Positions 1 through 33,504 of a stretch of 33,504 nucleotides of DNA are shown here, piece by piece; the stretch's first letter is position 1, and every line of letters begins with the position of its first letter. The stretch is from Ignavibacteriales bacterium (GTDB lineage: Bacteria; Bacteroidota; Ignavibacteria; UBA10030), in the NCBI GenBank assembly GCA_016193365.1, contig JACPSI010000097.1, positions 1 through 33,504 on the forward strand. The letters run 5' to 3'. The notes under the pieces are model-generated. The model was not told where the DNA came from. It saw nothing but the letters and a program-made list of their open reading frames with translations, and did no database searches. The position numbers were made by a program, and so were the translations under genes.

Positions 1-336
1 AAACCTCGCGGCAACATAGCCCATCGCACTACCCGCTGCGCTCCCTGCACAGATTATGCCCGTGGAAGCGAGTGGCGGAAACAACAAAGGCGTGATAAAA
101 AAGAAGACTGAAGCCGGCAGCGCAAATGTCCATGCGCCCGTCATAGCAGCAATAATGACGAGTGGTGCAAAAGGATTTGCCCCGAGATCGCGCAGATTTT
201 CACGCGAGGCCAGTTCCAACAAGCCGCTCTTCATGAAAACGACAAAAAGAAGTACAAGGCCTGCAACAACTAGCAGAGATTGGAATCTGGATTTCTTGTT
301 TTCGCCGATACTGACAGCGCTGTTCTGTTGGCTCAT
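1..336 (-). CDS. TVP38/TMEM64 (DedA-like, SNARE-associated) membrane protein, N-terminal fragment
   Basis: This reading frame starts at an ATG (334-336) and stays open for 112 codons to the left edge, so only the N-terminus is present. It begins MSQQNSAVSIGENKKSRFQS, followed by a hydrophobic segment (about residues 20-36). A second hydrophobic stretch contains LPASVFFFITPLLFPPLAS and then a Gly/Ala-rich segment, GIICAGSAAGSAMGYVAARF. A helix, a proline-containing re-entrant-like loop and a glycine-rich helix ending in ARF is how TVP38/TMEM64 (PF09335) proteins are built. These are inner-membrane proteins, linked in some cases to lipid scrambling or transport; the role here is unknown. It diverges from the CBS-domain gene at 448. 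A promoter lies only 6 nt upstream of the ATG, which suggests a leaderless mRNA. The family call rests on pattern only. Confidence 0.7.
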   Translation of the reverse strand, partial: MSQQNSAVSIGENKKSRFQSLLVVAGLVLLFVVFMKSGLLELASRENLRDLGANPFAPLVIIAAMTGAWTFALPASVFFFITPLLFPPLASTGIICAGSAAGSAMGYVAARF

Positions 337-342
337 GATTCC

Positions 343-371
343 AGTATGCTCAAAATTGTCCGATTATTCAA
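343..371 (-). promoter_or_regulatory. Sigma70-like promoter for the TVP38-like gene, probably leaderless
   Basis: On the minus strand TTGAAT (366-371) is separated by exactly 17 bp from CATACT (343-348). Only 6 nt lie between the end of the -10 box and the ATG at 336, so transcription should begin at or next to the A of the start codon. No Shine-Dalgarno sequence fits. The geometry matches the promoter at 24781-24808. Start site is inferred, not shown. Confidence 0.5.
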
Positions 372-398
372 GCTTTTGAGCCACGTCAAGTGACTTCC

Positions 399-427
399 TT
401 GAACGACATGGCAAATTGGACTATATT
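399..427 (+). promoter_or_regulatory. Sigma70-like promoter for the CorC/HlyC-family gene
   Basis: TTGAAC (399-404), 17 bp, TATATT (422-427). The -10 box ends 20 nt before the ATG at 448, and a purine-rich Shine-Dalgarno (GAGAAGGAG) lies between. The same -10 hexamer and spacing recur at 8749-8777 and 21023-21051, which supports the call. Confidence 0.55.
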
Positions 428-447
428 GGCGATGAGAAGGAGTATTC

Positions 448-1770
448 ATGAATTTTTGGACTGTCACGTTCGACATCTTGGTCGTTCTGTTTTTTGTCGC
501 GCTGAACGGTTTTTTCGTTGCGGCAGAGTTTGCCATTGTTAAGGTTCGAGTTACCCAAATCGATCCTTTGGTGCACAGGGGACATTTTCGCGCCAGGATT
601 GCCAAGGACATCATTACGCACCTCGACGCCTATCTTTCCGCAACCCAACTCGGCATTACGATGGCAAGCCTTGCGCTCGGGTGGATTGGCGAGCCTTTTG
701 TCGCGACGATGATTGGCCCGATCCTGTTCAACATAGGAATTTCAAATCTTCAGGTGATTGAGGCCGCCTCCTTCGCGGTAGCTTTCTCTTTCATTACGTT
801 CCTGCATATTGTTTTAGGCGAATTAGCTCCAAAATCGCTGGCGATTCAGAAGGCTGCCAAAACGACGTTGCTTGTGGCCTACCCCTTGCGCTTGTTTTTC
901 CTCCTGTTTAAGCCGGTGATCTTCTCCCTCAATTCTCTTGCAAACGCCATTCTAAAGATCTTCGGATTCCAACCTGTCACGGAGTCAGAACTGCTGCATT
1001 CGGAAGAGGAGCTGCGGCTTCTTCTTGCGCAGGACAAGAGGGTTTCCGTTGGCAGCAAGACCATTGTTTTGAATGCCATGGATTTCCGCAAAAAGCAAGC
1101 CCGGCTGGTGATGATACCGCGGAAAGAGATTATCGCCATATCATACCTGGCTGCCTTGAAGGAAAGCCTGGAGGTTATGAGGGCGAACAAGTTCTCGCGC
1201 TACCCTGTCTATAAAGAGTCGCTTGACAACGTGGTTGGCATCGTCCACACAAAGGACATTTTTAAACATGAGCGCCACCTGGAGCAGGATTTCAGCGTTG
1301 ACTCTGTGTTGCGCGATGCTCCCTTCATGCCCGAAACAGTCTCGCTCGAGAAGGTGCTGGAAACAATGCTTCAAAAGAAGATTCATATGATTATGCTCGC
1401 AGATGAGTACGGCGGTACGGCCGGGCTTCTCACGTTGGAGAATGTCCTTGAAGAACTTGTCGGCAATATTCAGGATGAGCATGATAAAGAGCCTCCGGAA
1501 GTAACGAAAGTCAGCGAGGATGAATACGTTGTGGATGCAAGCATATCCACAAACGACGTCGAGCGGTTGCTCAACCAGGAGCTCTCGCCGAAAGACATTC
1601 TGTCCATCGGAGCCTTTATCATCGAAAAACTTGGGCACATCCCGCGCGTTGGGGAATCTCTTCGTGTGAACGGGACAGAATTCACGGTCGAGAAAGTCAG
1701 CGACCTTGTTGTCGACACGATTCGAATCAAGCGTATCCCCATTGTGCCCGCCGCCGAAGAACCCTTGTGA
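448..1770 (+). CDS. CNNM/CorC-HlyC family transporter (DUF21 + CBS pair + CorC_HlyC)
   Basis: A 440-aa integral membrane protein with the full CNNM/CorC architecture. The DUF21 membrane domain covers about residues 1-190, starting with a long hydrophobic helix that contains VALNGFFVAAEFAIVKVR. A tandem CBS pair spans about 205-330 (EVMRANKFSRYPVYKESLDN, then KKIHMIMLADEYGGTAGLLT). A C-terminal CorC_HlyC domain lies at about 350-430, including IGAFIIEKLGHIPRVGESL. Homologues are linked to Mg2+/Co2+ homeostasis or efflux, the CBS pair acting as an adenine-nucleotide sensor. The HlyC (haemolysin) label is historical. The start is supported by GAGAAGGAG six bases upstream and a promoter at 399-427. 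The stop lies 16 bp before the amylase start, so both may share a transcript. The ion specificity cannot be read from sequence. Confidence 0.93.
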   Translation: MNFWTVTFDILVVLFFVALNGFFVAAEFAIVKVRVTQIDPLVHRGHFRARIAKDIITHLDAYLSATQLGITMASLALGWIGEPFVATMIGPILFNIGISNLQVIEAASFAVAFSFITFLHIVLGELAPKSLAIQKAAKTTLLVAYPLRLFFLLFKPVIFSLNSLANAILKIFGFQPVTESELLHSEEELRLLLAQDKRVSVGSKTIVLNAMDFRKKQARLVMIPRKEIIAISYLAALKESLEVMRANKFSRYPVYKESLDNVVGIVHTKDIFKHERHLEQDFSVDSVLRDAPFMPETVSLEKVLETMLQKKIHMIMLADEYGGTAGLLTLENVLEELVGNIQDEHDKEPPEVTKVSEDEYVVDASISTNDVERLLNQELSPKDILSIGAFIIEKLGHIPRVGESLRVNGTEFTVEKVSDLVVDTIRIKRIPIVPAAEEPL

Positions 1771-1786
1771 CAAATGTGAGGAGACG

Positions 1787-3589
1787 ATGAGAAGTCGACG
1801 TCGGTCAGCACCAGCACAAACGGCGGTTTTTCTTTTGCTGATTTCGTGTTCACTCAATGCGCAATCCGGCAGCCTTGAATGGGCAAAGGACGCTGTGTGG
1901 TACCAGATTTTCCCCGAGCGTTTTCGCAACGGCAACACTTCCAACGACCCCACGCCGAAAGAAATGGAAATCAAGCCGCCCCGGACATGGCAGGTGTCGC
2001 CCTGGACCGCTGATTGGTACAAACTCCAGCCATGGGAGCTCAGCCATAGCAAGAATTTTTACGAAAATGTTTTTGACCGGCGCTACGGCGGCGACCTGGA
2101 GGGCATCCTTCAGAAAATTGGTTATCTCAACGAACTGGGCGTCACTGCCATGTACTTGAATCCCATCTTCGAGGCCTACTCTCTCCACAAATACGACGCT
2201 TCAACCTATCATCACATTGACAACAATTTCGGGCCCGATGCGCAAGGCGATCTGGAATTGATGAAACGCGAAACCAACGACCCTGCCACGTGGAGCTGGT
2301 CTGCCGCGGACGATCTTTTCCTGCGGCTCATCCGTGAAGCGCACAGCCAGGGCATCCGGATTATCATCGACGGTGTGTTCAATCACTGCGGAACCCGCTT
2401 CTGGGCTTTCCAGGACGTTCTCGCGAACCAAGGCAAATCGAAATACGCCGATTGGTTTGATATCCTCAAATGGGATGACCCGGCGACAAGAGAAAACGAA
2501 TTCGATTACAAAGGCTGGTGGGGGTCAAAGCATTTGCCGGAGTTCAAAGAGAACGAAAACGGTTTTCTGCCGGCAGTCACGGAGTATTTTTTCCATGTGA
2601 CAAGTCGTTGGATGGATCCCAACGGCGACGGAGACCCTTCGGACGGTATTGACGGCTGGCGTCTTGATGTTGCCAACGACGTTTCCCCAGTTTTCTGGAA
2701 GCGATGGCGGAAGCATGTGAAATCGATCAATCCCGAAGCGCTCATTGTGGGAGAAATCTGGGACGATGCATCGCAGTGGCTTGCCGGTGACCAATTCGAT
2801 GCCGTGATGAACTACCGATTTGCATACGCGTGCGTGAAGTTCTTCATCAATTCAGCTAGCAAAAGCATGACAGTTTCAGAGTTCGACCGAGAGCTGGCTG
2901 CTGTCCGCGGAAGCTACAAGGGAGAAACGAACTTCCTGCTCCAGAACCTCATCGACAGTCACGATACCGACCGCCTGTCCTCGATGATCGTCAACCCGAA
3001 TCGGGACTACGACCGCAAGGCAGGCCCGCGGGACAACCCTGAGTACAATCTTCGGAAACCCCGGCAGGAAGAGCTCCACATTCAGAAACTCGTGGTCCTT
3101 TTTCAGATGACGTATCTCGGTGCGCCAATGATCTATTATGGAGACGAAGCCGGCATGTGGGGCGCTGATGACCCCGACGACCGAAAGCCTATGACGTGGG
3201 AAGACCTCGCCTTTGAGGATGAAAAGTCTCATCCATTGCCGGGAAGATCCAGGCCCGTCGACCCTGTCGAGTTCGACAAGAATCTCTTTGCGTTTTACAA
3301 ACAATTGGTGGCGATCAGAAAAAGCCACGAGCCATTGCGACGCGGAGGTTTCAGAACGCTCATCACCGACGACAAGAAGAAAGTATACGTGTTTGAACGA
3401 CGAACTCCTTCGGATTTCATCATCGTGGCTCTGAATAACGACATGTCGCCCCAAAGTGTTTCACTTAAGGCGTCGGGTAATTTTGTCGAGCTGGTCTCGA
3501 ATGGGGAAATCCCATCGGCTGACGGTCAACTCACGTTGAACCTCGAACCGAAAGCCGGAAAAATTCTTTCCCCTGTGAAAGGAAGGTGA
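1787..3589 (+). CDS. Secreted GH13 alpha-amylase family glycosidase (cyclomaltodextrinase/neopullulanase-like)
   Basis: A 600-aa glycoside hydrolase family 13 enzyme acting on alpha-1,4/1,6-glucans. The ATG at 1787 is chosen over an upstream in-frame start at 1706 because GTGAGGAG precedes it and a signal peptide follows at once, ending near SLNAQ. The mature protein opens with AKDAVWYQIFPERFRNGN, as in neopullulanase/cyclomaltodextrinase enzymes. All four GH13 regions are present: DGVFNHCG (I), GWRLDVAND with nucleophile Asp294 (II), IVGEIW with acid/base Glu323 (III), and LIDSHDTDR with Asp393 (IV). The enzyme should be periplasmic or extracellular. An LISC motif in the signal region leaves lipidation possible. 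No T9SS tail is seen. Exact substrate (starch, maltodextrin, pullulan) is not resolved. Confidence 0.93.
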   Translation: MRSRRRSAPAQTAVFLLLISCSLNAQSGSLEWAKDAVWYQIFPERFRNGNTSNDPTPKEMEIKPPRTWQVSPWTADWYKLQPWELSHSKNFYENVFDRRYGGDLEGILQKIGYLNELGVTAMYLNPIFEAYSLHKYDASTYHHIDNNFGPDAQGDLELMKRETNDPATWSWSAADDLFLRLIREAHSQGIRIIIDGVFNHCGTRFWAFQDVLANQGKSKYADWFDILKWDDPATRENEFDYKGWWGSKHLPEFKENENGFLPAVTEYFFHVTSRWMDPNGDGDPSDGIDGWRLDVANDVSPVFWKRWRKHVKSINPEALIVGEIWDDASQWLAGDQFDAVMNYRFAYACVKFFINSASKSMTVSEFDRELAAVRGSYKGETNFLLQNLIDSHDTDRLSSMIVNPNRDYDRKAGPRDNPEYNLRKPRQEELHIQKLVVLFQMTYLGAPMIYYGDEAGMWGADDPDDRKPMTWEDLAFEDEKSHPLPGRSRPVDPVEFDKNLFAFYKQLVAIRKSHEPLRRGGFRTLITDDKKKVYVFERRTPSDFIIVALNNDMSPQSVSLKASGNFVELVSNGEIPSADGQLTLNLEPKAGKILSPVKGR

Positions 3590-3592
3590 GAC

Positions 3593-4123
3593 GTGCAAGA
3601 AACTGCTGACCAATACATTGCACGGATCTCCGGTTACGTTCATGGCAAAGACCATTTCAGGATCCTTCAATCCACGGTGAAGAAATTGACGTCGTTGATC
3701 ACGAAAGGGACCCGGCGCGCGTTCCTTCAGCCGCCAGAACCGGGAAAATGGACGGCGGGTGAAATCCTTGCTCACCTTGCAGAAAGTGAACTTGTGTTCG
3801 GATATCGATTACGGCTCGTGCTTGCTGCAAACGGGACGGTCGTCCAGGCATTCGACCAGAATCGGTGGCAGACAAATGCTGGTTATCTCAACAAAGACAC
3901 AAAAAAGTCGTTCGAGCTTTTCTGCGTCTTGAGGGAAAACAACCTCAGACTTCTCAAATCCCTGACAAAAGGCCAATGGGATGCTTACGGCATGCATCAG
4001 GAACGGGGCAGGGAGAATATTGCACGGATGGTGGAATTGTACGCGGGCCATGATGTGAATCATCTGCGTCAACTGGAAGCAATTGTCATATCTGATGGAA
4101 AAGGTAAAGGGGGGAAGAAGTGA
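3593..4123 (+). CDS. DinB-family (four-helix, metal-binding) protein
   Basis: A 176-aa soluble protein that fits the DinB/YfiT-like four-helix fold. Three histidines sit where the family binds a divalent metal: His61 in GEILAHLAESE, and His153 and His157 in YAGHDVNHLRQLEAI. The preceding PPEPGKWTAGEILAHL is typical of these proteins. Members include thiol-dependent S-transferases and many uncharacterised damage-related proteins; no substrate can be inferred. Translation starts at GTG (3593) with GGAAGGTGAG upstream, only 3 bp after the amylase stop. The TGA overlaps the GTG of the next gene (GTGA), so the two are translationally coupled. Confidence 0.8.
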   Translation: MQETADQYIARISGYVHGKDHFRILQSTVKKLTSLITKGTRRAFLQPPEPGKWTAGEILAHLAESELVFGYRLRLVLAANGTVVQAFDQNRWQTNAGYLNKDTKKSFELFCVLRENNLRLLKSLTKGQWDAYGMHQERGRENIARMVELYAGHDVNHLRQLEAIVISDGKGKGGKK

Positions 4124-4545
4124 GTCTCTTAGCACGTCGACCAAAAGAACGCGATTATTCCCACCGCGCGTTGATTGATAAGCTCGGAGTAAAGGAAGTT
4201 TCAAAAGTCTCCGTCATTGGTGTTGACGACGCAGAATTCCTCAAGCAGCTTCATGACCGGGCGAGCGATATTTCCTTCGGCAGGTTGGCCCGAGAATCCG
4301 ATTTCGTTTTTTTCTCGGCAGATTCGACCTTGGAGCTCAAGAAACTCAGGAACCTGAAAAGATTTTTGAAAATGGACGGTGCAATCTGGATTGTCTCCTT
4401 GAAAGGTAAGCTTGCTCGAATCAAAGATCTGGATGTCATGAGAGCGGCAAAATCCGCGGGGCTCGTGGACAACAAGGTTGTGGGATTCTCGGAAACACAT
4501 ACCTCTTTGAAATTAGTCATTCCCCTCGCTAAGAGGCCAAGGTGA
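4120..4545 (+). CDS. DUF3052-like protein
   Basis: A 141-aa cytoplasmic protein resembling DUF3052. It opens with YSHRALIDKLGVKE, continues with a beta-alpha stretch SKVSVIGVDDAEFLKQL, a segment DFVFFSADSTLELKKL, and ends with VVGFSETHTSLKLVIPLAKR, the pattern usual for the family (THTALKFVIP in others). The fold looks like a small Rossmann-type domain. No catalytic motif is evident and the function is unknown. It starts at GTG 4120, overlapping the DinB-like stop by 4 nt, with AAAGGGGGGAAG as ribosome binding site. It overlaps the next gene in the same way, so it is part of a coupled set. Confidence 0.7.
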   Translation: MSLLARRPKERDYSHRALIDKLGVKEVSKVSVIGVDDAEFLKQLHDRASDISFGRLARESDFVFFSADSTLELKKLRNLKRFLKMDGAIWIVSLKGKLARIKDLDVMRAAKSAGLVDNKVVGFSETHTSLKLVIPLAKRPR

Positions 4546-5060
4546 TTCGCCCGAAAATAACGAACTTCATTGTCCTTTTTGTTTCTCTGACCGCATGCAC
4601 CAACAAGCCTACCTCGGAGGAGAAACTTCTTGAGCAAGCCTTCGACGCAATCAAGAGTGATGACTGGGAAGCGTACAGCGCTTTGACGATCACTTACGCT
4701 GATTTTCTTATGAAGGCCCAGCACATCAACGCCTTTAACGAAAAGAACAGCTATGCGGGCGGTGTACTGAAGCCTGAACAACGAAAACAGCAAGAACAAG
4801 AATTCCGGGCGACTGTGAAAGGCGGGCCGGGTATTATCGATTTCAAAAATTCGAGTTTTGTCTCTTCGGGAAGAATAGTGCATTCCGGGAGTCTCGAAGC
4901 TTTCGAAGGCCCGGATATTCCATACAGGATTTTCGGCATTGTGGCAGAATCTGCCGGAGGTTCGGCCGTACCCGAATATCCGCGATTCATGGTTGTTCCA
5001 TGGAATGAAGAATTCCGCATCATGAAACTCGAATTCCCACGGGACGGAGGCACTCAATGA
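4542..5060 (+). CDS. Small predicted lipoprotein, unknown function
   Basis: A 172-aa protein with a short lipoprotein signal: a hydrophobic core FIVLFVSL followed by the lipobox LTAC, so Cys19 would be lipidated. The mature part begins with an acidic helix ([23 protein letters not shown]) reminiscent of small stress or DUF4878-like lipoproteins, and then beta-rich sequence. I do not recognise the family. The GTG start (4542) overlaps the preceding stop, and its own stop overlaps the ATG of the subtilase. The tight coupling suggests it may assist or accompany the secreted protease, but this is inference only. Confidence 0.7.
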
Positions 5061-8000
5061 CTACATCAGTAAGCGCACATCGGGTCTCAAGCGTACTTTT
5101 CTGTTTATGCTGGGCCGCTTCGTTTTCTTTCGGACAGAGCTCCGAGTACAAGTTCTTCGAGAAGAATTCTGTTCAGCGCCAGGCATCCTCCAACCGGCAT
5201 CAAATCCGGCGAAAGCCCGGGCAGGTCGGTCGGGTTGCCATACTAAGGGATGGGACGACAAAAACACATCTTGTCGACCTGACTGATCAGGTTCGCCTGA
5301 TTGTAGAATTCAAAGAGGAACCGTTGTTCCTCCAGCAAGCCCGAAACTCTTCAGCGGTTCTTCACAAATCGTCGGTTCAACAAAGGTTCTCACAGTTTTC
5401 CTCCGACATCGCCTCCATCGTTCACTCTGCGTCGGCGCAACTGAAGACTGCTCTTGCTGAGCCTGTTGTCACCCGGAGGTACTACAAAATTTTTTACGGC
5501 GTCGCACTCAACGCACCTCGCGCCGCCATCTCTGAGATCCGCAACCTCTCCTATGTGAAGGCAGTGCATGACGACGAGAAAGTTCAGGCTCACCTGGACC
5601 GGAGCGTCCACCTGATTCGCGCAGACAGTGTGCGGGCAAAATACGGCACGCAAGGTGAGGACGTCATCGTTGGAATTATCGACACCGGCATTGATTATTT
5701 TCACCCTTCACTCGGTGGCTCTGCATTTCCGAACAGCAAAGTTATCGGTGGTTATGACCTTGAGAATAACGATCCCGACCCTTTTGATGATAACGGACAC
5801 GGTACGCATGTTGCCGGCATCGTAGCGGCCGACGGCGACAGCATCAAAGGCGTTGCGCCAAAAGCAAAATTGATGGCATTCAAAGTTCTTGGTGCGTACG
5901 GATCGGGTCAGTTTTCAACAGTTCTTGCCGGCATCGAACGTGCTGTTGACCCCAACAATGATGATGATTACGCTGACAGAGTGCATATTGCGAACATGAG
6001 CCTCGGCGGGTCCGGGCATCCGGATGACCCTCTCTCGGCGGCAGTGGACAATGCTGTCAGGCTCGGAGTGACGTTCTGCATTTCGGCCGGTAATTCAGGC
6101 AGGTTCCGGAGCATCGGGAGTCCGGGAACTGCCCGTCTTGCGATTACTGTCGGGGCGAGCAACGATCTTGACAAGCTGGCGGGTTTTAGCTCGCGAGGGC
6201 CGACGACCAGGACCTACGCCATCAAGCCCGACGTCGTAGCGCCGGGCGTCAACATCTTGTCTACGGTACCAGGAGGCTTCGACAGCTACAGTGGGACTTC
6301 CATGTCTTCACCTCATGTCGCCGGTGTTTGCGCTCTCCTGAAAGCCATTCATCCAACGTGGCTTCCTGGGTACATGAAATCTGCGCTGGTCACTTCGGCT
6401 GTCGACCTTGGAGAAGAGGTGATGGCACAGGGTGGAGGACGTATTGATGCTGTCCGCGCGGCGGAGATCGGTTCGTTTGCTATTCCGTCGGGGCTGCATT
6501 TCGGGTTGGACGACGCCAACATGAACCCCTGGACGCGAAACGATACTCTCTGGGTGCATAACAACCAGACGTTGAGTCAGAGTTATTCCCTCTCGACCGG
6601 CCCTCTTCTCTCCGGGGTTTCTCTATCTCTCAGTCCTCAGTCTTTCTCCGTTGACTCAGGCAGCGCGCAACCCGTCGTTGTTTCGTTGTCAGTCGATAAC
6701 AGCATTGTTCCGTTTCCCGACAGCGGTTCGCTTGCTTATAGCGGAGTTCTCAACATATCCGGTTCTACTGACACGATGCATGTCCCATGGGCTTTCGTGA
6801 AAGCTGCAAAGCTCATTTTGACGTTCAACGAGCCATCGTTCTTTGCCGTTGCCGGAAAGAAATTTGTAGCGTATTCATTCGAGGCGGACTCTATTTCGTC
6901 GATGTACGCAGAGCTTGTGGTCCCGAGGGGCTCTTTCGACATCATGAGTGAATTTTTTGACGGCAGCAAAATGAGGATCGTGCTGCGAGAACAGGTGCAA
7001 ATCAACAGCTTTACTTCGTTGTCGATCAGTTCAACGGAAGCTCAGTACTACGTTGCTCCCCGCGGCCGTGACGACCAGGGGACGCCTCTTTCAAGCTTCA
7101 GCATTTCAGAAAAAATACATTGCGTGGCGTTCCCCGATTCTTCTCTGTTAAACAGTTGGATCTTTTTGGGATTCAGGGACACTTTTTATCTGTCTTCAAT
7201 ATCAGAGCGATTTGCGTTTTTGGTGGGCGAATACGCTTCCGACGGACTCGGCAAAAATATCGTCGTTCAACACCAACCCGTGCAGAATCTTCAGCAGAGT
7301 GTCACGCTGCTGAATTCTGTTGATTCCTTTCGCAGGCAAAGTGTCGGGATCGAATTCCCTCCCTCTGCACAAACTCGAGGTGTCGGGGTGGTCTTTCTGC
7401 AGAAAATTCTTCAAAACGACGACGCCTTCTATCTCGGTTTTGCTCCTCTGAATCCGACTCCCGTGGGTAAAAGCTGGGTCTCGGGACTTCTCATTACTCC
7501 CGACGTCCATCCCAACTTTGGATTCACTGCACTCGTGGAGGCGTACGATGAGTTGTTTGAGGTATTCCCGTTCGGCACTGTTGGACGATTCTACCTGAAC
7601 ACACCTCCGTTCGCAGTCGTGCGCGACAGTGTTGCCGCGTTCTGGGGCCGCAACCTCCCTACCCACACGTTTCTTTCTCCCCCGGGAGGAATACACAGGT
7701 TTGGAAACCCGCCTGTGTATACTGATGCGTTTCATATCAACAATTACTACGGTGTCTCCAACGTTGCCGCATTCCCTTATTTTTATGGCCCCCTCGACGA
7801 GAACAAATCTGTCCTCATGGCCGGTTTCACGCTCTACGACAGTCAGGACAATGTTATCGCAAAAGACACACTGTTGAACAGCGTTCCTGTTGATGTTCCG
7901 CCCGGAGAATATCGGTTACGGGTTTCCTACGCCGGTTACCACGTCAACGATGTGAGAGGGTCCGCAACCCTAACGACGCGGTTCGATTTGCGCCGGCCCG

Positions 8001-8728
8001 ACCCTAACCCGCCGGGCCTGAGTTCGATGAAGATTCTCAACTCGCAGCAAAAGCCCTTTGCGAGTCTGCAGAAGGACGAGAATGCCACGCTTCTTTTTTC
8101 TTCCAACGACCTGAAGCTCGAGGTGGACGATTTCTCCGCCTCGTTTAAATATCAACCTGTAGCGGACTCGACAAAAGTCTCGTATCGGCTGCATGGCACA
8201 GACACGTGGACATCGTTGGGTTTAACTCTTCTTTCCGAGGACTCGACGAGCCTTTTGACTCCCGGCAAACTCTACAGAGCGGACCTTTCCGCCACAACGT
8301 CGTTTGATTCTGCTGCCATTGACCTTCTGTTTCAAATCCAGGATGAAAGCGGAAATTCCACCGAATGGGTGTTGGATCCCGCTTTCGGCGTTGGAAATTT
8401 CGGCAACCCTTCTTCAGTAAAGGAAACGCAGAAAACTACTATTATCCCGACAGAATTTACGTTATTCCAAAATTTCCCCAACCCATTTAATCCCCTGACA
8501 CGCATTGTCTACGACCTGCCGCAAAGAGCCAAAGTCAGCCTTTTCGTATACAATGTTCTGGGCCAGGTTATGACGTCTCTTGCGGATGAGGAGAAAGATG
8601 CCGGACGGTATGAAATAACATGGGACGGAAAAGCAAGCGATGGCCAGCCGTTAAGCACGGGTGTGTATTTCTACAGGCTCCATGCTGGTACATTCGTTGC
8701 TACGAAAAAGCTCCTCTTAATGAAGTAG
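5057..8728 (+). CDS. Secreted S8 subtilisin-like serine protease with T9SS C-terminal sorting domain
   Basis: A 1223-aa multidomain exoprotease. Residues 1-27 are a signal peptide (SFSFGQSS at the cleavage region). An I9-type propeptide region, about 60-180, contains [14 protein letters not shown] and [19 protein letters not shown]. The S8 catalytic domain spans about 195-470 with Asp209 ([12 protein letters not shown]), His248 ([10 protein letters not shown]) and Ser415 ([12 protein letters not shown]). About 600 residues of beta-rich sequence follow. The C-terminal 90 residues form a type A T9SS sorting domain ([17 protein letters not shown] ... STGVYFYRL ... KKLLLMK). The protein should cross the outer membrane by the type IX system and be attached or released after removal of the tail. 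The ATG overlaps the lipoprotein stop (ATGA). Likely role: extracellular protein degradation. Confidence 0.95.
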
Positions 8729-8748
8729 ACGCGTCCGTGGTTGATTCG

Positions 8749-8777
8749 TTGAATCACAGGGCGCCATTGGTTATATT
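8749..8777 (+). promoter_or_regulatory. Sigma70-like promoter for the deformylase gene
   Basis: TTGAAT (8749-8754), 17 bp, TATATT (8772-8777), ending 23 nt before the deformylase ATG. A short dyad TGATTC-GTT-GAATCA overlaps the -35 element. It has no T-tract, so it is not a good terminator for the subtilase, but it could bind a regulator. Confidence 0.5.
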
Positions 8778-8800
8778 CTCAAGCCATTCACGGGGATGAC

Positions 8801-9322
8801 ATGGCTGCAAAAGAGATCCTCCTGCTGGGCAACCCTGTTCTTCGTCAAAAGTGTTCAGCTGTAAAAGACGTTCGCTCTGCGGACATCAGGTTGTTGACCG
8901 AAGACCTCAGGGATACGCTTCAGGACTTTCGCCAGCGAAAAGGATTCGGACGTGGAATCGCCGCTCCCCAGATCGGCTCGACCCGAAGGGTCATTTACAT
9001 CGATTTTGAGTACGCGGGCGCTCTCATTAATCCGAAAATCGTTCAGAGGAGTTCCAACAAATTCTCGTTATGGGATGATTGTTTCTCCTTCCCGGATATT
9101 CTTGTTCACGTGACCAGGAATTACAGAATTACCGTGTCTTTTTTGGATGAGTCCGGAAAAGCACAAAAGTTAAAAGCAGAGGGAGCGCTTTCCGAGCTGC
9201 TTCAGCACGAAATAGACCACGTTAACGGCATCCTTGCGATTGATCGCGCCGTTGATTCCAAACACATTATCCTGAGGTCTGAATTTGAAAAACTGTCCCA
9301 CAATTCCCCTCTGATGTTATAA
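8801..9322 (+). CDS. Peptide deformylase-family protein, divergent motif II
   Basis: A 173-aa protein with the peptide deformylase fold. Motif I is GRGIAAPQIG (about residues 50-60). Motif III is LLQHEIDHVNG, supplying the two metal-binding His and the catalytic Glu. Motif II, normally EGCLS, reads DDCFS: the metal-ligand Cys is kept but the Glu-Gly pair is Asp-Asp. Canonical deformylases remove the N-formyl group from nascent proteins. This copy resembles the divergent type II/III-like paralogues, so it may be a second deformylase or have another substrate. The ATG at 8801 is preceded by a weak purine run (CGGGGATG) and a promoter at 8749. Activity is plausible because the metal triad is complete. 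Confidence 0.85.
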   Translation: MAAKEILLLGNPVLRQKCSAVKDVRSADIRLLTEDLRDTLQDFRQRKGFGRGIAAPQIGSTRRVIYIDFEYAGALINPKIVQRSSNKFSLWDDCFSFPDILVHVTRNYRITVSFLDESGKAQKLKAEGALSELLQHEIDHVNGILAIDRAVDSKHIILRSEFEKLSHNSPLML

Positions 9323-9345
9323 CCACCACAAACCAAGGAGGCTTT

Positions 9346-9777
9346 ATGACACAAGCACAAACGGCCGCTACCGGCTATGAGTTCACCGATGCCCAAAACA
9401 TGACGTTCGGTGTTCTCGCAAGCCGGATGAAATTTCTCGGCATCCTGAATATGGTGTTTGCCGTGTGCATCGGGCTCTTCGCCATTCTGGCGCTGTTTTC
9501 TTCTCCGCTGACGATCGTCGTTTCCGGCCCTCAAGTTGCAATGTTCATCGTGCTCGGGCTGTGGATGATGAACGCTTCCTCCTCGTTTCGCATGATCGTC
9601 GAAACGCACGGGCAGGACATTTCGCACTTGATGACCGCAATGGAGTCTCTCCGGAAACTTTATAACCTGCAGTTTTGGCTCACGATTGCCGTCCTGGTCG
9701 TTTTTGTCATAGGCTTCTTGTTTGCTCTAAGCATGGGTGTCTTTGCGGCGGCTGCAATGAACGGCGAAGCAACGTAA
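9346..9777 (+). CDS. Small membrane protein (DUF5362-like)
   Basis: A 143-aa protein with about three transmembrane segments: roughly residues 32-50 (LNMVFAVCIGLFAILALF), 57-76 (VVSGPQVAMFIVLGLWMM) and 107-133 (FWLTIAVLVVFVIGFLFAL). Between the second and third lies an amphipathic helix, GQDISHLMTAMESLRKLYNL, a pattern I associate with DUF5362 proteins. The start is well set by a near-perfect Shine-Dalgarno, AAGGAGG, 6 nt before the ATG. Function is unknown. It lies 23 bp after the deformylase and 17 bp before the pterin dehydratase, so the three genes are probably cotranscribed. Confidence 0.65.
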   Translation: MTQAQTAATGYEFTDAQNMTFGVLASRMKFLGILNMVFAVCIGLFAILALFSSPLTIVVSGPQVAMFIVLGLWMMNASSSFRMIVETHGQDISHLMTAMESLRKLYNLQFWLTIAVLVVFVIGFLFALSMGVFAAAAMNGEAT

Positions 9778-9794
9778 GACATTCATAAGAAAAG

Positions 9795-10073
9795 ATGCCA
9801 ACGCTCCTGAGTGAAAACGAAATCGTCTCCGGGTTGAAAGAACTGATGGGGTGGACGCGTTCAGGCGGCGAAATCAAAAAGACCGTTGAGTTGAAGGATT
9901 TTGTCCACGCCATGGGATTCGTCAACTCGGTGGCCTTGTTGGCGGAGAAAGCCAATCATCATCCGGATATCGATATCCGCTGGAATAAAGTGACGCTGGC
10001 GCTTTCAACTCATAGCGCCGGCGGGCTGACGGCCAACGATTTCAACCTCGCCAAAGCAATCGACGCGCTGTAA
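9795..10073 (+). CDS. 4a-hydroxytetrahydrobiopterin dehydratase (pterin carbinolamine dehydratase)
   Basis: A 92-aa protein of usual family length. It carries the dehydratase signature with all key residues: EKANHHPDIDIRWNKV gives the catalytic His55-His56-Pro57 and Trp63, LSTHSAGGLTANDF gives His73 and Asp82. The enzyme dehydrates 4a-hydroxy-tetrahydropterin formed by aromatic amino acid hydroxylases; many bacteria without such hydroxylases keep it for molybdopterin or other pterin recycling. No hydroxylase gene is in this window. It starts at ATG 9795, 17 bp after the membrane-protein gene, and is followed by a hairpin at 10083-10119. Confidence 0.93.
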   Translation: MPTLLSENEIVSGLKELMGWTRSGGEIKKTVELKDFVHAMGFVNSVALLAEKANHHPDIDIRWNKVTLALSTHSAGGLTANDFNLAKAIDAL

Positions 10074-10082
10074 ACTATGACT

Positions 10083-10119
10083 TTGTCAAGGTTCGCGTGT
10101 TTTTCCGCGACCTTGACAA
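10083..10119. terminator. Strong hairpin downstream of the dehydratase, terminator-like but without T-tract
   Basis: TTGTCAAGGTTCGCG (10083-10097) pairs with CGCGACCTTGACAA (10106-10119) with a single bulged base and an 8-nt loop rich in T. No run of T follows on the plus strand, so it may be a factor-assisted terminator or RNA-stability element, not a classic intrinsic terminator. Confidence 0.5.
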
Positions 10120-10147
10120 GGTTACATTGTAGAAACAACCTCTTCCG

Positions 10148-10687
10148 ATGAACCGCCTGATTCGCGTTTCTTCCGTCGACCACATTCCTCGGGAATTTCG
10201 TGACTCACCCATCGCCAGACTCCTGGAATACCACAATCTCAACCGTCCGTTTGATTCTTACACCAGTGCCGAGCTTCTGATCGGCATGTGTATGGACAGT
10301 CGCAAGAGTTTGCGCATTCCCGACAACTTTGCTTTTATTTTACGTGCGGGCGGAGGAAACCTCAGATACAGCGAATTCAAGGTGTCGTATGCAATCGGTA
10401 TTGGGGGCGCGAAAGCAATCGCGCTCATCGGACACACGAATTGCGGAATGGTAAACCTTGCATCCCGGAAGGACCAGTTTATCTCAGGATTGGTAACGCA
10501 TGGCGGCTGGAGCACAAGCGAGGCGGAAGAACATTTTCTTCACTTCAGTTCAATGTTTGAAATCGGCAATGAGATTGATTTTGTTCTGAGCGAAGCCCGG
10601 CGTCTTCGTGTGCGGTACCCCAAAATCCTCGTCGCTCCGCTGATCTATCGTGTTGAGGATAACCTGTTGTACTCCTTAGAGGAATAG
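10148..10687 (+). CDS. Beta-class carbonic anhydrase-like protein
   Basis: A 179-aa protein with the zinc site of beta-carbonic anhydrases: Cys48-x-Asp50-x-Arg52 (GMCMDSRKSL) and His96-x-x-Cys99 (LIGHTNCGM), plus the family stretch FAFILRAGGGNLRY. These enzymes interconvert CO2 and bicarbonate in the cytoplasm. The protein is shorter than typical members (about 200-220 aa) and the region after the HxxC motif diverges, so it belongs to a diverged subgroup and activity is likely but not certain. No clear Shine-Dalgarno precedes the ATG. It stands between a hairpin and the pyrE promoter and seems to be its own unit. Confidence 0.82.
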   Translation: MNRLIRVSSVDHIPREFRDSPIARLLEYHNLNRPFDSYTSAELLIGMCMDSRKSLRIPDNFAFILRAGGGNLRYSEFKVSYAIGIGGAKAIALIGHTNCGMVNLASRKDQFISGLVTHGGWSTSEAEEHFLHFSSMFEIGNEIDFVLSEARRLRVRYPKILVAPLIYRVEDNLLYSLEE

Positions 10688-10712
10688 GTTTTTTTTCGCA
10701 TCCGGAACTTCG

Positions 10713-10741
10713 TTGCGACTATGACGAGTTCTTTCTATCTT
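10713..10741 (+). promoter_or_regulatory. Candidate promoter for pyrE
   Basis: TTGCGA (10713-10718), 17 bp, TATCTT (10736-10741). If real, it overlaps the TTG at 10740 that would be the most upstream possible start of pyrE, which argues for the downstream TTG at 10779 instead. Confidence 0.4.
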
Positions 10742-10778
10742 GGATGAAAACCTGCCCGGCACCAACGACCACCGCACA

Positions 10779-11360
10779 TTGAAGCTCCCCAAAGAACAGG
10801 TCCTCGAAATTTTTCGCGAGACAAGAGCGCTGTTGGAAGGCCATTATCAGCTCACCTCCGGCCTTCACAGCCCTCAGTACTTTCAATGCGCACGCGTCCT
10901 CCAATTCCCCAAATACCTTCACTTATTTGCCGGCGAAATTGCAAAGCACTTCGAGCTGAGCGAGATTGAGGTCGTTATTTCTCCCGCCATTGGAGGCGTC
11001 GTCGTTGGAACGGAAGTCGGCAGGATGCTGCGGGCACGGACTGTCTTTGCCGAACGCAAGGACGGAAAGATGGAACTCCGCCGCGGTTTCGAAATACGTC
11101 CCGGAGAAAGGATCCTCGTCGTGGAGGACGTTGTGACCACGGGCGGGTCTGTGTTCGAAGTCGTAGACATCGCCAAGAATGCGAAAGGAGTGCTCGCTGG
11201 CGTCGGGTATATTGTGGACCGTAGCAAAGGGAAAATCAAATTTGATGCCAAACATTTCTCCGTCCTTCAGCTTGACGTTGTTGCCTACAAGCCTGAAGAA
11301 TGCCCGCTCTGTGCTCAAGGACTTGAGGTGATCAAACCTGGAAGCAGGGGAAATTACTAG
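10779..11360 (+). CDS. pyrE: Orotate phosphoribosyltransferase
   Basis: Transfers phosphoribose from PRPP to orotate, giving OMP in de novo pyrimidine synthesis. The protein contains the OPRT N-terminus (EQVLEIFRETRALLEGHYQL, then TSGLHSPQYFQCARVL), the catalytic-loop region ARTVFAERKDGKMELRRGF, and the PRPP-binding motif ILVVEDVVTTGGSV. The C-terminus ECPLCAQGLEVIKPGSR is usual for this bacterial subgroup. I chose TTG 10779 (193 aa, starting MKLPKEQ): it matches the family's usual N-terminal length and lies downstream of the candidate promoter. A longer form from TTG 10740 (206 aa) is possible; no ATG fits. It is followed 62 bp on by the NUDIX gene and further on by a pyrimidine-salvage gene. 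Confidence 0.95.
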   Translation: MKLPKEQVLEIFRETRALLEGHYQLTSGLHSPQYFQCARVLQFPKYLHLFAGEIAKHFELSEIEVVISPAIGGVVVGTEVGRMLRARTVFAERKDGKMELRRGFEIRPGERILVVEDVVTTGGSVFEVVDIAKNAKGVLAGVGYIVDRSKGKIKFDAKHFSVLQLDVVAYKPEECPLCAQGLEVIKPGSRGNY

Positions 11361-11422
11361 AAAGAGCTGTGGATTGGATTCACCGATTAATGGATTGTTC
11401 GATTGACCCGCTGCAAACCTGA

Positions 11423-11965
11423 ATGGCAGAACTCAAAATTCTAAAAAGCGAAAGACTGTACGTTGGCAAAGTTTTCAACCTCCTTGTTGACCATATTGAA
11501 TACCCCTCGGGGAATCGCGGCATACGGGAAGTTGCCGAGCATCCCGGCGGCGCCGTAGCCGTCCCCATCCTCCCGGACGGCGATCTTCTCCTCGTCCGCC
11601 AGTTTCGTTATCCGATGAAAAAGTACTTGTACGAACTCCCTGCGGGAAAACTCGGCCCCAACGAAGACCCCGCACTGTGTGCCCGGCGTGAGCTTGAGGA
11701 GGAAACGGGATACGCCGCATCTTCATGGGAAAAGCTCGCCTCGATCTATACAACTCCCGGTTTTTGTGATGAACTTCTGCACATTTTTCTTGCCACCGGC
11801 GTGAAGAAAACCGGTAAGGGGCAGCAACTCGAAGAGGGCGAGCTGAACCTTACCATTGAAACGACCCCCTTTCAGAAGGCGGTCACGATGATTGAACGCG
11901 GCGAGATCGTGGACAGCAAAAGCATCTGCGGAATTCTCCTTGCAGAACGAAAGCTCAAAGCATGA
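11423..11965 (+). CDS. NUDIX hydrolase, ADP-ribose pyrophosphatase-like
   Basis: A 180-aa hydrolase with a complete Nudix box at residues 75-97: Gly75, Glu81, then Arg89-Glu90-Leu-Glu-Glu93-Glu94-x-Gly96. The upstream stretch LLLVRQFRYPMKKYLYELPA and the region IYTTPGFCDELLHIFLATG are characteristic of ADP-ribose pyrophosphatases, which split ADP-ribose to AMP and ribose 5-phosphate. Substrate choice is inferred from these flanking motifs and not proven. Its stop overlaps the ATG of the zinc-ribbon gene (ATGA), so translation is coupled. It probably belongs to a nucleotide-metabolism operon with pyrE and the phosphorylase. Confidence 0.93.
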   Translation: MAELKILKSERLYVGKVFNLLVDHIEYPSGNRGIREVAEHPGGAVAVPILPDGDLLLVRQFRYPMKKYLYELPAGKLGPNEDPALCARRELEEETGYAASSWEKLASIYTTPGFCDELLHIFLATGVKKTGKGQQLEEGELNLTIETTPFQKAVTMIERGEIVDSKSICGILLAERKLKA

Positions 11966-12156
11966 CCCCGCAGGACAACGAGCTCGACGATTACCCAAAA
12001 GAAAGAATCTATCGCCTCGACCTGAAGCGCTGTGTCGTGCAGGAATGCGGCGGAGAGCTTGCAGAGCTAAGCTACTACGAGCGGAACAATTGGGTCACGG
12101 TTGAATACAAATGCAATAAATGCGGAAAAGAATTTACCGTAAAAATCGAGAGTTGA
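11962..12156 (+). CDS. Small zinc-ribbon-like protein
   Basis: A 64-aa acidic protein with two cysteine pairs, CVVQEC and CNKC, framing a beta-strand region (ELAELSYYERNNWVTVEYK). The layout is that of a zinc ribbon. The N-terminal half (DDYPKERIYRLDLKRC) has no recognisable motif. The function is unknown; such ribbons act in nucleic-acid or protein binding. The start overlaps the NUDIX stop by 4 nt and the stop lies 1 bp before the phosphorylase GTG. That position between two tightly packed genes supports real expression. Confidence 0.75.
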   Translation: MTPQDNELDDYPKERIYRLDLKRCVVQECGGELAELSYYERNNWVTVEYKCNKCGKEFTVKIES

Positions 12157-12157
12157 A

Positions 12158-13501
12158 GTGAACGTCGTCGAACTCATACGCAAAAAGCGCGATGGCGAGG
12201 CTCTGACCGAAGCTGAATTTCGTTTTCTTATCTCGGGCTACGTCGATGGGCATGTGCCCGAATATCAGATGTCGGCGTTCTTGATGGCATGCTTTTTCAG
12301 GGGCATGACCAAAGAAGAAATACTGACGTTCACGAAGCTCATGCTCTTCTCCGGCGAAGTTGTGGACCTCTCGGAAATTCCCGGCATCAAAGTCGATAAA
12401 CACTCCACCGGAGGCGTTGGAGATAAGGTTTCCCTCCTTCTTGCGCCCATCGTTGCGGCGTGCGGCGTCCCCGTTCCCATGATCTCCGGCCGCGGGCTTG
12501 GACACACGGGCGGCACCCTGGACAAACTTGAATCCATCCCGGGATTTCGAACAAACCTTTCCGTGGCAGAATACAAAAAGGTCATTAACGACATCGGCCT
12601 GGTCATGATTGGACAGACGAAAGAGATCGCGCCCGCAGACAAGAAAATGTACGCCCTTCGCGATGTCACAGCAACTGTGGAATGCATACCGCTTATCGCG
12701 GGAAGCATCATGAGCAAAAAACTCGCCGAAGGAATCGATGCACTTGTCCTCGACGTGAAAACAGGTCGCGGAGCTTTTATGCAGACCGAAGAGAAGGCAA
12801 TCGAGCTTGCACAAACGCTTGTTGAAATTGGCAATGGGTTCGGGAAACAAACAATCGGCTTTGTCACCGACATGAATCAGCCCTTGGGGAGTGCGATCGG
12901 CAATTGGCTTGAGGTTGTCGAATCCGTGGAATGTCTCAGAAGGAACCGTGGGAACAACGACGAGTCGAAAGACTTGATGGACGTGACGCTTCTTCTGTCC
13001 GGGGCAATGGTATTCCTCGGGAAAAAAGCGAAATCGATTCACGAAGGCATTGAGCGCTGCAGGGAAGTTGTTTCCAGTAAGAAGGCCTATCAGAAGTTTT
13101 TACAGCTCGTGCACATGCAGGGCGGCGACGCCTCTTCAATTGAAAATCTTGAAAAATACCCAATCCCGGTACTCTCGCTGGACGTGAAAACTTCTGAAAA
13201 AGGTTTTGTCGGAGCCATTGACTCCCTCGAACTCGGGCTCGCGGGCATCGCTCTTGGCGCCGGAAGGCAGAGGATCGACGATACGATTGATCCGAAAGCT
13301 GGCATCGTTCTCAGAAAGAAAGTAGGCGATCGGGTCGAGCCGGGAGAAATACTTGCGATATTGTATACAGATCGTGACCAGGAAGCTTCTGCGGCCCGGG
13401 ACCGAATCTCGAAAGCGTTCAAGATCGTCAGCAACAAACCGACACCACAGCCGCTTATCAAATACATTGTTGATCGGGAAGGCGTCAAGGCCTGGAGATA
13501 G
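12158..13501 (+). CDS. Pyrimidine-nucleoside/thymidine phosphorylase
   Basis: A 447-aa enzyme that phosphorolyses pyrimidine nucleosides to the free base and (deoxy)ribose 1-phosphate. It has the family signature SGRGLGHTGGTLDKLESI (about residues 108-125), the phosphate-binding KVDKHSTGGVGDKVS, and the C-terminal domain with LGAGRQRIDDTIDPKAGI. Length and domain order (glycosyltransferase helical domain, central alpha/beta, PYNP C-terminal domain) are complete. The N-terminus NVVELIRKKRDGEALTEAEF fits the GTG start at 12158, directly after the zinc-ribbon stop. Whether it prefers thymidine (DeoA) or is broad (Pdp) cannot be settled by eye. Together with pyrE this places de novo and salvage pyrimidine genes side by side. 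Confidence 0.95.
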   Translation: MNVVELIRKKRDGEALTEAEFRFLISGYVDGHVPEYQMSAFLMACFFRGMTKEEILTFTKLMLFSGEVVDLSEIPGIKVDKHSTGGVGDKVSLLLAPIVAACGVPVPMISGRGLGHTGGTLDKLESIPGFRTNLSVAEYKKVINDIGLVMIGQTKEIAPADKKMYALRDVTATVECIPLIAGSIMSKKLAEGIDALVLDVKTGRGAFMQTEEKAIELAQTLVEIGNGFGKQTIGFVTDMNQPLGSAIGNWLEVVESVECLRRNRGNNDESKDLMDVTLLLSGAMVFLGKKAKSIHEGIERCREVVSSKKAYQKFLQLVHMQGGDASSIENLEKYPIPVLSLDVKTSEKGFVGAIDSLELGLAGIALGAGRQRIDDTIDPKAGIVLRKKVGDRVEPGEILAILYTDRDQEASAARDRISKAFKIVSNKPTPQPLIKYIVDREGVKAWR

Positions 13502-13583
13502 AACGGAAACCTTGCCTTGCTGGTGAAAACTTCTTACTTTTTCCAACCGGGAAGGTTCTCATCGATAAATTCGTGGAGGTTCT

Positions 13584-13775
13584 ATGGAGATGATTGGCGG
13601 TGTTGTGAGCGAAAGACCTCTGTATTCGATCCAGCGCAATGTGGGCACGATATATGTATCCCTCCGCGATTTGCTGATGATCGACCTGGATGAGACGGAA
13701 CGGAATCTCGGGTATTTGCAGAGTTACATCTACATGGTGCCGCCGGGCGCCGCAACGAAATACGAGGAATCTTAA
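13584..13775 (+). CDS. Small conserved-looking protein, 63 aa, unknown function
   Basis: A 63-aa ORF with a clear ribosome binding site (GTGGAGG, 6 nt before the ATG). The sequence (start MEMIGGVVSERPLYSIQRN) has no signal peptide, cysteines or known motif; a central segment, IYVSLRDLLMIDLDETERNL, looks like strand then helix. The gene lies 18 bp upstream of the ferredoxin-like gene, in the same direction, so the two are probably an operon. I do not recognise the family. Reality as a gene is supported by the Shine-Dalgarno and the close spacing, not by homology. Confidence 0.6.
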   Translation: MEMIGGVVSERPLYSIQRNVGTIYVSLRDLLMIDLDETERNLGYLQSYIYMVPPGAATKYEES

Positions 13776-13793
13776 AACTCAGAAGGAATCTCA

Positions 13794-14246
13794 ATGCCCG
13801 CCATCCACTTCCTCAACGAACATACCTCGCTGGACGTTTTACCCGGCACCAACCTTCGCAAAGCCGCCCTCAAAAGCGGCATACATTTGTACAAACCCCT
13901 TCACCGTGTTTTCCACGTCAACCTCGTCCTTGGCCCGCTGAAATTCCCCTGCGGCGCCGATATTATCGAAGTGGTCGACGGAAAGGGAATCAACGCAAGA
14001 ACACCGGCCGAGGAAGATGTTATCGCCGGCAGGTGGCTATTGAAACGGAAGGTGAGCGCGAACCACCGACTTGCCTGTCAAGTCGTTGTTAACGGCGATG
14101 TCACCGTAAAAACAATGCCGAAACTCGAAGTTGACCCGAAAGCGACGAAAGCGAGGATAGGGTTTCTCACCGTGGTTGGTGGGTTTCTCCTGATGATGCT
14201 CGCTATCCTTGCACTTATCGGATTGGATTTGGTGAAGAAACTCTAA
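13794..14246 (+). CDS. Ferredoxin-fold protein with C-terminal membrane anchor and incomplete Fe-S ligand set
   Basis: A 150-aa protein whose first 105 residues follow the plant-type [2Fe-2S] ferredoxin layout: DVLPGTNLRKAALKSGIHLY (strand-helix), a cluster-loop region around FPCGADIIEVVDG, an ARTPAEEDVIAGRW helix, and HRLACQVVVNGDVTV near the end. In working ferredoxins the loop reads C-x4/5-C-x2-C with a fourth Cys in RLACQ. Here only Cys53 and Cys95 remain: the first loop Cys is absent and the last of CGxC is Asp56. Residues about 122-146 form one transmembrane helix. It may bind no cluster, bind one with a partner, or have a structural role. SD AGAAGGAAT precedes the ATG. Confidence 0.7.
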   Translation: MPAIHFLNEHTSLDVLPGTNLRKAALKSGIHLYKPLHRVFHVNLVLGPLKFPCGADIIEVVDGKGINARTPAEEDVIAGRWLLKRKVSANHRLACQVVVNGDVTVKTMPKLEVDPKATKARIGFLTVVGGFLLMMLAILALIGLDLVKKL

Positions 14247-14266
14247 TCATCAAAATCCATACATCC

Positions 14267-14310
14267 GCCCCGAACGACCAAAAAAAATCAGTACGTTCGG
14301 TCGGACGGGC
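14267..14310. terminator. Imperfect hairpin between convergent genes
   Basis: GCCCCGAACGACC (14267-14279) pairs imperfectly with GGTCGGACGGGC (14299-14310) around an A-rich loop. It lies between the ferredoxin-like gene and the convergent inositol monophosphatase gene, the place expected for a shared terminator, but there is no T-tract directly after the stem on either strand. Confidence 0.3.
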
Positions 14311-14348
14311 AACCCTCCATCAATCCAGCGCAAGTTCTTCCCCGCTCT

Positions 14349-15137
14349 CTACTTCATTCCCCGCTTCAACACTTCAAGCATTTGATCATGGAGAGCGCCG
14401 TTGCTTACAAGGAGCTCTTTCCTGTAAATCGTACTCGGAAATCCTCGTAAGTCGGTGAACTTTCCGCCCGCTTCTTCGAGGATCAACACGCCCGCCGCCA
14501 TGTCCCACGGGTTGAGCGCTGCTTCCCAGAACCCGTCGAACCGACCGCAGGCAACATAACAAAGGTCAAGCGCCGCAGAACCCAATCGGCGCACTGCTTG
14601 CGCTTCCATCAGGAAATTATTGAAATGCGGAAGAAGCTTGTCGGCATTTTCGCGAACATCATAGGGAAATCCTGTCACGAGCAAGCTCTCGACGAGTTTT
14701 GAAGTTGTTGAAACGCTGATTCGCTTGCCGTTCAGAAATGCCCCCTTTCCTTTCTCGGCGCTGAAGAGCTCATCCAGGGTTGGGTCATAAACCGCTCCCA
14801 CACGCAGTTCGCCTCGAAACTCAAGGCCAATCGAGACGCAATAGATCGGAAGCCCATGCGTGAAGTTCGTTGTCCCATCCAGCGGGTCGATTATCCACCT
14901 GTACTCCGACGCGCTCTGATTACCCCCGGACTCTTCGCCTAAAAAGTCGTGACTGCCGTACCTGTTTCTTATCCTTCGAATGATCAGCTCCTCTGCCTTT
15001 TTATCAATCTCGGTCACGAGATTTGTTTCCTGTCCCTGCTTGCGTTCAATGTGTTTCACTTTCCCGACGTTCATTCTCAGAAATTTTCCAGCTTCGATTG
15101 CGACATCAACGGCGAGCTTATACATGGAGTTTTCCAT
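14349..15137 (-). CDS. Inositol-1-monophosphatase family phosphatase (SuhB-like)
   Basis: A 262-aa Mg2+-dependent phosphatase of the inositol monophosphatase family. The metal site is complete: FLGEES (Glu68-Glu69), WIIDPLDGTTNF with Asp84 and Asp87, and NPWDMAAG near the C-terminus. Family members hydrolyse inositol phosphates and related sugar phosphates; SuhB in E. coli also affects ribosomal RNA transcription. Which role applies is not visible. The ATG at 15137 is used; Met5 is an alternative. A TATCTT hexamer lies 7 nt upstream without a good -35. The gene diverges from the SPFH gene and converges with the ferredoxin-like gene. Confidence 0.93.
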   Translation of the reverse strand: MENSMYKLAVDVAIEAGKFLRMNVGKVKHIERKQGQETNLVTEIDKKAEELIIRRIRNRYGSHDFLGEESGGNQSASEYRWIIDPLDGTTNFTHGLPIYCVSIGLEFRGELRVGAVYDPTLDELFSAEKGKGAFLNGKRISVSTTSKLVESLLVTGFPYDVRENADKLLPHFNNFLMEAQAVRRLGSAALDLCYVACGRFDGFWEAALNPWDMAAGVLILEEAGGKFTDLRGFPSTIYRKELLVSNGALHDQMLEVLKRGMK

Positions 15138-15169
15138 TGCATCGAAGATACGAAAGATTTCGAATTAGA

Positions 15170-15198
15170 TTGACAGCTACGCGGAAAATCTTTAAGTT
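15170..15198 (+). promoter_or_regulatory. Weak candidate promoter for the SPFH gene
   Basis: TTGACA (15170-15175), 17 bp, TAAGTT (15193-15198). The -35 box is perfect but the -10 box is poor. It is the best candidate in the divergent region upstream of 15248. Confidence 0.35.
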
Positions 15199-15247
15199 AA
15201 ATCGTTACCATATCAATCCTTTTTCAACCCATCCGAAGGAGGTCCTT

Positions 15248-16138
15248 ATGTTATTCGTCTTTAGTGTTATTGTTGCCGTCGTAGCGTTTCTGTTGTGGAG
15301 AACTGCGCAAAGTAAATTTCGGGAGGAACGCAATGCGTCGTATCGGGCAACGTCGAACATCAGCGGACTTGTTTCTTTGCTCTTTGCCGTTATCGCTTTT
15401 TCACAGACGTTTACAGTCGTTCCGGCGGGAAATGTCGGTGTCGTGGACTTCTTCGGCACGGTTTCAGAAAACACGCTCAAGGCCGGAATTAACATGGTGA
15501 ATCCGCTTGCGCGGGTGGTGAAGTTTTCCGTGAAAACCCAGGAGATCAAGGAAATCATGGAGGTGCCTTCCAAAGAAGGACTGACGGTATCGCTTGAAGT
15601 CAGCGCCCTTTTCCACTTGAACCCGGAAAAAGCTGCCGAGGTTTACAAATCTGTCGGTGAAAACTATGTGCAGATTTTGCTCGAACCCCAGTTCCGCTCT
15701 GTTTCGAGAGGCGTGACCGCGGGTTACGAAGCGAAAGCTTTGTACACATCGGAGCGTGAAATGCTGGCACAAATCATCTTGAAGGATCTGGAAAAGATCG
15801 TGGAAGCTCGCGGGATCACTATCGAAGCCACACCGTTACGTCGGGTTGGGCTGCCGCCGGGACTCACAGCATCAATCGAGGAAAAATTGCGCGCAGAGCA
15901 GGAAAGCCAACGAATGCAATTCGTGCTTACAAAAGAACGCCAGGAAGCGGATCGTAAACGGATTGAAGCACAGGGTATTTCCGATTTCCAGAACATTATT
16001 GCGCGAAGCCTGAGCCAGCAAGTTTTGACATGGAAGGGTGTTGAAGCGACCGAGAAACTTGCAAATTCTCAGAATACGAAAGTTATCGTAATTGGCGGCG
16101 GAAAGAACGGCCTTCCGCTGATACTGAACACGCAATAG
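15248..16138 (+). CDS. SPFH/prohibitin-family membrane protein
   Basis: A 296-aa protein anchored by an N-terminal hydrophobic helix (MLFVFSVIVAVVAFLLW) and a second one near residues 39-54 (GLVSLLFAVIAFSQTF). A complete SPFH (band 7) domain follows, starting VVPAGNVGVVDFFGTV and running to about residue 230, then a charged coiled-coil stretch (EEKLRAEQESQRMQFVLTKE). Prohibitin-like proteins oligomerise in the membrane and often control FtsH-type proteases or lipid microdomains. The ATG at 15248 is chosen, not an upstream in-frame start at 15023, because a perfect Shine-Dalgarno (GAAGGAGGTCC) sits just before it and the upstream part overlaps the divergent gene. No NfeD partner is adjacent. 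Confidence 0.92.
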   Translation: MLFVFSVIVAVVAFLLWRTAQSKFREERNASYRATSNISGLVSLLFAVIAFSQTFTVVPAGNVGVVDFFGTVSENTLKAGINMVNPLARVVKFSVKTQEIKEIMEVPSKEGLTVSLEVSALFHLNPEKAAEVYKSVGENYVQILLEPQFRSVSRGVTAGYEAKALYTSEREMLAQIILKDLEKIVEARGITIEATPLRRVGLPPGLTASIEEKLRAEQESQRMQFVLTKERQEADRKRIEAQGISDFQNIIARSLSQQVLTWKGVEATEKLANSQNTKVIVIGGGKNGLPLILNTQ

Positions 16139-16150
16139 GTCTACTTCGCG

Positions 16151-16170
16151 GGTCGGCGTTAACGCCGACC
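16151..16170. repeat. 20-bp perfect palindrome overlapping the symporter stop codon
   Basis: GGTCGGCGTTAACGCCGACC is a perfect 20-bp palindrome with TA flanks of the form found in short dispersed intergenic repeats. It lies between the stops of the convergent SPFH and symporter genes. On the minus strand it encodes the last symporter residues (VGRR) and the TAA stop. It may act as a bidirectional transcription stop or processing hairpin. Confidence 0.7.
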
Positions 16171-17562
16171 TACTATATTTATTTTACCAGCCGCCCAAAT
16201 CGCGACCGAAACAAGCAATCCCGGAAACATCGGCTCGACGCCGAGAAGATATTCCGGAACTCCGCCAACGGCATTGATATGTCCATACACAAGACTGGCC
16301 GTTGAGACCGCGCACCCACCGATCATTGCAACAAACGCGAATCGTGCTGAAATCCGCAGTCGGTTGAAATAGCTCGCCAACACCGGCACGAGTAATCCCG
16401 GTACGATGCAAGTGCCGATCGTATACCAAATCTTTACAACAGAAGGGACTGCGAGTGCAAGGACAATTGAGAAAACAGCCGAAATCAACAACCCTCGCTT
16501 TGTCCAGCGACGGACAATTTCCTGATCTTGCGATCTCGCCAACCGTCCGACGATATCCTTTCCAATCGTAATCGCTGAAATGAGCGTCAGACTGCTCAGC
16601 GTGGACATGATTGTCGCCAGAAGGCCGATGTAAAACAACCCCTTCGCCACCACCGGCAGTGTCAACTCCGCAAGTATCGGATAGGAAAACATCGGCTGCT
16701 GAAGGTTCGGAAGCGCCGCACGCGCATAGAGGCCGGTTATGCTGGTGAGGAAGTCAAAACAGAACCAGAAAAGAATCGAAACAAGAATTCCCTTTTGTGC
16801 AGTCGCTCCGTCTTTTGCCGCATAGCATCTTTGATGAAATGCCGGATCCACGAGTGTCCAAAGGGCAATGAAAAACCACACCGAAATAAATTGCCAACTA
16901 TTCCCTCCATGCCACGTCAGATGGAGCGCCGGCAGGTTCGATGACAGAAATTCCGACCCGCCAAACTTCGACCATGCAAACGGCAGCATGATCGCAAAGC
17001 CGAGAAACATCATGATGAATTCAAACGCATTCGCCCAGACGTCGGAGCGGAAGCCGCCGACGTACAAATAACAAACTGTTACGACGGTGGTCAACACAAC
17101 ACTTGAGACAAGGTTGATGCCAAAAATCAGCTGTACAAGTACCCCCAGCATAAGAACATAGGCGGCAGGCGTCACAAGGAAGAACGTTAGCACTCCACCC
17201 GCAATTGCCGTTCGACGGTCGTAGGATTGTTCAAGTTTGTCCGGAATGGTATAAAGATTCGTGGCCCTCACACGCTTCGCGAGAACAAGAGCAAAAACAA
17301 CGGCAAAAATGTAATAAGGCACTCCGAAGACAACCCAGTTGGAAATCCCGTAGTGGTACGAAAACTCTCCCACACCCAGAATCCCGCCGTACCACGTCGA
17401 CACCAGAGTGGCCACAAACATCGGCAACGTCAGGGTCCGTCCCGCAAGAAGGAATTCATCGGTGCTCGATTTTTCCTTTTTCGAAGCGCGAAATCCTATG
17501 AAAACGACGCTTGCAAAATACAGGATGATGAGAAGGGAATCGATGAGGCTGATTTCGACCAC
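16159..17562 (-). CDS. Sodium:solute symporter (SSS family), probable thiamine or thiamine-precursor transporter
   Basis: A 467-aa polytopic inner-membrane protein of the SSS family with about 12-13 hydrophobic segments. It has the N-terminal helix IDSLLIILYFASVVFIGF, the family stretch DEFLLAGRTLTLPMFVATLVSTWYG (residues about 35-59) and the NLYTIPDKLEQSYDRR loop. The substrate is inferred from context: the GTG start lies 4 bp after the stop of thiamine pyrophosphokinase, in a locus led by a TPP riboswitch and a TonB receptor. SSS-type thiamine transporters (ThiV) have been proposed from comparative genomics elsewhere, and other Bacteroidota use PnuT in this position. The 3' end is formed by a palindromic repeat. 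Confidence 0.88.
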   Translation of the reverse strand: MVEISLIDSLLIILYFASVVFIGFRASKKEKSSTDEFLLAGRTLTLPMFVATLVSTWYGGILGVGEFSYHYGISNWVVFGVPYYIFAVVFALVLAKRVRATNLYTIPDKLEQSYDRRTAIAGGVLTFFLVTPAAYVLMLGVLVQLIFGINLVSSVVLTTVVTVCYLYVGGFRSDVWANAFEFIMMFLGFAIMLPFAWSKFGGSEFLSSNLPALHLTWHGGNSWQFISVWFFIALWTLVDPAFHQRCYAAKDGATAQKGILVSILFWFCFDFLTSITGLYARAALPNLQQPMFSYPILAELTLPVVAKGLFYIGLLATIMSTLSSLTLISAITIGKDIVGRLARSQDQEIVRRWTKRGLLISAVFSIVLALAVPSVVKIWYTIGTCIVPGLLVPVLASYFNRLRISARFAFVAMIGGCAVSTASLVYGHINAVGGVPEYLLGVEPMFPGLLVSVAIWAAGKINIVGRR

Positions 17563-17566
17563 TCGA

Positions 17567-18238
17567 CTAGCCCGGCTTGTGTTTTGAGGTTCCCGATGTG
17601 AGCCTGTAGAGGAGCAAATCCCCCCTTCGAACCAAGATGGTCACCGGACTTGATTTGACGACATTGCTCGTGCTTTCACGCAGACCGAGTTTCAATGATT
17701 CATTCCTCAGCTCCCATTTGAGTCCTTTGGTGACAATGCCTTCGCACAGTGAAAGCGGAATGAGTGAGACGATTGTGCCGGCCGGCGCTTCGAACTCGTA
17801 CGAATGGCCAACGCCGACGAGTTCGGAATTGTCATCAATGAATGCGATCTTCGCTTTCCTGGAAAACTTTGCCAGTGCGCTCAGATTACCGATGGAGTGG
17901 TCCAACCGATGACCGGCCGCTCCAACGACGACGATTTCATGGAATCCTTTTCGCACAACCCAGGAAAGCGCTTTCTCAAGGTCTGTGCTGTTTTGATCGG
18001 CAATGCGCCTTGCGGGGACGCGGCTGAACTTTCTGAGTGTTGAAGCCTGGATCGAATCAAGGTCGCCGATAATGAGGTCGGGTTTCAGGCCAAACCGCGC
18101 TGCGGTGTTCGCGCCACCATCTGCGCAGATAAAAAAAGCTCCGTTCAACAATTTCGTTAATAAGCGTTTCGTTGGCGGACGTCCGTTCGCAAGAATGAGC
18201 GCTCTCTTTTTCACTTTTTGTGATTTTCCGTGATCCAA
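17567..18238 (-). CDS. thiN: Thiamine pyrophosphokinase
   Basis: Converts thiamine plus ATP to thiamine pyrophosphate, the last step of salvage. The 223-aa product contains the family motifs ALILANGRPP, FFICADGGANTAARFG, PDLIIGDLDSI, and DQNSTDLEKALSW. It also has GAAGHRLDHSIGNL in the catalytic region and the C-terminal thiamine-binding beta domain (EAPAGTIVSLIPLS, GLKWEL, SNVV). The longest frame starts at a TTG (18238). A GTG at 18214 (215 aa, starting VKKRALILANG) fits the family's usual N-terminus better and may be the true start. It follows the TonB receptor by 229 bp that contain two hairpins, and is tightly joined to the symporter. Confidence 0.93.
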   Translation of the reverse strand: MDHGKSQKVKKRALILANGRPPTKRLLTKLLNGAFFICADGGANTAARFGLKPDLIIGDLDSIQASTLRKFSRVPARRIADQNSTDLEKALSWVVRKGFHEIVVVGAAGHRLDHSIGNLSALAKFSRKAKIAFIDDNSELVGVGHSYEFEAPAGTIVSLIPLSLCEGIVTKGLKWELRNESLKLGLRESTSNVVKSSPVTILVRRGDLLLYRLTSGTSKHKPG

Positions 18239-18351
18239 AATATCAGGAGAATTCGTTGGGGCTGGAATTTTACGATATTGCGTATCAATACTTTGAGTTT
18301 GTTTCTGGTTTCAGATTTGCGGTTGGATAGTGTGCGCGGGTACAATAAAGA

Positions 18352-18422
18352 GGTCGCTGAGTTTTGGGAGGCGACCAACCCAGCGACCCGAAGCGGCCAC
18401 TCCGAATGCCCACGGAGCGGCC
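18352..18422 (-). terminator. Two intercistronic hairpins between the TonB receptor gene and thiN
   Basis: In the 229-bp gap, reading in the direction of transcription: a 10-bp stem with one G-U pair (18395-18422, GGCCGCTCCG with CGGAGTGGCC, loop of 8) and then an 8-bp stem GGTCGCTG/CAGCGACC (18352-18388) followed by TCTTTATT. The second could be a weak attenuating terminator that lowers thiN and symporter expression relative to the receptor; both could protect the upstream mRNA 3' end. The 86-codon frame across this gap has no ribosome site and looks non-coding. Confidence 0.45.
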
Positions 18423-18467
18423 TGTAAAAATCTACAATATTAGACGAACAGTTGCAAAAGTTGTTTC

Positions 18468-20738
18468 TCATAGCTGCATTGCCAGCCCGACGATGTAATT
18501 GCGTTCGGCCGCCGGAAAGAAAGCATTTGCTTCTCCGGACATTGAGTAAAAATTATTTATGATGTTCCTGACCTCCCCTCGGAGGGTCAATTTCACTCCG
18601 CCGGGAAATGTGAGTTGCCGTAGGATCTCAGCATTCAACACTGTATACGCATCGTTTTTGTTACTTTCATTTCGAAAGTTGTCTGTGTAAAAAGAGCCCA
18701 CGTACTTTCCTACAAGTGATATTGTCAGAGTCTCCCCCGAATATGTGAAACGAATATTTCCCATGACATCGGGAAAACCAGAAATGGCGTTGCCGTCGAG
18801 GACTTTCGTGATGACAAATGTGTTTCCAAGTGTGTCGGTCATGTAATCAAACGACCGGTGGCTGACAAATCGGTTTTGCGAAATCGTTGCGTTGCCAATG
18901 AAGGTGAGCGTTTCGTCGAGCTTGTACTCTCCCTCTATTTCAATCCCTGCATGGCGCGTCTTTTGAGCATTGCCGGTTACCGGCTGGCCGAAGATATCCA
19001 CCTGTCCGCTTTTCACAAGCTCATCGCTGAAATCCATGTAAAAGAAATTCACCTTGAATTGAGCCATTGATGACCTGAACCCTCCTCCAATTTCAATATC
19101 CAGGAGGCGTTCCGGACTCACAAGAGGTTGAGAGAAATCATACCTCACATTTCCGCCCGAGGTGTCGGCCTGAAATTGCGGAGTCGCGCCAAAGTAGCTA
19201 TCCTCCGCCGCATACAGATTTCTCAACCGCGGCTCGCGAGAGGTGTGAGCAAGGGAAACGTATGCGTTCCATTCTTTACTCATATTGTAATTCACCCCAA
19301 GTCGCGGATTCCAAAAATAGTACGGCACGCTAAACCCGTAGTTCAGATATTTTTCGTTCTGTATGCCGTACCTGTTGTACACAAACTGAAGGTCTGCCAT
19401 GAGGGTCGTTTTCGCGTCAATGCGGTACAGTTCGTGGCCATAGAGTGAGAAAATATCTTTCTCGCCGTTGTATTCATAAAAATGATAATCAGCATCAAAA
19501 TTCGGTGGCAACCCTTCGGCATACTGTATCTTTCCCCAATGAATCGACCTGTGCATACGCAGCTCCGCTCCAAGCGTCAAATCCCCGCCTCCGTGTTGAA
19601 TATTAACTCTCGGCAGCCAACCCCATTGCTTGTTGCCGACAAACCCACGTACGATCGCGTTGGAAGGGTTCTGGTTTGTCGGAAAACCGTATTCAGAACC
19701 AATTCTGAGTGTTGACGTGTCTGCCCAGGAGGCATCGTAATCGAAATAGCCCTCCCCGATGACAAGGAAAAGCGTGTTGTTGAGTTTTGTGCCCGGAGAT
19801 AAGCGCCATTCGTGCAATAACTCAAAGTGCGGCTGCGAAAACGACTCATGTTCTTGATGCCGTCGTGGGCCGGTCCAGACAAACGTGTTACCATCTGAAT
19901 AGCCCGTTAAGTTCTCACGTCGGAGCTTTTTGTCACCCATGGCTGATTTTGGCAATCCGTGGTAGATCAAACCGTCAGTAAACGGGCCGCCGAAGAAATG
20001 AACTCTCGTGGTGACGTTTTCATCGAACCGCACACCTCCGAGGAAATAGGAATTCATGTCGACCCAACCGCGCTCTCGGTACCCCTCAGTGCGAAGTTTC
20101 GCCAGTCTTCCATAGAACATATATTTTTCGCTTACAAGCCCCGAGTTGATTGTCGCGGCGAATTTCTTTGTCGACAGAGGAGCTGTCTGTCGATCGCCAT
20201 ATTCTTGAAATCCAAACGTCGATTCCAGCGTAATTGCGGGCTCCTGCGAAAAAGGATTCGCGATGAGGTTCACAGAGCCGCCGATTGCCGGCGGACCGTA
20301 AAAAGCGCTCCCGGCTCCGCGCTGTACTTGAATTCCCTGTGTGCTCGCGAGCAAATCCGGAAAATCCACCCAGTACACATTGTGGTCTTCGGGGTCGTTT
20401 TGCGGAACACCGTTGATCATCACTGACAACCTCCTCTGGTCAAACCCGCGAAGGTTGATGTAATTATATCCCATACCGTTTCCGTTTTCGGAATAAAACG
20501 TGATGGAAGGAAGCTCCGAAAGCACTACGGGTACATCCTGCACGGAGTAACGCTGCTGTAAATCCAGGCGCGTAAGATTTGTAAACGTCACAGGCGTAAG
20601 CCGTTCGAAAGCCTGAGTAGCCGTTACAATTACGGGTGATAAAGAATAAACTTTGGTGGTATCTTCCTGGGCAGTTGCATAGATGTGATACAACAACAGG
20701 GAAATAACAATATTGAGTGTTCGAATTTTAGATCTCAT
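18468..20738 (-). CDS. TonB-dependent outer-membrane receptor, probable thiamine uptake
   Basis: A 756-aa receptor with signal peptide (cleavage near IYATAQ), a TonB-box-like segment (VYSLSPVIVTATQ), a plug domain at about 30-150 (SELPSITFYSENGNG, NLRGFDQRRLSVMINGVPQN, VQRGAGSAFYGPPAIGGSV) and a 22-strand-type barrel to the C-terminus. Such receptors take up scarce ligands across the outer membrane with energy from TonB. No CarboxypepD_reg repeat is present, so it is not SusC-like. Substrate is inferred from the TPP riboswitch directly upstream and from thiN downstream, the arrangement known for thiamine outer-membrane receptors in Bacteroidota. The start is set by GAGGAGATGAGAAC before the ATG. 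Ligand could be thiamine or a phosphorylated or precursor form. Confidence 0.93.
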   Translation of the reverse strand: MRSKIRTLNIVISLLLYHIYATAQEDTTKVYSLSPVIVTATQAFERLTPVTFTNLTRLDLQQRYSVQDVPVVLSELPSITFYSENGNGMGYNYINLRGFDQRRLSVMINGVPQNDPEDHNVYWVDFPDLLASTQGIQVQRGAGSAFYGPPAIGGSVNLIANPFSQEPAITLESTFGFQEYGDRQTAPLSTKKFAATINSGLVSEKYMFYGRLAKLRTEGYRERGWVDMNSYFLGGVRFDENVTTRVHFFGGPFTDGLIYHGLPKSAMGDKKLRRENLTGYSDGNTFVWTGPRRHQEHESFSQPHFELLHEWRLSPGTKLNNTLFLVIGEGYFDYDASWADTSTLRIGSEYGFPTNQNPSNAIVRGFVGNKQWGWLPRVNIQHGGGDLTLGAELRMHRSIHWGKIQYAEGLPPNFDADYHFYEYNGEKDIFSLYGHELYRIDAKTTLMADLQFVYNRYGIQNEKYLNYGFSVPYYFWNPRLGVNYNMSKEWNAYVSLAHTSREPRLRNLYAAEDSYFGATPQFQADTSGGNVRYDFSQPLVSPERLLDIEIGGGFRSSMAQFKVNFFYMDFSDELVKSGQVDIFGQPVTGNAQKTRHAGIEIEGEYKLDETLTFIGNATISQNRFVSHRSFDYMTDTLGNTFVITKVLDGNAISGFPDVMGNIRFTYSGETLTISLVGKYVGSFYTDNFRNESNKNDAYTVLNAEILRQLTFPGGVKLTLRGEVRNIINNFYSMSGEANAFFPAAERNYIVGLAMQL

Positions 20739-20756
20739 GTTCTCATCTCCTCATAT

Positions 20757-20822
20757 GTAGGTCGACCAGGCCTGCCCGACTGATTCTATGCTCGATACGG
20801 TCAGGCGGGCTGGTCGACCTAC
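20757..20822. repeat. 66-bp inverted-repeat element in the thiamine leader
   Basis: GTAGGTCGACCAG (20757-20769) and CTGGTCGACCTAC (20810-20822) are perfect 13-bp inverted repeats; the interior adjacent bases (CCTGCCCGAC and GTCAGGCGGG) continue the symmetry imperfectly. The element sits between the riboswitch terminator and the receptor's ribosome binding site. Its ends (GTAGGTCG) resemble those of the palindrome at 16151-16170, so it is probably a dispersed repeat that inserted into the leader, not part of the switch. Confidence 0.65.
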
Positions 20823-20828
20823 AAGCAT

Positions 20829-20870
20829 AAAACAAGAAAGCCGCTTTCCGAAGAACACCCGGAAAACGGC
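20829..20870 (-). terminator. Intrinsic terminator of the TPP riboswitch expression platform
   Basis: On the minus strand GCCGTTTTCCG pairs with CGGAAAGCGGC (20840-20870, 11 bp with one G-U, 9-nt loop) and is followed by TTTCTTGTTTT. It lies 19 nt after the aptamer. Its 5' arm contains CCGTTTTCC, which is fully complementary to GGAAAACGG at the 3' edge of the aptamer, so the antiterminator and terminator are mutually exclusive. Confidence 0.88.
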
Positions 20871-20889
20871 TCGAAAGAAAATCCATTTC

Positions 20890-20988
20890 CCGTTTTCCTC
20901 CGCTGGCATAATCCAGATCAGGTTCGAGGGTTTGTTCTCAGCCCCGGTCCCGAGAGAAACATCGGGATCGGCGGGACACCCCTAACGG
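20890..20988 (-). ncRNA. TPP riboswitch aptamer (THI element)
   Basis: The minus strand reads with both conserved cores of the thiamine pyrophosphate aptamer: GGGGTGTCC and GGGGCTGAGA on the pyrimidine-binding side, then ACCTGATCTGGATTATGCC and AGCGGAGG on the pyrophosphate-binding side. P1 forms from CCGTT (20984-20988) and AACGG (20890-20894). Bound TPP should stabilise P1, free the terminator at 20829-20870 and stop transcription of the receptor and probably of thiN and the symporter. The long P3 arm is a GATCCCGATGTTTCTCTCGG-type hairpin. Confidence 0.95.
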
Positions 20989-21022
20989 AAAAACATAAAA
21001 CAAGATGTAAAAGAACTACCTA

Positions 21023-21051
21023 AATATACATCATCTGAAAGGGCTTGTCAA
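21023..21051 (-). promoter_or_regulatory. Consensus sigma70-like promoter of the thiamine operon
   Basis: Minus strand: TTGACA (21046-21051), 17 bp, TATATT (21023-21028). Predicted start is near 21016, about 28 nt upstream of the aptamer P1, giving a leader of roughly 278 nt before the receptor ATG. Confidence 0.75.
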
Positions 21052-21086
21052 GTTTGACAGATGTCCGGCTTCTGGCGAGGGAAGCG

Positions 21087-21112
21087 TGCTGGAACGGGAC
21101 ATCTTTCCAGCA
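21087..21112. terminator. Hairpin after the CsgG-like gene
   Basis: TGCTGGAA (21087-21094) and TTCCAGCA (21105-21112) form an 8-bp perfect stem with a 10-nt loop just downstream of the CsgG-like stop on the minus strand. No T-tract follows, so termination is uncertain; it also lies upstream of the thiamine promoter. Confidence 0.35.
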
Positions 21113-21116
21113 ACAC

Positions 21117-22082
21117 TCATTGGTTCTCTAACTGCTCCTGAACTTTCTTGTATTCCCGCTCCCGCCTCCGGCACGATTCGATTTCTGCCAGATACTCACT
21201 GTCCGCTTTCAGCTCGTAGGCCTTATGCAGAGCGGCGACGGCTTCTTCAAACCGCGCGCTGAACTCGTATGCAACACCAAGGTTGTAAAACGCTTTATGG
21301 CGGCTCTCATGTCCGGCATATTTTTCTGTCGCGGATGTGAACAGCTCGATTGCCCGATCCCATTCGCGGATCTTTGCGTAGGAAACGCCCGACTCAAGCT
21401 CCGGCATCTCCGAATCCGTCAGCATTTTCACACGAACGCTCTCCCAGTGCGGCGCAATCCGGCTCACAAATTGCCTGACGATATTCCTGCGCGCGGAACG
21501 GAGCAAATCCTCGTCTTCGATGCGCGGGGGACGGCCATCGACCGCGCTCGTTTGCGCCAACGCATCATGCGTGATGTCCTTCGAAAAAATGAACCGGCCC
21601 GTGGTCAGATCCGTTATCCGAAAGTTGATGGTGACTCGTGCCTTGCCCTCGCGCGTGTGGCGTACATGCGTCTTGCCCTCCTTGTCTTTATACGGCTCGC
21701 CTTGCAAGACTTGTTCGTTATAGCGGTGGTCGGCCACCCGGGCAAAGATCAGAGCAGCCGCACCTATCAGACTGCCCAACTGTAACGCGGTTTTCTCGTC
21801 AATGAGCTCAGACATCGAAAGCCTGTATTCCCGTATGATCTTGTCGAGGTTTGAGCGGTCCAGGACTTCAAACGCGTTCGATTCGATCAGCTGCCCGATG
21901 AGGTCGTCCTCAACATCCCGCGCCGCTTCACCCGAGACCCTCCCGACGGCGACCTTTTTGAGCTTTCCCAGGTTTATTTCTGCCGGCCTCATCACCGGCA
22001 CGGTAATCATCGTCGTCCCGCATTGAACAAACAGGGAAAACAGGAGAAAAACGGATGTCAATTTGAAAACAGCTGCTTTCAT
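21117..22082 (-). CDS. CsgG-like lipoprotein with TPR-like C-terminus
   Basis: A 321-aa predicted lipoprotein: hydrophobic leader, lipobox-like FVQC, lipidated near Cys22. Residues about 35-200 follow the CsgG/penicillin-binding-protein-activator (LpoB-like) fold: LKKVAVGRVSG, VEDDLIGQLIESNAFEVLDR, LGSLIGAAALIFARVADHRY, ARVTINFRITDLTTGRFIFS. Residues about 225-305 hold two or three TPR-like helical pairs (AKIREWDRAIELFTSATEKY, KAFYNLGVAYEFSARFEEAV). The protein should sit at the outer membrane facing the periplasm. A pore function as in curli secretion is not implied, because curli genes are absent and the TPR tail is extra. SD CGGAGG precedes the ATG; 18 bp separate it from the deacetylase stop, so it is last in a four-gene operon. 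Confidence 0.78.
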   Translation of the reverse strand: MKAAVFKLTSVFLLFSLFVQCGTTMITVPVMRPAEINLGKLKKVAVGRVSGEAARDVEDDLIGQLIESNAFEVLDRSNLDKIIREYRLSMSELIDEKTALQLGSLIGAAALIFARVADHRYNEQVLQGEPYKDKEGKTHVRHTREGKARVTINFRITDLTTGRFIFSKDITHDALAQTSAVDGRPPRIEDEDLLRSARRNIVRQFVSRIAPHWESVRVKMLTDSEMPELESGVSYAKIREWDRAIELFTSATEKYAGHESRHKAFYNLGVAYEFSARFEEAVAALHKAYELKADSEYLAEIESCRRREREYKKVQEQLENQ

Positions 22083-22100
22083 AGCGTCCTCCGTGTGGGC

Positions 22101-23039
22101 CTATGTGAGATGCTTCAAATGCGCCTCAACGCTGCGGGCGAGGGCTTCCAGATGGTAACCACCTTCTAATACAGAAACAACTCTTCCGCCGCTGTGCTTC
22201 TCAGCAACGTCCACAATAATTTTGGTCATCTCCGCGAAAGATTCTTCCGTGAGGTTAATGTTCGCAAGCGGATCATCTCTGTGCGCATCGAAGCCGGCAG
22301 AGACCATCAGCAACTCTGGCTGAAACGCATGGAGTGCCGGGAGAATTTTCTCTTTGAAAGCCTGCAAATATTCTTTTTGCGTGCTCCCCGCTTTCATCGG
22401 ACAATTCAGAGTAAGCCCGCTTCCCTTTCCCTCGCCCGTCTCATCCGCGGCTCCTGTACCTGGATAAAAAGGAAACTGATGAAGGCTGATGTACAAGACC
22501 GTGGGATCTTCATAGAAAATTTCCTGTGTGCCGTTTCCATGGTGCACATCCCAGTCCAGAATTGCCACTCGTTGTAGGCCGTGTTTCTGCTGGGCATACC
22601 GTGCACCGATGGCGACATTGTTCAAAAGACAAAATCCCATCACCTTGGCGGTTTCCGCGTGATGTCCGGGGGGCCGCAGAGCGCAAAAAGCCCTGTCGAG
22701 TTTGCCCGTGACGACCTGGTCAACGGCTTGAAGAACAGCCCCCGCAGCAAGATCGGCAACATGAAATGATTCTTTGCAGACGTGTGTGTCTCCCATGTCG
22801 AGGACGGTCTCTCCCGCACGGCATCGTTCCCGAATCATCTCAAGATATCTTTCTGGATGGACCTTCGAGATCCATTCATCGCCGGCTGGCGATGGACGCA
22901 GGTGGTGCAACGAATGCCAGATGTCGCATTGCAAAAGGTGTTTCATGAGAAAACTCAATCGATCCGGACGCTCCACGTGTCCGACGCCAGTGTCGTGATT
23001 GAGATAGTCCGGGTGATAAATGAATCCAACCTTGCCCAT
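22101..23039 (-). CDS. Histone deacetylase/acetylpolyamine amidohydrolase family protein
   Basis: A 312-aa Zn-dependent amidohydrolase of the HDAC superfamily (class II-like). The active site is complete: RPPGHHAE (His126-His127), LDWDVHHGNGTQ with Zn ligands Asp164 and His166, SAGFDAH with Zn ligand Asp251, and LEGGYH with the catalytic Tyr. N-terminal GHVERPDRL matches bacterial members. Bacterial relatives remove acetyl groups from small molecules (acetoin-utilisation AcuC, acetylpolyamines) or proteins. The substrate is unknown. It lies 1 bp after the ABC permease stop and upstream of the CsgG-like gene, an unusual pairing that gives no clear pathway. Confidence 0.93.
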   Translation of the reverse strand: MGKVGFIYHPDYLNHDTGVGHVERPDRLSFLMKHLLQCDIWHSLHHLRPSPAGDEWISKVHPERYLEMIRERCRAGETVLDMGDTHVCKESFHVADLAAGAVLQAVDQVVTGKLDRAFCALRPPGHHAETAKVMGFCLLNNVAIGARYAQQKHGLQRVAILDWDVHHGNGTQEIFYEDPTVLYISLHQFPFYPGTGAADETGEGKGSGLTLNCPMKAGSTQKEYLQAFKEKILPALHAFQPELLMVSAGFDAHRDDPLANINLTEESFAEMTKIIVDVAEKHSGGRVVSVLEGGYHLEALARSVEAHLKHLT

Positions 23040-23040
23040 C

Positions 23041-23802
23041 TTACACTGCTTTTTGAAGAGCTTTTAATGCGAACCAAAATGACCCCAGAAGGAAAACGGA
23101 AAATAAAGCTGATTCGAGCAGAACAATCGAGGGATCGCCCAGTCCAATGACAAACCATCGCAGTCCGTCGGTGAGCCAGGTCAGCGGGTTGATGTACGAA
23201 ACTGCCTTAAGCCATGATGGAACTTTCTCGAGTGGATAGAACATACTGCTCAGGAATATCAGGACAAAATAGGCAACGTTTATGACTGTGTTATACGTGT
23301 CGTTGCGGCGGATAAGGAAAGCAAAAATCGCAAGGAAGAAAAACCATCCTGCAGTCCCAATCATGACGCCGACAAAAACAAATGGGAGAAATTCCCATTG
23401 AACGGCAACTTCAAGCAACAGCACGCCGGCAGCTATCGTGAGTGCACACTGGACGACGGACATAATGCACTGAAACAGGATTTTGCCGAGAAGAAATTGT
23501 CCCCGCGTCAACGGATACGTAAGGAATTCGTAGAAGATCCCGTTGTCGCGGTCGATGAAAAATCCGTAGGATTGGTTCGTCGCACTTCCAAAGCAGGACA
23601 TCGCGAGCACGCCGGCAAGAAAAAACTCGTTATAGTTGACACTCGAACCAGCAATCTCCAAACCGGCTCCCATCGCTTTGTTGAGCCCGACCCCGAACAG
23701 CAAGAGATACAGCAAAGGCAGCAACATGTCAAAAAACAACCACATCGGGCTCGTTCGCCGAATCAGGTATTCTCTGTAAAACACTGCGAGGACGCCGTTC
23801 AT
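23041..23802 (-). CDS. ABC-2 type transporter permease
   Basis: A 253-aa integral membrane protein with six predicted helices and the ABC-2 layout: YREYLIRRTSPMWLFFDMLL at the N-terminus, then LAGVLAMSCFGSATNQSYGF, DNGIFYEFLTYPLTRGQFLL (the conserved coupling region) and YPLEKVPSWLKAVSYINPLTWLTDGLR near the end, which resembles DrrB/NodJ permeases. It forms an exporter with the ATPase encoded just upstream, whose stop overlaps this start by 4 nt. Cargo is unknown; relatives export drugs, lipids or polysaccharides. Confidence 0.93.
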   Translation of the reverse strand: MNGVLAVFYREYLIRRTSPMWLFFDMLLPLLYLLLFGVGLNKAMGAGLEIAGSSVNYNEFFLAGVLAMSCFGSATNQSYGFFIDRDNGIFYEFLTYPLTRGQFLLGKILFQCIMSVVQCALTIAAGVLLLEVAVQWEFLPFVFVGVMIGTAGWFFFLAIFAFLIRRNDTYNTVINVAYFVLIFLSSMFYPLEKVPSWLKAVSYINPLTWLTDGLRWFVIGLGDPSIVLLESALFSVFLLGSFWFALKALQKAV

Positions 23803-24755
23803 GACGCGGGCCTTTCCTTCTTGTCAACCAGCTCCACGAAAACATCTTCGAGACTGGCACTGTTAATTTCAAAATGCTGAAGAGTGCGGTTTCGCTTCGC
23901 TGAGGTGAGCACCTTAAGGGCGTGTTGCTCGTCCCGCACAGTGACTTCGACGCTCGAGTCCCGCACGTCGACTTTCATCGGCCTTGAAGCGTGAATGTTC
24001 CGGAGAATCTCCTTCGTGACTTTCTTGAATTCAAGGTTCACATACAGGAGTTGCAGTCCCATGGATTTGACTTTGTCGATACTGCCGTGCGCAATGACTT
24101 TCCCGTGGTTGACGATAGCAAGCGAGTCGCAGAGTTGTTCGGCCTCGTCGAGCATGTGCGTTGTCAGCACAATGGTCCTGCCTTTTCGCGATTCCTCCTT
24201 GATCGCGTCGATCGTCGCACGTTTGTTGAACGTATCCATGCCCGTCGTGGCTTCATCCAGAAACACCATGGGCTTGTCGACCATGAACATTTTTGCGACC
24301 TGCACTCGCCGTTTCAACCCTCCGCTCAGGTCAATACCCTTGTGGTCGAGGAATTCCTTCAAGCCAAAAAGCTCCGAAACCCGGGCCGACCGTTGGTCGA
24401 TCTCTTTCGCGGTCAGTCCATGGAACCGCCCGAACGTTTGAAAATTGTTTCTGACGGACAGGTAGAGCTCGATGGCGTTTTCCTGGACGACAACACAAAT
24501 CTGCTTCCGAACGTCGAGCGGATTTGAAACGACGTCATAGCCCAGAACGGATGCCGTCCCACCCGTTGGCGGGATAAGGGTTGTCAGGATCTTGATGGTT
24601 GTTGATTTGCCGGCACCGTTTGGACCGAGTAAGCCAAAGATTTCCCCGCGCCGCACCTGGAACGAGACCCCGTCAACCGCACGGATGGTGCGGTTTTTCT
24701 GGCGAAATTCCTTGACGAGATTGTTGACCTCTATAGCGAATTGTTTTTGAATCAT
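23799..24755 (-). CDS. ABC transporter ATP-binding protein (DrrA-like)
   Basis: A 318-aa ATPase with all motifs: Walker A GPNGAGKS (residues 44-51), Q-loop VVQENA, signature LSGGLKRRVQVAK, Walker B PMVFLDEATTGMD and the switch His in VLTTHMLDEAEQ. The C-terminal extension (about 235-318, ending SASLEDVFVELVDKKER) is the DUF4162-type domain found in DrrA-like exporters. It should power the permease encoded at 23041. It is the first gene of a four-gene minus-strand operon with the permease, deacetylase and CsgG-like lipoprotein. I could not find a convincing promoter in the 60 bp upstream of the ATG. Confidence 0.95.
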   Translation of the reverse strand: MIQKQFAIEVNNLVKEFRQKNRTIRAVDGVSFQVRRGEIFGLLGPNGAGKSTTIKILTTLIPPTGGTASVLGYDVVSNPLDVRKQICVVVQENAIELYLSVRNNFQTFGRFHGLTAKEIDQRSARVSELFGLKEFLDHKGIDLSGGLKRRVQVAKMFMVDKPMVFLDEATTGMDTFNKRATIDAIKEESRKGRTIVLTTHMLDEAEQLCDSLAIVNHGKVIAHGSIDKVKSMGLQLLYVNLEFKKVTKEILRNIHASRPMKVDVRDSSVEVTVRDEQHALKVLTSAKRNRTLQHFEINSASLEDVFVELVDKKERPAS

Positions 24756-24780
24756 AAGGACGACAATCTACCAACATTTT

Positions 24781-24808
24781 TTGAATATTGCTTTTTCATG
24801 TCTATATT
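24781..24808 (+). promoter_or_regulatory. Sigma70-like promoter, probable leaderless transcript
   Basis: TTGAAT (24781-24786), 16 bp, TATATT (24803-24808). Only 6 nt separate the -10 box from the ATG at 24815 and no Shine-Dalgarno is present, so the mRNA should start at the start codon. Confidence 0.5.
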
Positions 24809-24814
24809 CGCACG

Positions 24815-25207
24815 ATGAGGCATGGACGGTTACAGGAAGCGTTTCGGGATTTCATCACAGGCCGCGGCGTAGAACGCACAAAACTCGAGTTGATTCACGG
24901 CGGCAAACCGGTCATCGATGAATTTATCGTTGAACTCCGACAACTGAGCTTTCACCCTTCAACCGTTGCCCGGACATTTGTCGAACCGGGCGAACGAGTC
25001 CCGGCATTTCACATCAAGGATTCAACAGCGTTTTTTGGCTGGATCTTCTGGGAAAAGTTTACAGAAAAGAAACTCCGGAAACTCTGGGGCTCCGTAGTGC
25101 GTAACCCGAAGGGCGATTGGCTGATTCAGATTCCTCCGAACAGCGCAATGACAGTCTATGTCAATACGGCCTTGAAAACAGAAATGGACATTGACCACCC
25201 CGTGTGA
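24815..25207 (+). CDS. Hypothetical protein, 130 aa
   Basis: A soluble 130-aa protein, basic at the N-terminus (MRHGRLQEAFRDFITGRGVE), with mixed strand/helix content; WGSVVRNPKGDWLIQIPP and MTVYVNTALKTEMDI look like beta strands. No signal peptide, membrane helix or known motif is seen and I do not recognise the family. The ATG at 24815 is preferred over an in-frame TTG at 24788, which lies inside the promoter. The gene diverges from the ABC operon and ends 50 bp before the alpha/beta hydrolase, so the two may be cotranscribed. Confidence 0.65.
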   Translation: MRHGRLQEAFRDFITGRGVERTKLELIHGGKPVIDEFIVELRQLSFHPSTVARTFVEPGERVPAFHIKDSTAFFGWIFWEKFTEKKLRKLWGSVVRNPKGDWLIQIPPNSAMTVYVNTALKTEMDIDHPV

Positions 25208-25257
25208 CGGAATGAAGCTGGCTTGCCCGATAAGTCCGTGCCGGCATAGTTGATTCT

Positions 25258-26082
25258 ATGCTCATCGATCTACTCCATCGTTTCGTTCAACAGCAGTATT
25301 CTCGCGCGGGAATATCGTCCAGGTTCCTTCATACGGCGGAGTCCACGATCCATTATTACGAAAACTCGGCGGATGCGTCCAGAACACTCGTTCTTCTTCA
25401 TGGCCTCGGTACTTCCTCCAGCACCTGGGTCAAGATCCTTCCCCATCTGGCAAAAACATTTCGTGTCATCGCCCTCGACCTTCCTGGATTTGGCTTTTCA
25501 ACCCTGAAAAACGGTAAGGATCACCTTCGTTTCTGCGAAGTCAGCGATGTTCTTGCCCGGATAATTCCCGAAATCACCAAAACGAGTTTCGCGATCCTCG
25601 GACATTCCCTCGGAGGGTGGCTTGCCGCGGATTTTGCCATTCGTTCCCCCGGGCTCGTCCACAAACTCGTCCTCATTAATCCTGCCGGAATCAATTATCC
25701 CGGAATTGAAGAACAACGAAGGTTGTTCGAGATAACAACGCTTCGTTCCCTCTACGCGCTTCTTGACCGACTGTGGTTGAAGTATCCCTGGTATTTCAAA
25801 CCCTTTGGCCCTGCCATCCGGTATGATTTGAAAAAAAGAAAAGTCGCGGAATTCGTACGGTCAATCCAAGAAAAAGATTTCCTGAACGGTCGGTTGTCGT
25901 CGCTTAAGAAACCGGCTCATCTCGTTTGGGGCAGGAATGATGGCGTCATTTCGCCGGAAACTGTTCAGATCATGCAGGAAAAAATGCCCGGCCTTACAAC
26001 GAACTTTATTGAACGATGCGGGCACGTTCCACAGTTGGAACGTCCTGGTGAATTGCGGAGAATTCTCGACGAAGTACTTTAA
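25258..26082 (+). CDS. Alpha/beta-fold hydrolase
   Basis: A 274-aa serine hydrolase of the alpha/beta family. It has the oxyanion motif LLHGLGTSSSTW, the strand VIALDLPGFGFST, the nucleophile elbow GHSLGG with the catalytic Ser, an acid in VWGRNDGVIS and the catalytic His in CGHVPQLERP. A lid region of about 50 residues (SLYALLDRLWLKYPWYFKPF) sits between strands 6 and 7. Layout is closest to the meta-cleavage-product hydrolase/lipase/esterase group, but the substrate is not readable. No signal peptide is present, so it is cytoplasmic. No good Shine-Dalgarno precedes the ATG. Confidence 0.9.
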   Translation: MLIDLLHRFVQQQYSRAGISSRFLHTAESTIHYYENSADASRTLVLLHGLGTSSSTWVKILPHLAKTFRVIALDLPGFGFSTLKNGKDHLRFCEVSDVLARIIPEITKTSFAILGHSLGGWLAADFAIRSPGLVHKLVLINPAGINYPGIEEQRRLFEITTLRSLYALLDRLWLKYPWYFKPFGPAIRYDLKKRKVAEFVRSIQEKDFLNGRLSSLKKPAHLVWGRNDGVISPETVQIMQEKMPGLTTNFIERCGHVPQLERPGELRRILDEVL

Positions 26083-26106
26083 TGAACCGAGGTGAAAAGG
26101 GGGAAG

Positions 26107-26256
26107 TTAATTAATGGGGATGACGATTTCGAAATCCAGTAGTTCCAAGAACCGAATGGCATACCATGCCTGAACTTCGATCTGTTCGTGGAGGATCTGC
26201 TCAATCTCTTCCAGCTCTTCTTTTCTAATCTGCTTGAAGACATATTTTTTTGCCAT
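26107..26256 (-). CDS. Small 49-aa protein with helical charged N-terminus
   Basis: A 49-codon gene starting at the ATG at 26254-26256, preceded by a near-perfect Shine-Dalgarno (AAAAGGAGG, 7 nt before the ATG). The product starts MAKKYVFKQIRKEELEEIEQ, continues with an amphipathic helix containing ILHEQIEVQAWYAIRFLELL and ends in DFEIVIPIN. Lysine- and glutamate-rich helix then hydrophobic helix; no known family. A longer 82-codon frame in another phase over the same bases lacks a ribosome site and looks like a shadow. The gene converges on the hydrolase (24 bp apart) and lies downstream of the terminator at 26325-26360. Confidence 0.7.
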   Translation of the reverse strand: MAKKYVFKQIRKEELEEIEQILHEQIEVQAWYAIRFLELLDFEIVIPIN

Positions 26257-26324
26257 GGCGAGCCTCCTTTTACATATATACAACCAAAGACCCGAAAGTG
26301 AGTGTATTTTGCGTCACGAGGCCG

Positions 26325-26360
26325 CAAAAAATAGCAAACCCCCGGTTTTTTCCCGGGGGT
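26325..26360 (-). terminator. Intrinsic terminator of the lipoprotein gene
   Basis: On the minus strand ACCCCCGG-GAAAAAA-CCGGGGGT (26338-26360) forms an 8-bp GC-rich stem followed by TTGCTATTTTTTG. It lies 31 bp after the stop of the 313-aa lipoprotein and separates it from the 49-aa gene. Confidence 0.85.
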
Positions 26361-26391
26361 CTGTCCGATTCTGATACACCAGGGATGTGCG

Positions 26392-27333
26392 TCAGTTCAC
26401 AATATAGGGAATCCCCCAGAGTTGCGATGAGAACGCAGCCGCATCGTCGAAGATGGAGCTTTTCGTCAGCGCACTCACAAAAACATGGTGTCTTCCGATA
26501 ACGACTCCCGTCCACGATTTTTCGTACACCCTCGTGTATGACGAGCCGTTCTGCGTTTGCGATACCATCGTCATACGCACGCTCAGAGGCCTGAACATCC
26601 CCGCACCCATCGCGAAATACGGACGGTGGAGCGACACAATATCCGTGTCCGGGTCCGCGCTCGTGACGGTCACCTGAACGGTGATGTTCTGCTGGAAGTT
26701 TGAAGGCAACTCAGGAACTTCCCTTCCTCCGAACTTTCCGAGCTTCAGCCAGTAGTTCAAGGGGTCGTCGATGGTCAACGTATCCGTTCCGACAATCGCC
26801 CGCACCTGATTAATCGCTACCAGAGATCCTTCTGTTCCGCCTTTCACCGCCGATACTTCGCGATGCAGCCAGCGCCGTCCGATAGAAAGTGGGTTTTTGT
26901 AGAACTTCACTTTTCTTGTCAGGACTTCTGTGAAAGGTTTGTTGATGGTAGTAAGAGTGGTGTCCGAGAGGTTATATTTCGCGCGAATAATGACCGTTCC
27001 GGAAATCGTTGTCGTGATCGTGGCCAGGACAGTTGTATCGTTTAACTGCTCAAACGCTACATTGCGCGAGACTTGCGTGATCCTTCTGCCAAATGCCCTT
27101 GGATAAATGGGCGTTTCCGTTTTGCCCAGAGTCATCCCCGCGCCGTCATCATTCAGAGAGTTTCCGTCACTCGTAAATAACGGGTCGTCTTCGATGCTTT
27201 TTGCAATTTCCTGCTTCTCGATTTCGGTCAGCCCTTCTTCCCCCAGACCATTCAAGGATTTTTGACACCCCGAAACGATCAACGCGAGCATAAGCAAAGC
27301 TGCGCCGAGTTTCAAAAGAAGACGTTTGTTCAT
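26392..27333 (-). CDS. Predicted lipoprotein, 313 aa, unknown function
   Basis: Signal and lipobox are clear: MNKRLLLKLGAALLMLALIV followed by SGC, so Cys23 would be lipidated. The next 60 residues are acidic and low in structure (EEGLTEIEKQEIAKSIEDDP, TSDGNSLNDDGAG). The remainder is beta-rich with many Thr, Val and Ile (NDTTVLATITTTISGTVIIR), like a beta-sandwich of the cell surface. I do not recognise a family. A strong Shine-Dalgarno (AAGGAGGG) precedes the ATG, and a good terminator follows, so it is a single-gene unit. Expected at the outer membrane or on the cell surface. Confidence 0.8.
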   Translation of the reverse strand: MNKRLLLKLGAALLMLALIVSGCQKSLNGLGEEGLTEIEKQEIAKSIEDDPLFTSDGNSLNDDGAGMTLGKTETPIYPRAFGRRITQVSRNVAFEQLNDTTVLATITTTISGTVIIRAKYNLSDTTLTTINKPFTEVLTRKVKFYKNPLSIGRRWLHREVSAVKGGTEGSLVAINQVRAIVGTDTLTIDDPLNYWLKLGKFGGREVPELPSNFQQNITVQVTVTSADPDTDIVSLHRPYFAMGAGMFRPLSVRMTMVSQTQNGSSYTRVYEKSWTGVVIGRHHVFVSALTKSSIFDDAAAFSSQLWGIPYIVN

Positions 27334-27480
27334 GACTTCCCTCCTTAGATATTCCTGTGAAAGAATGCTTTATCTTTGCAAACAATGTAACATTTGGACA
27401 ATCGTTTTTCTACGGGGTTTAACAGGAATTCCCCGAAACTCCGCGCATTATGTGAGCAACAACACGATTTTAAGGGTCTT

Positions 27481-27498
27481 TCTTAAATTCTTTTAAGA
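27481..27498. terminator. AT-rich hairpin downstream of the aminopeptidase gene
   Basis: TCTTAAA (27481-27487) and TTTAAGA (27492-27498) form a 7-bp perfect stem with a 4-nt loop, about 33 bp past the aminopeptidase stop on the minus strand. The stem is weak and A/T-rich, so termination is only possible. The rest of 27334-27530 holds the lipoprotein's 5' region; I see no gene there. Confidence 0.3.
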
Positions 27499-27530
27499 AA
27501 ACGCTTGTCATTTTCTGGACCAACTCATGT

Positions 27531-28985
27531 TTAACGGCTCTTGCCCGTGTCTGCCTGATACCGCTGCAATATCCCGTCTTCTTTCATCAGCTTTTCAATC
27601 TCCTCTATTTCCATTGGGATGAATTCCGATACCACTTCCTTTCCTTTCTGTGTGATAATGACGAGGTCTTCGAGCCGAATGTTGATATTCTCTTCGCGCA
27701 CGACGAGCGAGGGCTCGATGGTAAATACCATGCCGGGCTTGAGCGGTCCGGGGTCAAACCCGACGTCATGCGTGGCCATTCCCGTCCAATGCCCCATCGT
27801 TGTGGCCGGGTTTGCCGCGCTGTTTTTGTAATTCGACACAAACCGTTTCGCCGCTTCTTCGTAAAGAGGTTTTGAGAACTTTGTTTTAGCGAGAATTTTT
27901 TCCATTTCGGCACCAATTTCCCTCTTAATGGCCTGCGCTGTCACACCGGGGCGAATGGCGTTGAGGATCGCTTTGTAGCACGCAAGATAGAAAGCATAGA
28001 GCTCCCGCTGCGAAGGGGAGAACGTACCGTTCACCGGCCAGACCCTGGTCACGTCGCTCATGTAATACCCCACATCCGGCGCAAAATCAAACAATAACAT
28101 ATCGCCGTCTTTCATTATTCGTTTCCCCGCATTGTAGTGGCCGACGAGAGCATTCGGTCCGGATGCAATCAACGAGTAATACGCCTCGCCTTGTGCTCCG
28201 TTCCTGTAAAAAATGTATTTTGCCATTGCATCCAGTTCATATTCCATGATTCCCGGAGCCGTCGAGCGCATCCCTTCGATTAATGCCAGCCCACCGAGCC
28301 GCGTCGCTTTGCGGATCAGCTGAAGTTCTCGCTCACTCTTGATCATTCGTAAATTGTCCAGTATGGGGGAGAGGTCTTTGAGCTCAAACATCGGGAACCG
28401 TTCTTTCACGAGAAGAACAAACCGGCCCTCGCGCGAAGTGCGCCCGTCAAACGGGTCCGCGGCAATGTCGGCATTATAGCGCAAGGCGAGGTCCCTGCTC
28501 ATCGCAATCCCTTCGCCCGGTTGGAACGGCGTATAGATTGTCCTGATGTTTGTTGAACGTGCCGCGGCGGCAAGGTGCTCGGCCAAAAGATCGGTGGCGG
28601 CGACGTTTTCGATCCCTGTGAGTTTTTGAACAAGCTCGCCATCCTCCGCCGAAAGGAGTTTCCCCTCAGACCGTTCCCTTCTTTCGTTGCGGTGCGGCAG
28701 GTAAACCGTCGCTTGTTTCCGTGCCCCGTCGAGGAGAATATATGCATGAGGTACCTCGACGCCGCAGACATAGTAAAATTCGTTGTACTGACGGAACCTC
28801 GTGTAGCCCTGAGGACTCGGAGCACCCTGCAGCAGAGCCAGTGCATTCGGGTCGATTGACTCGAAGATGCGGGCGCGTCGTTGTGCGAATTCCTCCGGCG
28901 GAAAATCAGACGTGAACAGAGGAATGTCCTGCCCTGCGGCTAAACCGCTCAAAGCGACTAAAAAAGCTGCGACAAGAGACTTCAT
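27531..28985 (-). CDS. Secreted aminopeptidase P family metallopeptidase (M24B, Xaa-Pro aminopeptidase)
   Basis: A 484-aa dinuclear metallopeptidase that removes N-terminal residues before proline. Residues 1-19 are a signal peptide ending AAGQ, so the enzyme works in the periplasm or outside. The N-terminal creatinase-like domain (about 25-180) includes FYYVCGVEVPHAYILLDG. The catalytic pita-bread domain has all five metal ligands: Asp300 and Asp311 (LLFDFAPDVGYYMSDVTR), His406 (ATHDVGF), Glu424 (FTIEPSLVV) and Glu439 (RLEDLVI). MGHWTGMATHDVG is typical. Its ATG overlaps the stop of the DUF8156-like gene. It could finish peptides released by secreted proteases such as the subtilase at 5057. 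Confidence 0.94.
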   Translation of the reverse strand: MKSLVAAFLVALSGLAAGQDIPLFTSDFPPEEFAQRRARIFESIDPNALALLQGAPSPQGYTRFRQYNEFYYVCGVEVPHAYILLDGARKQATVYLPHRNERRERSEGKLLSAEDGELVQKLTGIENVAATDLLAEHLAAAARSTNIRTIYTPFQPGEGIAMSRDLALRYNADIAADPFDGRTSREGRFVLLVKERFPMFELKDLSPILDNLRMIKSERELQLIRKATRLGGLALIEGMRSTAPGIMEYELDAMAKYIFYRNGAQGEAYYSLIASGPNALVGHYNAGKRIMKDGDMLLFDFAPDVGYYMSDVTRVWPVNGTFSPSQRELYAFYLACYKAILNAIRPGVTAQAIKREIGAEMEKILAKTKFSKPLYEEAAKRFVSNYKNSAANPATTMGHWTGMATHDVGFDPGPLKPGMVFTIEPSLVVREENINIRLEDLVIITQKGKEVVSEFIPMEIEEIEKLMKEDGILQRYQADTGKSR

Positions 28986-29275
28986 GTTCGATCTCCTTCT
29001 GTAGTGGTTTGGGTGTGATGCTGTTGATCCAGCTCCTCGATGCGATTCTGCAGTTTCTTGATCAGTTTTCGTTGTTCGACAAAAATGGACATGACGATGC
29101 TTTCGAACGGAATCGTGCGCATCGCGTAAAAATTTTCTGCAAGGTGGAGTTTTGCCGCGCGAAAGATCTCGTCGAACAATTCCTGGTCCGTCTTTCGCAA
29201 CCCGCGCCGGAATTTCGACCAGCCGGCAAGCTCGGCATCAATGATGTTGGTAAATGTTGGTACGGTTCTTCCCAT
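28982..29275 (-). CDS. Small DUF8156-like protein
   Basis: A 97-aa protein, no signal peptide, predicted to be almost all helix. The layout TVPTFTNIIDAELAGWSKFR, then GLRKTDQELFDEIFRAAKLH and PFESIVMSIFVEQRKLIKKL fits a small family (DUF8156 as I recall it) known only as a conserved hypothetical. The C-terminus is a short coiled coil followed by a polar tail. SD CGGAG precedes the ATG. It overlaps the aminopeptidase start by 4 nt (ATGA), so the two are translated together. Function unknown. Confidence 0.65.
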   Translation of the reverse strand: MGRTVPTFTNIIDAELAGWSKFRRGLRKTDQELFDEIFRAAKLHLAENFYAMRTIPFESIVMSIFVEQRKLIKKLQNRIEELDQQHHTQTTTEGDRT

Positions 29276-29328
29276 GGATTACTCCGAGTTTTATGTTTCG
29301 TCTCGACCACCAGCTATTGATCGGCTGG

Positions 29329-29348
29329 CCCCTCCTGTCCAGGAGGGG
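29329..29348. repeat. CCCCTCCTG palindrome flanking the DUF559 gene (downstream)
   Basis: CCCCTCCTG (29329-29337), 2 nt, CAGGAGGGG (29340-29348), followed on the plus strand by AAAAAG. It is 17 bp past the DUF559 stop. Its sequence matches the palindrome at 29868-29889, so both ends of the DUF559 gene carry related repeats. Confidence 0.75.
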
Positions 29349-29364
29349 AAAAAGTTATATGTTG

Positions 29365-29724
29365 TTATTCAGTCAAAGCTTGTTCAATTGCCAGGAGCAC
29401 ACCGTCCAGGTTTCTTCGTATTTCATCATTTGTAAATCGCAAAAACCGTACTCCAAACTGCTCGACCCACTGTTGACGCTCCACATCTTTTCTTAACCCG
29501 TCATTTGTGAAATGACTGTCACCGTCTATTTCCACGGCGATCTTCTTCGACGGACAATAAAAGTCGATAACAAAACGACCGACACTGACTTGTCGGCGAA
29601 ATTTATATCCGCCCAGTTGTTTGCCTTTCAGCTTTGACCACAAGATGATCTCTGCTTCCGGCATCGATTTACGAAGAAACCGACGTTTATTTTTTTCTTT
29701 CGTTCTGTTAAAAACTCTTGCCAT
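29365..29724 (-). CDS. DUF559 (Vsr-like) endonuclease-fold protein
   Basis: A 119-aa protein with the DUF559 layout of PD-(D/E)XK nucleases: Glu25 in EAEIILWSKLKGKQLGGYKF, Asp54 in GRFVIDFYCPSKK, then Glu65-x-Asp67 in IAVEIDGDSHF, and RFLRFTNDEI near the end. These small proteins resemble the very short patch repair endonuclease, but no substrate is established. They are often found embedded in short palindromic repeats, as here: palindromes lie on both sides (29329-29348, 29752-29772, 29868-29889). No Shine-Dalgarno is visible before the ATG. I suspect the gene travels with the repeats. Confidence 0.88.
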   Translation of the reverse strand: MARVFNRTKEKNKRRFLRKSMPEAEIILWSKLKGKQLGGYKFRRQVSVGRFVIDFYCPSKKIAVEIDGDSHFTNDGLRKDVERQQWVEQFGVRFLRFTNDEIRRNLDGVLLAIEQALTE

Positions 29725-29751
29725 CTATAAGCATTTTTGCTTTTGCTTTTT

Positions 29752-29772
29752 CCTCCCCATTTAATGGGGAGG
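29752..29772. repeat. 21-bp palindrome CCTCCCCATT-T-AATGGGGAGG upstream of the DUF559 gene
   Basis: Perfect 10-bp inverted repeat around one T, 28 bp upstream of the DUF559 ATG. Adjacent bases are A/T-runs (GCTTTTGCTTTTT). It belongs to the CCTCC/GGAGG repeat set around this gene. The stretch 29725-29928 contains no credible gene; a 74-codon frame there only translates the repeats. Confidence 0.75.
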
Positions 29773-29867
29773 TGTCCTTATGCGCTGAAGTCAAGTGGAC
29801 GGAGGGGTCGCGTTTTTTTCTAACCTTCGTTGGTGTCACGACCACCCCAACTGTATCAAAACCAGCC

Positions 29868-29889
29868 CCCTCCTGTCTGTCCAGGAGGG
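29868..29889. repeat. CCCTCCTG palindrome at the outer end of the DUF559 unit
   Basis: CCCTCCTG (29868-29875), 6 nt, CAGGAGGG (29882-29889), followed by AAAAAAG on the plus strand. It shares arms with 29329-29348 in the same orientation. ACCACCCCAACTG at 29851-29863 beside it is the kind of CACCCC-containing flank usual in these repeat elements. Confidence 0.75.
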
Positions 29890-29928
29890 AAAAAAGACTG
29901 GCTATTTTTTTCGCTTCCGTTTTCCTTG

Positions 29929-30600
29929 TCAATGATCAGGGAGGGATTGCTTTACGGCTATTAATGTCGACAGAGGGATCGTTTTTAACTGTGCCTTTAC
30001 AGGAACAACCGATTCCTCCAGCATTCTTGGTTTTCCTTGCTCATTCAGCTCCAGCCGATACACGCTGTCCATACCCTGTTTGAGTGTTGCGAACAACTGA
30101 TTTCGTTCTTCCGGCAGCACATTGAGTTCCAGACACGCCAGAAGAAGCGAAATGCCTGAACGTTTCATCTGCTCGAACGACGCAAGCAATCGTGCAAGTA
30201 TCTGCCGCACCTCGCGCAGCGAGGCCTGTTCATCGTAAAACGTGTCCAGCAAACCGAAAATCATGGCCGTCGATGAATGAATGGACCTGAGAAACGACGG
30301 CAGTCGGCCTGCAATTGCCTGCTCCATCTGGTAGCACGTGAAGCCGCGCGAAACGAACGCATGCCGTAGAAAAAAGTTGGGGTCGAGATTACGTTCGCGG
30401 GCAAACCGCGTCAGCAGGTGCACGTCGAACCGGTTGCACCCGTCGACGACGGCTATGGAATTTCCCTCGCTGATAGCATGCGCCGCCAGCGTGAGCGAAA
30501 GTGGAAAAATCGATTTATCGCCGTACAGCAGGATTGTTTTGCCGGGCGGCGTGATGAAGGTATGTGCGAGGGATTGTGATGTGGTGAGGGCGGTGTCCAT
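29929..30600 (-). CDS. RecA-superfamily-like protein lacking a Walker A motif
   Basis: A 223-aa protein with the order of a RecA/RadA/KaiC ATPase core: a first strand and P-loop position (PPGKTILLYGDKSIFPLSL), a helix and strand EGNSIAVVDGCNRFDVHLLT, FVSRGFTCYQMEQ, a Walker-B-like strand TAMIFGLLDTFYDEQASL, and a last strand SGISLLLACLE. The Walker A GxxxxGK[ST] is not intact: the P-loop reads LYGDKSIFP, with no Gly-Lys-Thr in the right place, so ATP binding is doubtful. It may be a regulatory or structural paralogue of recombinases. ATG 30600 is chosen over TTG 30606. It lies between the DUF559 unit and the S24 repressor gene. Confidence 0.7.
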   Translation of the reverse strand: MDTALTTSQSLAHTFITPPGKTILLYGDKSIFPLSLTLAAHAISEGNSIAVVDGCNRFDVHLLTRFARERNLDPNFFLRHAFVSRGFTCYQMEQAIAGRLPSFLRSIHSSTAMIFGLLDTFYDEQASLREVRQILARLLASFEQMKRSGISLLLACLELNVLPEERNQLFATLKQGMDSVYRLELNEQGKPRMLEESVVPVKAQLKTIPLSTLIAVKQSLPDH

Positions 30601-30687
30601 GAACAAAAGGGGTGTTTATCTTCGTTGTACCTTGTTGAGTATTCATTATTCTAACGGCCAATCGGCACGCGCCACGTATCTGTAGGA

Positions 30688-30733
30688 CCCCTCCTGAATC
30701 CTACCCTTGGCAAAGAAATACCTTCAGCAGGGG
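30688..30733. repeat. CCCCTCCTGAA inverted repeat after the S24 repressor gene
   Basis: CCCCTCCTGAA (30688-30698) and TTCAGCAGGGG (30723-30733) pair with one mismatch around a 24-nt loop. The arms resemble those of the repeats at 29329 and 29868, so this is another degenerate copy. It lies 20 bp beyond the repressor stop codon on the minus strand. No T-tract. Confidence 0.55.
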
Positions 30734-30752
30734 AGGAAATAATAGAGTGGCG

Positions 30753-31403
30753 CTACAAATTCTTTATCACCTTCACCACGCGCCAGATGAACACCACATC
30801 GCGTTTCCGGATCACCATCGGTTCGTATTCCGTGTTGAGCGGGATGAGCTGTACAAAATCGTTCTCGATTTTCACGCGTTTAACGGTGTCCTCATCGTTC
30901 ACACGCACAACGCAGATATCGCCGCTTTTTCCTTCAAGTTTCGGGCTCACGACAATGATGTCGCCGTCCTCGATGCGCGGGGCCATGCTGTTGCCCTTCA
31001 CTTCCAGCGCAAACGCGTTCGGGTCGTTCACGTCGTCCACCGTAATGTATTTTTCGACGTAGTCCGGATGGAAGCTGAACTTCGGCGCGCCGCCAGGGAC
31101 GGAAGAAAGAAGCGGCAAGGAGATCAGCTTGAGTTTTTTGTACTGGTTGACCGGCATGGGGAGGACTTTGGAGTCCGGCGTGTAGGTCCTTGCGTACTGC
31201 TGCCCTTGTCCCGTGAGCAGCCAATGCGGGGAAACTCCGGTTGCTTTGGCGAGACGCATGAGGTAATGACTGTCCGGCACCTGCTCATCCTGTTCCCACC
31301 GTTGCAGTGTCCGTGTTGCGATGTCGAGCTTTGCCGCTAGTTTTGCCTGGTCCAGCCCTTTTGCCAATCGCGCTTCCCGGATTCGTTGTGCTAAATTTTT
31401 CAT
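30753..31403 (-). CDS. XRE-family repressor with S24 (LexA/CI-like) C-terminal domain
   Basis: A 216-aa regulator. Residues about 5-60 form a Cro/CI-type helix-turn-helix (QRIREARLAKGLDQAKLAAK, then LDIATRTLQRWEQDEQVPDS). Residues about 95-210 form an S24 peptidase-like domain with Ser139 (VKGNSMAPRIEDGDIIVV) and Lys175 (NDEDTVKRVKIE), the catalytic dyad. The usual Ala-Gly self-cleavage site is replaced by SVPGGAPKF, so RecA-stimulated cleavage is uncertain. Dimer repressors of this type guard prophages or other mobile DNA. It probably represses itself: two perfect dyads and a half-site lie just upstream, one covering its own ribosome site. The AAGG of the dyad serves as Shine-Dalgarno. Confidence 0.92.
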   Translation of the reverse strand: MKNLAQRIREARLAKGLDQAKLAAKLDIATRTLQRWEQDEQVPDSHYLMRLAKATGVSPHWLLTGQGQQYARTYTPDSKVLPMPVNQYKKLKLISLPLLSSVPGGAPKFSFHPDYVEKYITVDDVNDPNAFALEVKGNSMAPRIEDGDIIVVSPKLEGKSGDICVVRVNDEDTVKRVKIENDFVQLIPLNTEYEPMVIRKRDVVFIWRVVKVIKNL

Positions 31404-31407
31404 TATG

Positions 31408-31471
31408 ACCTTCCGAAGGTTTCTTGTTTTATCCTGACCTTCGGAAGGTTTTCTCGCTCACCCCCGAAGGT
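31408..31471 (-). promoter_or_regulatory. Array of repressor operators in front of the S24 gene
   Basis: Two perfect dyads of the form ACCTTC-N-GAAGGT lie at 31408-31420 and 31437-31449 (centres 29 bp apart), and a degenerate copy with one good half-site (GAAGGT) ends at 31471. The nearest dyad ends 4 bp before the start codon and contains the GGAAGG that serves as ribosome binding site, so a bound repressor would block both transcription and translation initiation. Between dyads 1 and 2 is an A/T-rich stretch with GATAAAAC that could be the -10 region. Confidence 0.8.
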
Positions 31472-31480
31472 TTCCTTGCC

Positions 31481-31672
31481 TTACAAATTGTCAGCGCCAA
31501 AAAGAGTTGAAACGGTATACACGGTGTTCTTCTTAAGCTTTTTTGCCGTCTTGTGTAAACCCGCCAGGCAGGAGTCGATTTCAAACCCCTTGAGTTTGCG
31601 GTAAGAGAAAATTCTGACCGTAATTTTGTTCTTCATGTCTGTGACAACGGTTTCAATCTTGGGCGGCATCAT
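31481..31672 (-). CDS. Small basic protein, 63 aa, unknown function
   Basis: A 63-aa protein beginning MMPPKIETVVTDMKNKITVR, with a beta-rich first half (ITVRIFSYRKLKGFEI) and a lysine-rich stretch (KTAKKLKKNTVYTVSTLFG). An AGGAGA Shine-Dalgarno lies 6 nt before the first ATG, which supports translation. It follows the DUF5131 gene by 42 bp on the same strand and precedes the repressor operators. No family recognised. Being next to a phage-type gene, it may be part of the same mobile cargo. Confidence 0.6.
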   Translation of the reverse strand: MMPPKIETVVTDMKNKITVRIFSYRKLKGFEIDSCLAGLHKTAKKLKKNTVYTVSTLFGADNL

Positions 31673-31714
31673 GGTTTTCTCCTGGGACGGTTATCTCGTG
31701 GCTCTCTGAAATTT

Positions 31715-32470
31715 CTAGAGAGTAAGCATCAATGGCTCCTGCAATACTTTTTGCCGGATTTTCGGCCGGGGCATTTCATCATAGGTTCTTCCGTCTAACA
31801 TCCTTCCAGCGGCCTTCTTATTTGTTTCTCCCCACTGCTTGAAAAAGAAAGGAACGTTCATTTCTCTGCAACGCTTTCTGATTTGTCGGGCCCAATCCGG
31901 ATGCATTTTCCGAGCTCCTGGGCCTGACTCCCCGCCGACAATGACCCAGTCAATTGCGCGCAGCGGTAATCTTGGTATGGGCGCAAGAAGTGGTTCCACA
32001 GAAAGAAATCTTACTGCTGCCGGTACTTTTGCAAGGTCATGAATCCGATACGTGTAGTCTGCCGATTCTACGCTGACACCCATCCACACATTTTTTGGCC
32101 ATGGCAGGATCTGGCCAATCTTTGCAAGCCGTTCCGATCTTTTTGTTAAAATCTGAAACGTATGCCAGTGCGCTTTTGCCATCGTGTCAAAGATTTTGGC
32201 GATAAAATCGTTCGGAATGTCTTTGTGAAAAAGGTCGCTCATCGAATTCACGAAAATGACTTTCGGAGTCTTCCAACTCAACGGCAATTCAACAAGGTCT
32301 TCCTGCAGCGTTACTTTGAAGCCATTCCGATAGCGATACGAGCCTATTGCCTCTAAGCGTTCCGCGAGCCGCTCAGCATAGCAATGCTTGCAACCCGGGC
32401 TGACCTTGTTGCAGCCGGTTACGGGATTCCAGGTTGATTCAGTCCATTCGATGGAGGATTGCTGGGCCAC
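31715..32470 (-). CDS. DUF5131 family protein (phage Gp37/Gp68)
   Basis: A 251-aa protein of the phage Gp37/Gp68 family. It opens with [20 protein letters not shown], then [15 protein letters not shown], giving the cysteine pattern Cys20-x6-Cys27-x2-Cys30, which resembles a radical-SAM-type cluster. [43 protein letters not shown] and [20 protein letters not shown] are the conserved blocks. Members are common in phages and integrative elements and are often next to a three-Cys-motif partner gene (tcmP). No partner is visible here. Translation starts at GTG 32470. A consensus promoter with an operator in its spacer lies just upstream; the leader is only about 8-9 nt. Confidence 0.92.
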
Positions 32471-32485
32471 TTCTTAGTTAGTAAC

Positions 32486-32514
32486 AGTATACGACATTTT
32501 TGTCGTATTGTCAA
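32486..32514 (-). promoter_or_regulatory. Consensus promoter with a 20-bp palindromic operator for the DUF5131 gene
   Basis: Minus strand: TTGACA (32509-32514), 17 bp, TATACT (32486-32491). A perfect inverted repeat ATACGACA-TTTT-TGTCGTAT (32489-32508) fills the spacer and overlaps the -10 box, so a bound dimer would exclude polymerase. The site differs from the ACCTTC dyads of the S24 repressor, so a different regulator is expected, perhaps encoded outside the window. Confidence 0.8.
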
Positions 32515-32600
32515 GAGCACAATAGACAATTTTGCCGCTACAGACAAAACCAGTATCGATTAGCCCTGGAATCTCTTTTGTGTTGCTTTGCTTGAGCTAG

Positions 32601-33175
32601 GCAAGTGTGTTGGCGGATGTAGAAGGGGGTCGAAATCGGTGTCCACTAACCGTGGAGGTGTTACTTTCTTTCCAAGAAAGAAAGTAACCAAAGAAATTTT
32701 GTCGAAATCGAACGCTCGTAATGACGCCTCCCCGCATCCCCGAAATCTCAGGGCAGCGGATCGGTTGTGAACTCCCCACAGTTCTGTCGGAACTGCCCTT
32801 CGATTTAATGTCCCGCAGTTGTCGGCTCCACACACCTGCCACCATTTCGACTCAACGCACATGCCGCCAACACACAAGTCCTTGGCCTTGTTTGTGGCAA
32901 GTGCAGAAACGATGACTTATGGAGGTGTCTTATTTTTTTGTTTTGGTTTGGTTGAGAGAAAGCATGTGGGCAAGCGGATGTGGCAGGGAGTCGAAATCGA
33001 CGGGTTTGCGCGTTGGAGACGATTTCGCGGGACTTTAATCGAGCGGCGTTTCTGATGATGGTCGAGTTTTTGATCCCTGAGATGCCGCGAGATTTAGGGG
33101 AAGCGGGCAGGGTCGTAACAGAGGGCTCGATTTCGACAGGATTTCTTGGTTACTTCTTTCTCGGAAAGAAGTAAC
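32601..33175. repeat. Nest of degenerate direct and inverted repeats, gene-free
   Basis: This 800-bp gap between 32471 and 33271 has no credible gene. It holds two long perfect hairpins, GTTACTTTCTTTC-CAA-GAAAGAAAGTAAC (32660-32688) and GTTACTTCTTTC-TCG-GAAAGAAGTAAC (33149-33175). About 80 bp beside each are recognisable inverted copies: 32676-32757 against 33074-33164 (shared GTCGAAATCGA, AAATCTC, CTCAGGG). A second unit of about 40 bp occurs three times: forward at 32601-32640 and 32961-33000, and inverted at 32841-32880 (shared GTTGGCGG and TCGAAAT cores). Short reading frames across it, rich in Cys and Trp, only translate the repeats. It looks like decayed transposon or REP-type sequence. 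Confidence 0.75.
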
Positions 33176-33199
33176 TCCCGCCGAAGGCGTCAGAGAAAT

Positions 33200-33237
33200 A
33201 AAAAAAAGCCCGTCTGATGCTAACTAGACGGGCTTTT
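33200..33237. terminator. Strong bidirectional intrinsic terminator
   Basis: AAAAGCCCGTCT (33204-33215), 10-nt loop, AGACGGGCTTTT (33226-33237): a 12-bp perfect stem. On the minus strand it is followed by a run of eight T, 34 bp after the stop of the truncated gene at 33272. On the plus strand it ends in TTTTGTCT, so it may also insulate the other side. Confidence 0.9.
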
Positions 33238-33271
33238 GTCTATTGCCGTTGAGTTCAGTCATACGTTTGCC

Positions 33272-33504
33272 TCATGCAGCCTTCGAAACTGGAGCTGCGA
33301 TGATGTTCGTAGACACCTCAACAACATGCCGAAATCCAGGCTTGCCGATGTAACGAGCCTGGAAGTAGGCTTCGGCTATCTCCGGATCGCTCTTCTGGAG
33401 GACCTCGAAATACTTGTCGAGTTCATCGATCAGTATCCCGTCGGCCTCTGAGAAGAGTTCTCCAAGAGACATCCGGGCAGCTATCCTCACCGCAACACCG
33501 CTCT
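33272..33504 (-). CDS. C-terminal fragment of an unrecognised protein
   Basis: The frame is open from the right edge (33504) to the TGA at 33272, about 76 codons, with no stop upstream, so the 5' end probably lies outside the window. A GTG at 33490 could also be the start of a 72-aa protein. The sequence (LGELFSEADGILIDELDKYF, EIAEAYFQARYIGKPGFRHV) is acidic and helical, ending with a small hydrophobic segment (STNIIAAPVSKAA). No family recognised. The strong terminator just beyond supports a real transcript ending here. Confidence 0.6.
   Translation of the reverse strand, partial: SGVAVRIAARMSLGELFSEADGILIDELDKYFEVLQKSDPEIAEAYFQARYIGKPGFRHVVEVSTNIIAAPVSKAA

Follow-up and report, generated by a model that had tools for sequence, protein, structure and literature searches.

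A thiamine-related locus of an Ignavibacteriales bacterium with a TPP riboswitch, a TonB receptor, thiN and an SSS-family symporter as the probable inner-membrane carrier

The thiamine uptake genes of Bacteroides, OMthi, PnuT and Tnr3, are placed under TPP riboswitches and often form one operon (PMC5613172), PnuT being the thiamine carrier according to work cited in that paper. The Caldithrix abyssi locus Cabys_3975-3977 has a TPP riboswitch placed 163 nt ahead of the gene for a TonB receptor resembling BT2390, and it also holds a sodium-solute symporter and a thiamin pyrophosphokinase (PMC5317091). That report concerned one genome and ascribed transport to the receptor; the symporter, its mutual exclusion with other systems and its replacement by PnuT were not analysed there (PMC5317091). 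For SSS proteins named ThiV, a role with HMP or thiamine has been predicted or supported by uptake data (PMC2211319, PMC6593275, PMC11452348).

Here we analysed a locus of an Ignavibacteriales bacterium (assembly GCA_016193365.1) in a stretch of 33,504 nucleotides (contig JACPSI010000097.1), referred to as the window. The contig bearing the locus (C44) comes from a draft assembly of 3.16 Mb in 167 contigs, with a completeness of 97%. Like the Bacteroides OMthi-PnuT-Tnr3 genes, the locus combines a TPP riboswitch, a TonB receptor, a thiamine pyrophosphokinase and one inner-membrane carrier; unlike them, it has an SSS protein as carrier in place of PnuT (PF04973). Bacteroides thetaiotaomicron also has a full biosynthesis operon (PMC5613172), unlike the present genome. 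One earlier report, on Caldithrix abyssi (PMC5317091), describes the four-part arrangement; the gene order of the present locus is also seen in a Calditrichia relative (L236), together with a member of the same symporter clade. The features are the following, in minus-strand order.

21023 to 21051, minus strand: promoter-like site TTGACA-17-TATATT, 11 of 12 consensus matches
20878 to 20993, minus strand: TPP riboswitch aptamer (RF00059), full length, 64.7 bits
20890 to 20898, minus strand: putative anti-terminator strand GGAAAACGG, sharing nucleotides with stem P1 of the aptamer on its 3' side; perfect complement of 20869-20861
20838 to 20872, minus strand: predicted intrinsic terminator of the riboswitch, then a T-rich tract; 15-pair stem, fold z-score -4.3, motif also in relatives
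20756 to 20823, minus strand: palindromic leader element with one further genomic copy, fold z-score -6.6
18468 to 20738, minus strand: TonB-dependent outer-membrane receptor, predicted substrate thiamine; Plug and barrel domains, riboswitch context in relatives
18351 to 18389, minus strand: terminator-like hairpin in the receptor/thiN gap, z-score -2.9, U-rich tail
17567 to 18238, minus strand: thiN, thiamine pyrophosphokinase; TIGR01378 162 bits, PF04263 and PF04265, GDLDS motif in the translation
16159 to 17562, minus strand: SSS-family symporter, predicted inner-membrane thiamine importer; PF00474, clade, linkage, AlphaFold pLDDT 93, LeuT-fold matches

The boundaries of the locus are clean, with a CsgG/TPR gene ending at 21117 upstream and, downstream, a convergent gene with an SPFH domain whose end lies at 16138; a PADLOC scan of one neighbour gene gave no match. 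A preliminary description of this DNA had placed an aptamer, a TonB receptor, thiN and an SSS symporter in one minus-strand locus, and each of these was matched by profiles. The terminator with its 9-nt anti-terminator, the repeated leader palindrome and the receptor/thiN hairpin are additional to that description.

The same description had spoken of a consensus promoter. The site at 21051-21023 is the best of its region, but six promoter-like sites were found against 4.4 expected by chance, and the host sigma factor may not use the consensus. The aptamer (20993-20878), which had also been claimed, was recovered over positions 1-105 of the RF00059 model with a score well above the gathering score of 54.3 (E 1e-10). 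It is the only Rfam match in the window, and the 3.16 Mb genome contains one TPP riboswitch. The sequence GGAAAACGG (20898-20890), which takes in the 3' side of P1, can pair without a mismatch with CCGTTTTCC (20869-20861), where the riboswitch terminator has its 5' arm, and the terminator and anti-terminator folds are mutually exclusive as judged by sequence and folding. The terminator (20872-20838) folds far better than shuffled sequences. Among 37 related leaders, a perfect anti-terminator pairing of at least 7 nt is present in 18, where shuffled sequences would give 3.7; several leaders share the terminator GCCGTTTTCC...GGAAAACGGC. Judged from this anatomy, the expression platform could switch. 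The second genomic copy of the leader palindrome lies at C24:10147-10216 (84%), and this element may not be part of the switch.

The receptor carries the Plug and TonB barrel Pfam domains, and its homologues lie downstream of TPP aptamers in relatives, PnuT carriers included; in its TonB domains, its TPP riboswitch and its neighbouring thiamine genes it corresponds to the OMthi type. The thiN product exceeded the TIGR01378 (thiamine diphosphokinase) cut-off of 76.4 bits by a wide margin and both of its domains are present. This gene exists in one copy in the genome; its start is listed as TTG 18238, and GTG 18214 is equally plausible. The hairpin at 18389-18351 recurs in L169, an Ignavibacteriales MAG that is the nearest relative and whose symporter is the closest among named genomes (84-85% identity), and its T tail is better there; in many other relatives the receptor and thiN genes almost touch. 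Since a terminator-like hairpin precedes thiN in the genus of this locus, riboswitch control of thiN and the symporter is perhaps partial there, and the two genes may have their own promoter or be reached by partial read-through. The four parts follow each other as previously described, but the idea of one operon is weakened by this hairpin.

The symporter gene starts with GTG, and counting confirmed four bases between the TAG of thiN and this codon. Its product scored 106 bits with PF00474, a profile matching 14 stretches in the genome. Like PanF it belongs to the SSS family, and PanF (TIGR02119) was its best NCBIfam equivalog, but the score of 85 bits lies far under the 328 required, no equivalog being reached, and PanF falls outside its clade. 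In the tree, 48 family members form one clade on a 100/100 branch, from which PanF, the other SSS proteins of the genome and plasmid SSS proteins are excluded, the next sequence outside being a Clostridioides difficile plasmid symporter. A phylogeny had been named earlier as a check, and it puts the symporter outside the proline, sugar and pantothenate groups.

In the AlphaFold model of the symporter (pLDDT 93, pTM 0.91), helices are interrupted near 57-60, 130-132 and 239, a feature of LeuT-fold carriers, and the solved folds that match it best are CHT1, SGLT and SiaT, with TM-scores of 0.85 to CHT1 and 0.79 to SiaT. The SSF profile and the LeuT-type fold agree with membership of the SSS family (TC 2.A.21, PF00474). 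By sequence as well as by fold, CHT1 and sfCHT (PMC11589582, PMC13220886) are the closest solved SSS relatives. The Na2-site side chains of CHT1, S346 and S347 (PMC11589582), align with S320 and T321 in a profile-search alignment; S320 is kept in 53 of 54 sequences, and position 321 is S or T in 53 of 54. Of the Na3 site only part is retained, position 178 being N or D and position 323 varying. The Na2-site residues suggest, indirectly, sodium coupling of the symporter. W62, Y91 and W406 of the CHT1 choline cage align with W57, Y83 and W379, positions that remain aromatic. Unlike these choline transporters, to which identity is only about 18%, the symporter has T131 and the acidic D239 in place of CHT1 W141 and W254, and 52 of 54 sequences have D or E at position 239. 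As a structural guess, an aromatic cage with an acidic residue next to it would suit a cationic substrate such as thiamine.

With ThiV the symporter shares the SSS family, an associated TPP riboswitch, relatedness to PanF and a presumed B1-related substrate, and it resembles that group in being an SSS gene linked to thiamine genes and to a TPP riboswitch. A difference is that ThiV of SAR11 works in the uptake of HMP alongside a pathway that is otherwise complete (PMC11452348). The ThiV/SSSP proteins are reported to have an aspartate in a conserved helix 3 at SiaT position 139 (PMC11452348); no acidic residue was found at 119-148 in the symporter and none before 141 in its family, so that this aspartate probably has no counterpart here. 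Y83/Y84 and F242-H243 are conserved and may or may not be equivalent to SiaT 78 and 254 (helix-2 Tyr, helix-6 Phe then H or polar). The symporter may or may not be a ThiV, the comparison being with published descriptions of that group. Plasmid SSS proteins were tried as stand-ins for ThiV and discarded: their identity was at most about 29%, and the annotated neighbourhoods that were opened held no thiamine gene.

Conservation of the thiN-symporter pair, another check named earlier, holds over several phyla, so that neither of the two findings named earlier as refuting, a place in a non-thiamine group and missing linkage to thiN, was obtained. Of the 109 class genomes with the symporter, 79 have thiN as its neighbour in the same orientation. 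When named genomes were scanned once, at least 568 symporter relatives were obtained, and among the best 80 of these thiN is adjacent in 64 and a TPP aptamer lies in the fetched stretch in 46. The pair recurs in KSB1, Neomarinimicrobiota, Calditrichota (Calditrichia) and Armatimonadota, and an Elusimicrobia genome (L242) has thiN about 1 kb from the symporter. Inside the phylum, 34 sampled genomes outside the class are carriers, and 20 further stretches (15 outside the class, 5 of the class) showed adjacent thiN in 16 cases. Named carriers include Ignavibacteriaceae, Melioribacteraceae and Kryptonia. The symporter does not adjoin thiN in families f6, f10, f17, f20, f21 and f22, and the cassette is split in some families (f6, f9, f15, f17, f20), its parts persisting in the genome. 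Viral contigs gave no relative. Two apparent fusions, thiN-symporter (L197) and receptor-thiN (L202), were rejected as open frames joined through runs of N.

The symporter had been said to take the position of PnuT, and this is borne out within family f3, which belongs to the order of the window's genome. Two genomes of this family (G115 and G043) have, one after the other, a TPP aptamer, a homologous receptor, a homologous thiN and then directly PnuT, while the other sampled members of the family (G062, G076, G096) have the symporter in that slot. No other single finding argues as strongly for one shared function of the two carriers as this replacement. Thiamine uptake cassettes of the Bacteroidota kind that carry an SSS symporter instead of PnuT are much more widespread than the single earlier report would lead one to expect.

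As described earlier, the locus holds no thiamine biosynthesis gene. Searches of the whole genome gave no match for ThiC, ThiE or PnuT (NMN_transporter profile, PF04973), and only weak partial matches of ribokinase type for the ThiD family (PF08543); in an assembly of 97% completeness and 167 contigs these absences are not absolute. The lack of ThiC, ThiE and PnuT together with the single TPP riboswitch leads us to expect dependence on imported thiamine, so that from its gene content the organism should be a thiamine auxotroph. Without ThiE neither HMP nor thiazole would be usable, and the imported compound should therefore be thiamine itself.

We cross-tabulated the symporter, ThiC and PnuT in 149 genomes of the class. 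Exactly one of the three systems is present in 139 (106 with the symporter only, 23 with ThiC only, 10 with PnuT only). Three genomes have two systems (two symporter and ThiC, one symporter and PnuT). The seven genomes with none comprise six from one family of MAGs, 68-94% complete, and one that is 71% complete. In a phylum sample of 396 genomes, the symporter was present in 114 and ThiC in 138, with no genome having both. Fisher p-values for the exclusion are 9e-23 and 6e-27 and ignore shared ancestry; independent support comes from the families with more than one state, namely f3 and f10, where the alternative to the symporter is PnuT, and f14, where it is ThiC.

Taken together, the locus is very probably a riboswitch-controlled thiamine-import operon of a thiamine auxotroph, with the SSS symporter as inner-membrane step, a role that had been proposed for it before and that is supported by its clade, its linkage to thiN, its replacement by PnuT and its exclusion with ThiC. 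When TPP is low, the leader RNA would form the anti-terminator (20898-20890 with 20869-20861) and transcription would read through. The TonB receptor would then take thiamine across the outer membrane, the symporter would carry it inwards across the inner membrane, driven by the sodium gradient, and ThiN would convert it directly to TPP, thereby also trapping it. With plentiful TPP, the aptamer would be occupied, P1 would hold the AACGG strand, and the terminator would form and turn the genes off.

The preliminary description had left HMP and thiamine phosphates open beside thiamine, of which thiamine is the best option. Import of HMP (or thiazole) by a ThiV-type carrier, as proposed for SAR11, has in its favour that ThiV there belongs to the SSS family, with its gene downstream of a TPP riboswitch, and that HMP uptake was measured in that organism (PMC11452348), and also that family f19 and G121 retain ThiE without ThiC. 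We consider it very unlikely here, as the genome without ThiE could not join the precursors, the partner gene thiN acts on thiamine, and it is a thiamine carrier, PnuT, that replaces the symporter in situ. Phosphorylated forms of the vitamin could pass a TonB receptor, and we infer the substrate from context, which leaves some room for import of thiamine phosphates. However, free thiamine is what ThiN phosphorylates, so that the enzyme would then serve little purpose, and the replacing PnuT carries thiamine, according to work cited in PMC5613172; we regard this possibility as more remote still.

A symporter that carries thiamine by proton coupling or as a facilitator, in the absence of a sodium-driven route, would fit the partly kept Na3 site, but the conserved equivalents of CHT1 S346/S347 (S320, S/T321) and the sodium coupling of the closest solved relatives make it unlikely. 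That an unrelated SSS transporter, for pantothenate or choline for example, lies behind thiN by chance is hardly credible: SSS genes are common, with 14 PF00474 stretches in this genome, and the best solved matches are choline transporters, but against this stand the linkage over several phyla, the exclusion with ThiC and PnuT, the separate clade, and T131 and D239 at the cage positions of CHT1 W141 and W254. Import of thiamine itself by the symporter is thus the reading that we retain.

PnuT works by facilitated diffusion. We propose that the SSS clade is distinct from ThiV and represents a sodium:thiamine symporter dedicated to this substrate in many genomes of Bacteroidota and several other phyla, that either the facilitator PnuT or de novo synthesis repeatedly takes its place, or the reverse, and that it binds the thiamine cation through an aromatic cage like that of choline transporters, with one Trp turned into an acidic residue (D239); this full proposal could as easily prove wrong as right. 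Genes of this clade would otherwise carry only the name "sodium:solute symporter". If the proposal holds, the inner-membrane step of B1 uptake would have a name in the majority of Ignavibacteria, as well as in members of several uncultured phyla that are unable to make B1, and the marker (VSTWYGGILGVGEFSY, WTLVDPxFHQR) would call thiamine uptake in metagenomes. The clade would also offer a natural experiment, in which active symport and facilitated diffusion with trapping are swapped within one family behind the same receptor and kinase.

Two features accompany the TonB receptor gene of the window:

20823-20756, minus strand: strong ~70-bp palindrome of the 5' leader, lying between the terminator and the start of the receptor gene
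18389-18351, minus strand: terminator-like hairpin between the TonB receptor gene and thiN

A second copy of the leader palindrome was found in the same genome on another contig (C24:10147-10216, 84%), and the palindrome resembles a small repeat or mobile element. The terminator-like hairpin is kept in L169, the nearest named relative of the window symporter.

The sequence nearest to the symporter clade from outside it, L134, lies on a C. difficile plasmid (NZ_CP149720.1, 135799-137193), and no thiamine genes were found beside this symporter gene. The 41,259-base contig of L211 (PABJ01000020.1) agrees with that of G114, a genome of the class, in length and symporter coordinates, and its public label, Ectothiorhodospiraceae, therefore looks wrong.

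In G136 (L041) and in the stretches L195, L238 and L240 the symporter gene directly follows the TonB receptor gene, with no thiN, and in G136, L195 and L238 a TPP aptamer is also present. Since no thiN match was found anywhere in the G136 genome, which is rated 100% complete, another route to TPP is required in this organism.

The symporter, ThiC, PnuT and thiN are all missing from the six MAGs of family f8 (G004, G015, G025, G035, G045 and G054), four of which carry ThiE (G004, G025, G045 and G054) and three TPP riboswitches (G004, G015 and G054). This gene pattern may reflect incomplete assemblies or an unusual salvage route. In the Kryptonia-like family f19 and in genome G121 the symporter is accompanied by ThiE, with ThiC absent, and these bacteria may salvage precursors on top of thiamine uptake.
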